Shown: positions 1 to 64,000 of the stretch, piece by piece | Numbering within the stretch: the stretch's first letter is position 1 | Layout of the letters: each line of letters opens with the position of its first letter | Source: Geomonas limicola | GTDB taxonomy: Bacteria > Desulfobacterota > Desulfuromonadia > Geobacterales > Geobacteraceae | Reading direction: 5' to 3' | Assembly: GCF_014193675.1 (NCBI RefSeq) | Contig: NZ_BLXZ01000005.1 | Span: forward strand, 1 to 64,000 | DNA: 64,000 bases | Made by a program: the position numbers and the translations under genes | Notes under the pieces: generated by a model | What the model was told of the DNA's origin: nothing | Seen by the model: the letters and a program-made list of their open reading frames with translations, nothing else | Database searches by the model: none

Positions 1-3000
1 ACCCTGTCGACCCACGAGGCGGTCACTGTCTCCGACGCAGTGACCGTGGCCCAGGCGAACGGGATCCAGGCAGTGACCGACGGTGTCATCACCGCGACCC
101 TGAGCGACACCTCGGCAGCGACCCTGGCAGGCCTCAACGGCACGGGCAATGCCTACACCGTTACCGTTGCCGGTACCGCCAATGCCAGCGAGCTCGGTAT
201 CATCGACTCGGCGACTACGCTCACCATCGACGCCAGCGGGGTCACTGCAATCACTGGTTCGGCGGCAGATGTCCTCACGGTGATCGGAGCTTCGGGCATC
301 ACCCTATCCGGTACCGAGGACATCACCATCACCGGTAACCCCAGCGTGGCCGACCTGAACAGCATCGACCTAGCCACCAGCGGCACCATAACCGCAACGC
401 TGAGCGGCAATGCCGCCGACCTGGTCGGCCTGCACGGTACCGGTAATGCCTACTCCGTCACGGTGAACGATGCCGCTACCCTGGCGCAGCTTGCTACCAT
501 CGCCACAACCAACAGCATCACTGCATACGCCGGCATCACTGGGATCGCTGCCGACTTCGCCGATGCGGCCGGCACCAGAACCGCGGATGCCATCACCTAC
601 GTAACCGGCAGCCACGGCGTGACGGTCACCGACGCCGCCACCATTGCCCAGTTGGCCAGCATTGATGCCAACACCAGCGGAACCCTCAACTACAGTGCAA
701 TTACCGATACCTCGGCCCATCTCAGTGCTGATGCCGGGTTCTATGTCACCGGTTCGGTGAACGTCACGGTGACCGACGGTGTCGCCCTGTCCGACCTGGT
801 AGCTCTCGAGGGTTACACCACCGGCCTGGTCACCGCCATGAACCTCTCCGATACCGCGGCCAACCTCACCCCGGCCGGCGTCGCTTCGGTTCATATCGCC
901 TCCGGCTCCAACGTGACCGTCACCGATTCGGCCACCGTGGCTCAACTCGCAGCAATCGACGGTGCCAACGGCTCCGGCACGCTTACCTACACCACACTGA
1001 CCGATTCGGCAGCCCACTTGGCGACCGATGCCGCCACCAACGCCGGGGCAGGCACCTACGTGATCGCCGGCCACAACGTCACCCTTACCGACACCGCAAC
1101 CGTCGCGCAGCTGACCGCCATCGATGCGGCAGCAGGGACCGTGACCTACACCACGGTGACCGACTCCGCCACCAACCTGGCGACCGACGCCGCGACCAAC
1201 GCAGGAGCGGGCACCTACGTAAGTACCGGCCATGACGCGATCCTGAGCGGTACTGCAAACGTGGCCCAGCTCACCGCCATCGACCTGGCGGCCGACAACG
1301 TGACGTACACCACGGTGACCGACTCCGCCAGCAACCTGGCGGCAGACGCCGCTACCAACGGCGGTACCGGTACTTTCGTGACGGCAACCCACGACGTCAC
1401 CGTGAACACCACCGCGAGCCTCGCCCAGTTGGCAGCCATCGACGCGGCAGCCGGCACCGTGACCTACACCACGGTGACCGATTCCGCCACCAACCTGGCC
1501 ACCGATGCCGCCACCAACGGCGGTACCGGTACCTACGTCACCGCAACCCATGACGTTACCGTCAACACCACGGCGACCGTCCAGCAGCTCACCGCCATTG
1601 ACGCGGCAGCCGGTGCCGTGACCTACACCACGGTGACCGACAGCGCGGCTAACCTGTCAAGCGACGCTCTCACCAACGCCGGGGCCGGTACCTACGTCTC
1701 GGTGGGCCACGACGTAACCGTCAACACCACGGCGAGCGTGCAGGAACTCACCGAGATCGACGCGGCAGCCGGTACCGTGACCTACACCACGGTTACCGAT
1801 ACCGCGGCACACCTGGCCACCGACGCTGCCACCAACGGCGGGTTGGGAACCTACGTCAGCGTTGGCCACAACGTGACCGTCAGCACCACGGCGAGCGTAC
1901 AGCAGCTGACCGCCATCGACGCGGCAGCCGGCACCGTGACCTACACCACGGTAACCGATAGCGCGGCCAACCTGGCCGCCGATGCGGCAACCAACGCGGG
2001 GGCCGGAACCTACGTCTCGGTCGGCCACAACGTGACGGTCACGGACCCTGCCAGCATCCAGCAGCTGACCAACATCGATGCCGCGGCCGGCACGGTCACC
2101 TACAGCGCCATCACCGACACCGAGGCTCACCTCATGGCTAACACGGGGGGCTACGTAACCAACAACATCAACCTCACCGTCACCGACGCGGCGACCCTCA
2201 CCCAGCTTGCCATCCTGGACGGCATGAACGGGGCAGGGGGCTCGGTGGTAGCAACCGTGGTCAGCGACACCCTGGCGAACCTGAGCGCCGACGCGGCAAC
2301 CAACGCCGGTGCGGGTACCTACGTCACCGCCGGCCACACGGTTAACGTGACCGACACCGCAAGCATCGCCCAACTGGCAACCCTCGACGCACTGGCGAAC
2401 GTCGGGACCGTGGTCGCCTCGAGCGTCACCGACACCTTGGCCCACATTCAGGCCGACAACACCGGTGCCGGCTATACCACCGGCCACAATGTCACGGTGA
2501 CCGATGCCGCCACGGTAGGCGAACTGACCGCGATCGACGTCTACGCCGCCACGGTCACCGCCAGCACGGTGAGCGACACCCTGGCCCACATCCAGGCCGA
2601 CAACGTCGGCTCCGCCTACAGCACCGGCCACAACGTCCATGTCACCGACTCGGCGACCGTCGCCGAGCTCGCCACCGTCGACGGCTACGCCGCCGTCGTC
2701 ACCTCCGCAGCCGTTCTGGACACGGCCGCCAACCTGGCCGCCGACGCGGCTACCAACGCCGGAGCCGGCACCTACGTCACCAACGGGGTCCATGTAATAG
2801 TGGACGGCACCGCAACCATCGCGCAGATGAACACCATCCACACCGCCGACACTACCGGCATCCTCACCTACAGCATCCTGGATACCGCGGCGCATATCCA
2901 GAGCGGTCTGGACGCCGACCCGAGCATGTCCCTGGTGCAGCACGCTGTCACCGTGGACGCCTCGGACAACGTGCTGCACCTGACCGCCACCGAATTCAGC

Positions 3001-3513
3001 AACTTCCTGGCTGGCTCGGCGCACCTGGCAGGCGACGACACCGTGATCCTCAACGATGCCGGTACCACGGGCCTTGCCCTGCACAACTACGGCGGCAACT
3101 CCACCATCGTCCTGGGCGGAGCCGCCAACGGCAACTACTTCGTGAGCCTGGGCGACTCCGGCGACACCACCATCCACCTGGGCGGCACCGGCAACCACAC
3201 CATCGGCGCGACCGACGGCGTAACCGAAACCTTCATCCTGGATGCCGCACAAAACGGCGGCTCGGTCATCTCCGGCCTCAGCGGTGCTGACCATGACGTG
3301 ATCCAGCTCGACTCCGGCGTGGGCACCCTCTTGAACGACGCTCACCACGTCTCCACCGCGGGCGAGGTCACCTCGGCCGGTCAGTGGTCCTTCGTGGGGA
3401 ACACGCTGACCTACTTCGACAGCGCCCACAACGCGGTCGAGTCGCTCACCCTGGCGGGTACCTACAGCACCGTGACCCTGCAGGGCGACGGTCATACCTT
3501 CCATCTGGGCTAA
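1..3513 (+). CDS. Giant repeat adhesin, C-terminal 1170 residues (5' end outside window)
   Basis: The frame is open to the first base, so this is the 3' part of a longer gene; a GTG at 40 is only an internal valine. Most of it is a tandem of about 53-residue units (159 bp at DNA level between about 1444 and 2080). Each unit holds an xxVTVTxxAxxxQL segment, an IDAAAGTVTYTTVTD segment and an A-A-T-N-A-G-A-G-TYV segment. The last 250 residues change to an acidic Gly/Asp-rich module containing SGLSGADHDVIQLDSG, which resembles the C-terminal part of RTX-type type I secretion substrates. There is almost no Cys. The next three genes encode a complete type I secretion system, which is the likely exporter. 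Role inferred: cell-surface adhesin or biofilm protein of the LapA/Bap kind. The family name is not certain. Confidence 0.82.
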   Translation, partial: TLSTHEAVTVSDAVTVAQANGIQAVTDGVITATLSDTSAATLAGLNGTGNAYTVTVAGTANASELGIIDSATTLTIDASGVTAITGSAADVLTVIGASGITLSGTEDITITGNPSVADLNSIDLATSGTITATLSGNAADLVGLHGTGNAYSVTVNDAATLAQLATIATTNSITAYAGITGIAADFADAAGTRTADAITYVTGSHGVTVTDAATIAQLASIDANTSGTLNYSAITDTSAHLSADAGFYVTGSVNVTVTDGVALSDLVALEGYTTGLVTAMNLSDTAANLTPAGVASVHIASGSNVTVTDSATVAQLAAIDGANGSGTLTYTTLTDSAAHLATDAATNAGAGTYVIAGHNVTLTDTATVAQLTAIDAAAGTVTYTTVTDSATNLATDAATNAGAGTYVSTGHDAILSGTANVAQLTAIDLAADNVTYTTVTDSASNLAADAATNGGTGTFVTATHDVTVNTTASLAQLAAIDAAAGTVTYTTVTDSATNLATDAATNGGTGTYVTATHDVTVNTTATVQQLTAIDAAAGAVTYTTVTDSAANLSSDALTNAGAGTYVSVGHDVTVNTTASVQELTEIDAAAGTVTYTTVTDTAAHLATDAATNGGLGTYVSVGHNVTVSTTASVQQLTAIDAAAGTVTYTTVTDSAANLAADAATNAGAGTYVSVGHNVTVTDPASIQQLTNIDAAAGTVTYSAITDTEAHLMANTGGYVTNNINLTVTDAATLTQLAILDGMNGAGGSVVATVVSDTLANLSADAATNAGAGTYVTAGHTVNVTDTASIAQLATLDALANVGTVVASSVTDTLAHIQADNTGAGYTTGHNVTVTDAATVGELTAIDVYAATVTASTVSDTLAHIQADNVGSAYSTGHNVHVTDSATVAELATVDGYAAVVTSAAVLDTAANLAADAATNAGAGTYVTNGVHVIVDGTATIAQMNTIHTADTTGILTYSILDTAAHIQSGLDADPSMSLVQHAVTVDASDNVLHLTATEFSNFLAGSAHLAGDDTVILNDAGTTGLALHNYGGNSTIVLGGAANGNYFVSLGDSGDTTIHLGGTGNHTIGATDGVTETFILDAAQNGGSVISGLSGADHDVIQLDSGVGTLLNDAHHVSTAGEVTSAGQWSFVGNTLTYFDSAHNAVESLTLAGTYSTVTLQGDGHTFHLG

Positions 3514-3854
3514 TAGGTTAAGCACAAGATAATGTGACACTGTCAATGGCGGTGTCGTACCGGGGGAAACGGTGCGACACCGTTTTTTTGTGCGGTCGGT
3601 GCAGTCAAAACGAAAGAAAAGTTTAAGCCTTAACAGGCACAGCCATTGCAAACACTCAGTGCGAACCGTGGCAGATAGACCGTTTCGGATCGTTTTGAGA
3701 GAAATCGTGTCAAGGAAACGTAAACACCACGCAAAAGTATTTCTTCCACTTGACACCGGTTCAAAAAATTGACTCTTCCCGCGTGCCGAGGCCCTCGTCG
3801 GACGAGGACAGTGGCGGGCGGGTTCCCCGCAACATCCACCCAGGACAGGTGACA
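3514..3854. other. Intergenic region between adhesin and secretion operon
   Basis: It holds the adhesin terminator and then about 260 bases that are more AT-rich than the flanking genes. No convincing gene is seen. A TTGACA at about 3753 lacks a good -10 at the usual distance, so no promoter is called, although one for the secretion genes should lie here. Confidence 0.5.
3550..3589 (+). terminator. Rho-independent terminator of the adhesin gene
   Basis: A 13-bp stem (one G-U pair) starting CGGTGTCGTACCG closes on a GGGGAAA loop and is followed by seven T. It lies 36 bases after the adhesin stop and separates the very long transcript from the secretion genes. Confidence 0.9.
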
Positions 3855-5093
3855 ATGCTTCGAACCGCATTACTGGCAGGACTGGTCGCTTCCACCATCT
3901 GCGTCCCCGCGGCGCAGGCAGAAAGGTACAGCTTCGAGCAACTGATGAGCGCCGCTTCGGCGAGTTACCCCACCGTGCTCTCCCGGGAGTCGGCTCGCGA
4001 GGCTGCGGCAGCCGACGTGAAAAGTGCCGAGTGGCAGCGTTTTCCCGCTCCCAGCATCGAGACCAACACCGACCGCTCGGGGAACAACAACGTGGTGTTC
4101 CGGCTGCAGCAGGTGCTCTGGGCCGGTGGCGGCATCACCGGCGGCATCCAGGCGGCGCGGGCACAGTACGACGCCTCGGACAAGGCGATCCGCGAGGCCC
4201 AGTACGACGTGGTCTCCCAACTCATCGAGGCCTACGTCGACGCGGTACGCCAGCAGGAGCGCCGGGTAATCAGCCGGCAGAACCTGAAACAGCACCAGCT
4301 TTTGGACGATACCATCAAGCGCCGGGTCGCCTCCGAGATCAGCCCCGAGGTGGACCACCAGCTCTCCCTGTCCCGGCTCTCCCAGGCGGTGAACGACCTC
4401 TCGGTCATCGACCAGGCACTGTCCCGCAGCCTCACCACGCTTTCCCAGCTCTCCGGGCATTCCGTGACCGAAGCCACCCCGCTTGAACTCGCCTCGATAG
4501 CGGTCCCCGCGACCCGGGACCTCGCGGTGCACGATGCGGTGGCGGTTTCCCCGTCGCTGGCGCGACTCAGCTTCGAGGAGCGCGCCGCCGAGGCCCAGGT
4601 CACGGTAAAAAAGGCGGCGCTCTGGCCCCAGGTGGCGCTGCGCTACGAAAAGAGCTTCAACAACAACGCGAGCATCTACGGGGCTACCAGCGACAACCGG
4701 ATCATGGCGGTGGTCCAGGCCCAGCCGGGCGCCGGGCTCTCCGCCTTCACGGGGGTGGCCTCGGCCGAGGCGCGCACCCGGGCGGCCCGCCAGGAGCGCG
4801 AGGCGACTATGCGCGACCTGGAGCGGGTGATCTCCAACGCCTGGAACGACCGCGAGGCCGCGCGCAACCAGCTCGAGTACGCCAACCGGGCCCGCACGAG
4901 CGCCCAGGATGTGGCGGAATCCTACAAACGGCAGTACATCATCGGCCGCAAGGCCTGGCTCGACGTTCTTAACGCGGTGCGCGAGGCAACCCAGTCGGAG
5001 CTGAGCGTCGTCGACGCCCGGGCCCAACTGGCGGTCACCACCCTGAAACTGGCGCTGTACACCGACAACCTGAGACTGGAAGTGAAAAAATGA
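3855..5093 (+). CDS. TolC-family outer membrane secretion protein
   Basis: The 412-residue protein begins with a signal peptide (MLRTALLAGLVASTICVPAA, cut near AQA) and then shows the long alternating helix pattern of outer membrane efflux proteins, in two related halves. The start at 3855 is chosen over an upstream in-frame codon because it gives the signal peptide and has AGGACAGG just before it. The product should form the trimeric outer membrane channel of the type I system, as LapE or AggA do. The stop overlaps the next start (ATGA), which indicates translational coupling with the ABC exporter. Confidence 0.88.
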   Translation: MLRTALLAGLVASTICVPAAQAERYSFEQLMSAASASYPTVLSRESAREAAAADVKSAEWQRFPAPSIETNTDRSGNNNVVFRLQQVLWAGGGITGGIQAARAQYDASDKAIREAQYDVVSQLIEAYVDAVRQQERRVISRQNLKQHQLLDDTIKRRVASEISPEVDHQLSLSRLSQAVNDLSVIDQALSRSLTTLSQLSGHSVTEATPLELASIAVPATRDLAVHDAVAVSPSLARLSFEERAAEAQVTVKKAALWPQVALRYEKSFNNNASIYGATSDNRIMAVVQAQPGAGLSAFTGVASAEARTRAARQEREATMRDLERVISNAWNDREAARNQLEYANRARTSAQDVAESYKRQYIIGRKAWLDVLNAVREATQSELSVVDARAQLAVTTLKLALYTDNLRLEVKK

Positions 5094-7156
5094 GCGACTC
5101 GACCTTGATTCCCATCATCGAACATTCCGCCATGCTGGTGGGCCAGGCGGTCCCGCGCGCCTGCCTGAACGACATGGCCAAGGAGATCGACCGGGCGGGT
5201 GAACAGGAAGAATTGGCCTCCCTGGTGCAGCGGGTCTGGAAGGCGGGGCGCCTGGACGGGCTCCCGAAACCCCTGGAGAACCCCGACGCCCCGGACTGCC
5301 CGTTTCTGGCCCGCGATCCGCAGCACGGCTGGTGCGTCGCTGTCTCGCGCAACCCGGACGGCAGCTGGCTCGCGCAGGCTTCGGCGGGGGGCAAGGTCTC
5401 CATCGACGCGGCCGCCGCGCAGTGCCTGAGCATCCCGGCCCGTGAGGTGGTGGCGGGAAGCACGACCCGCTCGCTAGACGTCATCTGGCAGACGGTCGGC
5501 AAGTACCGCAGCGTCTTCGCCGAGGCACTCCTGGCCACCTTCCTGATCAACTTCCTGGCCATCGCCACCTCGATCTACAGCCTGCAGGTCTACGACCGGG
5601 TGATTCCGCACAACGGCTACCAGACGCTCTTCGTCCTGACCGCCGGGGTGGTGCTCGCCACGCTCTTCAACGTGGTGCTCACCCAGGTGCGCGGCACCAT
5701 CCTGGACAAGACCTCGACGCTCATCGACCAGGAGCTCTCGGAGTGGTTCTTCGAGCGCGCGCTGGGGATCCACCTAAGCTTCCGCCCCAAGTCGGTGGGG
5801 ACGCTCTCCTCGCAGATCAAGGGTCTCGAGCTGGTGCGCGGCGTGATGAGTTCTGCCTCGCTGTTCCTGTTGGCCGACATCCCCTTCGCCTTCTTCTTCA
5901 TCTACATCATCTACCTCATTGGCGGCCTGGTTGCCGTGGTACCGCTCATCTTCTTCTTCATCTCCGCACTCTCCGGGATCCTCTTTCTCTGGAAGATCAA
6001 GAAGTACACCCAGCTGAACCAGGGGCAGAGTAACCGCAAGGTGGGGCTTTTGGTCGAGTCGATCGACTCCATCGAGATGGTCAAGGCGAACGGCGCCGAG
6101 TTCGAGCTGCAGAGCCGCTGGAACGCCCTGGGGAACGAGGCGGCCGAGGTGGACGACAAACTTAAACGCTACTCGGTGCTCCCCGGCAACATCGTGAGCT
6201 TCCTCTCCCAGATGGCCTACGTGGCGCTGGTCTGCTTCGGTGCCTACCTGGTCACCCTGCACCAGATGACCATGGGGGCGCTCATCGCCTGCAGCATCAT
6301 CTCGGGGCGCATCCTGTCTCCCCTGGGGCAGCTCCCCGGCTTCATGATGCGCTGGGGGCACGCGAAATCCGCCATCCAGGGGCTGGACCAGCTCTTGAGC
6401 CTCCCCAACGAACTGGACGACCGGGCCCATGCGCTCATCCCGGGGCACCTGGAGGGGCAGCTCAGGGTCGAACAGGCGGTGTTCCGGTACGACCGGGAGA
6501 TTTCCGCCCTCGAAGTGGCCAACCTGGACATCAGGCCGGGCGAGCGGGTCGGGATCATCGGATCGATCGGCAGCGGCAAGAGTACCCTCTTAAAACTAGC
6601 CTCGGGACTCTACCGGCCGGCCGCGGGGCGCGTTTTGCTGGACGGCATGGACATCTCGCTCATCTCGCCGCGGGTCTTGCGCCAGGCGATCTTCTACCTG
6701 CCCCAGGACATCCACCTGATGAGCGGCACCTTGCGCGACAACGTGCTGCAGGGGCTGCCCGATCCGGGCGACGAGGCTATCCTCGAGGCGGCCAAGAAGA
6801 CCGGGCTCTTCGAGCTGGTGCGCCAGCATCCCAAGGGGCTCGCGCTCCCCATCTCCGAAGGGGGACGGGGGATCTCCGGCGGGCAGCGCCAGGCGATAGG
6901 GCTCACCCGGATGCTCCTCGCCAAGCCGCAGATCATCCTCCTCGACGAACCGACGGCATCCATGGACGCCGGCACCGAGGCGCTCCTGGTCGCCACCCTG
7001 AAAGAGGTGGTCTCGCAAGGGGCGACGCTCCTGGTGGCCACCCACAAGAGCGCGCTCTTGCCGCTCCTGGATCGCCTCCTGGTGATGAAAGGGGGGAAAC
7101 TCTACATGGACGGCCCGCGCGACGCGGTGCTCTCCCGGCTCTCCGGGCAGGGGTAG
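5090..7156 (+). CDS. Type I secretion ABC transporter (LapB-like, with N-terminal C39-like domain)
   Basis: The 688-residue fused permease and ATPase has an N-terminal domain of about 140 residues, placed where C39 peptidase-like domains sit. I see no clear catalytic Cys-His arrangement there, so it is probably the degenerate form that binds RTX substrates. Membrane segments lie between about 150 and 400. The ATPase has Walker A GSIGSGKST (about 490), signature SGGQRQ (about 596) and Walker B IILLDEPT. It overlaps the TolC gene by four bases and is followed 54 bases later by the HlyD gene. Function: ATP-driven export of the upstream adhesin across the inner membrane. Confidence 0.9.
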   Translation: MSDSTLIPIIEHSAMLVGQAVPRACLNDMAKEIDRAGEQEELASLVQRVWKAGRLDGLPKPLENPDAPDCPFLARDPQHGWCVAVSRNPDGSWLAQASAGGKVSIDAAAAQCLSIPAREVVAGSTTRSLDVIWQTVGKYRSVFAEALLATFLINFLAIATSIYSLQVYDRVIPHNGYQTLFVLTAGVVLATLFNVVLTQVRGTILDKTSTLIDQELSEWFFERALGIHLSFRPKSVGTLSSQIKGLELVRGVMSSASLFLLADIPFAFFFIYIIYLIGGLVAVVPLIFFFISALSGILFLWKIKKYTQLNQGQSNRKVGLLVESIDSIEMVKANGAEFELQSRWNALGNEAAEVDDKLKRYSVLPGNIVSFLSQMAYVALVCFGAYLVTLHQMTMGALIACSIISGRILSPLGQLPGFMMRWGHAKSAIQGLDQLLSLPNELDDRAHALIPGHLEGQLRVEQAVFRYDREISALEVANLDIRPGERVGIIGSIGSGKSTLLKLASGLYRPAAGRVLLDGMDISLISPRVLRQAIFYLPQDIHLMSGTLRDNVLQGLPDPGDEAILEAAKKTGLFELVRQHPKGLALPISEGGRGISGGQRQAIGLTRMLLAKPQIILLDEPTASMDAGTEALLVATLKEVVSQGATLLVATHKSALLPLLDRLLVMKGGKLYMDGPRDAVLSRLSGQG

Positions 7157-7210
7157 GGCAGGGCGGAAACCGGAACACAACGAGTACCAGCGAGGAAAGG
7201 TTATACCGAT

Positions 7211-8374
7211 ATGAAAGACCAACGACGCGCCGCAAAACCCTCAGGAAAGATCCTCTTCATCACGAGTGCCGTGGTGATCGCCACCTTCTGCGCCTGGTCG
7301 GCCTGGGCCAAGATCGACATCATCATCCGGGCGCCGGGATCGGTCATCACGAGTGCCCACAACCAGGTGATCCAGGCGGCCGACGGCGGCACCATCAAGG
7401 ACATCCTGGTGAAGGAAGGCGACACGGTGCGCCGCGGGCAGAAGCTGGTGATCTTCGAGCAGGTGAAGACCCAGACCTCCTACCTGGAGACCCTGGCGAA
7501 GACCGCTTCCCTCAAGGCGACCATCGCGCGCTTGAACGCCGAGATCGCCGGGCGCGAGCCCCAGTTTCCCAAGGAGCTGCGCGCCTATCCTGAACTGATC
7601 ACCAACAACGAGACCCTGTTCCGCAAGCGCCAGGCTGCCATCCGAGACGACCTCGCCACCCTGGATAAGTCCCGGGAACTGGCCAAGGACGAGCTCGCCA
7701 TGAACCTGCCGCTGTTAAAGACCGGCGACGTCAGCAAGGCCGAGGTGTTGAGGCTGCAGCGCAACGTGGTGGAGATCGAAGGGAAGATCTCCAGCATCCG
7801 CAACAAGTACCTGCAGGACTCCCAGGCCGAGCTCTCCAAGGCGACCGACGACCTCGAGTCCGTGCAGCAGGTTTTGACCCAGCGCAAGGACCTGTACGTG
7901 AACACGGTGATCGAGGCTCCCATGGACGGGGTGGTCCGCAACATCCGCATCACCACCCGCGGCGGGGTGGCGCGCCCCGGCGAGGAGATCATGCAGATCG
8001 TCCCCAGCGACGACAAGCTGGAGTTCGAGGTGAAGGTGCAGACCGCCGACGTCGCCTTCGTGAAGCCGGGGCTCCCCGCCACCATCAAGATGGACGCCTA
8101 CGACTATTCGATCTACGGTTCACTCTCGGGGGTGGTGACCTACATCAGCGCCGACACGGTGAGCGACGAAGTGCGCACCCCCAACGACAAGCCGTACTTC
8201 AAGGTGCGGGTCCGGGCGACCGGGAAGAACTACCTGGGGAAGGCGGCCGAGACCATCAAGATCCAGCCGGGGATGACGGCTTCGGTGGAGATCAAGACCG
8301 GCAACAAGACGGTCTGGAACTACCTCACCAAGCCGCTGTCCAAGACGCTGAACGAATCGTTGGGTGAAAGATAA
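7211..8374 (+). CDS. HlyD/LapC-family membrane fusion protein of type I secretion
   Basis: This 387-residue protein has a short cytoplasmic N-terminus, one membrane segment (about 13-32), a biotinyl-lipoyl-like segment (VIQAADGGTIKDILVKEGDT), a central coiled coil of about 150 residues, and a second lipoyl half followed by a beta-barrel (IEAPMDGVVRNIRITTRGG). This is the usual order in periplasmic adaptors that join an ABC exporter to TolC. Length fits the family. An AGGAAAGG sequence lies about 10 bases upstream of the ATG. It is third in the secretion operon. Confidence 0.9.
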   Translation: MKDQRRAAKPSGKILFITSAVVIATFCAWSAWAKIDIIIRAPGSVITSAHNQVIQAADGGTIKDILVKEGDTVRRGQKLVIFEQVKTQTSYLETLAKTASLKATIARLNAEIAGREPQFPKELRAYPELITNNETLFRKRQAAIRDDLATLDKSRELAKDELAMNLPLLKTGDVSKAEVLRLQRNVVEIEGKISSIRNKYLQDSQAELSKATDDLESVQQVLTQRKDLYVNTVIEAPMDGVVRNIRITTRGGVARPGEEIMQIVPSDDKLEFEVKVQTADVAFVKPGLPATIKMDAYDYSIYGSLSGVVTYISADTVSDEVRTPNDKPYFKVRVRATGKNYLGKAAETIKIQPGMTASVEIKTGNKTVWNYLTKPLSKTLNESLGER

Positions 8375-8397
8375 ATGCCGATGACAGGAGGGATGAT

Positions 8398-9489
8398 ATG
8401 AACCCGCAGAAAACGTTGCTGACGCTCGCCGCCCTGGCGCTGGTCGGCCTGGTCCCGGCAGTCGGCCACGCCGACTACGCCGCTGCAGTCAAGGCCTACC
8501 AAAGCGGCGATTTCGTCACCGCCTACCAGGAGTACCTGGCGCTGGCCAAGGCGGGTGACGCCCGGGCCCAGAGCACGGTGGCCTGCATGCTCCAGGCAGG
8601 GGAGGGGGTGAGCCGCAATCCGGAGCAGGCGCTCCCCTGGCTGAAGAAGGCCGCGGAGGGTGGGGTCGCCCCGGCGCAGTTCAGCCTGGGCAAGGCCTAC
8701 GAAACCGGCCAGGGTACCGACCGCGACCTCGCCAAGGCGCTGGTCTGGTACGGAAAAGCTTCCGAGAACGGCGACGCCAAGGCCCTGGAGAACTTCAGGC
8801 GCCTGGACTCCCTGCGCACCCTGCCTGCCCCGGCTGTGGCGAAGCCTGCACCCCAGCCGGCCGCCGTGGTGCCGATAGCCACGGTAAGCGCGGCCCCGGT
8901 ACCGACCCCTGCAAAACCGGCCCCTGCGCCGGTCACGGTCGCCAAGGTAGCTGCGCCTACGGCTCCGGTCGCCGCCCCTGCCGCAGCCGAGGCGGACGAC
9001 ATGCCTGAATTGCGCTTCGGCAGCATGATGGCTCAGAAGGCGGAACCGGTCCCTGCGGCAAAGCCCGCGGCAGCTCCGGCGCCCCAGCCGGTGGCCAAAC
9101 CGGCACTCCCCCCCGCACCGAAACCGGCCGCAGTTAGCGCGCCGAAAGCGGTTGCCAGTGCACCCGTTGCCGAAACGAGCCCGCTCGCCAGGAAGCGCAA
9201 GGCCGCCGAGGCCGGCGACGTCGAGGCGCAGCTCTACCTCGGCTGGTGCTACAGCTCCGGCAAAGAGGTGCCGCAGGACAAGCAGGAAGCGGTGGTCTGG
9301 TATAAAAAGGCCGCGCAGGCCGGCAACCTGAAGGCCCAGGTCGCGCTGGGCTGGCTGTACTTCAGCGGTGAGGCGGGCAGCAAGGACCTGAAAGAGGCTG
9401 CCCTCTGGTACAAAAAGGCCGCTTCCCAGGGCGACGCCAAGGCCAAGGGGATGCTCAAGCGCATCGAGCTCGCCAGCGCCAACCGCTAG
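8398..9489 (+). CDS. Secreted Sel1-repeat protein with Pro/Ala-rich linker
   Basis: A signal peptide (LAALALVGLVPAVGHA) precedes two or three Sel1-like TPR repeats (about 28-125), then a linker of about 130 residues made mostly of Pro, Ala, Lys and Val, and two more Sel1 repeats (about 265-355; motifs AQLYLGWCYSSGKEVPQDK and VALGWLYFSG). Sel1 repeats are protein-binding helical pairs, and the linker may span the periplasm or the cell wall. It starts 23 bases after the HlyD gene and ends at a strong terminator, so it is probably the last gene of the secretion operon. A role in assembling or anchoring the secretion machine is inference from position only. Confidence 0.8.
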   Translation: MNPQKTLLTLAALALVGLVPAVGHADYAAAVKAYQSGDFVTAYQEYLALAKAGDARAQSTVACMLQAGEGVSRNPEQALPWLKKAAEGGVAPAQFSLGKAYETGQGTDRDLAKALVWYGKASENGDAKALENFRRLDSLRTLPAPAVAKPAPQPAAVVPIATVSAAPVPTPAKPAPAPVTVAKVAAPTAPVAAPAAAEADDMPELRFGSMMAQKAEPVPAAKPAAAPAPQPVAKPALPPAPKPAAVSAPKAVASAPVAETSPLARKRKAAEAGDVEAQLYLGWCYSSGKEVPQDKQEAVVWYKKAAQAGNLKAQVALGWLYFSGEAGSKDLKEAALWYKKAASQGDAKAKGMLKRIELASANR

Positions 9490-9997
9490 TTATCACCCGC
9501 TAGATACAGACGAAAGCCACCCCCTGCCCGGGGGTGGCTTTTTTTCGTTTTCCTTCGAACCTCGTCTCGACAGCTCTAGAGCTGGCCCCCCTGTTCAAAG
9601 GTTGCACCTGCCCCAAGCACTCCACCCGACGGGTACCGCCCCTGGCAGCACAGCTTTTGCTCTTCCTCTGCGGTTTTCTGCTGTGCAGCTCATGATCACC
9701 TGCCGCCGTGCCTCCCGAAATGGCTGAGAGTCGATTAGTCAATGTAATATCAGGCATCTAGGTGATCTTATTGTTAGAGATTAATCGGTATCAAATTTGT
9801 AAGCATTAATTTAATGCTGCGCTTTTTCCTGGAATGACCTCACCTGCGGGAAGGCTGCGGAAATCGTAAAGGAGGTGCACGGGATCGAGGATCTCAACAT
9901 GCTCTGTGCTGCATCGATGGTAACCGGGAGGGACCGGGCGGGGTCGTAAGTTCGGGAGAGACAGCCAAAAAAAGAGCTGCAAAAGGAGAGTTATGTG
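9490..9997. other. Intergenic region with an AT-rich palindrome
   Basis: After the terminator come about 450 bases without a convincing gene. An AT-rich stretch (about 9735-9820) holds a perfect 17-base palindrome, AGCATTAATTTAATGCT, at 9802-9818 that could be an operator for the NHL operon. The frame 9815-9949 reads like a short protein tail (AAEIVKEVHGIEDLN) and could be a gene remnant, but it is too short to call. Confidence 0.4.
9513..9545 (+). terminator. Rho-independent terminator after the Sel1 gene
   Basis: An 11-bp perfect stem (AAGCCACCCCC / GGGGGTGGCTT) with a TGCCC loop is followed by a run of T. It ends the type I secretion operon. Confidence 0.93.
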
Positions 9998-10417
9998 ATG
10001 AGAACCGTGCTAGCCAGAATCTTCACGTTGGCGGCCCTGATGCTTCCCGCTGTCCTGGCTGTGGCCCAGGGAGTGCCGGTTGCCGCAAGCCACGCGGTCA
10101 CCGGGTGGAGTGCCGGGGACACCGCAGCAACAGTCCAGATTGCCTTGCAGGTAACCAATCCTGGCAATGCGACCCTTAAAGATGTGAGCCTTTCGGTTGT
10201 GCCGATGGCGCCGGTTACCGGGGGAGAAGCCGCGGTCCAGGTCGGGACCCTGGAACCTCGCCAGAAAAGAACCCTTTCCCTCACGCTCCAGGCGCACCCG
10301 GTATCCGGTGCCAAACAGGTTGCGCTGCTGCCCCTCCGTTTCACCGGCAGCTACCTCGACGAAGACGGAACCGAGCACGCCTTTCCAGTTACCAGCTTCC
10401 CGGGAGGTGAGAAATGA
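9998..10417 (+). CDS. Small secreted beta-sandwich protein, function unknown
   Basis: The 139-residue protein has a signal peptide (LARIFTLAALMLPAVLAVAQG) and one domain with the pattern of a CARDB/NEW3-like immunoglobulin fold (VQIALQVTNPGNATLKDVSL, later VGTLEPRQKRTLSLTL). Such domains are found in exported and surface proteins. AGGAG sits 9 bases before the ATG; a GTG three bases earlier is an alternative start. The stop overlaps the start of the NHL-repeat gene, so the two are translated together and probably act at the same place. I do not recognise a specific family. Confidence 0.75.
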   Translation: MRTVLARIFTLAALMLPAVLAVAQGVPVAASHAVTGWSAGDTAATVQIALQVTNPGNATLKDVSLSVVPMAPVTGGEAAVQVGTLEPRQKRTLSLTLQAHPVSGAKQVALLPLRFTGSYLDEDGTEHAFPVTSFPGGEK

Positions 10418-13284
10418 GACACCATGCCATCAGCAAAGCCATCACAGCGCTGGTCCAGCTTCTCCTGGTTCTGGTGGGATTCGCGACTGCGGCTCAGGCC
10501 GCGCCGGGCGACTTCCTTTTCAGCATCGGTGAACCTACGGTCTACGCGCGGGCATTTTTTCAGACGGTGGACAGCTCCGGCACCATCCGTTACCTGCTCA
10601 CCGACAGCTCAGTCATCAAGGCGGACAGCGCCGGAAACGTACTCGCCCAGTGGGGGAGCTTCGGTACCGGCAATGGCCAGTTCCAGCACCCCATGGATGT
10701 CGCACTGGATAGCTACGGCAACGTCTACGTGGTGGACCAAGGCAACAACCGGATCCAGAAGTTCGACTCGTCAGGCAACTACCTCACCCAGTGGGGGAGC
10801 TACGGGCAAGGCGACGGGCAGTTCAACGCGCCTATAGCGATGGCCGTCGACCGCAACCAAATCGTGTATGTTGCTGAATATTCCGGTTCGCGGGTCCAGA
10901 AGTTCGACAGTTCCGGACACTTCCTGGCCCGGTGGGGGACTCAGGGCGACGCCGACGGCCAAATCAATGGCCCCCAGGACCTGGCAGTCGATGGCAGCGG
11001 CAATGTCTACCTGCTCCAAATAGACAGGTTCCAGAAATTCACCAGTACGGGGACCTTCCTGTTCCGCGTGGGGAACCACGGTTCCGGACCCGGGGAGTTC
11101 AACAACCCTTCGGGGATATCGGTCGATAGCCAAGGGAACCTGTTTGTCAGCGATGCCGGCAACAACCGGGTCCAGAAGTTCGACAGCTCCGGTAACTTCC
11201 TGATGCAGTTCGGCAGCCTAGGGATCGGTAACGGCCAGCTTAACTTCCCCGGCCGAAACGGGGTGGACGGAGCCGGGAACTTCTATGTGAACGACTACGG
11301 CAACCGGAGGCTGCAGATCTTTACTAACGCCGGTAGCTATCTCTCCCAGACCGGGAGCCTCGACCCCGGCAAGCTCGGGAACCCGCAGGGTGCCGCCGTC
11401 GATAGGCTGGGCAACCTGTACGTCTCGGATTTCGGCAATCGGATCCAGGTGTTCGCGCCATCGGGGCAGTTCATGGCCGGCTGGAGCTACCCGGAGGCGG
11501 TCAACATGGCCTTTGACGCCAGCGACAACCTTTACCTGGCGGGGTTCATTCCCCTGGTGAAACTCGACAATAACGGGACCTTCCTGCTGGATTTCGGCAG
11601 ACCGCCAACGGTGCTCCTGATCCAACCGGACAGCATTGCTGCGGATGACGCCGGCAACATCTACGTGCTCGATACCCATTTTGGCCTGGTGGAGCAGTTC
11701 GACAGCTCGGGGAACCACCTGAAGACCTGGCCCGATCAATCAGGTTCGGCGCCGGGGAGGCTCCAGTTTGCTTACGGTATTGCCAGCGACCGTAACGGCT
11801 TTCTCTATATAAGCGATACCTACAACGACCGGGTGCAGAAATTCGACAGCCTCGGCAACTTCGTTACCCTCTGGGGCAGCACCGGTTCGGCGCCGGGACA
11901 GTTTTCCCGTCCGGACGCCATTGCCGCCGACACCAGTGGCAATGTCTACGTGGCCGACGGTTCGCGGGTCCAGGTCTTCAGCAACACCGGAGGATTGGTG
12001 GCGCAACTGGGTGCCTTTGGTAACGGACCGGGCCAGTTCGACCGGGTGGGCACCCTGTCCTGCGACCGGCGGGGGACCAGGGTCTACGTGGTCGACCCCA
12101 ACAACAATCGGGTCCAGGTATTTGAAGGCTATGGCAGCGCGCAGACCTACAGCCTAAGCTACAGTGCCGGCCCCGGAGGGAGCATCTCGGGCGAAAGCCA
12201 GCAGACGGTAGCCGAGGGGGGGAGCGGGAGCCCAGTTAGCGCCGTGCCCGCATCCGGCTACCACTTCGGATCCTGGAGTGACGGGGTGACCAGTGCCTCC
12301 CGCACCGATACCAACGTGAGATCCGACCTGAACGTCACGGCAACCTTTACCGCGGGACCGCTTACCTACACACTCACCTTCCTGGCCGGCCCCAACGGAT
12401 CGGTCCAGGGAACCTCACCGGAAATCCTCTGGCCGGGCGGGTGGAGCGACCCCATCACCGCGGTCCCGAATGCCGGCTACCGTTTCGTCAACTGGACTGG
12501 GGACAACGGCTTCCTTACGACCTCGGAAAACCCGCTGCAGCTGAGGTACGCCTCCGCCACGCAGACCATCACCGCCAACTTCGCCCCCGTGGTATCGACG
12601 GCGCGGTTAAGCTACAGCGCCGGCCCCAACGGCAGCCTCAGCGGTGCCGCTTCGCAGGTGGTGCCGCTCGGGGGGAGCGGAACGCAGGTTAACGCCATCG
12701 CCAACTGGGGCTACCACTTCGTCTCCTGGAGTGACGGCCTGACCAGCGCCTCGCGCACCGATACTAACGTACGCGGAGACCTCACGGTCACCGCCAGTTT
12801 TGCCGCTGACCAGACCACCTACACACTCACCTTCAGCGCCGGGGCCGGCGGCAGCATTAACGGCGTGAGCCCGGAAATCCTCTGGCCGGGCGGCTGGAGC
12901 GACCCGATTACCGCCATTCCCAATGCGGGCTACCACTTCCTCAACTGGACCGGCGACAACGGCTTCGTCGCCAGCACCGAGAATCCGCTGCGGGTGAAAA
13001 ACGCCTCGGCAAGCCAGAACATCCGCGCCAACTTTGCAGCCGACCAGTCCACCTATACGCTCACCTTCAGCGCGGGTCCGGGCGGCAGCATCAACGGGAC
13101 CACTCCGGAGATCCTCTGGCCGGGCGGCTGGAGCGATCCCATCACTGCCGTTCCCAGTGCCGGCTACCACTTCGTCAACTGGACCGGCGACAACGGTTTC
13201 CTCACCAGCACCGAGAACCCGCTACGGGTCAAAAACGCAGCGGCAAGCCAGAACATCACCGCTCATTTCGCCGTTAACCCGTAA
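10414..13284 (+). CDS. Secreted NHL-repeat protein with five C-terminal InlB-type repeats
   Basis: A signal peptide (about 1-29) is followed by roughly a dozen NHL-type blades up to residue 570. They repeat VxKFDSSGNFLxxWGSxGxG and xxAVDxxGNxYVxDxGNNR, enough for two six-bladed propellers. Residues 576-956 hold five repeats of the divergent InlB B-repeat kind (SLSYSAGPGGSISG at first, later YTLTFSAGxGGSING... WSDPITAVPxAGYHFxNWTG); alternate copies differ, giving an ABABB order. NHL propellers bind protein or carbohydrate and the C-terminal repeats are surface stalks, so an extracellular binding protein is likely. It is coupled to the small secreted protein upstream. It has no sorting signal that I recognise. 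Confidence 0.85.
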   Translation: MRHHAISKAITALVQLLLVLVGFATAAQAAPGDFLFSIGEPTVYARAFFQTVDSSGTIRYLLTDSSVIKADSAGNVLAQWGSFGTGNGQFQHPMDVALDSYGNVYVVDQGNNRIQKFDSSGNYLTQWGSYGQGDGQFNAPIAMAVDRNQIVYVAEYSGSRVQKFDSSGHFLARWGTQGDADGQINGPQDLAVDGSGNVYLLQIDRFQKFTSTGTFLFRVGNHGSGPGEFNNPSGISVDSQGNLFVSDAGNNRVQKFDSSGNFLMQFGSLGIGNGQLNFPGRNGVDGAGNFYVNDYGNRRLQIFTNAGSYLSQTGSLDPGKLGNPQGAAVDRLGNLYVSDFGNRIQVFAPSGQFMAGWSYPEAVNMAFDASDNLYLAGFIPLVKLDNNGTFLLDFGRPPTVLLIQPDSIAADDAGNIYVLDTHFGLVEQFDSSGNHLKTWPDQSGSAPGRLQFAYGIASDRNGFLYISDTYNDRVQKFDSLGNFVTLWGSTGSAPGQFSRPDAIAADTSGNVYVADGSRVQVFSNTGGLVAQLGAFGNGPGQFDRVGTLSCDRRGTRVYVVDPNNNRVQVFEGYGSAQTYSLSYSAGPGGSISGESQQTVAEGGSGSPVSAVPASGYHFGSWSDGVTSASRTDTNVRSDLNVTATFTAGPLTYTLTFLAGPNGSVQGTSPEILWPGGWSDPITAVPNAGYRFVNWTGDNGFLTTSENPLQLRYASATQTITANFAPVVSTARLSYSAGPNGSLSGAASQVVPLGGSGTQVNAIANWGYHFVSWSDGLTSASRTDTNVRGDLTVTASFAADQTTYTLTFSAGAGGSINGVSPEILWPGGWSDPITAIPNAGYHFLNWTGDNGFVASTENPLRVKNASASQNIRANFAADQSTYTLTFSAGPGGSINGTTPEILWPGGWSDPITAVPSAGYHFVNWTGDNGFLTSTENPLRVKNAAASQNITAHFAVNP

Positions 13285-13309
13285 CCCTCAGCAACTGAAA
13301 AGGACCACC

Positions 13310-13340
13310 AGGGCTCGCCCTTCCCGAAGGGCGGGCCTTT
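13310..13340 (+). terminator. Probable terminator after the NHL gene
   Basis: A GC-rich stem (GGGCTCGCCCTT / AAGGGCGGGCCT, with G-U pairs and one bulge) with a CCCG loop is followed by only three T. Termination may be partial. Confidence 0.6.
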
Positions 13341-13530
13341 GTGCGTTCCGGGGCGGAGGGGGACGATCCGTTCAGGCGGAACCTCTCTGGGGGGAGCCGG
13401 GTCCGGGGTGTGCCGCGTAAGGGTGGGGAGCTGGTGGTGCCATTGACGGAAAGATTAGAGTCTATAAACTTAACGGGTGCTGGAGGGGCAGAACCTCGCC
13501 CGCACTTCACGAGGTTTGCTGGAGGGAACC

Positions 13531-14877
13531 ATGACACGACGCAGCCTGAACATCCTGATGATCTGCCACCGCAACCGGTTGGATGCCTACGCGCGGCCCC
13601 ATGCGCTGGCCGCGCAGCTGGTGCGGCGCGGGCACCGCGTCACGCTGCTGCTGCATTCGGTGAACGACCGCTTCGGGATCAGGACCTTCGACTGGGACGG
13701 TGTGCGTGCGGTGGAGATTCCGGATCTGCTCTGGGGACGGATGCGCACCGGTTGGGATCCCTGGAACACCCTGAACCGGATTTACTTCTTAAGCCGGGAG
13801 AAGGAGCGCTACGACCTGGTGCACTGCTTCGAAACGCGGCCCGCGACCATCTACCCGGCGCTGTACTTCGTGCGCAAGCACAACCTCCCCTGGATCACAG
13901 ACTGGAACGACTGGTTCGGCAGGGGAGGGCTCATCGAGATCAACCGGCCCGGCTGGTACCGGACCATCTTCGGCGGACTGGAGACCTACTACGAGGAGGC
14001 CTTCCGTCCCAAGGCAGACGGCCTCACCGTGATCTCGACCGCACTGGCCGACCGCGCCAGCGGGCTGGGACTGCTTCCCGAGCAGGTCTGCCATATCCCG
14101 GGAGGCACCTTCCCCGACTGGTTCAAGGCGCGCTCCAAGCAGGAGTGTCGGCTGCGCATGGGGTTCCCCATGGGGGCGAAGATCCTCGGGTTCAGCTCCT
14201 CGACCTCGCACTTCGATCTGGAGATCGTGCTCAAGGCGCTGAAGCGGGTAGCCGCGGAATATCCGGATGTGATGCTGGTGATTACGGGCAAAGCCCGCAA
14301 GGCGGTGCGCGAAATGGTGCGGGAGTTCGAAGTGGAGGCGCAGGTGCATTTCACCGGCTACGTTTCGCTGGAGGCGCTCCCCTGGTACTTGGGGTGCGCG
14401 GACCTGTTCCTGCTTCCGATGGCTGACCGCCCCTACAACTGGGGGCGCTGGCCCAACAAGATGTGCGAGTACCTAAGCCTGGGGAGACCGACGGTGGCCA
14501 ACCCGGTGGGAGACATCAAGAGTCTCTTCGAGAAGGAGCAGGTGGGGCTTTTGGCCGATTGGGACGCGGAGGATTTCGCCGCGAAGATCCTGCACCTGTT
14601 GCACAACCCGAACCTGGCGGCCCGGCTGGGCGAGCAGGCGCGCCTGGTCGCGGTGAACCTGTACGACTGGCGCAAGCTGGGTGCGGACCTCGAGGCCTTT
14701 TATTTCCGGGTACTGGAGAGCCGGGAGGAAGGGCCCCGGGTGGGGGAGCCGCTGGCCGACGACGATGTCGGTAAGCTCGCCGGCAGCCATCCCCACAGCA
14801 CGGGCGGTTCGAGCATTCGGCAGTGGCTGATCGCCATCCTGAAGCACTACTTCCTGCGTGCGCACCTGGTCAGCTAG
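13531..14877 (+). CDS. Glycosyltransferase, GT-B fold (GT4-like)
   Basis: The 448-residue protein starts with a GT-B N-terminal Rossmann segment (NILMICHRNRLDAYARPHALA, truncated here at its last residues) and a donor-binding C-terminal half with VMLVITGKARKAVREMV and the acidic ADLFLLPMAD...NKMCEYLSLGRPTVANPVGDI region typical of family 4. The start at 13531 has GGAGG just upstream and removes an unlikely 18-residue extension. Donor and acceptor cannot be told. It stands alone, pointing at the ligase gene on the other strand. Transfer of a sugar to a lipid or surface polysaccharide is the likely role. Confidence 0.82.
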   Translation: MTRRSLNILMICHRNRLDAYARPHALAAQLVRRGHRVTLLLHSVNDRFGIRTFDWDGVRAVEIPDLLWGRMRTGWDPWNTLNRIYFLSREKERYDLVHCFETRPATIYPALYFVRKHNLPWITDWNDWFGRGGLIEINRPGWYRTIFGGLETYYEEAFRPKADGLTVISTALADRASGLGLLPEQVCHIPGGTFPDWFKARSKQECRLRMGFPMGAKILGFSSSTSHFDLEIVLKALKRVAAEYPDVMLVITGKARKAVREMVREFEVEAQVHFTGYVSLEALPWYLGCADLFLLPMADRPYNWGRWPNKMCEYLSLGRPTVANPVGDIKSLFEKEQVGLLADWDAEDFAAKILHLLHNPNLAARLGEQARLVAVNLYDWRKLGADLEAFYFRVLESREEGPRVGEPLADDDVGKLAGSHPHSTGGSSIRQWLIAILKHYFLRAHLVS

Positions 14878-14918
14878 CGCCAACGACGCGGCGCTCCCGT
14901 TACCCTGGAAGAGCCGCG

Positions 14919-16946
<2,028 letters not shown>

Positions 16947-16994
16947 TTAAAATGCGGAAGTTTGAGAGGTGCGATAACTACGGCAAAAGTTCGA

Positions 16995-17234
16995 ACCACA
17001 GAGGTGCGCAGAGGATCACAGGGGAGGACCGGATCGAACTCAGGAATGCCGGAATCAAAATCCGGTGCTCCATCGCTGGTCGCAGTCATCCGGGCTTCCT
17101 GCTTTTGCTCGTTTTTACGTTCCTGCCTGGAAATGAGGACGCTTTAGCGTCCCAGTTTGCGGTAGCGCTCGACCCCAGAGCGTCATGCAACTCTCTAAGC
17201 CTTTCCTCTGGGTGCCTCTGTGCGCCTCAGTGGT
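16995..17234. repeat. Imperfect long inverted repeat, CACAGAGG family
   Basis: The left arm at 16995-17024 (AACCACAGAGGTGCGCAGAG and on) and the right arm at 17204-17234 (reverse complement AACCACTGAGGCGCACAGAG and on) match over about 30 bases with a few mismatches, with about 180 bases between them. The same arm sequence recurs at 19491-19583, downstream of the helicase gene. It is a dispersed intergenic element, not a gene. Confidence 0.75.
17021..17083 (-). pseudogene. Decayed tRNA-Gln (UUG) sequence
   Basis: On the minus strand the order is D-arm-like AGCGATGGAGCA, a perfect anticodon arm CCGGATTTTGATTCCGG with anticodon TTG, variable loop CATTC, a T-loop TTCGATC and an acceptor-like CTCCCC. 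This follows bacterial tRNA-Gln (GGCACCGGATTxTGATTCCGG is its usual anticodon arm). The T-stem no longer pairs (CTGAG against CGGTC), the 5' acceptor strand is missing, and no CCA follows CTCCCC, so it cannot be a working tRNA. It lies inside the inverted repeat and may mark a former insertion site. Confidence 0.6.
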
Positions 17235-17424
17235 TAAAGCTTGTTTCAAAATCACTCTGTATAGCATATGCCCAACCAGAAGGAAACTGGCATGGATATA
17301 GCGGCTTGATTTGCCACGGCGGTTCTGGTAACTATTACGGGCCGCCGTCTTCCCGACCGGCGGCTCTTTTTTGGCCTGCGTTCAAGTTCTGCAGCAAAAA
17401 AGGACGCACTATCAAGAGGTTTGC

Positions 17425-19461
17425 ATGCTTGACCTTTCCCGTTTGAACCCCGAACAACTTGCCGCCGTCAAGCACACCGAGGGGCCGCTTTTGGTCCTGG
17501 CCGGTGCCGGCTCCGGCAAGACCGGCGTCATCACCTACCGGATCGCCCACCTCATCCTGAACAAAAAGGTGCCGCCGGACCGCATCCTTGCGGTCACTTT
17601 CACCAACAAGGCCGCCAAAGAGATGAAGGAGCGCGTCGAACACCTGGTGGGACGCAAGAACTGCAAGGGGATCGTGCTCTCCACCTTCCACTCGCTGGGG
17701 GTCCGGGTCCTCAAGCGCGACATCGAGTGCCTGGGCTACAAGAAGAACTTCTCCATCTACTCGACCGCCGACCAGGTGGGACTGGTGCGCCAGATCGTGC
17801 GCGAGGTGAACTCGGACAACAAGAAGTACGATGCCGAGCAGATCATCTGGCGCATCTCGGGGGCGAAAAACAAGCTGATCCCGCCGGACCGCTTCACGCC
17901 GAACCCTACCGACGACGTGGACATGATGGCGGCGCTCGTCTACCCGCGCTACCAGTCGGCCTTGAAGGCCTACAACGCCATCGATTTCGACGACATCATC
18001 ATGCTGACCGCCGAACTCCTGCAGCACCACCCCAAGGTGCTCAAGCACTGGCAGGACCGCTTCAGCTACCTCATGGTTGACGAGTACCAGGACACCAACT
18101 CCTCGCAGTACCTGCTGGTGAACCACCTGGCGGCCGGCTGCGGCAACCTCTGCGTGGTGGGCGACGACGACCAGTCCATCTACGGCTGGCGCGGCGCCGA
18201 CGTCGGCAACATCCTCGACTTCGAGAAGGATTTCAAGGGGTGCCGCACCATAAAGCTGGAGCAGAACTACCGTTCGACCGGCAACATCCTGGACGCGGCC
18301 AACAGTGTCATCAGCAACAACAAGGTGAGAAAGGCCAAGAAGCTCTGGACCGCCACCGGGACCGGGCCGCTCATCGACCTGTGCATCGTGCAGGACGACG
18401 AGGAGGAAGCGACCTCGGTGGTGGAGCGCATCCAGCTCGAGCGCTTCAAAAAAGACACCCCCTACAGCGACTTCGCCATCCTCTACCGCACCAACGCGCA
18501 AAGCCGCGCGTTCGAGGAGCAACTCCGCTTCGAGGACATCCCCTACGTGCTGGTGGGGGGGACCCAGTTCTTCGAGCGCAAGGAGGTGAAGGACACCATC
18601 TCCTACCTGAGGGTGATCGCGAACCCGTTGGACGAGGTGGCACTGCTGCGCATCATCAATTTCCCCAAGCGCGGCATCGGCGACCACACGGTGATCCGGA
18701 TCAACCAGTGGTCCCTGGAACACGAGGTGCCGCTTTTCGAGGCGCTGGGAAGGGTAGGGGAGATCGAGGGGGTTACCGAGCCGATCAGGGACAAGGTGCT
18801 TGGCTTCCACGACCTGTTGGTCGACGCATCCGAGCGTTTCCGCGGCGAGGGGAACATTGCCGAGAAGGGAAAATGTCTCTTCGACAGCCTGGGGATCGAA
18901 TCGGAGATCTACCGGACCATCGACGACCAGAAGGCGGCCCGGCGCAAGGTGGAGAACGTCGAGCAGGTGATCAACTCGATGGCGGCCTACGAGGACCGGG
19001 TCCCCGGCGCGACGCTCAACGGGTTCATGGAAAAGGTCTCGCTGATGGACGAGGACCGCTTCTCAGGGAAGGACAAGAAGGATCACGGCAAGGATGCGGT
19101 GACCCTCATGTCGCTGCATTCCAGCAAGGGGCTCGAATTTCCCTTCGTTTTCCTGGTGGGAATGGAGGACGAGATCCTGCCGCACAAGCGCTCCATCTAC
19201 GAGGACGATTCCATCGACGAGGAGCGGCGGCTCTGCTACGTCGGGATCACCCGGGCGCGCCAGCAGCTGGTGATGACCCGCACCCTGTTCCGCAAGAAGT
19301 ACGGCAAGCTGCAGGAGCGTATCCCGTCCCGGTTTTTGGAAGAGATCCCGCCGGGGGTGTTGAACGTGATCCAAAGTGGTGTGGTGCAGGAGACTTCGGA
19401 GGAAGAAGCAGAGAAGAGCGCGGAAGGTTTCTTCGCCAAGATGCGGGCGATGATGGGGTAG
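17425..19461 (+). CDS. ATP-dependent DNA helicase, UvrD/Rep family
   Basis: This 678-residue superfamily 1A helicase has the Q motif (LNPEQLAAV), Walker A GAGSGKT, motif Ia TFTNKAAKEMKERV, motif II VDEYQDTN, motif III GDDDQSIYGWRGAD, motif IV QNYRST, motif V TLMSLHSSKGLEF and motif VI YVGITRARQQL. The length and the N-terminus close to motif I are nearer to Rep than to UvrD or PcrA, which carry longer C-termini. It unwinds 3'-5' in replication restart or repair. The start at 17425 (MLDLSRLNPEQ) removes an unlikely 18-residue extension. Confidence 0.93.
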   Translation: MLDLSRLNPEQLAAVKHTEGPLLVLAGAGSGKTGVITYRIAHLILNKKVPPDRILAVTFTNKAAKEMKERVEHLVGRKNCKGIVLSTFHSLGVRVLKRDIECLGYKKNFSIYSTADQVGLVRQIVREVNSDNKKYDAEQIIWRISGAKNKLIPPDRFTPNPTDDVDMMAALVYPRYQSALKAYNAIDFDDIIMLTAELLQHHPKVLKHWQDRFSYLMVDEYQDTNSSQYLLVNHLAAGCGNLCVVGDDDQSIYGWRGADVGNILDFEKDFKGCRTIKLEQNYRSTGNILDAANSVISNNKVRKAKKLWTATGTGPLIDLCIVQDDEEEATSVVERIQLERFKKDTPYSDFAILYRTNAQSRAFEEQLRFEDIPYVLVGGTQFFERKEVKDTISYLRVIANPLDEVALLRIINFPKRGIGDHTVIRINQWSLEHEVPLFEALGRVGEIEGVTEPIRDKVLGFHDLLVDASERFRGEGNIAEKGKCLFDSLGIESEIYRTIDDQKAARRKVENVEQVINSMAAYEDRVPGATLNGFMEKVSLMDEDRFSGKDKKDHGKDAVTLMSLHSSKGLEFPFVFLVGMEDEILPHKRSIYEDDSIDEERRLCYVGITRARQQLVMTRTLFRKKYGKLQERIPSRFLEEIPPGVLNVIQSGVVQETSEEEAEKSAEGFFAKMRAMMG

Positions 19462-19490
19462 AGGTAGAGCTAGCCTGGATCAAAAGCTTG

Positions 19491-19583
19491 AACCACAGAG
19501 GCGCACAGAGGAACACAGGGTACAACCAAAAACATGACTAGTTTTTGCCGTTCCCCTGTCTCCCTCTGTGCGCCTCTGTCGTC
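19491..19583. repeat. Inverted repeat, CACAGAGG family, second copy
   Basis: The left arm at 19491-19520 (AACCACAGAGGCGCACAGAG, then GAACACAGGG) and the right arm at 19554-19583 are near-perfect reverse complements over 30 bases with a 33-base spacer. It can form a long hairpin just after the helicase stop. The arms match the copy at 16995-17234, so both ends of the helicase gene carry the element. Confidence 0.85.
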
Positions 19584-19635
19584 AGGCCTTGCCTCGAGAT
19601 GATTGTCCATCGTCAGTTATCAATTGGTTTGATTA

Positions 19636-20262
19636 TCAATTGGTTTTCTTAATCGTCTTGTCGCCCGGATGCCAACCCAAGGGGCAGAGGGAGCCGGTCT
19701 GCAGCGCCTCGAGGACTCGCAGGGTCTCCTCGATGCTGCGCCCCACATCCAGGTTGTGCACCACCTGGTACTGGAGGATCCCCTCGGGGTCGATGATATA
19801 GAGCCCGCGCAGCGCCACCCCCTCTTTCTCATCGAGGCAGCCGTATTTGGCGGCGGTCTCCTTCTTCAGGTCGGAGAGCAGCGGAAACTGCAGGTTACCA
19901 AGGTCGCCACGCTGCACCCAGGCGAGGTGCGAGAACTTGCTGTCGGTGGAGGCTCCCAGCACCACCGCATCCAGTGCCATGAACTTGTCGAGGGCGGCGT
20001 TGAACCCGCGGATCTCGGTCGGGCAGACGAAGGTGAAATCCATCGGGTAGAAGAAGAGCACTACCCACTTGCCGTGGTAATCGGCCAGGTTTATCGTCTT
20101 GAATTCTTTTCCACTCTGGAGACTAACCCAGGCATCGAGTACAAACCCCGGAGCCGGTTCGCCGACCTTGGCCACGTGGGCTGGGGCGGGAGGAGCGGCA
20201 AAGGCCGGGGTCGCGGCCGGGAATATCAGGGCAGCGAGCAAAAGCAGCGCGGAAAGTTTCAT
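19636..20262 (-). CDS. Periplasmic 2-Cys peroxiredoxin (AhpC/Prx1 type)
   Basis: The first 22 residues form a signal peptide (LLLLAALIFPAATPAFA), followed by a full typical 2-Cys peroxiredoxin. The peroxidatic Cys is in DFTFVCPTE and the resolving Cys in GSLCPLGWHPG near the C-terminus. It reduces hydrogen peroxide or organic peroxides; the export signal puts it in the periplasm, which is unusual for this family (most AhpC proteins are cytoplasmic). The partner reductase is not nearby. It is transcribed alone, away from the cyclophilin gene. Confidence 0.92.
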   Translation of the reverse strand: MKLSALLLLAALIFPAATPAFAAPPAPAHVAKVGEPAPGFVLDAWVSLQSGKEFKTINLADYHGKWVVLFFYPMDFTFVCPTEIRGFNAALDKFMALDAVVLGASTDSKFSHLAWVQRGDLGNLQFPLLSDLKKETAAKYGCLDEKEGVALRGLYIIDPEGILQYQVVHNLDVGRSIEETLRVLEALQTGSLCPLGWHPGDKTIKKTN

Positions 20263-20455
20263 GATGTTTCCTCCGGGAAGGTACGAATCGAGAACTCAGG
20301 ATTTCTCTGAGCGCCCTGCAGGTCTCTAATAATACCCTTGGCTCTCGTCAAAATGCAACTCAATGAGGAAAAACTATTCACCTCTGGGGGTATGTATGAT
20401 AAAAATACCGGATGAATCTCTGAACACATAACTCTACTAAAAGGAGCGTCACTAC

Positions 20456-20971
20456 ATGAGCGAAGAAAAAAATCCCCAGGTGGTCATGGAAACCTCGATG
20501 GGAACGGTAAAAATCGAACTGTTCAAGGACAAGGCTCCCATCTCGGTGCGTAACTTCCTGTCTTACGTCAAGGACGGCTACTATGACGGCACCATCTTCC
20601 ACCGCGTGATCAAGAACTTCATGATCCAGGGCGGCGGTCTGGATGAGAACATGCAGCCCAAAAAGACCAAATTCGCCATCAAGAACGAGGCGACCAACGG
20701 TCTCAAGAACGTGCGCGGCACCCTCGCGATGGCTCGCACCTCCGTCGTGGACAGCGCCACTTCGCAGTTCTTCGTCAACGTCGTGGACAACGCCTTCCTC
20801 GACCACTCCGGCAAAACCCCGGACCGCTTCGGCTATGCCGTGTTCGGCCAGGTTCTCGAAGGTATGGACGTGGTCGATGCCATCCGCGAGGTGAAAACCG
20901 GTAACAAGGCCGGTCACCAGGATGTGCCGGCCGAACCGATCTTCATCACCTCGATCAAGCTCGCCGAATAG
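20456..20971 (+). CDS. Peptidyl-prolyl cis-trans isomerase, cyclophilin type
   Basis: This 171-residue cyclophilin has the active-site segments [13 protein letters not shown] (catalytic Arg, then Phe, Met and Gln) and the [15 protein letters not shown] stretch of bacterial PpiB. There is no signal peptide, so it should be cytoplasmic. AAAGGAG lies 11 bases before the ATG. It is a single-gene unit closed by a terminator. Confidence 0.95.
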
Positions 20972-21001
20972 GGCACTGCAGCCTTATCCGGATCAAAAAG
21001 A

Positions 21002-21032
21002 AAAAGCCCCATCGTCACCGGTGGGGCTTTTT
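21002..21032 (+). terminator. Rho-independent terminator after the cyclophilin gene
   Basis: A stem AAAAGCCCCA / TGGGGCTTTTTT encloses a loop with weak inner pairing and is followed by six T. The A-rich left side means it can also work for the lipoprotein gene arriving on the other strand. Confidence 0.88.
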
Positions 21033-21053
21033 TGCGTCCGATCTGCCGGGAAG

Positions 21054-21551
21054 CTAGAGGGGCTGCACCGCAAGCTTCGGTGTGACGGTATCAAGCGGGA
21101 TGCCCGAAGCATCTTTAACCACGAACTCCTCGAGGGAAAAGGAGCTGGCGCCGGGAAGCGTGGTCGAAGCGGTGCTGCAGGTGAGGGTGGCGAGCGGGCC
21201 GACCACCATGCCCGTGGGGTTGGCGACGATCACCTTGACGGTCGCCGGTTTGGATGTCGAGGCCGCCACAAAACGGGCGCCGGCCAAGGCCGTCGGGTCG
21301 GCGGCGACGAAAACGTCGGCGGCGATGACACCGGTATCCGCGGCCGCCTGCACCGTTACCCCCGCCGGAAGCCGCAGGGTTAGTTCGGCGGAATAATACA
21401 CCGTCGCGGGATTCGCGGCCTGGGTCGCCAGCTGTACGGTCAGGTTGCGAGGCGGTACCGTGGCATCCATAACGCCCCCGGCGCCGGAACCTGTGCCGCA
21501 GCCAGAAAGTAGGTTCGCAGCCAATAACACCATCAGAATCAGGAACCTCAT
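21054..21551 (-). CDS. Lipoprotein with cohesin-like beta domain, unknown function
   Basis: The N-terminus MRFLILMVLLAANLLSGC is a lipoprotein signal with lipobox LLSGC, so the mature protein of about 148 residues is anchored at Cys18. The rest is rich in Ala, Thr and Val. Its strand pattern (YYSAELTLRLPAGVTVQ, then VKVIVANPTGMVVGPLATLTC) recalls the cohesin/carbohydrate-binding beta-sandwich seen in other deltaproteobacterial lipoproteins. The resemblance is only by pattern. It converges with the cyclophilin gene. Confidence 0.75.
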   Translation of the reverse strand: MRFLILMVLLAANLLSGCGTGSGAGGVMDATVPPRNLTVQLATQAANPATVYYSAELTLRLPAGVTVQAAADTGVIAADVFVAADPTALAGARFVAASTSKPATVKVIVANPTGMVVGPLATLTCSTASTTLPGASSFSLEEFVVKDASGIPLDTVTPKLAVQPL

Positions 21552-21749
21552 GTTTCCTCCTTACGCATCCGCCGCGTCATATCCTGGAGAGCTGTCGATC
21601 AACCGCGCCCGGAAATTCTAGCTGGCGAACAATGAGTTGCAATTAACAATGTCATCTCAAGTTGCCCCATGTATTTCCGAAAAGAAACCCCAGTGGCTGC
21701 CGTACTACCAGTTACTGGCTCAGTGTCAGGCTCGGAACTGTTTAATTCG

Positions 21750-21778
21750 TTGACAAATACAGAGCCCGATAATACAAT
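21750..21778 (+). promoter_or_regulatory. Sigma-70 promoter of metK
   Basis: TTGACA at 21750-21755, a 17-base spacer and TACAAT at 21773-21778 place the start of transcription near 21785, about 45 bases before the metK ATG. That leader is too short for any known SAM riboswitch. A perfect palindrome CCAGTTACTGG at 21708-21718, upstream of the -35, could be a regulator site. Confidence 0.75.
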
Positions 21779-21831
21779 TCCGAACTTTGGATCGATAGTT
21801 GCTGTACACCACAGAAGGGGGTTCATTCCAT

Positions 21832-23001
21832 ATGGAGATGAAGGATTTCATTTTTACTTCCGAGTCTGTCTCAGAAGGGCATCCCGATAAGGTTGCCGAC
21901 CAGGTATCTGACGCCATTCTCGACGCTATCCTGACCCAGGATCCCAGAGCGCGCGTGGCCTGTGAGACCTTGGTAACCACCGGCATGGCTGTGATCGCCG
22001 GCGAGATCACCACCAATGCCGTGATCGACTACCCGAAGATTGCCCGTGAGACCATCCGCGAAATCGGCTACAACGATTCCGCAATGGGCTTTGACTGGGA
22101 AACCTGTGCCATCCTGACCTCCATCGACAAGCAGTCCCCGGACATCGCCCAGGGCGTCAACGAGGGCGACGGTCTCTACAAGGAGCAGGGCGCCGGCGAC
22201 CAGGGCCTCATGTTCGGCTTTGCCTGCAACGAGACCCCGGAACTGATGCCGATGTCGATCCTTCTGGCCCACAAGCTGGTGTCCCGTCTGGCGGACGTCC
22301 GCAAGGCCGGTGTGCTCGACTTCCTGCGTCCGGACTCCAAGTCCCAGGTCTCCATCCAGTACATCGACGACAAGCCGGTGCACGTGGACACCGTGGTCAT
22401 CTCTTCGCAGCACACCCCCGAGGTGTCCTACGAGATGATCAAGGAAGGGATCATCGAGGAAGTCATCAAGAAGATCATCCCGGCGAACCTGATGGACGCC
22501 AAAACCAAGTTCCTGATCAACCCGACCGGCCGTTTCGTCATCGGCGGACCGATGGGTGACTGCGGTCTGACCGGCCGCAAGATCATCGTGGACAGCTACG
22601 GCGGGCACGGTGCCCACGGCGGCGGTGCCTTCTCCGGCAAGGACCCCTCCAAGGTGGACCGTTCGGCAGCCTACATGGGTCGCTACGTGGCGAAGAACCT
22701 GGTAGCCGCCGGCCTGTGCGAGAAGTGCGAAGTCCAGGTCGCCTACGCCATCGGCGTGGCCGAGCCGGTCTCCGTCATGGTCGACACCAACGGCACCGGC
22801 AAGATCCCGTCCAAGCGGATCGCCGAGATCGTCCGTGAAGTCTTCGACCTGCGTCCGCGCGCCATCATCGAGCAGCTCGACCTGCTGCGTCCGATCTACC
22901 GCAAGACCGCAGCCTACGGTCACTTCGGCCGCGAACTCCCCGAGTTCACCTGGGAGCGTACCGACAAGGCCGCCCTCATCAAGGAAAAGGCTGGGCTGTA
23001 A
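21832..23001 (+). CDS. metK: S-adenosylmethionine synthetase
   Basis: This 389-residue enzyme makes S-adenosylmethionine from methionine and ATP. It has the N-terminal GHPDK motif after FTSESVSEG, the [12 protein letters not shown] loop, the P-loop-like [16 protein letters not shown], and normal length. The start at 21832 (MEMKDF) has AAGGGGGT upstream at a workable distance; a second ATG two codons later is possible. It belongs with ahcY and the SahR-like regulator further on as the methyl cycle. Confidence 0.97.
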
Positions 23002-23026
23002 CAACAGATCGAGTTAACGCAAAAGC

Positions 23027-23066
23027 AAAGGGGCCGCCTGGTAATCAGGTGGCCCCTTTTTTTGTT
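23027..23066 (+). terminator. Rho-independent terminator after metK
   Basis: A 14-bp stem (AAAGGGGCCGCCTG / CAGGTGGCCCCTTT with one G-U) with a GTAAT loop is followed by seven T in all. Confidence 0.95.
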
Positions 23067-23069
23067 AAA

Positions 23070-23190
23070 ACCACGCACACGGATACCATCTGAAACAAAG
23101 ACAAAACGGCCGGATACAGCTTCAAGGTTTTAACCAAGGACTATAGCTATCCTGCCTTTTTGCCTGGGTTTCCGTGTAATCCGTGTGCCG
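23070..23190. repeat. Imperfect inverted repeat, CACACGGAT family
   Basis: GCACACGGATAC at 23075-23086 is mirrored by GTAATCCGTGTGC at 23176-23188, with about 90 bases between, in the gap between metK and the response regulator. It is the same architecture as the other intergenic elements in the window but with a different arm sequence. Confidence 0.55.
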
Positions 23191-23195
23191 GGTTA

Positions 23196-23900
23196 TCAGG
23201 GTTTTCTGCTGAACCGGTACCCCACGCCGCGCACGGTCTGAAAGTAGATCGGCTTGGACGGCTCGGGCTCGAAGTACTTCCTGAGCCTGACGATGAAGTT
23301 GTCGAGGGTGCGGGTTTCGGCGTCGGTGGAGTAGCCCCAGACGCTCTCCAGGATCACGCCGCGCGGAATTGCCTCCCCCTCGCGGTGGAAGAACAGGGAG
23401 AGCATCTTCACCTCGAGATCGGTGAGATCGATCTCCCCCTGGGGGGTCCGGGCCCGGTAGGAGAGCAGGAATACCTCGTTCTCCCCGAAACGGTACCCTT
23501 CCTCGACCGGGTCGGGACGGTACCAGGCGGAACGGCGTAGCATCCCGGAGACCCGCAGCAAGAATTCCTTGAGGTTGAACGGTTTCACCAGGTAGTCGTC
23601 GGCCCCGCCGGCCAGTCCCGCGATCCGGTCCCGCTCCTCGGAACGCGCCGTCAGCATGAGGACCGGCACCCGCGAGTCGAGCCCCCTGATCTGCTTGCAG
23701 ACCTCGAAGCCGTTGATCCCCGGCAGCATCACGTCCAGGATGATCAGGTCGAACTTCTCGATCTTGACCTTCTCCAGGGCCTCCTCGCCACTCTCCACGT
23801 GGCTTACCAGGTAGCCGTCCTGTTCCAGATTGAAGGTGATCCCCCGCGCCAGGTGAATCTCGTCCTCGACCAGGAGGATTTGCGGTCTCTCCCCGTTCAT
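23196..23900 (-). CDS. OmpR-family response regulator
   Basis: A receiver domain (acidic pair VEDE, phosphorylated D56 in LIILDVMLPG, conserved Lys in DYLVKPF) is joined to a winged-helix DNA-binding domain (LTDLEVKMLSLFFHREGEAI ... VRLRKYFEPEP ... VRGVGYRF). Length 234 is normal. It follows the kinase gene directly: the kinase stop and this start are adjacent. The stimulus and target genes cannot be read from the sequence. Confidence 0.95.
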   Translation of the reverse strand: MNGERPQILLVEDEIHLARGITFNLEQDGYLVSHVESGEEALEKVKIEKFDLIILDVMLPGINGFEVCKQIRGLDSRVPVLMLTARSEERDRIAGLAGGADDYLVKPFNLKEFLLRVSGMLRRSAWYRPDPVEEGYRFGENEVFLLSYRARTPQGEIDLTDLEVKMLSLFFHREGEAIPRGVILESVWGYSTDAETRTLDNFIVRLRKYFEPEPSKPIYFQTVRGVGYRFSRKP

Positions 23901-24860
23901 CTACTGACCCCTCTGGTGCTGCCCGCCGGAAAGCGGCAGCATGATGTGGAAGGTGCTCCCCTTGCCGATCCCCTCACTCACCACGGAGACGCGGCCGCCG
24001 TGGGCGTCGACCACGGACTTCACGATGTAGAGCCCAAGACCGGTGCCGCGGATGTTCTCGCCGGGATTGCGCACCCGGTAGAACATCTCGAAGACCTGGT
24101 CCAGATCCTTCTGGCCGATGCCGATCCCGTTGTCCTGAAAGTCGAGCAGGCACTGCCGGCCGCTGCGCCTAAGCCGGACCCGGATCTCGGGGGAGACCGG
24201 CGAGTAGAGCAGGGCGTTCTCGAAGAGGTTTCGGAGGGCCATCTCCATTCCCTCGCTGTCCACCACGGCGGTGATACCCGGCTCGATCTCCACGGTGAGC
24301 CGCCCCCCCTCGGGAAGTTCGCTCCGCTTGCGTTCCAGGTACTCGGAGACGAACAGGGAGAAGTCGATGCGCTTGGCCCGCTCGCCCAACTGCCTGAACT
24401 CGATGCGGGTAGCCATCAACAGGTTGCTGATCAGGTGGTTCAGCCGCTCGGTGTCCGAGAGCATGGTGTCCAGAAAGATGTTCAGCTTCTCCTTGGGGAG
24501 CTCGCGCAGTTTGGCGGTCTCCAGGTGCAGCTGGATCGAGGCAAGCGGGGACTTCAGTTCGTGGGTGAGCTGCGAGATGTACGTGCGCTGTTGCAGGTAG
24601 AGCTTGGCCTGGCGGCGCCAGTACAGGAAGATGACGTACACGCCGGCCAGGATGACCAGGAGCATCAAAAGCCCCTCGACCAGCACCAGCCACTCGACTC
24701 CCTTGGCTACCAGCTCCGGCTTGTAGCGCAGCGCGAGCTCCCTGAACTCCTTGCTTCTTCCAATGAACCAGTAGATCCAGAAGACGACCACGCCCACCCA
24801 GACGAGCTGGATGCCGATCAATGCTATCAATGGATTGGACAACTTCCGGTGGATTCTCAT
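23901..24860 (-). CDS. Membrane sensor histidine kinase
   Basis: Two membrane segments (about 10-30 and 58-80) enclose a short periplasmic loop of about 25 residues. They are followed by HisKA with H-box QLTHELKSPLAS and an HATPase domain (N-box LRNLFENALLYS, G1 DNGIGIG, G2 GTGLGLYIVKSVV). The tiny sensor loop suggests membrane or intramembrane sensing. The start at 24860 (MRIHRKL) has GGGATGG before it; in-frame ATGs 12 and 36 bases upstream are alternatives. It forms a two-gene operon with the OmpR-type regulator. Confidence 0.93.
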   Translation of the reverse strand: MRIHRKLSNPLIALIGIQLVWVGVVVFWIYWFIGRSKEFRELALRYKPELVAKGVEWLVLVEGLLMLLVILAGVYVIFLYWRRQAKLYLQQRTYISQLTHELKSPLASIQLHLETAKLRELPKEKLNIFLDTMLSDTERLNHLISNLLMATRIEFRQLGERAKRIDFSLFVSEYLERKRSELPEGGRLTVEIEPGITAVVDSEGMEMALRNLFENALLYSPVSPEIRVRLRRSGRQCLLDFQDNGIGIGQKDLDQVFEMFYRVRNPGENIRGTGLGLYIVKSVVDAHGGRVSVVSEGIGKGSTFHIMLPLSGGQHQRGQ

Positions 24861-25003
24861 GATCCATCCCATAGCATCGCGGTGGTGTTTTTGCAAGGGG
24901 TATTCTGGCGCGCTGCCGGCGTCTCTTTTTACATTTCTATTACAAAAGCTGACGCCGTTATCTGGTAATGTCTACACTACCGAATCAGGCCCAGGAGGTA
25001 GTC

Positions 25004-26101
25004 ATGTTCAAGCCGTTGCGCATTGGTAAACACGAGGCACGTTTCCCGCTCATCCAGGGGGGCATGGGGGTTCGCATTTCCGGCGGTTCGCTGGCCGGCC
25101 ATGTGGCAAAATGCGGCGGTGTGGGGCTGGTGGCCTCCCCCGGCATCACCCTCAACAGTGGTCTCTACAACGGCAGAAACTACCTGCAGACCAACGCTCA
25201 GGCCCTCAAGCTGGAGATCCAGAAAGCCTACGAGATCGCCCCCGACGGCATCATCGGCGTGAACGTCATGGTGGCGCTCTCCGATTTCGAAGAGCTGGTG
25301 GTCGCCTCGGTCGAAGCCGGCGCCAAGGTGCTGGTCTGCGGCGCCGGGCTCCCCATGACCCTGCCGGGGCTCACCGCCCACGCACCCGACGTGGCGCTGG
25401 TCCCCATCGTCTCCTCGGTACGCGCGGCGCAGCTCATCGCCAAGAAATGGGACAAAACGTACAACCGGCTCCCCGATGCCGTGGTAGTGGAAGATCCCGA
25501 CACCGCCGGCGGGCACCTGGGCGAGAAGCTGGAGAACATCGGCAACGGCGACTACGACCAGTACGCCACCGTGCGCGGCGTGAAGGAGTTCTTCCGCAGC
25601 GAGTACGGCCTGGACATCCCCATCATCGCAGCGGGCGGCATCTGGGACCGCGCCGACCTCCTGCATGCCCTGGCAGAGGGTGCCGACGGCGTGCAGATGG
25701 CGAGCCGCTTCGTGCCGACCGTCGAGTGCGACGCCGAACCCGCCTACAAACAGGCCTACCTGGACTGCAAGAAAGGGGATATCGGACTCATCATGAGCCC
25801 CGCCGGGCTGCCGGGCCGCGCCATCCTCACCAACCAGGCTGACATTGTCGGCTACGACCAGGATAACGCCACGGTCTGCAGCATGGGGTGCCTCAAGAAG
25901 TGCAGCTACAAGGAGAGCGGCGAGCGTTTCTGCATCATTACCGCCCTGGATCGCGCCCAGCGCGGCGACGTCGACACCGGCCTGATCTTCTGCGGCACCA
26001 ACGCCTGGAAGGCCGACCACATCGGCACCGTGCAGGAGATCTTCGACGAGCTGTTCGCGGAAACGGCAACCGACCGCGAGGAGTGCCACCAGGCCGCCTG
26101 A
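25004..26101 (+). CDS. Nitronate monooxygenase-like FMN enzyme
   Basis: The 365-residue TIM-barrel flavoprotein has FPLIQGGMGVRIS at the N-terminus, VNVMVALSDF, the VVVEDPDTAGGHLG loop in place of the family GxEAGGHxG motif, and IPIIAAGGIWD with the FMN phosphate site GADGVQMASRF. This is the nitronate monooxygenase / FabK superfamily. A C-terminal stretch with four Cys (CSMGCLKKCSYKESGERFC) is extra and may bind metal or an Fe-S cluster, so the substrate may differ from nitroalkanes. CAGGAGG precedes the chosen ATG. It is divergent from the kinase gene. Confidence 0.85.
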   Translation: MFKPLRIGKHEARFPLIQGGMGVRISGGSLAGHVAKCGGVGLVASPGITLNSGLYNGRNYLQTNAQALKLEIQKAYEIAPDGIIGVNVMVALSDFEELVVASVEAGAKVLVCGAGLPMTLPGLTAHAPDVALVPIVSSVRAAQLIAKKWDKTYNRLPDAVVVEDPDTAGGHLGEKLENIGNGDYDQYATVRGVKEFFRSEYGLDIPIIAAGGIWDRADLLHALAEGADGVQMASRFVPTVECDAEPAYKQAYLDCKKGDIGLIMSPAGLPGRAILTNQADIVGYDQDNATVCSMGCLKKCSYKESGERFCIITALDRAQRGDVDTGLIFCGTNAWKADHIGTVQEIFDELFAETATDREECHQAA

Positions 26102-26131
26102 CCGAATCCAGGATCCCAGGACATCTAGAAG

Positions 26132-26165
26132 AAGCCGTCTCAGCAAACGCTGGGGCGGCTTTTTT
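26132..26165 (+). terminator. Rho-independent terminator after the nitronate monooxygenase gene
   Basis: A 13-bp stem (AAGCCGTCTCAGC / GCTGGGGCGGCTT with two G-U pairs), an AAAC loop and six T. Confidence 0.9.
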
Positions 26166-26183
26166 GATACCCGCAAAATGCTC

Positions 26184-26225
26184 TTGTCAAGGCAAAGCTG
26201 ATGTGCTATATCAAGAAAACCTGAT
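26184..26225 (+). promoter_or_regulatory. Promoter with overlapping candidate operator before the SahR-like gene
   Basis: TTGTCA at 26184-26189 and TATATC at 26207-26212 are 17 bases apart. The near-palindrome ATCAAGAAAACCTGAT at 26210-26225 overlaps the -10 and the start of transcription, as expected for autorepression by an ArsR-type protein. A second half site TTGATAT lies near 26245. Confidence 0.55.
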
Positions 26226-26254
26226 TTAACCTTTCCCTCAAAGTTGATATTGCC

Positions 26255-27178
26255 ATGCTCGAACTCTTCAAAGCACTCGCCGATCCCTGCCGACTGCGGC
26301 TTACCGGTGTCCTTCTCGCCGGCGAGTTCACCGTGCAGGAGCTGACCCGAATCATGGGGATGGGGCAGTCGCGCATCTCGCGGCACCTCAAGATCCTCAC
26401 CGAGGCCGGTGTGCTGGCGGTGAAGCGCCAGGGGACCTGGAGCTACTATCGGGCGGGCGAGGACAACACCTTTTTCGGTGCGATTCGTCTCGCCTTCGAG
26501 CGCGAACTGGAACAGATCCCCGAACGCGCCAAGGATCTGGCCGCGCTGGCGGCGGTACTGGAGGAGCGGCGTCGGAAGAGCCTGGAGTTTTTCGAAGGGC
26601 ACGCCCGGCAGTGGGACTCGTTGAGCCGCACACTGTTACCGGTGCCGGACTACCAGCAGCGCCTGCTCGAACTGGTTCCTCAGGTCTCCCGGATCCTGGA
26701 GATCGGGGTGGGAACCGGTGCGCTGCTCCCTGAATTGGCGGACAAGGCGCAGCAGGTGATCGGGGTCGATCATTCCCCGGCCATGCTGGAGGAGGCACGA
26801 CGCCGGGTACTGGCCGAGGGGCAGGCGACCATCGAGCTGCGCCTGGGCGAGATGACGCACCTGCCGCTTTCCGACGCCGGTGCGGGCTGCGTGGTTGCCA
26901 ACATGGTGCTGCACCACGCCTCGCAGCCGCTGGCGGTGCTGCAGGAGATGGCCCGGGTCCTGGAACCCGGGGGGTGCGTGGTGCTGGCCGACCTGGCGCG
27001 GCACGAGCGTGAGTGGGCCCGCGAGCAGCTGGCCGACCAGTGGCTCGGGTTCGAGGAGGCGGAGCTGGCCGAGTGGTTTGGCGGGGCAGGGCTTGAGCAG
27101 GTCGAGATGCTGCGGGTTGCCGCCCAGCCCGGGCAGGAAGAGGTTCTGCTGGTGCGCGGCCGGAAAAAACAGGGATAA
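26255..27178 (+). CDS. ArsR-type regulator fused to a SAM-dependent methyltransferase domain (SahR-like)
   Basis: Residues 1-85 form an ArsR winged helix (ALADPCRLRLTGVLLAGEFT, recognition helix GQSRISRHLKILTEAGVL). Residues 140-300 are a class I methyltransferase with SAM motif LEIGVGTGALLPELA and acidic residue VIGVDHSPAML. The metal-binding ELCVCDL motif of ArsR is absent. The same architecture is known for SahR, the repressor of methionine-cycle genes in Deltaproteobacteria, which senses S-adenosylhomocysteine. The position between metK and ahcY fits that role. Whether the second domain methylates anything or only binds the ligand is open. The Shine-Dalgarno is weak. Confidence 0.82.
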   Translation: MLELFKALADPCRLRLTGVLLAGEFTVQELTRIMGMGQSRISRHLKILTEAGVLAVKRQGTWSYYRAGEDNTFFGAIRLAFERELEQIPERAKDLAALAAVLEERRRKSLEFFEGHARQWDSLSRTLLPVPDYQQRLLELVPQVSRILEIGVGTGALLPELADKAQQVIGVDHSPAMLEEARRRVLAEGQATIELRLGEMTHLPLSDAGAGCVVANMVLHHASQPLAVLQEMARVLEPGGCVVLADLARHEREWAREQLADQWLGFEEAELAEWFGGAGLEQVEMLRVAAQPGQEEVLLVRGRKKQG

Positions 27179-27353
27179 GACGGGAACTACAAAAGACAAC
27201 AGGGATTAATGGGATGAAGGGGATAAACCTCTATAAACTCATCGCCTGAGACGCCGATACTTCATTGAAGCAGCTGAAACCGCAACCGGAGGGGGAGGAT
27301 CATCCCGAGAGGCCCTTTCGAGAGATTTTTACCACCGTCACAAAGGAGAGCAC

Positions 27354-28751
<1,398 letters not shown>

Positions 28752-28771
28752 GAGTCCCCGGCAGTAACGAG

Positions 28772-28809
28772 AAAGGGCGTCCGGTACTATGCCGGACGCC
28801 CTTTTTTTT
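28772..28809 (+). terminator. Rho-independent terminator after ahcY
   Basis: A 13-bp perfect stem (AAAGGGCGTCCGG / CCGGACGCCCTTT) with a seven-base loop is followed by eight T. Confidence 0.95.
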
Positions 28810-28882
28810 GCAACGGAGGCACGGAGAACACGGAGAAAGATCAAAGACAAGGTCAACAACCCTCTGAAGGAACACCAAAGAG

Positions 28883-28925
28883 AAGGGAGAACCCCGTGGG
28901 CACAGTGCCGTGGGTTTCTCCCTTT
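28883..28925. repeat. Long imperfect hairpin in the ahcY downstream gap
   Basis: AAGGGAGAACCCCGTGGGCAC pairs with GTGCCGTGGGTTTCTCCCTT through a two-base loop, with small mismatches. It is preceded at 28816-28848 by CGGAGGCACGGAGAACACGG, an arm of the CACGGAG family seen again at 44986-45227. There is no T run, so it is more like a repeat element than a terminator. Confidence 0.6.
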
Positions 28926-29035
28926 GTCTTGAGCGGTTCGCGGTATGTTCCGTGTCTTGCTGGCTACTCGTTTTTCCCGTCTTTTCCGACGTTCTTTTTA
29001 TCCCCCCGGTCCCCGGAGGTGCAGGTCGGCGACAT

Positions 29036-29125
29036 TCAGGTCTGAATCCCGAAACGCGGCAGGATGTACTTCTGCAGCACCACCCAGAACACCACGACAC
29101 CCACCAGAATCAACAGATCTGCCAT
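29036..29125 (-). CDS. Small membrane peptide, 29 residues, unknown function
   Basis: The short frame begins MADLLILVGVVVFWVVLQKY and ends with a basic, Pro-containing tail (ILPRFGIQT). It is one hydrophobic helix followed by positive charge, which predicts a single-span inner membrane peptide with the tail inside. GGGAGGAG lies nine bases before the ATG. The good ribosome site and membrane-helix pattern argue for a real gene despite its size. The neighbours give no clue to function. Confidence 0.6.
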   Translation of the reverse strand: MADLLILVGVVVFWVVLQKYILPRFGIQT

Positions 29126-29290
29126 CTCTTCACTCCTCCCACGTGGAATATATCGCACATTCAACAAGGAGTATATCTAAAAAGTATGATGTAGGAGGGT
29201 GCGACGGTCCAACGGCGTAAAACGGAGAAGATAAGTCCTATTTGCTCATAAAAAACAAAGCATTGTGGCACATTTTCTTACGCTCATAGT

Positions 29291-29319
29291 GTGGACGTAA
29301 TTAAAAAATGTTGTATAGT
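29291..29319 (+). promoter_or_regulatory. Probable promoter of the PAS histidine kinase gene
   Basis: GTGGAC at 29291-29296 and TATAGT at 29314-29319 with a 17-base AT-rich spacer, in a 250-base AT-rich gap that holds no other gene on this strand. The -35 is imperfect. Confidence 0.5.
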
Positions 29320-29379
29320 GTGAGCCGTATGGTTAGAGTGGACACATCTTGGTGCTGCTTTCCGAAGTGAGGGCTACCT

Positions 29380-31374
29380 ATGATACCGAACCCGCACCCG
29401 TTAGATCTCCAGACAGCTCGACACGGGGCACAGTGGAAGGCTTTACAGAGAGAGCAGCAGTTCCGGGCACTGATAGAGCAGACCAGTGACTGGATCTGGG
29501 AGGTGGATAGGGAACTGCGCTACGTCTATGCCAGTCCCAAGGTCTACGACCTGCTCGGCTACACACCGGAAGAGGTGTTGGGCAGGACACCCTTCGACTT
29601 CATGCCGTTGGAGGAAGCACTGCGCATGCGAGAAATGATCGACCGGGTCATGCGGCACCCCGAACCGTTTCAGGCCGTGGAAAACCGGAATATCCACCGG
29701 GACGGGACCCTGCGCACCCTGGAGACCAGTGGTGTTCCTATCCTGGATGCGCGGGGACAGCTGACCGGGTTGCGCGGCATCGATCGCGACATTACCGAGC
29801 GCAAGAAGGTGGAGGAGGCCCTGCAGGCGGCCCTGGCGCGCTCGGCCCAGGAGAAGGCGCGCTCCGAGGCGATTATCGCGGCTATCGGCGAAGGGCTCGT
29901 CATCGTGGATCGGGAGTTCCGGATCCTCTACCAGAACCAGATCCTGGTTGAACTCGTCGGTAACGCCCAGGGGCGGCACTGCTACCTCGCCATGGCGCAG
30001 TGCCCCACGATCTGCGAAAACTGCCCCGTGGCGCAGACCTTCCAGGACGGGGAGATCCACACGGTGGAAAAGGCCGAGGTCCGCGAGGGGCGCACGGTGT
30101 ACCGGGAACTGACCGCGTCGCCGTTACGCGACGAGTCCGGGCAGATCGTTGCCGGCATCGAGTTGGTGCGCGACATCACCGAGCGCAAGCTGGCGGAACA
30201 GGCAATCAAGGAGAGCGAGCGGCAGATGCGGGAAGTACAGCGCATCGGGCAGTTGGGGAGCTGGCAGTACGACTACGAGACCGGGAAGCTGGTCTGGTCC
30301 GACGAGATCTACCGGATCCTGGGGCTCAGCCCGCAGGAGGTGCATCCTGCACACCAGATCTTTCTGGATACGGTGCATCCCGAGGACCGGGAGATGGTGG
30401 CGGACCGCTATCACCGCTCCCTGGAATTCCCCTGCGAGGGATACGAGACCGAGCACCGGATCGTGAGGAAAAACGACGGGGCGGTGCGCTATCTGCACCA
30501 AAAGTGCGAGCACCTGCGCAACCAGGCGGGGAGGGTGGTGCGTTCCTACGGGATGGTACACGACATCACCTCGCACAAGAAAGCGGAACAGCGCATCAAG
30601 GCCCTGAATGCGGATCTTTCGGCGCGCGCCCTGGAACTGGAACGGGCCAACAAGGAGCTGGAGGCCTTCAGCTACACCGTTTCCCACGACCTGCGCGGTC
30701 CGCTCACCAACATCAGCAGCTACTGCCAGGCCATCGCCGAGCTGGCGGGAGGGCACCTGGACGACCAGTGCCGCAGCTTCCTCGAATCGGTGCTCCAGGA
30801 GATTGAGGGAATGGACGGGCTGATCACCTCGCTCTTGAACCTGTCCCGCTTCGCCCACGTAAAGCTGCACACGACCCGGTTCGACCTGAGCGACATCGTG
30901 CGCGCCATTGCGGCCGAGTTGCAGATGCACCACCCGCAGCGGCAGGTCAGCTTCGACATCGAGGAAGGACTCATGGTGTCCGGGGACGAGAAACTGCTGA
31001 GGGTGGCACTGAACAACCTGGTGGGCAACGCCTGGAAATTCTCGGCGGGCAAGGAGCACCCGGTGATCCGTTTCGGTATGAAGCGGGTACAGGGGAAGCG
31101 GGTCTACTACCTACGTGACAACGGCATCGGCTTCGAGATGCAGCAAAGCGACAAGATCTTCGCCGTCTTCAAGAGGCTGCATCCCAGCGAGGAGTTCGAA
31201 GGGTTCGGCGTGGGGCTCACCACGGTGCAGACCATCATCGAGCGGCACCGCGGCAGGATCTGGGCGGAGGGGGAGCCGGGGAGGGGAGCGACCTTCTTCT
31301 TCACCCTGCACGAAAGGACGGCTCCCATCAAGGGGGCGACGGGCCAAACCATGCTGGGTGCCGGCGCGCTGTAG
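29380..31374 (+). CDS. Cytoplasmic sensor histidine kinase with three PAS domains
   Basis: The 664-residue protein has three PAS/PAC units (about 27-142, 165-270 and 282-398; each ends in an xDIT motif such as RDITERK). The second PAS carries a Cys cluster (AQCPTICENCPVAQ) that could bind a metal or sense redox state. HisKA has FSYTVSHDLRGPL (His in SHD) and the HATPase shows LNNLVGNAWKF, LRDNGIGFEM and GFGVGLTTVQTIIERH, of the class with a lost first G of GxGxGL. No membrane segment is seen. No response regulator is adjacent, so the partner is unknown. Confidence 0.92.
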   Translation: MIPNPHPLDLQTARHGAQWKALQREQQFRALIEQTSDWIWEVDRELRYVYASPKVYDLLGYTPEEVLGRTPFDFMPLEEALRMREMIDRVMRHPEPFQAVENRNIHRDGTLRTLETSGVPILDARGQLTGLRGIDRDITERKKVEEALQAALARSAQEKARSEAIIAAIGEGLVIVDREFRILYQNQILVELVGNAQGRHCYLAMAQCPTICENCPVAQTFQDGEIHTVEKAEVREGRTVYRELTASPLRDESGQIVAGIELVRDITERKLAEQAIKESERQMREVQRIGQLGSWQYDYETGKLVWSDEIYRILGLSPQEVHPAHQIFLDTVHPEDREMVADRYHRSLEFPCEGYETEHRIVRKNDGAVRYLHQKCEHLRNQAGRVVRSYGMVHDITSHKKAEQRIKALNADLSARALELERANKELEAFSYTVSHDLRGPLTNISSYCQAIAELAGGHLDDQCRSFLESVLQEIEGMDGLITSLLNLSRFAHVKLHTTRFDLSDIVRAIAAELQMHHPQRQVSFDIEEGLMVSGDEKLLRVALNNLVGNAWKFSAGKEHPVIRFGMKRVQGKRVYYLRDNGIGFEMQQSDKIFAVFKRLHPSEEFEGFGVGLTTVQTIIERHRGRIWAEGEPGRGATFFFTLHERTAPIKGATGQTMLGAGAL

Positions 31375-31421
31375 CTGTAACGAGTAACTTTGGCTGAGCC
31401 CTGAACTGGAGGTCAGGAAGT

Positions 31422-31513
31422 CCTCCCTCTTTTGATGGGGTGGGTGAAGCTGCCAGCTGCGCTGAGGTGGCATCTTCCCCCTCACCCTGTCCCTCTCCCA
31501 CAAGGGGAGAGGG
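31422..31513. repeat. Intergenic repeat, GGTGAAGCTGCCA family (copy 1)
   Basis: A block of about 90 bases runs CTCCCTCTTTTGATGGGG, GGTGAAGCTGCCA, CTTCCCCCTCACCC and CCCTCTCCC...GGGGAGAGGG. The same ordered blocks occur at 58431-58548, 27 kb away. The CCCTCACCC/GGGGAGAGGG end can form a hairpin. It lies between two convergent genes. Confidence 0.75.
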
Positions 31514-31578
31514 AATCCTATCGGAAACAGCAGGCCTGGCAGTAGAATGACCCGGCTTATCCAAAGCCCGGGCTGGGA

Positions 31579-31989
31579 CTAGAGATCCCCGGTCATCTGT
31601 TGCAGGGTGTAGAGCTTCACGTTTACCTGGGCCACGCAGCGGATTACCTCGAGGAGCCGGTCCTCGTCCAGCCCGACCTCCTCCTCGATCCCCTGGAAAA
31701 AGGGGTATCCCTTGGGAAGCGGGGTGAGCGCCCCGTCTTTAAGCAGCATGGCGTCGACCATGTCGTTCACTCGTCCCTCGGCCTCCCAGGGGTCGCGGTA
31801 GTTGAACTGACGCGCCACCACGTGAAGCCCCATGCCGTTGGGAAAGATCGCCTTTACCTCGAAGGAAAACTCCCGGGGCGCGCTGTAGTTTTCGCTGCGC
31901 CCGGAGCGCACCATCACCTCGGCTCCCGCCTCCTTGAGCAGTTCGCCCACCGATTCGGCCGTCATCGGCTTGTAGGTCTCCTGATCCAT
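31579..31989 (-). CDS. Conserved-looking hypothetical protein in MoxR/VWA operon
   Basis: This 136-residue soluble protein has no domain that I recognise. It mixes strand segments (PREFSFEVKAIFPNGMGLHVVARQF) with a C-terminal helical part (LDEDRLLEVIRCVAQVNVKLYTLQQM). It starts three bases after the stop of the VWA gene, so it is the third gene of a tight operon with a MoxR ATPase and a VWA protein and probably serves the same complex, for example as an adaptor or target. The function is unknown. Confidence 0.75.
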   Translation of the reverse strand: MDQETYKPMTAESVGELLKEAGAEVMVRSGRSENYSAPREFSFEVKAIFPNGMGLHVVARQFNYRDPWEAEGRVNDMVDAMLLKDGALTPLPKGYPFFQGIEEEVGLDEDRLLEVIRCVAQVNVKLYTLQQMTGDL

Positions 31990-31992
31990 CCG

Positions 31993-33162
31993 TCATACCT
32001 CCAATCGTAGCTCGATCCCCCAGGGTACCGGCTTCTCTCCGGCCCCGGTGAGGACCCATAAGGTGGGGAATTCCATCTGCTCGGGCGCCGGCCCGATGCC
32101 GTCGGTCAGGTAGATGACCGCGGCGGGAAGCGGGTGCAGGGTCTTCGCGTACTCGAAGACCGGCCTGAGGTCGGTGAAGCCGCCGCCGTCGTGGCGCTCC
32201 AGCACCGCGGGCGCTCCCTTAAGGACCTCGATCGCCTGGATGCGGCTGTTGGCGTAGAGTACGGTAAGGGTGGCGTCGCGTCCTTTGGCGATCTGCAGAA
32301 GCTCCCGGGCAAAGGCCTCGCGCAACTCGACGATGTTGGTGGAATCGCTCACGTCGACCCCTACCAGGAGGTTCAGCCGGTGCCGCTTGCGGATGCCCGG
32401 TGTGTCGTGGCCGAAGCGCCGGTGCTCGCGCATCCAGGTGCCGGTACGGCCGGTGCGGCCGGCGGTCGCCACGAACTGGCGCAGCACCTGGCGCCAGGGG
32501 ATCGGGGCCGGACGCAGGAGCGCCGCCACCACCGCGCGCACCTCCTCGGGTGCCTCGCCGTCGCTGCCGCGCAGGCTCTCCCGGGTGATGGAGCGCACCA
32601 TCTCTTCGCCCAGTGCAAACGGGGTGCTGTCGGCCTCGTCCCAGAGGGCGTGGTCGTCGAGGGTTTGGCCAAGTTCAAGGTCGCCGCCGGCACCCTGGGC
32701 ACCTTCCGCCTCCTGATCGGCATCACCGAAGCCGCTTCCTGAGAGGTTCCCCAGGTCGAAACGGCGCGAGAGCCGGGTGTAGTATTCCTCGGCGGCAAGG
32801 CCGTCCAGCACGCCGTAGTCCGCCGGGTAGACCGCACCGGCCGGGAGTTCGCCGAGCCCCGGGTTGATCGCCAGGTCGCAGGAGATGTCCCAGTCGTGAC
32901 GGTTGCGCTCTTTGCGGCGCAGCGGATGCAGGTGCAGAAGGTGCTTCACCAGGTGTTCAAGCAGGTTGCACTGCTGGCGGGGCGGGAGTGCTTCGAGGTG
33001 GGCCGGATCGACCGCGAGGATCGGGATGCCGTCGCGCACCGTGATGCCGGCGGGCTTGCCGTCCAAAGGGCGCTCCTCGCGGCGCAGGTTGAGCAGGAAC
33101 TGCCCGTAGAAGGGGCGCTCGCGCAACAGCCGCACCACGGCGTTTTCCAGCCCAGCAGCCAC
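31993..33162 (-). CDS. VWA-like protein with N-terminal putative metallopeptidase domain (DUF2201 type)
   Basis: The N-terminal half has LLEHLVKHLLHLHPLR and DISCDLAINPGLGELP, which follow the pattern of the putative metallopeptidase region of the DUF2201/VWA-like family, where HExxH is often degenerate; here the Glu-His order is altered. The C-terminal half is a von Willebrand A-like domain with MIDAS motif DVSDSTN (DxSxS) and a later TDGIG. It starts three bases after the MoxR ATPase stop. Such MoxR-VWA pairs act as chaperones that insert metals or remodel protein complexes. The specific client is not known. Confidence 0.82.
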   Translation of the reverse strand: MAAGLENAVVRLLRERPFYGQFLLNLRREERPLDGKPAGITVRDGIPILAVDPAHLEALPPRQQCNLLEHLVKHLLHLHPLRRKERNRHDWDISCDLAINPGLGELPAGAVYPADYGVLDGLAAEEYYTRLSRRFDLGNLSGSGFGDADQEAEGAQGAGGDLELGQTLDDHALWDEADSTPFALGEEMVRSITRESLRGSDGEAPEEVRAVVAALLRPAPIPWRQVLRQFVATAGRTGRTGTWMREHRRFGHDTPGIRKRHRLNLLVGVDVSDSTNIVELREAFARELLQIAKGRDATLTVLYANSRIQAIEVLKGAPAVLERHDGGGFTDLRPVFEYAKTLHPLPAAVIYLTDGIGPAPEQMEFPTLWVLTGAGEKPVPWGIELRLEV

Positions 33163-33165
33163 GGC

Positions 33166-34227
33166 TTAGCGCGCCTCCTGGGAGATCGTCTCGACCGCGT
33201 CGTAGATCACTCCGTCGTACTTGTCCTGGACCAGGATAAGGGCAACCTCCGGGATGCGCAGCAGCGTCTTCACCAGGCCAAAGCAGAGGTCACGCGGCAG
33301 GACGGCGATGTAGTTAACCAGGTTTTGTTCCTGCTCTGGGGTGAGGGCAGGGGAGGCGGCAAGGGTGGCGGTCAGGTCGTTGATGGTGGCGGCCTGGACG
33401 TCGTCGCGCTGGGCCTCGGCCCGCTCGGCCACCTCGCCCCACTGGTTCAGGATCTCCGCTGCGCTCAACGGGCGCCCCTTGTGGTCGGCGAGCCAGCGCA
33501 TGAACATGATGGCCGCTTCCTTCCCGACGATGCCGGCGTAGACCTCCATCTCCAGGTCGGCGGGGAAGCGGCAGCTCTTGCGCAGGGTGCTCACCATCTC
33601 CCAGCCGCGCTCGCTCGGTTCCACCTGCAGGTCCATGGGTGCCCCCTGGCGGGCCAAGAGTCCCGCGTTGCCGGCCAGGAAACGGCGCACCTCACCGGAG
33701 AGTTCCCGCTCCGCGGCGTAGCGCGCCCAGCACTGGTAGTCGGTCTCCACGTAGAGCATCACCATCCGGTCGATGAGCGCACGGTCCAGGGTGGCCACCT
33801 GGTAGCTGCCGTCGGGCGGGTTGATGCTCACCACCACCTTGTGGCGTCGCGAGAGGTTGTGGGTGTGCAGGGCGCGCAAACGCCCCTCCGCCGGAGGTTC
33901 GACGAACTGGAAGATCGCCTGCAGGGTGTCCTCCTGCTGGGCCCGGTTCAGTTCGTCGCAGTGGATCACCGTGGGCTGGTCCTCGTCCCGGGGGAGCCAG
34001 GAGGGGCGGGACCAGTGCATGGTCTCCCCGTCGCGAAACGGTATCCCCACCAGGTCGCCGACCTCCATCTGTCCCAGGCGCAGGCTCACGTAGCTCCGGT
34101 CCAGGTCCCGGCAGGCCTGGATGATGCCGGCAGTCTTGCCGACACCGCGGTGCCCGACCACGCAGGGGGTAAGATCGGTCTTGGCAACGATCTCCTTGAT
34201 GACCAGTTTCATCTGTTCGACGTTCAT
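33166..34227 (-). CDS. MoxR-type AAA+ ATPase
   Basis: The 353-residue AAA+ protein shows Walker A GHRGVGKT (about 25-32), Walker B VIHCDELNRA (about 95-104), sensor 1 in KVVVSINPP and the long helical C-terminal lid common in MoxR proteins. No membrane segment is present. It is the first gene of the MoxR-VWA-hypothetical operon; the stop and next start are two bases apart. It likely powers remodelling by the VWA partner. Confidence 0.88.
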   Translation of the reverse strand: MNVEQMKLVIKEIVAKTDLTPCVVGHRGVGKTAGIIQACRDLDRSYVSLRLGQMEVGDLVGIPFRDGETMHWSRPSWLPRDEDQPTVIHCDELNRAQQEDTLQAIFQFVEPPAEGRLRALHTHNLSRRHKVVVSINPPDGSYQVATLDRALIDRMVMLYVETDYQCWARYAAERELSGEVRRFLAGNAGLLARQGAPMDLQVEPSERGWEMVSTLRKSCRFPADLEMEVYAGIVGKEAAIMFMRWLADHKGRPLSAAEILNQWGEVAERAEAQRDDVQAATINDLTATLAASPALTPEQEQNLVNYIAVLPRDLCFGLVKTLLRIPEVALILVQDKYDGVIYDAVETISQEAR

Positions 34228-34461
34228 CTGTTGCTACCGCCTTTCCTGAAAATCCCGCAACAGCCCGGGCCACCTCGATAAGGTCGACGGCGCAGGCTAA
34301 TCGGATAAGATTGGTCGGATTATCTTACACACATTTCCCGGGACAGGAAAGGGGGAAATGGTAAACAGACGGGGAGTTCGGGAAAAAACTTATGGAGGGA
34401 GTCGGGACGGCAGCGTCGGGTCGGGAGCGCCTGGTTGCCATCCCGTTGCGGGAGGGGGAGC

Positions 34462-34797
34462 TTAGAGTCGGTTCGCCTCGTTTTTGTGGTAGATCTCGAA
34501 GAAGACCACGCTGTTGTCCTGGACCTGCTGGCAGAACCCGCACTTCTCCTCGAACTTTTTCCCTTCCTTGCGGCACAATTCGCACCAGTGGTAGATAAGC
34601 CGGTAGTCGCGCCTTCCCACGTACTTCTTGAGCCGTCCCTGGTAGGCGCCGTGCATCCAGCCGTCGGCATCACCGGGATGTTTCAGCAATCGGTCGATGA
34701 CGTCCAGGATGCGCGCGTGGCCGGGAGGGTCGTGCTTCTCGATCTTGCTGAGTCTGGCGGCGAAATTGGGGGTTGGGAAATAGTGGAATTCCTGCAT
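34462..34797 (-). CDS. RelE/ParE-superfamily protein with zinc-ribbon-like insertion
   Basis: The 111-residue protein follows the RelE fold pattern: two N-terminal helices, then GRLKKYVGRRDYRLIYHW and a final strand VVFFEIYHKNEANRL. Between the last strands sits an insertion with two CxxC pairs (CELCRKEGKKFEEKCGFC) that should bind zinc and is not part of usual RelE toxins. GGAGG precedes the ATG. No recognisable antitoxin lies upstream or downstream. It may be an orphan toxin or a non-toxic regulator. It is transcribed in the same direction as the MoxR operon, 234 bases upstream. Confidence 0.68.
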   Translation of the reverse strand: MQEFHYFPTPNFAARLSKIEKHDPPGHARILDVIDRLLKHPGDADGWMHGAYQGRLKKYVGRRDYRLIYHWCELCRKEGKKFEEKCGFCQQVQDNSVVFFEIYHKNEANRL

Positions 34798-35150
34798 CGC
34801 TCCTCCTGGCAGCCGCGGATTTCGTCCCGGCAGTAGTAGCACAGTTGCCACCCGAGGGAAAGATCTTCGGTGCAGCGACAGGCGATTTCGAAGAACAGCG
34901 GGTAGGGCGGTAGCGCCGGGATACCGTGCGGCATCACGGGGGGTCCCGCCTTTTTTATCTGCCGCTAACCATGCCCTGGGGATTTCTGGTGCGGACGCCC
35001 AGTTTTCGGACTACCCCGGATTGCGGAAATCTGTAAATATCTAATCCTGCGCCATTACCTGAGAAATTTTTCTTGACCTTATAAGCAATTGCCGCACAAT
35101 AGGGTGCTACCTCTCCTGTCAACTTTGCTGAGCACTGCAATGAGGATCGT

Positions 35151-36869
35151 GTGAATAACGAAGATCGGGATGAAAGCGAAGGGCTGTATCGGGTCATCGT
35201 CGACATGATCCCCCAGATCGTCTGGACCGCCACGCCGGAAGGATCCCAGGATACCGCCAACCTGCGCTGGTACGAATTCAACGGCCTGGTTCCTGGCGAG
35301 CCGGATCCGGAGCCCTGGCGCAGTATCCTCCACCCTGACGACGTCGCCATGACCGCCGCGCTGTGGTCACACTCCCTTGCCACCGGCGAGCCGTACAGTT
35401 GCCTGCATCGCAACAGGCGCCACGACGGCGAGTACCGCTGGGTCCTCTCCCGTGCACTCCCCCAACGTGATGCCTCGGGCCGCATTGTGCGCTGGATCGG
35501 CAGCGGCACTGACATCACCGAACAAAAACTCGCCGAAACCGAACTCATCAAGTACCGCGATCATCTCGAGGAGTTGGTCAGAGAGCGCACCGCCGAACTC
35601 GAGGTCGCCAAAGAGGCCGCCGAGATCGCCAGCCGCGAACTGCTGGAGGCAAACCAGCTGCTGGAGCGGCGTGTGGAGGAGCGTACCGCCGCGCTGAGGA
35701 ATACCGAGAAGGAACTGCGTCAGGCCCAGAAAATGGAGGCGATCGGCACCCTCGCTGCGGGTATCGCCCACGATTTCAACAACATCCTCACCTCTATCCT
35801 CGGTTTTACCGAGATGGCGCTGCTCAAGGTCCCGCATGACAACCCGGGCCGGTCCGACATGGAGCGCGTCTTCACCTCGGCGAAACGGGCCGCCGAACTG
35901 GTGCGCCAGATCCTGAGCTTCAGCCGCAAACGGGACCAGGAGACCAAGCCGGTGCACCTGATACCTCTCGTTGAGGATGTCTGCAAATTGCTCCGCTCCA
36001 CGCTTCCCACCACCATCGAGGTCCGCCCCGAGATCCGCGTCGAGCCGGACCAGGACAAGGTCCTGGCAGACGCTACCCAACTGCACCAGGTGCTGATGAA
36101 CCTGGCTACCAATGCGGTCCAGGCCATGCAACCCCGAGGGGGGCTTCTGGATATCGTCCTCTCCTTGGCAGAAGGCCGCGGGACGGGGGACGGCCCGGCT
36201 CCCCGGGGCGCGCGCCAGTTGCGGCTTTCGGTAAGGGATACCGGCAAGGGCATCGAACCCGGTCTGCTCGACAAGATCTTCGACCCGTATTTCACCACCA
36301 AGCCGGTCGGTGAGGGAACCGGCCTGGGACTTGCCGTGGTTCAGGGGATCATTAAAAGCCATGGCGGGGCCATCTCCGTCCAGAGCGAGCCGGGGGTGTG
36401 CACCAGGTTCGACGTGCTCCTCCCCTTGGTGAGCGATGCCGTGGTTCCGGAAGAGGTTGCCCTGGAGCAGAACCTGCGGGGGAGTGAGCGGATCCTCTTC
36501 GTCGATGACGAGGAAGCACTCACCGTCTTGGGGCGCGAGATTCTGGAATGCCTCGGGTACCGCGTGACTACCGCGTCGAGAAGCCAGGATGCCCTGCAGA
36601 TTTTCCGCTCCGATCCCGGAGCATTCGATCTCCTGATCACCGATCTGACCATGCCGGGCATGACGGGCAAAGTGCTCGCGGAAGAGGTCGCCGCGATCCG
36701 GGCGGGAATCCCGGTCATCCTCTGCACCGGGTTTAGGGATTCGGTGGAAACCAGTGACAGCGGCCGTGGCATCGATGCCTGTCTTATGAAACCTTATACG
36801 ATGCCGACGCTGGGGGCGCTGGTTCGCCAGGTGCTGGACCGGCGGGGGGAGTCGTTTTCAGTGCTGTGA
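35151..36869 (+). CDS. Hybrid histidine kinase: PAS, coiled coil, kinase, receiver
   Basis: The 572-residue protein has one PAS domain (about 10-122, ending SGTDITEQKLAE), a coiled coil of about 60 residues, HisKA with GIAHDFNNILTSI, an HATPase (DTGKGIEPGLLDKIFDPYF ... GTGLGLAVV) and a C-terminal receiver (VDDEEA, phospho-acceptor in LLITDLTMPGMTG, Lys in CLMKPYT). There is no membrane span. The GTG start has GAGG upstream; the ATG eight bases before it is out of frame and stops at once. No output domain is present, so phosphate is either held or passed to a separate protein. Confidence 0.92.
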   Translation: MNNEDRDESEGLYRVIVDMIPQIVWTATPEGSQDTANLRWYEFNGLVPGEPDPEPWRSILHPDDVAMTAALWSHSLATGEPYSCLHRNRRHDGEYRWVLSRALPQRDASGRIVRWIGSGTDITEQKLAETELIKYRDHLEELVRERTAELEVAKEAAEIASRELLEANQLLERRVEERTAALRNTEKELRQAQKMEAIGTLAAGIAHDFNNILTSILGFTEMALLKVPHDNPGRSDMERVFTSAKRAAELVRQILSFSRKRDQETKPVHLIPLVEDVCKLLRSTLPTTIEVRPEIRVEPDQDKVLADATQLHQVLMNLATNAVQAMQPRGGLLDIVLSLAEGRGTGDGPAPRGARQLRLSVRDTGKGIEPGLLDKIFDPYFTTKPVGEGTGLGLAVVQGIIKSHGGAISVQSEPGVCTRFDVLLPLVSDAVVPEEVALEQNLRGSERILFVDDEEALTVLGREILECLGYRVTTASRSQDALQIFRSDPGAFDLLITDLTMPGMTGKVLAEEVAAIRAGIPVILCTGFRDSVETSDSGRGIDACLMKPYTMPTLGALVRQVLDRRGESFSVL

Positions 36870-36929
36870 GCCAGGGGCGATCCGGTTTCTGCACGAGCAG
36901 GACCGCAACTGTTTTTGGGGAGGTCTGAC

Positions 36930-37415
36930 ATGTGGAACTACGTGACGCAAGCATTAACGGCCCTGGTCAGTTTTGCCATGATGGTCATGCTGATGACGGC
37001 CGCGGTCAAGCGGGGAGTCTCGGTTCCCTTTGCCATGTTCGTCCTCTCGCTGGTACTGGTCGTTTCCTTTGGCGCCTGGTCCTCCAGCGAGTGGGGGATG
37101 CTGTCCATCTGGAAGACCGCGGTCCCCCTGCTGATCGGCGCCGGGCTGTGCAGCGTGCTGGGCAACTGGGCCATGTTCCTGGCGACCTCCTCAGGCGCCA
37201 ATGCCGGGTACGCGCTGGCCATCATCGGCTGTCAGTCAGCCCTGGTGCTGGTGCTTTCCTACTGGTTTCTCGGCGGCGAGTTGCACTGGCTGCGCCTGGT
37301 CGGCATCGTCATCTGCATGGTCGGTGTCCTCATCATCAGCTGGCCGCTTCCTGCCGCCTTGTCCAAAAATACCTCCCTCGCTGATGGCTCAGCCAGTGGA
37401 TTGGAAAAGCCATAA
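36930..37415 (+). CDS. Small EamA-like membrane protein (half transporter)
   Basis: About 140 residues form four or five membrane helices, with the conserved EamA end pattern YALAIIGCQSALVLVLSYWFLGGELHWLRLVGI (shown in part) in which the E-L-H turn precedes the last helix. EamA transporters usually contain two such halves in 300 residues; this one has a single half and should act as a dimer, like small multidrug exporters. GGGAGG lies just before the ATG. The substrate is unknown. It is the last ordinary gene before the accessory region. Confidence 0.75.
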   Translation: MWNYVTQALTALVSFAMMVMLMTAAVKRGVSVPFAMFVLSLVLVVSFGAWSSSEWGMLSIWKTAVPLLIGAGLCSVLGNWAMFLATSSGANAGYALAIIGCQSALVLVLSYWFLGGELHWLRLVGIVICMVGVLIISWPLPAALSKNTSLADGSASGLEKP

Positions 37416-37880
37416 GCTCCACTCTGGATGTACCTCTCCTCGTCTCCTAAGCCAAGACCCGCCAGGCTACTCCGCCCCTTATCGCACCTGAAACCGTCAT
37501 GGTTTCCTGTATTCCCTCCCCTGACACCGCAGGTGAGCCCTGCGCAAGGGTTCACCTGCGCTTCTGAGAGAAACCGGGGGGAGCCCGTGTCTTTGCCGTG
37601 GCCGATACTGCTGCGACTACTGGGGAAACCTCTCTTTGTCGAGCCGCTTGTTGGGCGTTGTAAATTCCAAGATGGAATGCGAATTGTTTCGCAAGGATCT
37701 TAGAGACCTAAAGGTGTTCTGATTATGACTTAATTCCAGAAGACGGCGCGAATCACTTGCAAATTCCATTTGCAGCTGCGAATGGTTTAAGCTACTGCTT
37801 GGCCTTACCAATCCTGGGTGGCATTGTTGGGCTCTTCAGGATTTTCCGTGGGTATTCCAAAGCGCAGTTACCGAATCTGT

Positions 37881-37927
37881 TTCGGGAGCAGGGGGGCGGA
37901 GGTTCGAATCCTCTCATTCCGACCATT
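37881..37927 (+). repeat. tRNA-Pro (CGG) 3'-end fragment, copy 1 (att-like direct repeat)
   Basis: The fragment starts in the anticodon loop TTCGGGA, continues with the 3' anticodon stem GCAGG, a full T-arm (GGAGGTTCGAATCCTC) and acceptor CATTCCG followed by ACCA. The 5' half of the tRNA is absent: no CGGAATG is found at the needed distance. It matches the copy at 39848-39894 in 46 of 47 bases. Sequence identity stops sharply on both sides, as in att sites made by integration at tRNA 3' ends. Confidence 0.85.
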
Positions 37928-38116
37928 TAAAATCAATAGCCCTGGGCATCCGCCGGGGGCTTTTTGCGTTTCGGCCCCGGTCAACATCCGGTCCACGCGA
38001 GAAACTCCTTGCAGCATCCAGGCTTTCCGGGTGCGTCTCCCAGCTGCCACTTGCGCCACCCTTGAGACTCTAGTGCGGAGGCGGCCCCTTTCAGTCCGTG
38101 CATCAAGTGTTTCCGC

Positions 38117-38153
38117 TTGACATGCAGCGACAAACATCCTACTGTAAATTACA
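38117..38153 (+). promoter_or_regulatory. Promoter with PadR-like operator for the permease cassette
   Basis: TTGACA (38117-38122), a 17-base spacer and TACTGT (38140-38145) form a promoter. The perfect palindrome TGTAAATTACA (38143-38153) overlaps the -10. PadR repressors bind AT-rich dyads of this kind, and the third gene of the operon encodes one, so autoregulation is likely. Confidence 0.65.
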
Positions 38154-38197
38154 TATAGATGCATTACGCTTTTCCCTGTAAGATGCGGAGGTGTCCG

Positions 38198-38671
38198 ATG
38201 TTGGCCTTCATTTTTTGGACAGTAACCACGGTGGCGGTGCTGGCATCCTGGTGGCGGGACCCGGGCCGGACCAAGAAGGCGCTCCAGACCAGCGGGCGGT
38301 CGCTCAAAGCGCTAGTTCCGAATGTGCTTGGGATGATCGCCTTGGTTGGCCTGGTGCTGGCGCTGGTCCCACAGGAGGTGCTGACCCGGTTGTTCACTTT
38401 TAAAGGGGTGGGTGGCTTTGCCTTGGTCTCGCTGGTCGGCGCAGTCGTCACGATGCCCGCGCCGATCGCCTTTCCGCTCGCAGGCTCGCTGCTGGGGGTG
38501 GGAGCGGCCCCGGCCGCCCTGGCCGCTTTCATCACCACGCTGACGATGGTCGGCATCGTTTCGGCGCCGATTGAGGCTTCCTACTTCGGGGTAAGGTTCA
38601 CTCTACTCCGCCAATCCGCAAGTTTTGTCGCCGCGATCCTGATCGGTCTGTTCATGGGAGTGTTTCTATGA
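38198..38671 (+). CDS. Permease, first half of a split YraQ/ArsP-like transporter
   Basis: This 157-residue protein has about four membrane helices, with the loop GAVVTMPAPIAFPLAGSLLG and SAPIEASYFGVRFTLLRQSA (20 residues) near the end. Such Gly/Pro-rich re-entrant motifs are typical of DUF318 permeases (YraQ, ArsP), which are usually about 300-400 residues long. GGAGG stands before the chosen ATG. The stop overlaps the start of the next gene (ATGA), which supplies a second half. Substrate unknown; related permeases export organoarsenicals or other metalloid compounds. Confidence 0.72.
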   Translation: MLAFIFWTVTTVAVLASWWRDPGRTKKALQTSGRSLKALVPNVLGMIALVGLVLALVPQEVLTRLFTFKGVGGFALVSLVGAVVTMPAPIAFPLAGSLLGVGAAPAALAAFITTLTMVGIVSAPIEASYFGVRFTLLRQSASFVAAILIGLFMGVFL

Positions 38672-39213
38672 TGACAGTTCACCTTAAGCAATACCGGCTG
38701 TTCCTGGTCGTCCTGACAATCAACCTGGCGCTGATGCTCTGGCAACCCGCCCTGGCTGGGCATTCGGTGACCAACTCTCTCAAATTCCTGACCGAAGTTC
38801 TGCTGGTTCTTCCGCCGGTCATGGTAGTCATGGGACTGCTTGATGCATGGGTGCCCCGGGCCTTGGTGGAAGCCCACCTCGGACCGGGAACTGGGCTGCG
38901 CGGCGCCTTTTTTGCCATCCTGCTTGGGACCGCCGCCGCCGGACCGATCTATGCCGCGTTCCCCATTGCGCTTTCCTTGAAAAACAAGGGGGCCCAGTTG
39001 GGGAACATCGTGATCTTCCTGGGGACTTGGGCCAGCATTAAAATCCCCATGATCATCATGGAAAGCAGCTTCATGGGACTGCGCTTTGCCCTGTTGCGGC
39101 TGGCGTTCACCGTGCCGTGCGTCCTGGCCTGCGGTTACCTGATGGAAAAGATAATGCCCGGAGAAGTCATGCCTGAAAACGGCGGTTCCGGCTTGACGGA
39201 GGAGACAGTATGA
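38668..39213 (+). CDS. Permease, second half of a split YraQ/ArsP-like transporter
   Basis: The 181-residue protein has about five membrane helices and the motif GTAAAGPIYAAFPIALSLKN, the counterpart of the APIAFPLAG loop in the preceding gene, and MIIMESSFMGLRFALLRLA, which parallels its FGVRFTLLRQSA. The two genes therefore look like the two homologous halves of one transporter encoded separately. Starts and stops overlap by four bases on both sides, so the three cassette genes are translated as a unit. Confidence 0.72.
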   Translation: MMTVHLKQYRLFLVVLTINLALMLWQPALAGHSVTNSLKFLTEVLLVLPPVMVVMGLLDAWVPRALVEAHLGPGTGLRGAFFAILLGTAAAGPIYAAFPIALSLKNKGAQLGNIVIFLGTWASIKIPMIIMESSFMGLRFALLRLAFTVPCVLACGYLMEKIMPGEVMPENGGSGLTEETV

Positions 39214-39554
39214 GCGCAAAGGGAAGACAGCATTACCGGCACCTCCCCGCGTTCATCCTGTTGGTGCTAGCGGATAATCCGGTGCACGGCAGTGCTATCC
39301 ACACCCTGTTGATGGAACGTATGGGGCTGTCCCGGCCGGACAGTGGGGCCATCTACCGCACCCTGCAACAACTGGAACAGGAAGGCGAGGTCGTCTTTGA
39401 ATGGGATACCAGCGGGAACGGACCGGCGCGGAAGGTCTACCGTCTCACACCGGCGGGATGGGAAAAGCTGGAGCAGTGGCGGGAAGACATCGAGATGCGG
39501 CTGGCTAACCTTCAGAACTTCCTGAAAATTTACGCAGCGTTGGTGAAGCGGTAA
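39210..39554 (+). CDS. PadR-family transcriptional regulator
   Basis: The 114-residue winged-helix protein has the PadR core: LPAFILLVLADNPVHGSAIH, the recognition region SRPDSGAIYRTLQQLEQEG and the wing GPARKVYRLTPAGWEKLEQW, with a short C-terminal dimer helix. It overlaps the second permease gene by four bases. The dyad in the cassette promoter is its likely target, so it probably represses the transporter until a substrate is present. Confidence 0.87.
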   Translation: MSAKGRQHYRHLPAFILLVLADNPVHGSAIHTLLMERMGLSRPDSGAIYRTLQQLEQEGEVVFEWDTSGNGPARKVYRLTPAGWEKLEQWREDIEMRLANLQNFLKIYAALVKR

Positions 39555-39847
39555 AGCTCCACTCTTTGTGCCGGTTTTGGCCCTCCTGGTCCCGCCAGCA
39601 TCAGGAATAGAATCGCTGAAACGGAGTATGCAGATCGCCGAGTCGCAGAGCAGAACTGCAAAGGACGAAGCCTCTTAGGCGAGTGGTGGGATTGTTCCTT
39701 TCTCCGGTCCAAGTTGTTCGCCTTTGTCTTCCATGCTCGCTGCCGCGGCTCTCAAAGGCCGTCCTTTCCTAGCCTCGCGCTAAATGGACTCCTTATTTTT
39801 GGTCAGTTTGCGCACTGCTCTCCCCTCTACCCTGCTAGTGCGTCGGC

Positions 39848-39894
39848 TTCGGGAGCAGGGGGGCGGGGGTTCGAATCCTCTCATTCCGACCATT
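39848..39894 (+). repeat. tRNA-Pro (CGG) 3'-end fragment, copy 2 (att-like direct repeat)
   Basis: This is the same 47 bases as 37881-37927 with one change (A to G in the T-stem, GCGGGGGTTCG). Again it starts in the anticodon loop and has no 5' half. With copy 1 it bounds a segment of about 1.97 kb that carries the permease/PadR operon. Confidence 0.85.
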
Positions 39895-39902
39895 AATTGA
39901 AT

Positions 39903-39931
39903 AGGCCCTTGGCGAAAGCCGAGGGCCTTTT
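39903..39931 (+). terminator. Terminator behind tRNA-Pro fragment copy 2
   Basis: An 11-bp stem (AGGCCCTTGGC / GCCGAGGGCCT, one G-U) with a GAAA tetraloop and a short T run. It sits 9 bases after the tRNA fragment, where a tRNA terminator is expected. Confidence 0.8.
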
Positions 39932-40432
39932 CCGTTGTGGCTCCGGTCCTCCTCCGGTCCGGAGAAAACTTTCCTTTCGCAGCTCATCATTTCTCCCTAC
40001 GACACGGAAAACCCGGAAGAGCCTGAACTTTACCATAGGGATCAGTTGCGAAAACAGCGCCTTTACGAACAGGGATGGTTTGTTGGAGAAAACGTAGATG
40101 ATATGCCTCGAGCATTCACTGATATTGTTGCGCATTACCTAGCTGGTGGCATCGCACAAGAGAAATATCAGCTGATGGAGGGGGGGCATGACGCACATCG
40201 ACTTAAAGTGGCGACCAGAGATGATGACGAAGAGGTCGAGCATATCATCCGAACAAAAGACGAAAACGGTGGAGGGACAATAAGGAAAGAAGCTGTAGCA
40301 GAAGATGTGAGACAGACGATATCCATGACAGCGGTTTGGTCAGTAATTGAAGAACTCGCGGCTGCGATTGCAGAACATAAGGAGATTCAGGTGGAGGCGC
40401 TTGCGCCTTTTTGGGCTCGGCTTGGAACATAA
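39905..40432 (+). pseudogene. Orphan open frame, probably 5'-truncated gene
   Basis: The frame stays open for 176 codons but has only a TTG far upstream and no ribosome site. Its first part runs through the terminator stem, so any original start has been lost. From about 39980 the translation looks like real protein: charged and helical, with YDTENPEEPELYHRDQLRKQ, RAFTDIVAHYLAGGIAQEKY and SVIEELAAAIAEHKEIQVEA. I do not recognise the family. Its place right behind the tRNA-Pro fragment suggests the tail of a gene cut by integration or deletion. Confidence 0.45.
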
Positions 40433-40607
40433 GGTGCTCGAGCGCCCGCCTTTGCCGCGATGGAAGGGGCAATAGGCTTTCGGCACCTCCGGCGGCCGCG
40501 CCTGCATCCTTTCTCGGGATGAGTTGCCAGTACCCCGGAGGTGAGCCTCAGACATCGACACTGTCATCCACGAGCAGCAACGGAGGATTTTAACACGGAG
40601 TCGTTCA

Positions 40608-40714
40608 TGTTCAACTCCTCGATTGACCCGCCATCGGCGTCCAGAATGACCCGCCCACCAGACCTAATGTAATGGTGGCGCCTCTCCTGGGTCAGATTTC
40701 TATGCCGATTCACA
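40608..40714. mobile_element. Probable remnant of an IS21-family element (both ends, no transposase)
   Basis: The right part, GGGTCAGATTTCTATGCCGA (40689-40708) and TTCACA, has the GGGTCA-TTT-TGCCGATT pattern found in terminal repeats of IS21-type elements. About 30 bases upstream the inverted form occurs twice: GATTGACCC at 40621 and ATCGGCGTCCAGAATGACCC at 40633-40652. No istA or istB remains. It could be an internally deleted copy or a small non-autonomous derivative. The pattern match is from memory. Confidence 0.4.
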
Positions 40715-41045
40715 CCCAGTCTTGAAAAACTGCAAATTGTTATCGAAGCAAGCCAGAGATAAGCCGAGAACTAAGGCAAAGGGGGCACGGGGTAGGGGGG
40801 CCCTAACTGGGGCCTGAGGTCGAGTAGCCTACCACCCTGCGCGGGCCCTGCCTCTCGTCGGCTTGAGAACTTTCCACCAGTGCCTTCACTTATGGACTAC
40901 AGCCCTTGGGTTTTGTGCAGCCACTGTTACCGAATGCCCAAGGATCTTCCCCCTATTTCCCTTGGTCGCTACGCAATGGGGAAGGCCACGACGCTACCCC
41001 AAACGAAAAAGGAGCAAGGCTCCATCACCTAACTCCTTGTTTCTT

Positions 41046-41090
41046 TGGAGGAGATGAACGGGATCGAACCGTCAACCTATGCGTGCGAAC
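41046..41090 (-). repeat. tRNA 3'-end relic (Ala-like T-arm) on the minus strand
   Basis: On the minus strand the order is AGGTT, T-arm GACGGTTCGATCCCGTT, acceptor CATCTCC and TCCA with a genuine CCA end. The T-arm is the common bacterial tRNA-Ala form. No anticodon arm or 5' half that pairs can be found upstream. It is another orphan 3' end, opposite in direction to the tRNA-Pro copies, at the far side of the accessory stretch. Confidence 0.55.
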
Positions 41091-41237
41091 TCTCAAGACG
41101 GTTAGACAACTCGTCACAAAGGATGCCTTTGTCAATGCCATATATGCATTGCACCTTGGTGGTCCGCAAACTGTTCGCATCGTCTCTTGAAAATTCGCAT
41201 CCTCTCCTACAATTTACAGGCGTAAGCAAAAAACAGG

Positions 41238-41266
41238 TTGACACCACGGGGCACCGCCGTTATTAT
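41238..41266 (+). promoter_or_regulatory. Strong sigma-70 promoter of fur
   Basis: TTGACA (41238-41243), exactly 17 bases, then TATTAT (41261-41266): a near-consensus promoter. Transcription should start near 41273, 20 bases before the fur ATG. Confidence 0.85.
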
Positions 41267-41292
41267 GACATCCACTTTCAACTGGAGCTCTC

Positions 41293-41724
41293 ATGAAACG
41301 TGCCAAGAAAAAAGTCTTCACCGACTTCATGTCCCAGCGGGGGCTGAAATCGACGAAGCAGCGCGACGTCATCCTGGATTCCTTCCTCTCCTCGGACCGC
41401 CACTTGAGCATCGAGGAACTCTACCTGAAGATTCGGGCCAAGCACCCCAACATCGGCTACGCCACGGTCTATCGCACCCTCAAACTGTTTGCCGAGGCGG
41501 GCATCGCTCGCGAGATGCAGTTCGGCGACGGCCAGACCCGCTACGAGCACGTCGGGGAAGGGGAGCACCACGACCACCTGGTCTGCACCAGGTGCGGCAG
41601 CATCGAAGAGTTCGAAAACGAAACGATCGAAAAGCTGCAGACGGAAGTTGCCGCCAGCCGCGGCTTCCTCATCGAACGACACCGCCTGGAGCTCTACGGC
41701 CTGTGCGGCAACTGCAGGAAGTGA
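41293..41724 (+). CDS. fur: Fur-family metal-dependent repressor
   Basis: This 143-residue protein has the winged helix (STKQRDVILDSFLSSDRHLSIE, recognition NIGYATVYRTLKLF), the regulatory metal site GEGEHHDHLVCTRCG and a second structural CxxC at the C-terminus (CGNC). This is the full Fur arrangement, though PerR or Zur cannot be excluded from sequence alone. The setting next to feoB and a Fur box supports iron. The first residues (MKRAKKKVFTDFM) are longer and more basic than in E. coli Fur. Confidence 0.88.
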   Translation: MKRAKKKVFTDFMSQRGLKSTKQRDVILDSFLSSDRHLSIEELYLKIRAKHPNIGYATVYRTLKLFAEAGIAREMQFGDGQTRYEHVGEGEHHDHLVCTRCGSIEEFENETIEKLQTEVAASRGFLIERHRLELYGLCGNCRK

Positions 41725-41772
41725 CCTCACCGGGCTCCATCCTGTTACACATCACCCAGTTCAATGAAAAAG

Positions 41773-41797
41773 CCCCTGCAGCCTCGAGGTGCAGGGG
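41773..41797. terminator. Hairpin between fur and feoB
   Basis: The stem CCCCTGCA / TGCAGGGG with a nine-base loop has no T run on the plus strand but has five A before it, so it fits a terminator for transcripts coming from the minus strand. For fur it may only stop RNA decay or give weak termination. Confidence 0.5.
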
Positions 41798-41848
41798 GTG
41801 ACCGGTCACGGGCAACAAAGAGATCGGGGTTTTGCTTTCGGGCTTGTG

Positions 41849-41863
41849 TGAAAGTGATTTTCA
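41849..41863. promoter_or_regulatory. Fur box upstream of feoB
   Basis: TGAAAGTGATTTTCA is a 7-1-7 inverted repeat with one mismatch, matching the 7-1-7 form of the Fur operator (TGAAAATnATTTTCA in the half-site notation). It lies 37 bases before the feoB ATG. Iron-bound Fur should repress feoB from here. Confidence 0.8.
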
Positions 41864-41899
41864 TTGGCATCACCTAAGTCAAGAGGGGTAGTTGTTATC

Positions 41900-43891
41900 A
41901 TGTCATTTCTTAAGAAGAAGGGTTCTTGCCACGAAGCTCCGACCGTTTCCCAGCCCGGCGGCAAACTGGTGGCGCTGGTGGGTAACCCCAACGTCGGCAA
42001 GAGTGTTCTTTTCAATGCATTGACCGGCGCCTACGTGACGGTATCCAACTATCCCGGCACCTCCGTCGAGGTGGCCCGCGGCAACGCGACCATCAACGGC
42101 GAACACTTCGAGATCGTCGATACTCCCGGCATGTACTCGATCCTCCCGATCACCGAGGAGGAGCGGGTTGCCCGGGAGATCCTCCTGAACGAGCGCCCCC
42201 ACCTGGTTTTGCACGTGCTCGACGCCCGCAACCTGGAGCGCATGCTGCCGATGACCCTGCAGCTCATCGAGGCGGAGCTCCCCGTGGTCCTGGTGGTCAA
42301 CATCATGGACGAGGCGAAACGGATGGGGCTCACCATCGACATCGAGCTCCTCTCCAAGAACCTGGGGATCCCCGTGGTGGCCGCCGCCACCGCCAAGAAG
42401 ATCGGTCTTCCCGAGATCCGCGCCGCCATCTCCGGCACCGTGCCGAGTGCGGTGAACCGCTTCAGCTATTCGAAGCAGATGGAGAGCGACATCGCCTCGG
42501 TCGCCTCGCAGCTCAAGGGGGACTACATGCTCTCCAGCAAGTCGCTGGGGCTTTTGTTGCTGCAGGGTGACGACGAAGTCGCCGAACTGGTGCGCGGCGT
42601 CGAGGGGGGCGAGGCGCCGGCCGTCGAGGTGACCGTAAAAGACAAGCGCTTCGAGCGCCGGGAATCGTTCCACCTGGACCTCTCCATGGAGCGCAAAGAG
42701 ATCGTGAAACGGATCCTGGACGGCGTCTTCAAGGCTCCGGAAAAACGGGTGGTCACCTTCGCCGAGCGCCTGTCGCGCTGGACCGTGCGGCCTGCCACCG
42801 GGATCCCGCTGCTGTTTTTCGTCCTGTACTTCGGCCTGTACAAATTCGTGGGGGACTTCGGTGCGGGAACCCTGGTAGACCTTCTGGAAGGGAAGGGGTT
42901 CGAGGAGCACATCAACCCGTGGATGGTGCAGCACGTGAAGGCGCTGGTCCCCTGGGAGAGCATCCAGGAGCTCTTCGTCGGCGAGTACGGCATCATCACC
43001 TTGGGGCTGCGCTACGCGGTCGGCATCATCCTCCCCATCGTGGCCACCTTCTTCCTGTTCTTCTCGATGCTGGAGGACAGCGGCTATTTCCCGCGCCTAG
43101 CGCTTTTGGTGGACCGGGTCTTCAAGACCATCGGGCTTACCGGCCGGGCAGTCATCCCCATGGTGCTCGGCTTTGGCTGCGACACCATGGCCACCATGGT
43201 AACCAGGACCCTGGAGACCGTGCGCGAGAGGGTGATCGCGACCCTGCTGTTGGCACTCGCCATTCCGTGCTCGGCGCAGCTGGGGGTGATCCTGGCGCTG
43301 CTTTCCAAGGCACCGGGGGCACTTCTGGTCTGGAGCGTCTGCCTCTTGCTCATCTTCCTGCTGGTCGGGCTTCTGGCCGCTAAAGTACTTCCCGGCGAGA
43401 CGCCGATGTTCTACATGGAACTGCCGCCGATGCGGGCACCGCAGCTCTCCAACGTCTTCACCAAGACCTACACCAGGATGCAGTGGTACTTCATGGAGAT
43501 CCTGCCGCTCTTTATCCTGGCCTCGGTGCTGCTCTGGCTGGGGAAGATCACCAATTTCTTCGAGACCATGGTGCGTGGCCTGAGCCCGGTCATGGCGGCC
43601 TTGGGGCTTCCCAAGGAGGTCGCGGTGGCCTTCATCTTCGGCTTCTTCAGGCGCGACTACGGTGCGGCCGGCCTCTACGACCTGCAGACCAAGGGGCTTT
43701 TGAATCCCCGTCAGCTGACCGTGGCGGCGGTGACGCTCACCCTGTTCATCCCCTGCGTGGCCCAGTTCCTGATCATGAAGAAGGAGCGCGGCTGGAAGGT
43801 GGCCTGTGGCATCGGCGTGTTCGTCTCTACCTTCGCCTTCGGCAGCGGCTGGCTCTTGAACCGCCTGCTGCTCGTTACCGGAATTCTTTAA
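41900..43891 (+). CDS. feoB: Ferrous iron transport protein B
   Basis: This 663-residue protein has an N-terminal G domain (G1 GNPNVGKS, G3 DTPGMYS, G4 NIMDEA) and a membrane part of about 9-10 helices with two Gate repeats, each with a conserved Cys-containing loop (GFGCDTMAT and FIPCVAQF). It imports ferrous iron. The start at 41900 is chosen because the upstream alternative runs through the Fur box. It lacks a separate feoA; a FeoA-like domain is instead fused to the regulator 440 bases downstream. Confidence 0.95.
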   Translation: MSFLKKKGSCHEAPTVSQPGGKLVALVGNPNVGKSVLFNALTGAYVTVSNYPGTSVEVARGNATINGEHFEIVDTPGMYSILPITEEERVAREILLNERPHLVLHVLDARNLERMLPMTLQLIEAELPVVLVVNIMDEAKRMGLTIDIELLSKNLGIPVVAAATAKKIGLPEIRAAISGTVPSAVNRFSYSKQMESDIASVASQLKGDYMLSSKSLGLLLLQGDDEVAELVRGVEGGEAPAVEVTVKDKRFERRESFHLDLSMERKEIVKRILDGVFKAPEKRVVTFAERLSRWTVRPATGIPLLFFVLYFGLYKFVGDFGAGTLVDLLEGKGFEEHINPWMVQHVKALVPWESIQELFVGEYGIITLGLRYAVGIILPIVATFFLFFSMLEDSGYFPRLALLVDRVFKTIGLTGRAVIPMVLGFGCDTMATMVTRTLETVRERVIATLLLALAIPCSAQLGVILALLSKAPGALLVWSVCLLLIFLLVGLLAAKVLPGETPMFYMELPPMRAPQLSNVFTKTYTRMQWYFMEILPLFILASVLLWLGKITNFFETMVRGLSPVMAALGLPKEVAVAFIFGFFRRDYGAAGLYDLQTKGLLNPRQLTVAAVTLTLFIPCVAQFLIMKKERGWKVACGIGVFVSTFAFGSGWLLNRLLLVTGIL

Positions 43892-44035
43892 GAGCCGCTC
43901 CAGGTTCTCTTTTCTACCTGCTACGGTCCCCATCCCCTCCTGTCCTCCCCGTTGAAGGGGGAGGGAGGCGCTGGCGGAAGATAGCGCTCATCAGAAAGGT
44001 TTTCTCCGTGCCACCGTGGCAAAACGGTTTGCTTT

Positions 44036-44073
44036 CAAGAACGTAGAACCTGGAAACATAGAACGTAGAACTG
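44036..44073. repeat. GTAGAACCT repeat family, single arm
   Basis: CAAGAACGTAGAACCTGGAA and CATAGAACGTAGAACTGG repeat the unit (A)ACGTAGAAC(C)TGG. The same words are found as an inverted pair at 55560-55772. It sits directly before the 58-residue Cys-rich gene. Confidence 0.55.
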
Positions 44074-44082
44074 GGGTTTTAG

Positions 44083-44259
44083 ATGCGCTGCGGGTTTTGC
44101 GGACATGAGTTCGCCGAGGAAGAGGGGAACGTCGGGTGCAAGAACTGCCCGATGTCCGGTGGGTGCAAGATGATCAAGTGCCCGCGCTGCAACTATGAGA
44201 ATCCGCCGGAGCCTGCCCTGGTGAAGGGGCTCAAAAAGCTCTTTAAGCGCGAAAAATAG
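44083..44259 (+). CDS. Cys-rich zinc-ribbon-like protein next to feoB, 58 residues
   Basis: The small protein carries MRCGFCGHEF, GCKNCPMSGGCKMIKCPRCN and a basic tail (LVKGLKKLFKREK). Its eight Cys include three CxxC pairs (CGFC, CKNC, CPRC), which makes metal or Fe-S binding very likely. The gene lies between feoB and the DtxR-FeoA regulator. Similar small Cys-rich proteins (the FeoC position) accompany feoB in other bacteria, so a role in iron uptake or its control is plausible. There is no clear Shine-Dalgarno; the preceding repeat may have replaced it. Confidence 0.75.
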   Translation: MRCGFCGHEFAEEEGNVGCKNCPMSGGCKMIKCPRCNYENPPEPALVKGLKKLFKREK

Positions 44260-44326
44260 CCTGTTACTGATGACAACCAACACTTTTTCGATATCATCTC
44301 GCCAGTAGAGAAACAAAGGAGATCAC

Positions 44327-44971
44327 ATGAAACTGACTGATAAGGCGGAAGAAATACTGGAGGCACTCTGGATCGAGTCCGAGGAAAAGGGGCGCGGATT
44401 CGCCGAGCTGGACCAGATGGTAATCGAGGCCTCCGATCCCGCCTACCAGGAGCTGTCCTCCCAAGCGCTCATCGAGATCAAGGGGAGCCGGATCTACTTC
44501 CGTCCCGAGGGGCGCGACGAGGGGCGCAAGACCATCAGGCGTCACCGCCTGGCGGAGCGGCTCATGATGGATGTCCTGAACATCCGCGGCGAGAGCGGCG
44601 ACATGAAGGCCTGCCAGTTCGAGCACCTGTTGAACGAAGGGGTGGACCTGAAGGTCTGCACCATGCTGAATCATCCGTCCACCTGTCCGCACGGCAAGCC
44701 GATCCCGCCGGGTGACTGCTGCGAGGAGGCGAGAAAGAACGGCGATTTAGGCGTGGTGCCGCTGACCGAGCTGAAAAGCGGCGAAGAGGGGGACATCGCC
44801 TACATCCAGACCGAGGACGGCAAGAAGATGCAGAAACTGATGGCGATGGGGGTTTTGCCGGGGAACCGGATCCTGCTCATGCAGGCGTTTCCCTCCTATA
44901 TCTTCCGGGTGGGCTTCTCCGAGTTCGCCATCGACACCGCCATGGCCCGCGAGATCTTCGTCCGCCGCTAA
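44327..44971 (+). CDS. DtxR-family iron-dependent regulator with C-terminal FeoA domain
   Basis: Residues 1-70 form the winged helix (unusually divergent), residues 75-130 the metal-binding dimer domain (HRLAERLMMDVL, CQFEHLLNEGVD, MLNHPSTCPHGKPIPPGDCC) and residues 140-214 an SH3-like FeoA domain (VPLTELKSGEEGDIAYIQT ... MAMGVLPGNRILLMQAFPS). The HPSTCPHGKPIP segment is the signature of DtxR/IdeR/MntR proteins. AAAGGAG is before the ATG. With Fur and FeoB nearby there are two different iron sensors in one module. Confidence 0.9.
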   Translation: MKLTDKAEEILEALWIESEEKGRGFAELDQMVIEASDPAYQELSSQALIEIKGSRIYFRPEGRDEGRKTIRRHRLAERLMMDVLNIRGESGDMKACQFEHLLNEGVDLKVCTMLNHPSTCPHGKPIPPGDCCEEARKNGDLGVVPLTELKSGEEGDIAYIQTEDGKKMQKLMAMGVLPGNRILLMQAFPSYIFRVGFSEFAIDTAMAREIFVRR

Positions 44972-45320
44972 ACAAAGGCTTTTTCGCCACGGAGTCACCA
45001 AGCTCACGGAGAAAAACTGAATCCCGTCTCGGTGGAGAGCAACCGAGCAGATCTCGCGAAAACCTGAAAAACCTGAGAACTACTGGTTCGGCCTTTTGCG
45101 TTAACGCTTAAGGCCGAACCCGTTTCTCAGGGTTTCGGGTTGAAGGGTCTCTTAAAAAGGTAACCGACGAGCGATTGCCGCTCTGCCGGGTCCGGTTCTC
45201 TCCGTGCCCTTGGTGGCTCCGTGGCTCAACAGTTTCTCGTTTTAGGACTTGAACCCGCCCACCGAATCCGCTACCCTGCGACTTTTGTTGCTGACCGACA
45301 ACCTTACTGAGGAGGACATC
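44972..45320. other. Intergenic region filled by a nested inverted repeat, plus P460 promoter
   Basis: The gap is almost entirely the repeat element at 44986-45227. After it, TTGAAC (45249-45254), a 17-base spacer and TACCCT (45272-45277) make a plausible promoter for the cytochrome gene. No gene is seen. Confidence 0.55.
44986..45227. repeat. Nested inverted-repeat element, CACGGAG family
   Basis: The outer arms (GCCACGGAGTCACCAAGCTC and on at 44986-45015; reverse complement GCCACGGAGCCACCAAGGGC at 45195-45226) match over about 30 bases. Inside them ACCTGAAAAACCTGAGAA (45063-45079) pairs imperfectly with TTCTCAGGGTTTCGGGT (45123-45139). The core 45085-45120 is an almost perfect 36-base palindrome (GGTTCGGCCTT ... 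AAGGCCGAACC with GCGTTAACGC in the centre). Three concentric dyads make one large cruciform. Confidence 0.8.
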
Positions 45321-45794
45321 ATGAAAAAGGTAATGCTCGCCGGACTGCTCGGCCTCGCGGCGCTGGCTCCGCTTACGCTCTCTGCTGCCGAAAAGGCCGC
45401 TCTCCCCAAGGGATACGAAAAGTGGGAAAAGAGCAAACAGCAGGTGATCACTGATAAAAAATCGCTCTTCTACGGCATCCACTACACCTACGTCAACCCC
45501 AAGGCGATGAAGACCTTCCGCAGCGGCGGGACCTACCCGGAAGGCAGCACCTTCGTCGTGGTGCAGTACGGCATCAAGGACGCCGGCGGCAAGCCGGGCG
45601 AAGGCAAAAAACAGATGATCGTCCTTATGAAAAAGGACAAGAACTTCAAACAGACCGGCGGCTGGCAGTTTGCAGGCTTCAACCCGGACGGCCGCCCCTC
45701 CGGCCTCGACCCGGTGTCCAACTGCTACGAGTGCCACCTGAAAACGGCCAAGGACACCGACCTGGTCATCTCGAAGTACGCCGACTTCAAATAA
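45321..45794 (+). CDS. Cytochrome P460-family c-type haem protein
   Basis: The 157-residue protein has a signal peptide (KKVMLAGLLGLAALAPLTLS), the P460 fold pattern (FYGIHYTYVNPKAMKTFRSG, FPEGSTF-like YPEGSTFVVVQYG, MIVLMKKDKNF) and one haem motif CYECH near the end. It is periplasmic. Known P460 proteins oxidise hydroxylamine or bind nitric oxide, and depend on a Lys crosslink to the haem; several Lys are at suitable positions, but the crosslink cannot be read from sequence. GAGGAGG lies before the ATG. Single-gene unit. Confidence 0.9.
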   Translation: MKKVMLAGLLGLAALAPLTLSAAEKAALPKGYEKWEKSKQQVITDKKSLFYGIHYTYVNPKAMKTFRSGGTYPEGSTFVVVQYGIKDAGGKPGEGKKQMIVLMKKDKNFKQTGGWQFAGFNPDGRPSGLDPVSNCYECHLKTAKDTDLVISKYADFK

Positions 45795-45823
45795 CCCCTC
45801 CGCAACCTACCTGCAACGAAGGT

Positions 45824-45852
45824 AAAGGGCGTCCCCACGGACGCCCTTTTTT
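45824..45852 (+). terminator. Rho-independent terminator after the P460 gene
   Basis: An 11-bp perfect stem (AAAGGGCGTCC / GGACGCCCTTT) with a CCAC loop and six T in all. Confidence 0.93.
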
Positions 45853-45945
45853 GTGCCTGTGCGATAAATCCTACAAGCCCTCGGGCGCTTTTCGGAACAG
45901 GGCTCCCACCATTTAAACTATTCATCCTACGAAAGAAAAAACGCT

Positions 45946-45972
45946 TAAAGATATGAAAGCGCCTGTCGATAC
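45946..45972 (+). promoter_or_regulatory. Sigma-28 (FliA)-like promoter of the chemosensory operon
   Basis: TAAA at 45946-45949, exactly 15 bases, then GTCGATAC at 45965-45972. The FliA consensus is TAAA-N15-GCCGATAA, so six of eight -10 bases match at the exact spacing. No good sigma-70 promoter is seen in the same gap. It would tie the operon to flagellar gene expression. Confidence 0.65.
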
Positions 45973-46047
45973 ATTAAAACAAGCGGACGCAGGAGTTCAT
46001 GTGAATTCGGGGTACCGCCACCACGCGCCGCAGACAAGGAAGGCTTC

Positions 46048-47829
46048 ATGATATCAGTTGGCAATGCGGCGAACGCCGCCACAACGGACACCGAACTGGA
46101 AAGGCTGGCCAGCGAGTGGAGCGTCAAGTTCCAGGAGATCGCCCAGCATCTCAAGGTCGTGGCCGGTACCACTGAGGACGAGTTCCTGGCCATCGGCAGC
46201 AAACTCCAGGACTTTTACCAGCGCGGGCAGGGGATCTCCTCGACGGCCGCCGAGATGATGGGCGAGGTAGCCGGCGACCAGGTCTTCGGCGCCATGGGCG
46301 AATTGCAGAACCTGTTGACCGAGATGGGGCGCTACGTGGACGGCGCCCGTCACGAGATCGAGCAGAGTTCGGCCACCCTGCGCCGCATCCTCGGTCTCCT
46401 GGACGAGGTCGGCGCCCCGTTGTCCGGCTTCAAGAAGGTCAACAAGGTGCTGCGCATGCTCGGCATCTCCACCAAGATAGAAAGCGCCCGCCTCGGCCAG
46501 AGCGCCGCCGGGTTCGACACCCTGGCCCACGACGTCGGCGAGCTGGCGGTCCAGGTCAACGACAAGGCGGGGGTGATCCTGACCCGCCGCGACGACCTCG
46601 CCCGCGCCATCCAGCAGACCCTGACCGGGGTGCTCGACGCAGGCGCCCACCAGCACCAGCAGGTCCTCGGGATCCTTGAGAAAACCCGTTCCAGCCTCGA
46701 CGCTCTAAGCGAGATCAACGCCCGCTGCTCCAGCGCCGTGGCGAACATCTCGGCGGTCTCGGAGGAGGTCTCGCGCAACATCGGCGAGGTCGTCATGTCC
46801 ATGCAGACCCACGACATCGTGCGTCAGCAGATCGAACACGTCGAGGAAACCCTGGTCGAATTGAACGACAGGCTCGCCAGCCGCTCCGCCGGGGCCGACG
46901 AGGCTGCCCTCATCTGCGAGATGCAGACTGCCCAGCTGCGCCACGCCTCCAGCGAACTGGACCGCGCGGTGCAGGCCATCGCCGGCAACCTGCGCGAGGT
47001 GGCCCGCAAACAGTCCGGTCTCTCCCAGGAGACCCGGGTCATGGCCGGCATCGCGGACCAGACCGGCGGCAGCTTCTTCACGGACATGCAGCAGGACATC
47101 TCGGTGGTTTCGGCCTCACTCGAGGAGAGCTCCAAGGTAAACCAGAGCCTGTGCGCCGCCATGCACGCGGTGGCGAACACGGTAGGTGAGATCGCCTCCT
47201 TCGTGGGGGACATCGAGAAGCTCGGCGAGGAGATCAAGCTCATCGCCCTCAATGCCCAGATCAAGTCCGCCTATACCGGCGACGAGGGGGCGGCGCTCGG
47301 CGTCCTCGCCGAGGCGATCCAGAGGCTCTCCATCGAGGCGATCGACCACACCACCGTCGTTGCCGGAACCCTGCAGGGGATCATCGGCGTGACCGAAAAC
47401 CTGAACGGCGGTCTCTGCGAGGAGTCGGAGGAGCTGGAAGACGAGGCGCAGGCCATGGTGGGCAACCTCAACTCGCTGGTGGAGGTACTGCGCCAGGTCA
47501 ACGAGACCCTGCACGTCTCGCTGGCCCGCATGGACGATTCGGTCTCCCGGCTCTCCTCGGAGATCGAGCAGGTAACCGGCGGCATCACGGTGCACCACAC
47601 GGTGAACCGCGTGCTGGAATACGCCATCACCGGCCTTGGGGCCGTGGTGGGCGAGGCGCGGCGCCTGGCTCCTGCCGGCTCCCAGGGGATCAACCTCGAC
47701 GACCTGGCCAAGCGCTACACCATGCACAGCGAACGCAAGATCCACGAGTCGCTCTCGGGCGGCGCCCCGGTGGCGCAGTCCGCCGTTTCCTACGACGACG
47801 AACTCGGGGACAACGTCGATCTTTTCTAA
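46048..47829 (+). CDS. Soluble MCP-like signalling protein with two hairpin-tip-like segments
   Basis: This 593-residue protein is almost all coiled-coil helix with no membrane segment and no PAS, HAMP or other sensor domain that I recognise. Two segments resemble the MCP signalling tip: MLGISTKIESARLGQSAAGF (about 138-157) and LIALNAQIKSAYTGDEGAAL (about 398-417), the latter close to the usual LLALNAAIEAARAGExGRGF. Both are degenerate at the Glu and Arg positions used for CheA/CheW contact. The C-terminus ends in the acidic DDELGDNVDLF, which may be a docking tail. It is first in the operon with STAS, CheY and CheA. Confidence 0.8.
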   Translation: MISVGNAANAATTDTELERLASEWSVKFQEIAQHLKVVAGTTEDEFLAIGSKLQDFYQRGQGISSTAAEMMGEVAGDQVFGAMGELQNLLTEMGRYVDGARHEIEQSSATLRRILGLLDEVGAPLSGFKKVNKVLRMLGISTKIESARLGQSAAGFDTLAHDVGELAVQVNDKAGVILTRRDDLARAIQQTLTGVLDAGAHQHQQVLGILEKTRSSLDALSEINARCSSAVANISAVSEEVSRNIGEVVMSMQTHDIVRQQIEHVEETLVELNDRLASRSAGADEAALICEMQTAQLRHASSELDRAVQAIAGNLREVARKQSGLSQETRVMAGIADQTGGSFFTDMQQDISVVSASLEESSKVNQSLCAAMHAVANTVGEIASFVGDIEKLGEEIKLIALNAQIKSAYTGDEGAALGVLAEAIQRLSIEAIDHTTVVAGTLQGIIGVTENLNGGLCEESEELEDEAQAMVGNLNSLVEVLRQVNETLHVSLARMDDSVSRLSSEIEQVTGGITVHHTVNRVLEYAITGLGAVVGEARRLAPAGSQGINLDDLAKRYTMHSERKIHESLSGGAPVAQSAVSYDDELGDNVDLF

Positions 47830-47871
47830 AACTACACCAGTGACTATCAGTGGCACACACAGGGGAACAGT

Positions 47872-48234
47872 ATGGATGAACTGACGATTGAAAGCTGGCA
47901 GGATCCCGCGGCTCCCGGCGCACTGGGGATGAAGCTGACCGGGAGTGTCACCATCGCCCAGGCCGCGGGGCTCAAGGACGAGTTGGTGGCGGCACTGGGC
48001 AAGGGGAAGGATCTCAAGCTTGACGTCTCCCAGGTGAGCGAGATCGACCTGACCGGACTGCAGCTTCTTGAGGCGACACACCGCAGCGCCACGCTCGCAG
48101 GCAAGCTGTTCTGCCTGGAGATCGGCGGCAACCGTGCCTACCTCGACACCGTGGAGGCGGCGGGGTTCCGACGCCACATGGGCTGTAAACACGATACGAA
48201 AAACACCTGCATCTGGGTGGGAGGGGACTACTGA
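47872..48234 (+). CDS. STAS-domain protein
   Basis: The 120-residue protein is one STAS domain (LTGSVTIAQAAGLKDELVAA, LKLDVSQVSEIDLTGLQLL). At the place where anti-sigma antagonists carry the phosphorylated Ser (DSSGL), this one has DLTGL, so Thr could be modified. It resembles the STAS proteins found inside Geobacter-type and other chemosensory clusters. Its stop overlaps the cheY start by one base. It may replace or modulate a coupling step; the operon has no cheW. The biochemical role is inference. Confidence 0.85.
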   Translation: MDELTIESWQDPAAPGALGMKLTGSVTIAQAAGLKDELVAALGKGKDLKLDVSQVSEIDLTGLQLLEATHRSATLAGKLFCLEIGGNRAYLDTVEAAGFRRHMGCKHDTKNTCIWVGGDY

Positions 48235-48599
48235 TGGCTAAGATAATCATGACGGCGGACGACTCGGCGAGCGTCCGGCAGATGGTGAGTTTTACCCTGA
48301 AACAAGGCGGCTACGAGGTGGTCGAGGCGGTGGACGGCAAGGATGCCCTGCAAAAGCTCTCGGGGACCAAGGTCGACATGCTGATCACCGACCTCAACAT
48401 GCCCAACCTGGACGGCATCGGTCTGATCAAGGGGGCGCGCGCACTCCCCAGCTGCAAGTTCATCCCGATCGTGATGCTTACCACGGAGAGCCAGGATTCC
48501 CGCAAGCAGGAAGGGAAGGCGGCCGGCGCCACCGGCTGGATCGTCAAGCCTTTCAAGCCTGAACAACTCATGGCGGTTGTAAAGAAGGTGCTCGGATGA
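48234..48599 (+). CDS. cheY: CheY-type single-domain response regulator
   Basis: The 121-residue receiver has the acidic pair ADDS (8-11), phospho-acceptor D53 in MLITDLNMPNLDG, Thr in MLTTES and Lys in WIVKPF. It has no output domain, so it signals by protein contact, probably to the flagellar motor. It overlaps the STAS gene upstream and cheA downstream (four bases). Confidence 0.95.
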   Translation: MAKIIMTADDSASVRQMVSFTLKQGGYEVVEAVDGKDALQKLSGTKVDMLITDLNMPNLDGIGLIKGARALPSCKFIPIVMLTTESQDSRKQEGKAAGATGWIVKPFKPEQLMAVVKKVLG

Positions 48600-50683
48600 T
48601 CGACGTTCACCGGCAGGCATTCAAGGAAGAGGCGTACGAGCTCTTGAGCGAGCTGGAAACTTCCCTGTTAGAGCTTGAGGAAACGCCGGAGGACAGCGAC
48701 CTCATCGGGCGCGTCTTCCGCGCCATGCACACCATCAAGGGTTCCGGAGCGATGTTCGGCTTCGACGACATCGCAAGCTTCACCCACGAGGTGGAGACCG
48801 TCTTCGACATGGTCAGAAACGGCAAGCTGAGCGTCACCAAGCCGCTCATCAACCTGACCCTGGCAGGGCGCGACCAGATCAAGGCGATGCTGGACGCTTC
48901 GGAGAGTGGCGGGGGGGCCGACCTGAGCGCCACGGTGCAGATCATCGCGGGGCTGAGAGCCTTGGCGGGTGCCGAGGCACCGGCCATAGCGGCACCGCAG
49001 GAGGCCGCCAAGCAGGCCGTCGTGAGCACCCGGGTCACCTACCGGATCCGTATCGCACCCTGCCGCGGTATCATGGCCTGCGGCACCAACCCCCTGAACC
49101 TGTTGGTGGAACTGCACGAGCTCGGGGTCTGCAACGTCATCGCCCAGACCGCGGGGGTGCCCGAGCTCGAGGAACTGGACCCGGAGAGCTGCTACGTCTA
49201 CTGGGACGTGATCCTCACCACCGACCAGGGACTCAACGCCATCAAGGACGTCTTCATCTTCGTGGAGGACGATTGCGACCTGAAGATCGAGGCGATCGCC
49301 GAGCACGACGAGTACAGCTCGGACGAGGGGTACAAGAAATTAGGCGAGATCCTCCTGGAGCGCGGCGACATCACCACCGAGGAGATGGCGAGCGTCCTGT
49401 CCGAGCAAAAGCGCTTCGGCGAACTGGCGGTCCAGAAGGGGATCGTCACCGAGAACAAGGTGGAGGCGGCCCTGGTCGAGCAGCGCCACGTGCAGGCGGT
49501 GCGCCAGGAGAAACAGACTACCGACGCCGGTAACAGCATCCGGGTCCCGGCCGAGCGCCTCGACCTCCTGGTGAACCTGGTAGGCGAGCTGGTGACCGTG
49601 CAGGCGCGCCTGTCGCAGACCGCCGCCGGCCGCGCCGACCTGGAACTCTCGGCAATCGCCGAGGAGGTGGAGCGCCTGACCGCCGAACTGAGGGACTCGG
49701 CGCTCAACATCAGGATGCTCCCGATCGGCAGCACCTTCTCCAAGTTCAAGCGCCTGGTGCGCGACCTCTCCAGCGAGCTCGGCAAAGAGATCGAGATGGC
49801 CACCGACGGCGCCGAGACCGAGCTGGACAAGACGGTCATCGAGAAGCTGAACGATCCCCTGGTGCACCTGATCCGCAACTCCCTGGACCACGGCATCGAG
49901 CTTCCCGACGTCCGGGTCGCCGCCGGCAAGCCGCGCCACGGCACCGTGCACCTGGCGGCCGTACACTCCGGCGACAGCGTGCTCATCACCATCAAGGACG
50001 ACGGCGCAGGGATCGACAAGGAAGCGATCCGCAGCAAGGCGATCGAGAAGGGGATCATCACCCCCCAGGCGGAGCTCAGCGAGAAGGAGCTCTTCAACCT
50101 GATCTTCGCCCCCGGCTTCTCCACCGCCAAGACGGTCTCCAGCATCTCCGGGCGCGGGGTCGGGATGGACGTGGTGAAGCGGGCCATCGAGGCGCTGCGC
50201 GGCACCATCGACATCACCAGCGTGCACGGCGAGGGGACCCGGATCACGGTGCGCATCCCGCTTACCCTGGCCATCATCGAGAGCCTCCTGGTGCTCATCG
50301 GCAAGGACTTCTTCATGCTGCCGCTCTCCCTGGTGGACGAGTGCGTCGAACTTACCCGCCAGGATGTGGCCCGCTCCAACGGCCGGCACCTGGCCAACGT
50401 GCGCGAGCACCTGGTTCCCTATATCCCGCTGCGCGAGCGCTTCCTGATCCATGGCGAAACCCCGGACATCGAGCAGATCGTGATCACCGAGGTGAACGGC
50501 TCGCGCATCGGCTTCGTGGTGGACCAGGTGATCGGCGAGCACCAGACCGTCATCAAGAGCCTGGGACGCGCCTACAAGAACGTGGAGGGGATCTCCGGCG
50601 CGACCATCCTGGGGGACGGCTCGGTGGCGCTCATCCTCGACGTACCGCAACTGGTCCAATCGGTAGAGGCGGAGGCCGCCTAG
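48596..50683 (+). CDS. cheA: Chemotaxis histidine kinase CheA with an inserted MshEN-like module
   Basis: Domains in order: P1 with H45 in AMHTIKGSGAMFGF; a P2-like region (about 145-232, TYRIRIAPCRGIMACGTNPL); an extra segment at about 238-300 with LGEILLERGDITTEEMASVL and FGELAVQKGIVTENKVEAAL; P3 dimerisation (RVPAERLDLLVNLVGELV); P4 kinase (LVHLIRNSLDHGIELPDVR, DDGAGID, GRGVGMDVVKRA); P5 CheW-like. The extra segment follows the repeat found in the N-terminal domains of type II secretion/pilus ATPases (GspE/MshE), which bind c-di-GMP in some proteins. The Shine-Dalgarno lies inside cheY. Kinase function is certain; the role of the insert is not. Confidence 0.95.
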   Translation: MIDVHRQAFKEEAYELLSELETSLLELEETPEDSDLIGRVFRAMHTIKGSGAMFGFDDIASFTHEVETVFDMVRNGKLSVTKPLINLTLAGRDQIKAMLDASESGGGADLSATVQIIAGLRALAGAEAPAIAAPQEAAKQAVVSTRVTYRIRIAPCRGIMACGTNPLNLLVELHELGVCNVIAQTAGVPELEELDPESCYVYWDVILTTDQGLNAIKDVFIFVEDDCDLKIEAIAEHDEYSSDEGYKKLGEILLERGDITTEEMASVLSEQKRFGELAVQKGIVTENKVEAALVEQRHVQAVRQEKQTTDAGNSIRVPAERLDLLVNLVGELVTVQARLSQTAAGRADLELSAIAEEVERLTAELRDSALNIRMLPIGSTFSKFKRLVRDLSSELGKEIEMATDGAETELDKTVIEKLNDPLVHLIRNSLDHGIELPDVRVAAGKPRHGTVHLAAVHSGDSVLITIKDDGAGIDKEAIRSKAIEKGIITPQAELSEKELFNLIFAPGFSTAKTVSSISGRGVGMDVVKRAIEALRGTIDITSVHGEGTRITVRIPLTLAIIESLLVLIGKDFFMLPLSLVDECVELTRQDVARSNGRHLANVREHLVPYIPLRERFLIHGETPDIEQIVITEVNGSRIGFVVDQVIGEHQTVIKSLGRAYKNVEGISGATILGDGSVALILDVPQLVQSVEAEAA

Positions 50684-50756
50684 GCAGGTGGCGCGCACCG
50701 GGCGCCGCGCCGGCGCCTTGGGGCCGGAATCGGAGCCGGGAAGCTGAAGGCGTTGT

Positions 50757-50792
50757 AAAAGACCCGCCTCCCCGGAAGCGGGTCTTTTTTTA
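50757..50792 (+). terminator. Rho-independent terminator after cheA
   Basis: A stem AAAAGACCCGC / GCGGGTCTTTT with a loop of about ten bases and seven T. It splits the cluster, so cheR and later genes need their own promoter or readthrough. Confidence 0.88.
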
Positions 50793-50861
50793 GGGCGCAT
50801 CACGGCCCCCCCAAAGAAAACCTTTTCCGCAACATTACTTATCTTCAGGAGTGCGAACGTT

Positions 50862-51719
50862 ATGGAGAGTGCGGCACGCGAAATCGACCACCCGAGCCTT
50901 TCGGCCAAGGAGTTCGGCCGGCTGAGCCGGTTCATCTACGACACCTGCGGCATCAAGATGCCCGAGGTGAAAAAGACCATGCTGGAGGCGCGCCTGGCCA
51001 AGCGGCTGCGCACCCTCGGGATGCACAGCTTCGTGGAGTACTGCGACTACCTGTTCTCGGCGACGGGGCAGGAAAACGAGCTGGTGCAGATGCTCGACAT
51101 GGTCACCACCAACAAGACCGACTTCTTCAGGGAGCCGGACCACTTCGAATACCTGACCCAGAAGGTGCTCCCGGGCTGGTGCCAACGCCATCCCGGCGCT
51201 ACCCTCTCCCTGTGGAGCGCCGGCTGCTCCTCCGGGGAGGAGCCCTACACGCTCTCCATGGTCTTAAGCGAGTTCGCCCTGCACAATCCGGGCTTCGATT
51301 TCCAGATCCTTGCCACCGACATCTCGACCCGGGTCCTCGAAAAGGCCAAGAACGCCATCTACGCCGAGCCCCTGGTGGAGCCGGTGCCGCTTACGATGAA
51401 GAAAAAGTACCTCCTGCGCAGTAAGGATCGCGCCTCGGGGCTGGTGCGCATCGTGCCGGAATTGCGGGAGAAGGTGCGCTTTCGCCGGCTCAACTTCATG
51501 GACGACGACTTCGGCGGCATGCGCGAGCAGTTCGACATCATCTTCTGCCGCAACGTGATCATCTACTTCGACCGTCCCACGCAGGAGGCGCTGTTGCGGC
51601 GCTTCCACCGGCATCTGAAAACCAACGCACTCATCTTCATGGGGCACTCGGAAACCTTAAGCGGCCTCGACGTCGCCTTTGGCAGCGTCTACCCGACCGT
51701 GTACCAAAAACAGGGATGA
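50862..51719 (+). CDS. cheR: Chemotaxis protein methyltransferase CheR
   Basis: This 285-residue protein has the helical N-terminal domain (EFGRLSRFIYDTCGIKM, KTMLEARLAKRLR) and the SAM-binding domain (LWSAGCSSGEEPYTLSM, ILATDISTRVLEKA, FDIIFCRNVIIYFD). It methylates glutamates on MCPs. Length is normal; no extra TPR domain. Since the MCP-like protein of this operon has degenerate tips, the substrate may be another receptor. Confidence 0.95.
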   Translation: MESAAREIDHPSLSAKEFGRLSRFIYDTCGIKMPEVKKTMLEARLAKRLRTLGMHSFVEYCDYLFSATGQENELVQMLDMVTTNKTDFFREPDHFEYLTQKVLPGWCQRHPGATLSLWSAGCSSGEEPYTLSMVLSEFALHNPGFDFQILATDISTRVLEKAKNAIYAEPLVEPVPLTMKKKYLLRSKDRASGLVRIVPELREKVRFRRLNFMDDDFGGMREQFDIIFCRNVIIYFDRPTQEALLRRFHRHLKTNALIFMGHSETLSGLDVAFGSVYPTVYQKQG

Positions 51720-51739
51720 ACGACTAACGGACAGCGGTA

Positions 51740-52234
51740 ATGAAAAAAAGCAGAGACCTGGAGATGGTATTTCTTAAGCCGGGCGAGATCGTGGTCACCG
51801 GAGAACCGTTGCGGGTCACCACCCTCTTGGGGTCCTGCGTCGCGGTGACCATGTACGTCCCGCGGCTCAAGGTGGGGGGGATCTGCCACGCGCTCTTGCC
51901 CAAGTGCCGCAACGATCACTCCGACTGCTGCAGGGAAGCCGGCAAGTACGTGCGCTGCGCCATCGAGGTCATGCTGGAGGAGCTGAACCTGCACGGGGTG
52001 CTGGTGAGCGAGATCGAGGGGAAAGTCTTCGGCGGCTCGGACATGTTCGATACCGTGGACGACAGGCGCCAGAGCGTCGGCATGCAGAACATCGATATGG
52101 CGAGGCTCGTGCTCGAGGAGAACGGGGTCAGGGTGGCGACCCAGGACCTGGGCGGCCCGCGCGGCAGGAAGATCATCTTTAACATCAACACCGGCGAGGT
52201 GTTTCTCAAGCGACTGAGAAAAACGGAGGTGTAG
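51740..52234 (+). CDS. cheD: Chemoreceptor glutamine deamidase CheD
   Basis: This 164-residue CheD has the catalytic Cys in TLLGSCVAV, the catalytic His in GGICHALLP and the C-terminal strand [18 protein letters not shown]. It also has an additional Cys cluster ([19 protein letters not shown]). It deamidates receptor Gln to Glu and in some species modulates a phosphatase. It starts 20 bases after cheR and ends one base before cheB. Confidence 0.95.
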
Positions 52235-52235
52235 C

Positions 52236-53306
52236 ATGCCCAAAAAAATCAGGGTCCTCATCGTGGATGACTCCGCCGTGGTTCGCCAGACCATGGCCGA
52301 GATCCTGAGCTCCGACCCGCAGATAGAAGTGATGTCCACCGCCGGAGACCCCTACATCGCCGCAGAGAGGATCCGGGACGAGATCCCCGACGTGATTACT
52401 CTGGACGTGGAGATGCCGCGCATGGACGGCATCACCTTCCTGCACAAGATCATGAGCCAGCACCCGATTCCGGTGGTGATGTGCTCGAGCCTCACCGATC
52501 AGGGGTCGGAGACCGCCCTGAAGGCCCTGGAGTACGGGGCGGTGGAGATCATCCAGAAGCCGCGCATGGGGACCAAGGCCTTCCTCGAGGAGTCCAGGCT
52601 GCGCATCTGCGATGCGGTGAAGGCTGCCAGCCAGGCCCGCCTGCGCAAGATCTCGCACCTCCCCAGCCGCACCGTGGCCCCCAAGCTCACCGCGGACGTC
52701 ATCATGGAGAAGCCCAAGACCCACGCCATGATGCAGACCACCGAGAAGGTGGTGGTGGTCGGGGCCTCCACCGGCGGGACCGAGGCGCTCAAGGTGTTCC
52801 TCGAGTCGCTGCCGGCGGACTGCCCGGGGATCGTCATCGTGCAGCACATGCCCGAGGGGTTCACCCGCGCCTTCTCGCAGCGCCTGGACGGCCTGTGCCG
52901 GATCACCGTGAAGGAGGCGGCCGACAACGACACCGTGGTGCGCGGCCGCGCGCTCATAGCCCCGGGAAACCATCATCTGCTTTTAAAACGAAGCGGAGCG
53001 CGCTATTATGTCGAGGTCAAAGACGGCCCCCTGGTGTCGCGGCACCGCCCCTCGGTGGACGTCCTGTTCCGCTCGGCGGCCCGCTACGCCGGCAAGAACG
53101 CGGTCGGGGTGATCATGACCGGGATGGGGGACGACGGCGCACACGGCATGAAGGAGATGAAGGAGGCCGGTGCCCTGAACATCGCGCAGGACGAGGCGAC
53201 CTGCATCGTCTTCGGGATGCCGAACGAGGCGATCAAATTGGGCGGTGTCGATTACGTGCGCCCCCTCGAGTCGATCTCGCGGGAAGTGTTGAAACTCTGC
53301 AGTTAG
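52236..53306 (+). CDS. cheB: Chemotaxis methylesterase CheB
   Basis: The receiver domain ([11 protein letters not shown]57 in [12 protein letters not shown]) is followed by the esterase with the catalytic triad: Ser in [10 protein letters not shown], His in VQHMPEGFT, Asp in [10 protein letters not shown]. Length 356 is normal. Phosphorylated by CheA, it removes methyl groups from receptors. It starts directly after cheD. Confidence 0.96.
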
Positions 53307-53364
53307 TGACGGGAAAGGGGCGGTCCGGCGGGACCGGCCTCACAGTACGGGAAACGAGGCTCGT

Positions 53365-54600
53365 ATGACGGGGGAAAAATTCTTTCTGGGGCGCCAGCCG
53401 ATACTGAACAAGGCCCAGCAGATCGTGGGTTTCGAGCTGTTGTTCAGGTCCGCCGAGAGCCTCGCCGCTGCCAACTTCCGCGATACCCATGCGGCGAGTG
53501 CCAGCGTCATCGTGAACGCGCTGAGCGACTTCGGGTTCCAGGACGTCCTGGGGCGCCACAAGGGGTTCTTCAACGTCACCCGCGAGATGCTGATGAGCGA
53601 CGCGGTGGAACTGCTCCCCAAGGACCAGGTGGTCATCGAGCTCCTGGAGACCATCCTCCTTGATACCGAGGTGGTGGCGCGCTGCCGCGACCTGAAAGCC
53701 CAGGGGTTCACCCTCGCACTCGACGACCACGTTTATTCCCCCGATTTCGCCACCATCTACCACATCGTCGACATCGTAAAGCTCGACGTGCTCGGTGTCG
53801 AGCGCGAGGAGATCGCCCGCTGCGTCGACGGGTTGCGTGCCTGGCCGCTGGTCCTTTTGGCCGAGAAGGTGGAGAGCGCCGAGCAGTACGGCATCTGCGC
53901 GCAGCTCGGCTTCGACCTGTTCCAAGGGTACTACTTCGCCCGCCCGGTGGTCCTCAAGCAGAACCGGCTCGACGTCGGCAAGCTGACCATGCTGCAGCTC
54001 ATGCAGCAGGTGATGGCCGAGTCGGACCTGGCGGAGATCGAGGAGACCTTCAAGAAGAACCCCGGCCTCACCTTCAACCTGCTCCGGCTGGTGAACTCGG
54101 TGGCCATCGGCCTCAGGGTGCGCATCAAGACCCTGCGCCACGCACTCATGGTCCTGGGGCGCGAGCAGCTGAAGCGCTGGATCACCCTGGCGCTCTACGC
54201 GACCAGCGATTCCGGCGGCGCGCAGAGCCCGCTCCTCGAGATCGCCGCCATGCGCGGGAAACTCCTGGAGGTCCTGGTGCAGGCCGGTGCGGCGGGCGAG
54301 GTCCAGGAGGTGGCGGACCGCGCGTTCATGGCCGGGATCCTCTCGCTCATCGACGTCCTGTTCGAGGTCTCCATGTCCGAACTGGTGACCAAGCTCAACC
54401 TGGTGGACGACGTGCGCGACGCCCTGTTGGCGCGCACCGGCCCGCTGGGTGAACTCCTGCTGTTGGCTGAGAAGCTGGAGCAGGCCGATTTTCCTGCCGT
54501 CAATCGCCACATGGAGCAGTGCGGCATCTCGCTGGACCAACTGCTCGCCGCGCAGCTGGAAACCATCACCTGGTCCGATCGCCTGAACGCCGCGCTCTGA
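53365..54600 (+). CDS. Degenerate EAL plus HDOD signalling protein (CdgJ/YuxH type)
   Basis: The N-terminal half is an EAL-like domain in which catalytic residues are lost: ELL replaces EAL in VGFELLFRS, and LDDHVYS replaces the DDFGTG loop. VIELLET and LAEKVES keep the framework. The C-terminal half is an HDOD domain (LVNSVAIGLRVRIKTLRHAL, LGREQLKRWITLALYA). Proteins with this pair are known in Vibrio and Geobacter-type bacteria and affect motility without degrading c-di-GMP. Its place right after cheB supports that. It probably works by binding c-di-GMP or partners. Confidence 0.88.
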   Translation: MTGEKFFLGRQPILNKAQQIVGFELLFRSAESLAAANFRDTHAASASVIVNALSDFGFQDVLGRHKGFFNVTREMLMSDAVELLPKDQVVIELLETILLDTEVVARCRDLKAQGFTLALDDHVYSPDFATIYHIVDIVKLDVLGVEREEIARCVDGLRAWPLVLLAEKVESAEQYGICAQLGFDLFQGYYFARPVVLKQNRLDVGKLTMLQLMQQVMAESDLAEIEETFKKNPGLTFNLLRLVNSVAIGLRVRIKTLRHALMVLGREQLKRWITLALYATSDSGGAQSPLLEIAAMRGKLLEVLVQAGAAGEVQEVADRAFMAGILSLIDVLFEVSMSELVTKLNLVDDVRDALLARTGPLGELLLLAEKLEQADFPAVNRHMEQCGISLDQLLAAQLETITWSDRLNAAL

Positions 54601-54608
54601 TTCCCTCC

Positions 54609-54636
54609 TTGACACGATCCTTTCTTTTGATGTAAC
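54609..54636 (+). promoter_or_regulatory. Probable promoter of kdsB
   Basis: TTGACA at 54609-54614, a 16-base spacer and TGTAAC at 54631-54636, in the gap after the EAL-HDOD gene. This leaves a leader of about 150 bases with no feature that I recognise. Confidence 0.5.
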
Positions 54637-54793
54637 TTGATTCGTCCCGCCAATGAGAGGGACGCAAGCCAGTTTGGGCTATGCTTCCCGGCCCACAGCC
54701 GTAGCACAAGCCAGCCTAGCAACCGCCTGAAAATACTACTGTTATCAGGTGCGCCATCAGCCCTCCGGGTGTCGGCCACCGACCGAGAAGCAC

Positions 54794-55558
54794 ATGAAGA
54801 TAGCTGCGGTTATTCCCGCCAGGTATGCATCCACGCGTTTTGAAGGCAAGGCACTGGCCGACATCATGGGTCGCCCCATGGTGCAGCACGTCTACGAGCG
54901 TGCCCTGAAGGCGACGCTGGTCTCCGAGGTCATCGTTGCGACCGACGACGAGCGCATCGCTGCCAAGGTCCGCGAGTTCGGGGGGCGGGCGGAGATGACC
55001 GCCGCGACCCACGAGACCGGGACGGACCGGTTGGCCGAGGTGGCCCAGCGGTTGGACGCCGACATCATCGTCAACGTCCAGGGGGACGAGCCGCTCATCG
55101 ACCCGGCCATGATCGATCAGGCCATTGCCCCGCTGCTCGAGGATCCCGCCATCCCGATGGCGACCCTCAAAACGCGCATCAAGACCCTGCACGACTTCCT
55201 GTCGCCCAACGTGGTGAAGGTGGTTTCCGATCCGCAGGGGAACGTGCTCTACTTCTCCCGTTCGCCGCTGCCGTTTTTCCGCGACAAGTGGAACGATCTC
55301 AAGGACGAGGCCTTCGTCTCCGGAAAGCTCCTTTGCTACAAGCACGTTGGGCTCTACGTGTACCGGCGCGAGTTCCTCCCGGTCTTTGCGGGGCTCGAGC
55401 CGAGCTACCTCGAGATGGCCGAGAAGCTCGAGCAGTTGCGGGTTCTGGAAAACGGCTACCGGATCAAGATCGTGGAGACCGAATTCGAGTCGATAGGGGT
55501 GGACACCCCTGCCGACCTGGAAAAAGTGTTGGCCAAGCTGAAAAACAAAATCGTCTAG
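54794..55558 (+). CDS. kdsB: CMP-KDO synthetase (3-deoxy-manno-octulosonate cytidylyltransferase)
   Basis: This 254-residue enzyme couples CTP to KDO, the activation step for lipid A core synthesis. It shows [18 protein letters not shown], the [13 protein letters not shown] loop, [11 protein letters not shown] and the C-terminal [12 protein letters not shown]. The start at 54794 ([10 protein letters not shown]) is typical for the family and removes a 15-residue extension. It is first in a run with pyrG (supplier of CTP), kdsA, kdsD and kdsC. Confidence 0.96.
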
Positions 55559-55559
55559 A

Positions 55560-57404
<1,845 letters not shown>

Positions 57405-57546
57405 GGGAAAAGGCAGGGGCTAGGGACTAGGGACTAGGATGCGGGCCTTGGCCGTTCATTTTCCCCATTTATGTCCCTTTGGTCCCGTACGTCTTCCCGG
57501 AGCCGGTTCTTTAGCCTGACGGGTTCATCTTAAAGGAGATTTTTGC

Positions 57547-58365
57547 ATGGTTCGTGAAGTCGCGGTTGGCGGCATCAAAATCGGTGGGAACCGGCCGCTG
57601 GTCCTGGTGGCAGGTCCCTGTGTTATCGAAAACGAGAGTGCCACCCTGCACACGGCCGAGCGCCTGATGACCATCTGCAACGGCGTCGGGATCCCGCTCA
57701 TCTTCAAGGCATCCTACGACAAGGCGAACCGCACCTCGGTAACCGCCTTCCGCGGTCCCGGTCTCCACGAAGGTCTGCGCATCCTGGCCAAGGTGAAGGA
57801 GGCTTTGGGGGTCCCGGTTCTCTCGGACATCCACTCCATCGAGCAGGTCGCTCCCGCGGCGGACGTCCTCGACGTGCTGCAGATTCCGGCGTTCCTCTGC
57901 CGCCAGACCGATTTGTTGGCAGCAGCAGCCAAGACCGGCCGGGTCATCAACGTCAAGAAGGGGCAGTTCCTCGCTCCCTGGGATATGAAGAACGTTGTCG
58001 GCAAGCTGGAATCCTGCGACAACGAGAACATCATCCTTACCGAGCGCGGTGCGAGCTTCGGCTACAACAACCTGGTGGTCGACATGAGGAGCTTCCCGAT
58101 CATGCGCTCCACCGGCTGCCCGGTGATCTTCGATGCCACCCACAGCGTCCAGTTGCCGGGCGGGCAGGGGACTTCTTCCGGTGGCCAGCGCGAGTACGTC
58201 GAGTTCCTGGCGAGCGCAGCGGTTGCGACCGGCATCGACGGCGTCTTCCTGGAGGTCCACGAAGAGCCCGAGATGGCCCTGTGCGACGGCCCGAACTCGG
58301 TACGACTGAACGACCTGGCCGTGCTGTTGAAGAAACTGAAGGCGATCGACGCCATCGTGAAGTAG
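57547..58365 (+). CDS. kdsA: KDO-8-phosphate synthase
   Basis: This 272-residue TIM barrel condenses phosphoenolpyruvate with arabinose-5-phosphate. It shows [44 protein letters not shown] and [16 protein letters not shown] carries the Cys typical of metal-dependent forms, but the Asn in the position that separates the classes cannot be judged without alignment. AAAGGAG precedes the ATG. Confidence 0.97.
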
Positions 58366-58430
58366 GTACATCAACCGAGGGGCTGTAGGGGCACATAGTA
58401 ATCGCCCTTGCCTAGTCCCGACTTGTTGCC

Positions 58431-58548
58431 ACTCCCCCCTCCCTTGACGGGAGGGGGTTGGGGGGTAGGTGAAGCTGCCACGAAGTGACCTGGTCAGTTC
58501 TTTTGGCTTCCCCCTCACCCCGACCCTCCCCCGCCAGGGGGGAGGGAG
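58431..58548. repeat. Intergenic repeat, GGTGAAGCTGCCA family (copy 2)
   Basis: It has the same ordered blocks as 31422-31513: CTCCCTTGACGGGAGGGGG, AGGTGAAGCTGCCA, CTTCCCCCTCACCCCGACCC and CCAGGGGGGAGGGAGG. The two halves each form a GC-rich hairpin. It lies between kdsA and kdsD, so it interrupts an operon that is compact elsewhere. Confidence 0.75.
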
Positions 58549-58625
58549 GTTTAGCAAAGGGGACAGGCACCTGCGGAGCCAGTCCCCGCTGTCGTTATTA
58601 CATCTATCTACAGAATGGAAACGTT

Positions 58626-59591
58626 ATGATCCTAGCTGAAGCAAAACGGGTGATCGAGGTCGAAGCCGAGGCACTTAAGAACCTGGCAGCCTCCATCAAC
58701 GGAGAATTCGAGCGCGCGGTGCAGATGATCCTGAACGCCAGCGGCCGCGTCGTGGTCACCGGTATGGGTAAATCCGGCCTGATCGGGCAGAAAATCGCCT
58801 CCACCATGGCCTCCACCGGCACCCCGGCCTTCTTCCTGCACCCGGCCGAAGGGATCCACGGCGACCTGGGCATGATCATGCGCGGTGACGTGGTGATCGC
58901 CATCTCCAACTCGGGCGAGACCGATGAGGTGGTGCGCATCCTTCCCATCATCAAGCGCCTGGGGGCTTCGCTCATTGCTGTCGCCGGCAACCCCAACTCT
59001 TCGCTGGCCAAAAGCGGCGACGTCTTCCTGGACATCTCGGTCAAGGAGGAGGCCTGCCCGCTGGGGCTCGCCCCCACTGCCTCGACCACGGTCACCCTGG
59101 CCATGGGCGACGCGCTCGCCGTGGCGCTTTTGGTGCAGCGCGGTTTCAAGGCGGAAGACTTCGCCATGTTCCACCCGGGCGGAACCCTGGGACGTCGTTT
59201 GCTCCTGAAGGTGGAAGACATCATGCACACCGGCGATTCGCTCCCCCTGGTCGGCTCCGAGACCCTGATGGGCGAGGCGCTCTTCACCATCACCTCAAAG
59301 GGGCTGGGTATTACCGGGGTGACCGATGCCGACGGTGCGCTCATCGGGGTGATCACCGATGGCGACCTGCGCCGCGCCTTGGGACGCGGGCTCGACATCA
59401 TCAACCTGCCGGCCTCGGCGCTCATGGCGGGTAAGCCCAAGCGGATCTCCCGCGACGAGCTGGCCGCCCGTGCGCTGCAGCAGATGGAGCAGTACTCCAT
59501 CACCTCGCTGTTCGTTTTCGACGGCGCCGACACCGCCAAACCGGTCGGAATCGTGCACCTGCACGACCTCCTGAAGGCAGGCATCGCCTAG
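58626..59591 (+). CDS. kdsD: Arabinose-5-phosphate isomerase (KpsF/KdsD)
   Basis: This 321-residue enzyme makes arabinose-5-phosphate for KdsA. It has an N-terminal SIS domain (VVVTGMGKSGLIGQKIAST, AISNSGETDEVVRILP, PTASTTVTLAMGDALA) and two C-terminal CBS domains (LGITGVTDADGALIGVITDG, SITSLFVFDG). The start at 58626 avoids a 47-residue extension that is only translation of the repeat before it. kdsD lies between kdsA and kdsC in pathway order. Confidence 0.96.
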   Translation: MILAEAKRVIEVEAEALKNLAASINGEFERAVQMILNASGRVVVTGMGKSGLIGQKIASTMASTGTPAFFLHPAEGIHGDLGMIMRGDVVIAISNSGETDEVVRILPIIKRLGASLIAVAGNPNSSLAKSGDVFLDISVKEEACPLGLAPTASTTVTLAMGDALAVALLVQRGFKAEDFAMFHPGGTLGRRLLLKVEDIMHTGDSLPLVGSETLMGEALFTITSKGLGITGVTDADGALIGVITDGDLRRALGRGLDIINLPASALMAGKPKRISRDELAARALQQMEQYSITSLFVFDGADTAKPVGIVHLHDLLKAGIA

Positions 59592-59738
59592 CACCGCTTC
59601 CGGGAAGAGCCAGGAAGGTTGCCACCCGCCGCCCTCTGGGGCACCGGGCCCCCCTTTGAGGGGGGATTTGCCTTGCAGGTGTCGATGCCCCGCGCCCGAG
59701 TTGTTGCACACCTAACGGCACCTAAAATGGAGAACCAC

Positions 59739-60254
59739 GTGGAAGAGAGACTCAAGAAGATCAAGCTGCTGATCCTGGACGTGGACGGGGTGATGACCGA
59801 TGGGCGCATCATCTTCGATTCCAATGGCGTGGAGAGCAAGTTTTTCAACGTAAAAGACGGCCACGGCATCAAGATGCTGCAGCGCTCCGGCATCGAGATC
59901 GGCATCATCTCGGGACGCGAGTCCCAGGTGGTGGCCAATCGTGCGGTGGAACTGGGGATCGCCCAGGTCTTCCAGAAATCCCTGGACAAGTTGGTGCCCT
60001 ACCGGCAGATGCTGGAGACCACCGGGCTCACCGACGAGCAGGTTGCCTTCATGGGTGACGACGTCATCGACATTCCGCTCCTGAGGCGTGTCGGCTTTGC
60101 CGCCGCTCCTGCCGATGCGGTGGCCGAGGTGCTTCCCTTCGCCCATTTCGTCTCAAAAAACCGGGGCGGCTGGGGGGCGGTCCGCGAGGTCTGCGACCTG
60201 ATCCTGAAAGGGCAGGGGACCTGGGACAGCATAACCTCCCGCTACTACCTCTAA
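59739..60254 (+). CDS. kdsC: KDO-8-phosphate phosphatase
   Basis: This HAD phosphatase of about 171 residues lacks a cap domain, as KdsC does. Motifs are LLILDVDGVMTDG (nucleophile Asp), GIISGRESQVV, Lys in FQKSLDKL and FMGDDVIDIPLL. It removes phosphate from KDO-8-phosphate to give KDO for KdsB. The GTG at 59739 has GGAGAA before it and gives a normal N-terminus; an ATG at 59727 is the alternative and overlaps that ribosome site. Last gene of the run before a terminator. Confidence 0.95.
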   Translation: MEERLKKIKLLILDVDGVMTDGRIIFDSNGVESKFFNVKDGHGIKMLQRSGIEIGIISGRESQVVANRAVELGIAQVFQKSLDKLVPYRQMLETTGLTDEQVAFMGDDVIDIPLLRRVGFAAAPADAVAEVLPFAHFVSKNRGGWGAVREVCDLILKGQGTWDSITSRYYL

Positions 60255-60274
60255 GAAAATCCAGCCAATCAACC

Positions 60275-60302
60275 GGGGCCCTCTGCAGGGCCCCTTTTTT
60301 TT
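60275..60302 (+). terminator. Rho-independent terminator after kdsC
   Basis: An 8-bp perfect GC stem (GGGGCCCT / AGGGCCCC) with a CTGC loop and eight T. Confidence 0.95.
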
Positions 60303-60632
60303 CCCTCTGTCTCTAAACCGACTCCCTTCACTCATAGCCCCGTCCGCAATTCTCTCACCCGCCTGACCACACTCAGCAGAAATTCACCTCCGCCACTTGC
60401 ATTAGTCTCAGTACGTGTTATAGACAATGAGGCAAAATTAATACCCGATAATTTACAAAGGCTAATGTAGCCTCGTTCCGGCTACTGAGGATATGTGCGA
60501 TTTGTGAGTCCTTGTCGAAAGCGCCTGTGGTTAAAATGGCACCAATACGTGGTTTGCGGTGCAAGGGCATGAGGCCACACCGATTTCATCCCACTGAGGC
60601 AGCAGCAGTTGTGAAAAAGGTAGGTTAAATAC

Positions 60633-60661
60633 TTTACATTTGAAAAACCAAATTGTATAGG
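60633..60661 (+). promoter_or_regulatory. Probable sigma-70 promoter of the export operon
   Basis: TTTACA (60633-60638), a 17-base AT-rich spacer and TATAGG (60656-60661). Both hexamers have one or two mismatches. Confidence 0.6.
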
Positions 60662-60748
60662 TTGCCGCTCTATGGAGTGAGTCGCCTGCAGGGTAAACGT
60701 TGCGGATGCCCTGGGGTGTCTGGTGGTCTATTGGGGATCGTACACAGC

Positions 60749-63700
60749 ATGAAGAGACATCTCACTTCGTTCATTGTCTTGACCTTTCTGCTTTCGGCCT
60801 CGGTGTCCTGGGCAGCAAATCTCCTGAGCAGTTTCACGGAAGATCCTTCTGTCGACCAGGGAGCGCTCTTCCCCTACCAAAACCAGCGGCAGGGCGGATC
60901 CGGCCTGGAAGGCTCTCCGGACGCCGGCAACCAGCCTCCCGGTTCGGACCAGGGGTACGGCTCTGCCTATCCCTCGGAATCGGAAGGCGAAGGGTACGAT
61001 GCCCAGGCTGACCTCTCCCCTTCGGATTCGCTTGACCTGTCGGGCCAGATGCCGAACCCGTACCAGCAGTTCCAACAGGACTACCAGCTCTATCAGCAGT
61101 ACCTCCAGGGGCAGCAGTCTTTCGGTGGTCAACTGCCGCAGGGGATCGGCCAGACTCTGCCGCAGCAGGGGCAGCAGTACCCGGTTGGCCAGGCCCAGTC
61201 GGGCCTTCCGGGGACCGGCCAGTTTGGGAGCCAGGGGCAGTTCCTCGGGTCCAACGGCTCGCGCAACTATTTCCAGCCCTCCCAACTCCCCATGGACCAG
61301 GAGGACTTCCTCCCCATGCCGTACCTGGACGACGATTACCAGCCGCGCGGCCCGCTGAGTCTCTCCAAGGAGAAGAAAGACGCGACCCAAGCGACTCCGG
61401 TGCAAGCTCCGCAACAAAAGACGCCTGACACCGCCAAGGAGAAGCCTGCTGCGGGGGACCTGAAAGCCCTCAAAAAACTGACGCGGCGGGACCCGCTGCG
61501 GGGGCTCTCCAGCATCGAGCGTACGCTCAGCGAAACCCCGGTCACGGCCGAAAAGGCCAAGTCGCAGCCCTACGGAACCGGTGCACTCACCCAGTTCGGC
61601 TACAGCTTCTTTCGCCAGGAATACCCGAAGTTCTCGCCACTTACCGATATCCCGGTCGGGCCGGACTACCGCGTCAACGTCGGCGACCGGCTGGTACTCA
61701 CCGTCTGGGGAAGCTTTGACGGGGTCTACAACATCGAGGTGAACCGCGCCGGTGAAATCACGCTCCCCCGGGTGGGCGCCGTAAAGGTGGCCGGCGAGCG
61801 CTTCGACCAGCTGCCCATCCTGCTCCGGGCGGCGATCGGGAAGGTCTACAAGAACTTCAACCTCAACGTGAACATGGGGCGGTTGCGCTCCATCAAGGTC
61901 TACGTGGTGGGCGAGGTGCAGCGCCCCGGCGACTACAACGTGAACTCGCTTTCCACGGTTTTAAGCGCCCTGGTGCTGGCGGGCGGACCGACCAAGAGCG
62001 GCAGCCTGCGCAGCATCCAGATCAACCGCGGCGGGGAGGTGGTGGAAACGGTCGACCTCTACCAGTTCTTCCTGAAGGGGGATAAGGGAAAGGACATCCG
62101 CCTGCAGCCCGGCGACACGGTGCTGGTCCCGGTGATCGGGCCGGTGGCCGGGGTGGCGGGGAACGTGCGGCGCCCGGCGATCTACGAGCTCAAGGGGGAG
62201 CGGACCCTGAAGGAGCTTCTCGACCTGGCCGGCGGCATCAACCCAAGCGGCTACCTGCAGCGGGTCCAGGTCTACCGGGTCCAGGCCCACGACAAGAAGA
62301 TGGTCACCGACATAAACCTCGACCTGAACGGGAACCGCGACATCGACCAGCAGGCCGGCAGCTTCGCGGTCCAGGATCACGACGTGGTGCAGGTGCTCCC
62401 CATCGACGGCGTGCTGCACGGTTACGTGAGGCTCTCCGGCCATGTGCTGCGCCCCGGTGACGTCGCCTTGAAGCCCGGGATGCGGGTGAGCGCGCTCCTT
62501 TCCAAAGACAACCTGCTCCCCGAGTACTACGGCCAGGCCGGGCAGATTATCCGGCTCTGCCCGCCGGACCAGCACCCCGAGGTGATCTTCTTCGACCTCA
62601 GCAAGGCGCTCGCCCAGGATCCGGGCAACGATCTCGAGCTGAAGGAGTTCGACCGGGTGCGGGTCTTCTCGCGCAAGGAGATGGAGGAGCTCCCCTTCGT
62701 GCGCATCAACGGCGAGGTGCAGCGCCCCGGGCAGAAGCGCTACTTCCAGAACATGACGGTGCGCGACCTGCTGATGGCCGGCGGCAACGTGAAGATGGAC
62801 GCCTACCTGAAAAACGCCGAGGTCACGCGGCTTAAGCGCAGCGGCGATTCGGTGAGTTCCTACTCGATCCAGGTCGACCTGGAAAAGGCGCTGGCCGGCG
62901 GGGCGGAAAACATCAAGCTGCAGCCTTTCGACGAGCTCTCGGTCAGGCGCATTCCGAACTGGTCCGAGTCGACCGAACGCTACGTCCTTTTGAAGGGGGA
63001 GTTCCGCTTCCCCGGAGTCTACCCGATCTTCAAGGGGGAGCGCTTAAGCTCGGTTATCGAGCGGGCTGGTGGCTTCACCGATCTCGCCTACCTGAAAGGT
63101 GCCAAGTTTACCCGCGAGATCGCCCGCCGCCTGCAGCAGCAGCGCATGGACGAGGCGCTCAGCAAGGCCCAGGAGGACATCATTAAGCTGCAGACCAAGA
63201 TCACCCAGACCGCGGCCTCCCCCGAAGAGGTCGCCTCCACCAAGACCACCCTGGAGACCCTGATGCAGAGCGTCGAGGTCCTGAAGACCAAGAGGGCCGA
63301 GGGGCGGGTGCTCATCGAGATAGCTTCGCTCGAGGATCTTAAGGGGAGCGTCTACGACGTAGAGCTGCAGGGGGGCGACCGGCTCACGGTCCCCAGCGAT
63401 CCCGGCACGGTCAACGTGATCGGCGACGTCTACAACCAGAACTCCATCGTGAGCCAGCGGGAGAAGAGCGTCGAGTGGTACCTGGACCAGGTAGGTGGCG
63501 CCACCGGGGACGCCGACTTAAGCGAGGTCTACGTGGTCAAGGTGAACGGATCGGTGATAAGCCGCAAGAACTCCGGGCACTTCCTCTTCTTCAACTCGTT
63601 CTGGCGCAAGCACCTCGACTCGGGCGACACCGTCATCGTGCCGCGCCAGTACGAGAAGACCGCCTGGCTTAGGGACATCAAGGACATCGCCCAGGTGCTC

Positions 63701-63754
63701 GGGAACATAGCGGTGACCGCGGGCGTCCTGGTGGCCGCCGGGCTCAAGTTCTAA
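60749..63754 (+). CDS. Large SLBB-domain polysaccharide export protein (Wza-like)
   Basis: This 1001-residue protein has a signal peptide (SFIVLTFLLSASVSWA, no lipobox), then about 200 residues rich in Gln, Pro, Gly and Ser (YQQFQQDYQLYQQYLQGQQ), a Poly_export domain (about 305-390, YRVNVGDRLVLTVWGS) and about five SLBB beta-grasp units, for example VYVVGEVQRPGDYNV, VAGNVRRPAIYEL, VRLSGHVLRPGDVAL and VRINGEVQRPGQKRY. A coiled coil lies near 800-860 and a final hydrophobic stretch at about 980-998. It is much longer than Wza (about 380 residues). It should form the outer membrane exit for capsule or exopolysaccharide. The start at 60749 is chosen for the signal peptide; the ribosome site is weak. 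Confidence 0.9.
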   Translation: MKRHLTSFIVLTFLLSASVSWAANLLSSFTEDPSVDQGALFPYQNQRQGGSGLEGSPDAGNQPPGSDQGYGSAYPSESEGEGYDAQADLSPSDSLDLSGQMPNPYQQFQQDYQLYQQYLQGQQSFGGQLPQGIGQTLPQQGQQYPVGQAQSGLPGTGQFGSQGQFLGSNGSRNYFQPSQLPMDQEDFLPMPYLDDDYQPRGPLSLSKEKKDATQATPVQAPQQKTPDTAKEKPAAGDLKALKKLTRRDPLRGLSSIERTLSETPVTAEKAKSQPYGTGALTQFGYSFFRQEYPKFSPLTDIPVGPDYRVNVGDRLVLTVWGSFDGVYNIEVNRAGEITLPRVGAVKVAGERFDQLPILLRAAIGKVYKNFNLNVNMGRLRSIKVYVVGEVQRPGDYNVNSLSTVLSALVLAGGPTKSGSLRSIQINRGGEVVETVDLYQFFLKGDKGKDIRLQPGDTVLVPVIGPVAGVAGNVRRPAIYELKGERTLKELLDLAGGINPSGYLQRVQVYRVQAHDKKMVTDINLDLNGNRDIDQQAGSFAVQDHDVVQVLPIDGVLHGYVRLSGHVLRPGDVALKPGMRVSALLSKDNLLPEYYGQAGQIIRLCPPDQHPEVIFFDLSKALAQDPGNDLELKEFDRVRVFSRKEMEELPFVRINGEVQRPGQKRYFQNMTVRDLLMAGGNVKMDAYLKNAEVTRLKRSGDSVSSYSIQVDLEKALAGGAENIKLQPFDELSVRRIPNWSESTERYVLLKGEFRFPGVYPIFKGERLSSVIERAGGFTDLAYLKGAKFTREIARRLQQQRMDEALSKAQEDIIKLQTKITQTAASPEEVASTKTTLETLMQSVEVLKTKRAEGRVLIEIASLEDLKGSVYDVELQGGDRLTVPSDPGTVNVIGDVYNQNSIVSQREKSVEWYLDQVGGATGDADLSEVYVVKVNGSVISRKNSGHFLFFNSFWRKHLDSGDTVIVPRQYEKTAWLRDIKDIAQVLGNIAVTAGVLVAAGLKF

Positions 63755-63764
63755 GGTGCCGGTC

Positions 63765-64000
63765 ATGAGCGAACAGCCGATCCAGCCAGGCGAAGAGAAG
63801 CTGCTGCTCCAGGTGCTCGGCTACCTGAGGGTGGTGACCAGGCGTAAGAAACTGATCGCGGCGATCTGCCTTGCCACCGCTCTCCTCTCGGCGCTCTACA
63901 GCCTGACGCTCCCCAGCGTCTACAGCGCGACGGTGAAGGTGCTCCCGCCTCAGAAGGAGACGGGGGGGATCAGCTCGATGCTGAGCCAGATGGGCGGCCT
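63765..64000 (+). CDS. Wzz/chain-length determinant-type protein, N-terminal part (cut by window end)
   Basis: The first 78 residues are visible: a soluble N-terminus (MSEQPIQPGEEKLLLQVLGY), a basic stretch TRRKK, a membrane helix (LIAAICLATALLSALYSLTL) and the start of the periplasmic domain (YSATVKVLPPQKE, then GISSMLSQ). This is the usual start of polysaccharide co-polymerases. It begins ten bases after the export gene stop and works with it, setting chain length and joining the inner membrane to the exit channel. Confidence 0.85.
   Translation, partial: MSEQPIQPGEEKLLLQVLGYLRVVTRRKKLIAAICLATALLSALYSLTLPSVYSATVKVLPPQKETGGISSMLSQMGG

Follow-up and report, generated by a model that had tools for sequence, protein, structure and literature searches.

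The 64-kb stretch of DNA analysed here (the window), which constitutes the start of contig C5 in the genome of a Geomonas-group bacterium (5.23 Mb, assembled in 17 contigs), contains two 3' halves of a tRNA-Pro(CGG) gene that are arranged as direct repeats around a small operon encoding two permeases and a regulator. Based on sequence comparison, we consider it probable that this arrangement represents a CIME-like, integrase-less tRNA-Pro element, which would have been relocated from the tRNA gene by transposition of the IS type. According to this proposal, at least one and probably two integrase-less elements would have been stacked by site-specific recombination at the tRNA-Pro(CGG) gene, with each 3' half together with its terminator and arm constituting an element end left by the recombination. 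The array would later have moved from the tRNA gene to a position upstream of fur-feoB as passenger of a unit with ISL3 ends (37830-40023). The features of the region are the following.

34808-41223, no strand assigned: block that the nearest relative, G024, lacks, by comparison of flanking genes in G024, G026 and G027
37830-37853, plus strand: IS end of the ISL3 family (left inverted repeat, GGCTCTTCAGGATTTTCCGTGGGT), matching the right end of an IS in G015 in 24 of 24 positions
37854-37880, plus strand: left arm of copy 1, common to an unlinked copy in G018
37881-37925, plus strand: tRNA-Pro(CGG) 3' half, copy 1, anticodon loop to CCA
37938-37961, plus strand: terminator-like hairpin after copy 1 (-18.3 kcal/mol, z -3.1)
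37966-38010, plus strand: diverged downstream arm (CCCCGGTCAACATCCGGTCC), aligned with the arms of other copies
38117-38155, plus strand: promoter TTGACA-17-TACTGT with PadR-type dyad, conserved in front of the homologous operons of G011, G016, G020 and G021
38198-38671, plus strand: half-size ArsP_1-type permease A (PF03773, E 8.9e-6, below the curated cut-off)
38668-39213, plus strand: half-size ArsP_1-type permease B (PF03773, E 4e-11)
39210-39554, plus strand: PadR-family regulator (PF03551, E 3.5e-18)
39848-39892, plus strand: tRNA-Pro(CGG) 3' half, copy 2, anticodon loop to CCA
39903-39928, plus strand: terminator-like hairpin after copy 2 (-26.2 kcal/mol, z -5.7)
39942-39960, plus strand: repeat arm TCCGGTCC-CTC-TCCGGTCC, with seven exact occurrences in 19 Geomonas genomes
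40003-40023, minus strand: IS end of the ISL3 family (right inverted repeat), with 90% complementarity to the left one (28.4 bits)
40024-40432, plus strand: truncated open reading frame just outside the right IS end, part of a frame (39935-40432) without Pfam match

The direct repeats at 37881-37927 and 39848-39894 agree in 46 of 47 bases, with an A at 37899 facing a G at 39866 as sole mismatch, a near-identity that is far beyond chance. Both correspond to the 3' half of tRNA-Pro(CGG) from the anticodon loop (TTCGGGA) through CCA. The coordinates and the single difference given in an earlier sequence-only reading could thus be reproduced, and its statement that neither copy is attached to an intact tRNA holds, as ARAGORN calls no tRNA in the window and the only intact gene resides on a different contig. 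The same reading had described both copies as lacking the 5' half, which is correct for the half as such, except that a weak residual resemblance to it persists beside the copies (p 0.02 and 0.05). Compared to the 3' half of the intact gene, copy 1 differs at one base of the variable loop and copy 2 at two bases, with both copies having G in the variable loop (GGGGGGCGG) in place of the T of the intact gene. The same variable-loop G is found in a pseudo-tRNA-Pro of G011 (C2:1040708), which has lost 12 bp of the D-arm through a deletion between two TAGCGCA repeats. The hairpins following the two copies, already noted as terminator-like stems, both fold better than shuffled sequences. An arm with repeated TCCGGTCC on the 3' side of the terminator is common to many tRNA-Pro 3' copies, and all seven exact matches to the arm of copy 2 are located at such copies, one of them being a strongly decayed unlinked copy that is detectable only by this motif. 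Elsewhere in the window, a long coding sequence at its start contains at least seven tandem repeats of 159 bp (974-2227).

The sole intact tRNA-Pro(CGG) gene is located on contig C2 (35407-35483). Its terminal 25 nucleotides occur at exactly four sites in the genome, comprising the gene itself, the two window copies and a further 3' half at C2:48431-48475, which lies 13 kb downstream of the gene and about 200 bp from a gene for a P4-type integrase (Arm-DNA-bind_3/Phage_integrase; C2:46906-48231). The search suggested by the sequence-only reading has thus returned one intact gene and one additional fragment at a P4-type integrase island. By its sequence, this 13-kb segment is a textbook tRNA island, which would identify the target of the original integrations.

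A single intact tRNA-Pro(CGG) gene is present in each of 18 out of 18 Geomonas relatives, and most of them contain additional 3' halves, which are placed in tandem behind the tRNA or far from it. Tandem copies were found in G011, G017, G018, G019, G024, G025, G026 and G027 at intervals between 1.0 and 21 kb. Their cargo is varied. The short intervals lack an integrase and hold one gene or one operon each, with products such as a PEP-CTERM protein, an FkbM methyltransferase and a beta-helix lipoprotein; antitoxin-like genes also occur. Unlinked copies are found in G011 (200 bp after tRNA-Cys), G017, G018 (in a TIR/caspase-like region), G021, G022 and G027, and in G006, which belongs to another genus. 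Unlinked copies in G015 and G023, which are placed about 2 kb from contig ends and could be joined to the tRNA via an unassembled island, were excluded from the displaced count, and the displaced status of a copy at a contig end in G016 (C21) is uncertain. In G017 (C1:1405298-1406809), a tmRNA gene is followed by a P4-type integrase and, 120 bp after the latter, by a decayed tRNA-Pro 3' fragment. No similarity is found left of the anticodon loop at the integrase-adjacent copies of this genome and of G018, whereas many other copies retain traces of the tRNA 5' half. Because the 3' halves of relatives, whether tandem or distant, share terminators and in many cases also the TCCGGTCC-repeat arm, the window copies can be regarded as attachment-site scars, which would originally have been placed by a tRNA-Pro integrase. 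The first step of the proposal, a stacking of elements at tRNA-Pro, is on comparative grounds strongly supported. These data also sustain the earlier assignment of the repeats as traces of site-specific integration at tRNA-Pro(CGG), and the arrangement in the window is that of stacked integrase-less islands, one of the two origins that had been envisaged. Carriage of the fragments by phages was considered and rejected, since viral contigs with the 3' end hold complete phage tRNA-Pro genes rather than fragments; phage and plasmid collections returned only short matches, which carry a tRNA-Pro annotation in a Rhizobium phage record.

Between the two copies, the matches of both permeases to PF03773 and of the regulator to PF03551, together with the promoter conserved in Geomonas, bear out the description of a complete permease-permease-PadR unit. 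The ACTGT..ACAGT dyad is kept upstream of Geomonas homologues and its right half is degraded in the window. Permease A shares 59-62% identity with Geomonas homologues, and permease B shares 67-71% with Geomonas proteins and at most 73% with those of other Geobacteraceae. We have rejected the possibility that this unit is simply the native copy of the genus, as the copies of relatives, which adjoin a chemotaxis gene, are 84% identical to each other and only about 68% to the window version. The unit has probably been acquired, as judged from its protein divergence (67-71%), which is larger than that of fur-feoB, and its restriction to Geobacteraceae. Open reading frame and tblastn checks detected neither a tyrosine integrase nor an ISL3 transposase related to those tested in the window, and no integrase or transfer genes between the repeats, in agreement with the earlier statement that no integrase is present.

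Both tRNA copies and the operon are enclosed by inverted ISL3 ends at 37830 and 40023, which had escaped the sequence-only reading. The left end matches an intact ISL3 element of G015, which encodes a transposase (PF01610) and is bordered on both sides by the 8-bp target duplication CATTTCTT, and the score of the right end (28.4 bits) compares to a maximum of 22 in shuffled sequences. This genome has just four occurrences of the end motif, forming two inverted pairs, one in the window and the other in a 391-bp MITE. A search with one inverted-repeat pattern, allowing at most one mismatch, detected no autonomous ISL3 element of this group in the genome. The ISL3-derived MITE (G000:C2:687176-687566) is flanked by T-runs, retains 18 residues of the transposase and is located just after a glmS-like gene. 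In 277 genomes of the class, the sequence that runs from the IS end across the left arm into the anticodon loop is present only in the window and at G018:C1:373843-373884. As the two loci become homologous exactly at the outermost base of this IS end, the limit of homology is a transposon boundary and not a tRNA attachment-site boundary. A right IS end was not found at the displaced copy of G018. The main weakness of transposition as an explanation is the lack of an 8-bp target duplication around the ISL3 ends of the window (CATTGTTG compared to TGAACTTT). The reading frame spanning the right end (39935-40432) is rare in the class, with one weak homologue in G006. The idea that 37830-40023 has interrupted a single gene was dismissed, since joining of the flanks generates a frame of about 170 residues in one of three frames, for which homologue support is nil.

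An independent case is provided by G022, where the displaced tRNA-Pro copy is part of an insertion of 2.7 kb. This has terminal inverted repeats of 26 bp, which are 81% identical and share their first 13 bases, and a 5-bp target duplication (GTTGT). The flanks of this insertion are continuous in G023, and the insert is also missing from G015. Its boundary is located about 200 bp beyond the tRNA half. The insert shows that tRNA-Pro fragments move as passengers of transposons in Geomonas. A search for inverted repeats around other displaced copies has yielded a 26-bp pair in G017 (26.9 bits) and no clear pair in G006, G011, G018, G021 and G027. Separately, G022 and G023 share a 3,964-bp block (L064 8926-12889 and L128 4677-8640, respectively) that contains short-chain dehydrogenases, a regulator and an epimerase-like gene and adjoins a lexA/imuB-like pair. 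With 99.8% identity in the block compared to about 80% in the surrounding DNA, it is to all appearances a very recent transfer.

We then consider how the unit came to reside next to fur-feoB. In G024, whose feoB is about 91% identical at the DNA level, window position 34807 is joined to 41224 with 157 bp in between, and in G026 and G027 the same two flanking genes are adjacent without a homologue of the block between them. Comparison of the locus in relatives, which the sequence-only reading had recommended, thus reveals a region that is not conserved in all of them. The proposal that the segment 37928-39894 was itself the unit that jumped finds no support in this form, as the block missing in G024 is larger, the ISL3 ends enclose the repeat pair and the displaced copy in G022 travels in a transposon that has inverted repeats and a target duplication. 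No sister genome lacking exactly 37830-40023 was found, the missing block amounting to 6.4 kb. This block also includes a kinase-EamA pair (34808-37415), which in many relatives is located about 115-120 kb from feoB and is found beside it only here, with EamA being missing from G024; for this reason, the locus is also a point of rearrangement. The right edge of the block coincides with a second, different tRNA-like 3' end followed by a hairpin on the minus strand (GACGGTTCGATCCCGTTCATCTCCTCCA; 41023-41130), for which no parent tRNA was found in this genome at up to three mismatches.

In light of these observations, islands stacked behind tRNA-Pro might have been carried in part to fur-feoB by an inversion or translocation, with the ISL3 ends being incidental or serving as recombination points. 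Such a process would account for the lack of a target duplication and for the differing positions of an AAA gene, fur-feoB and the kinase-EamA pair among relatives, which mark a breakpoint in gene order. We still regard it as unlikely, since in relatives with complete or near-complete genomes the distance between tRNA-Pro and feoB is about 1 Mb or more, unlinked copies are found at many unrelated sites and the case of G022 is a clean insertion with an empty site in G023. Relocation as part of an ISL3-ended unit, the second step of our preferred proposal, is instead supported by the IS ends and the sequences of G018 and G022, and weakened by the missing duplication and the lack of a strain with the exact absence. 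An ISL3 transposase would then have moved the unit 37830-40023, which is presumably no longer mobile.

The minimal cassette of the sequence-only reading, which a tRNA-Pro integrase acting in trans would have inserted directly at this place as a secondary site, is in our view quite unlikely. A tRNA-Pro integrase is encoded in the same genome, and integrase-less segments of 1-2 kb with a single operon between 3' copies are found in G006, G017, G019, G024 and G025. This mode of insertion, however, predicts chromosomal DNA to the left of the anticodon-loop point, where the left arm of copy 1 and the IS end instead recur at an unrelated locus of G018, and it conflicts with the position of the insert boundary in G022 outside the tRNA half. 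A broader variant, in which Geomonas and relatives would share a tRNA-anchored system of 1-2 kb single-operon cassettes, each beginning with a tRNA-Pro 3' half followed by a terminator and an arm of TCCGGTCC repeats, strikes us as improbable; P4-type integrases would place such cassettes in trans behind tRNA-Pro, and several IS families would then carry them as passengers to other loci. Finally, it is very doubtful that the 3' half and terminator have been kept for a function, for instance as a transcriptional insulator in front of cargo, instead of being a scar, since despite conserved terminators and arms and their location upstream of cargo in the window and G018, unlinked copies are strongly decayed in the tRNA portion and sometimes in the hairpin (G017, G018 and G027).

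The relocated element proposed here would work like two known types of elements without being a member of either, as it deviates from each in one tested feature, from CIMEs in its location with respect to the tRNA gene and from mobile insertion cassettes in the lack of a target duplication. CIMEs and tandem accretion at tRNA 3' ends have been reviewed (PMC5704250). As in these elements, cargo in the window is flanked by direct repeats of the target 3' end (attL/attR-like), genes for integration and transfer are absent and relatives contain tandem copies behind the tRNA. In contrast, the pair in the window is located neither at the target gene, which is found on another contig, nor at an adjoining element, and the unit resides within ISL3 ends and is confined to 2 kb and one operon. 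The ssrA islands of Dehalococcoides, which employ a serine recombinase, have all repeats within 100 kb of ssrA and about half of which lack an integration module (PMC3146451), similarly show tandem 3' fragments of the target RNA and a conserved base that differs between gene and fragments, whereas Geomonas has a P4-type tyrosine integrase, tRNA-Pro as target and many unlinked fragments. With mobile insertion cassettes and transporter IS (for terms see PMC3129680), the unit 37830-40023 shares the inverted terminal repeats of one known IS family around passenger genes without a transposase, but its passenger includes tRNA attachment scars. A metallophosphoesterase gene in G019 (C10:669740-670664) is similarly enclosed by inverted ISL3 ends without a transposase, as in a mobile insertion cassette.

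Fragments of tRNA 3' ends that are found far from any tRNA are usually taken as island ends in place. With many tRNA-Pro fragments being displaced, methods of island mapping that rely on such fragments would therefore call false islands. The recurrent integrase-less segments of 1-2 kb would render movement in trans directly testable. For Geomonas, the proposed history implies two mechanisms of mobility acting in sequence, where site-specific integration at a tRNA would generate a small unit of cargo equipped with a terminator, and transposon ends would spread this unit, so that simple transposon ends may carry it to sites beyond the reach of the integrase.
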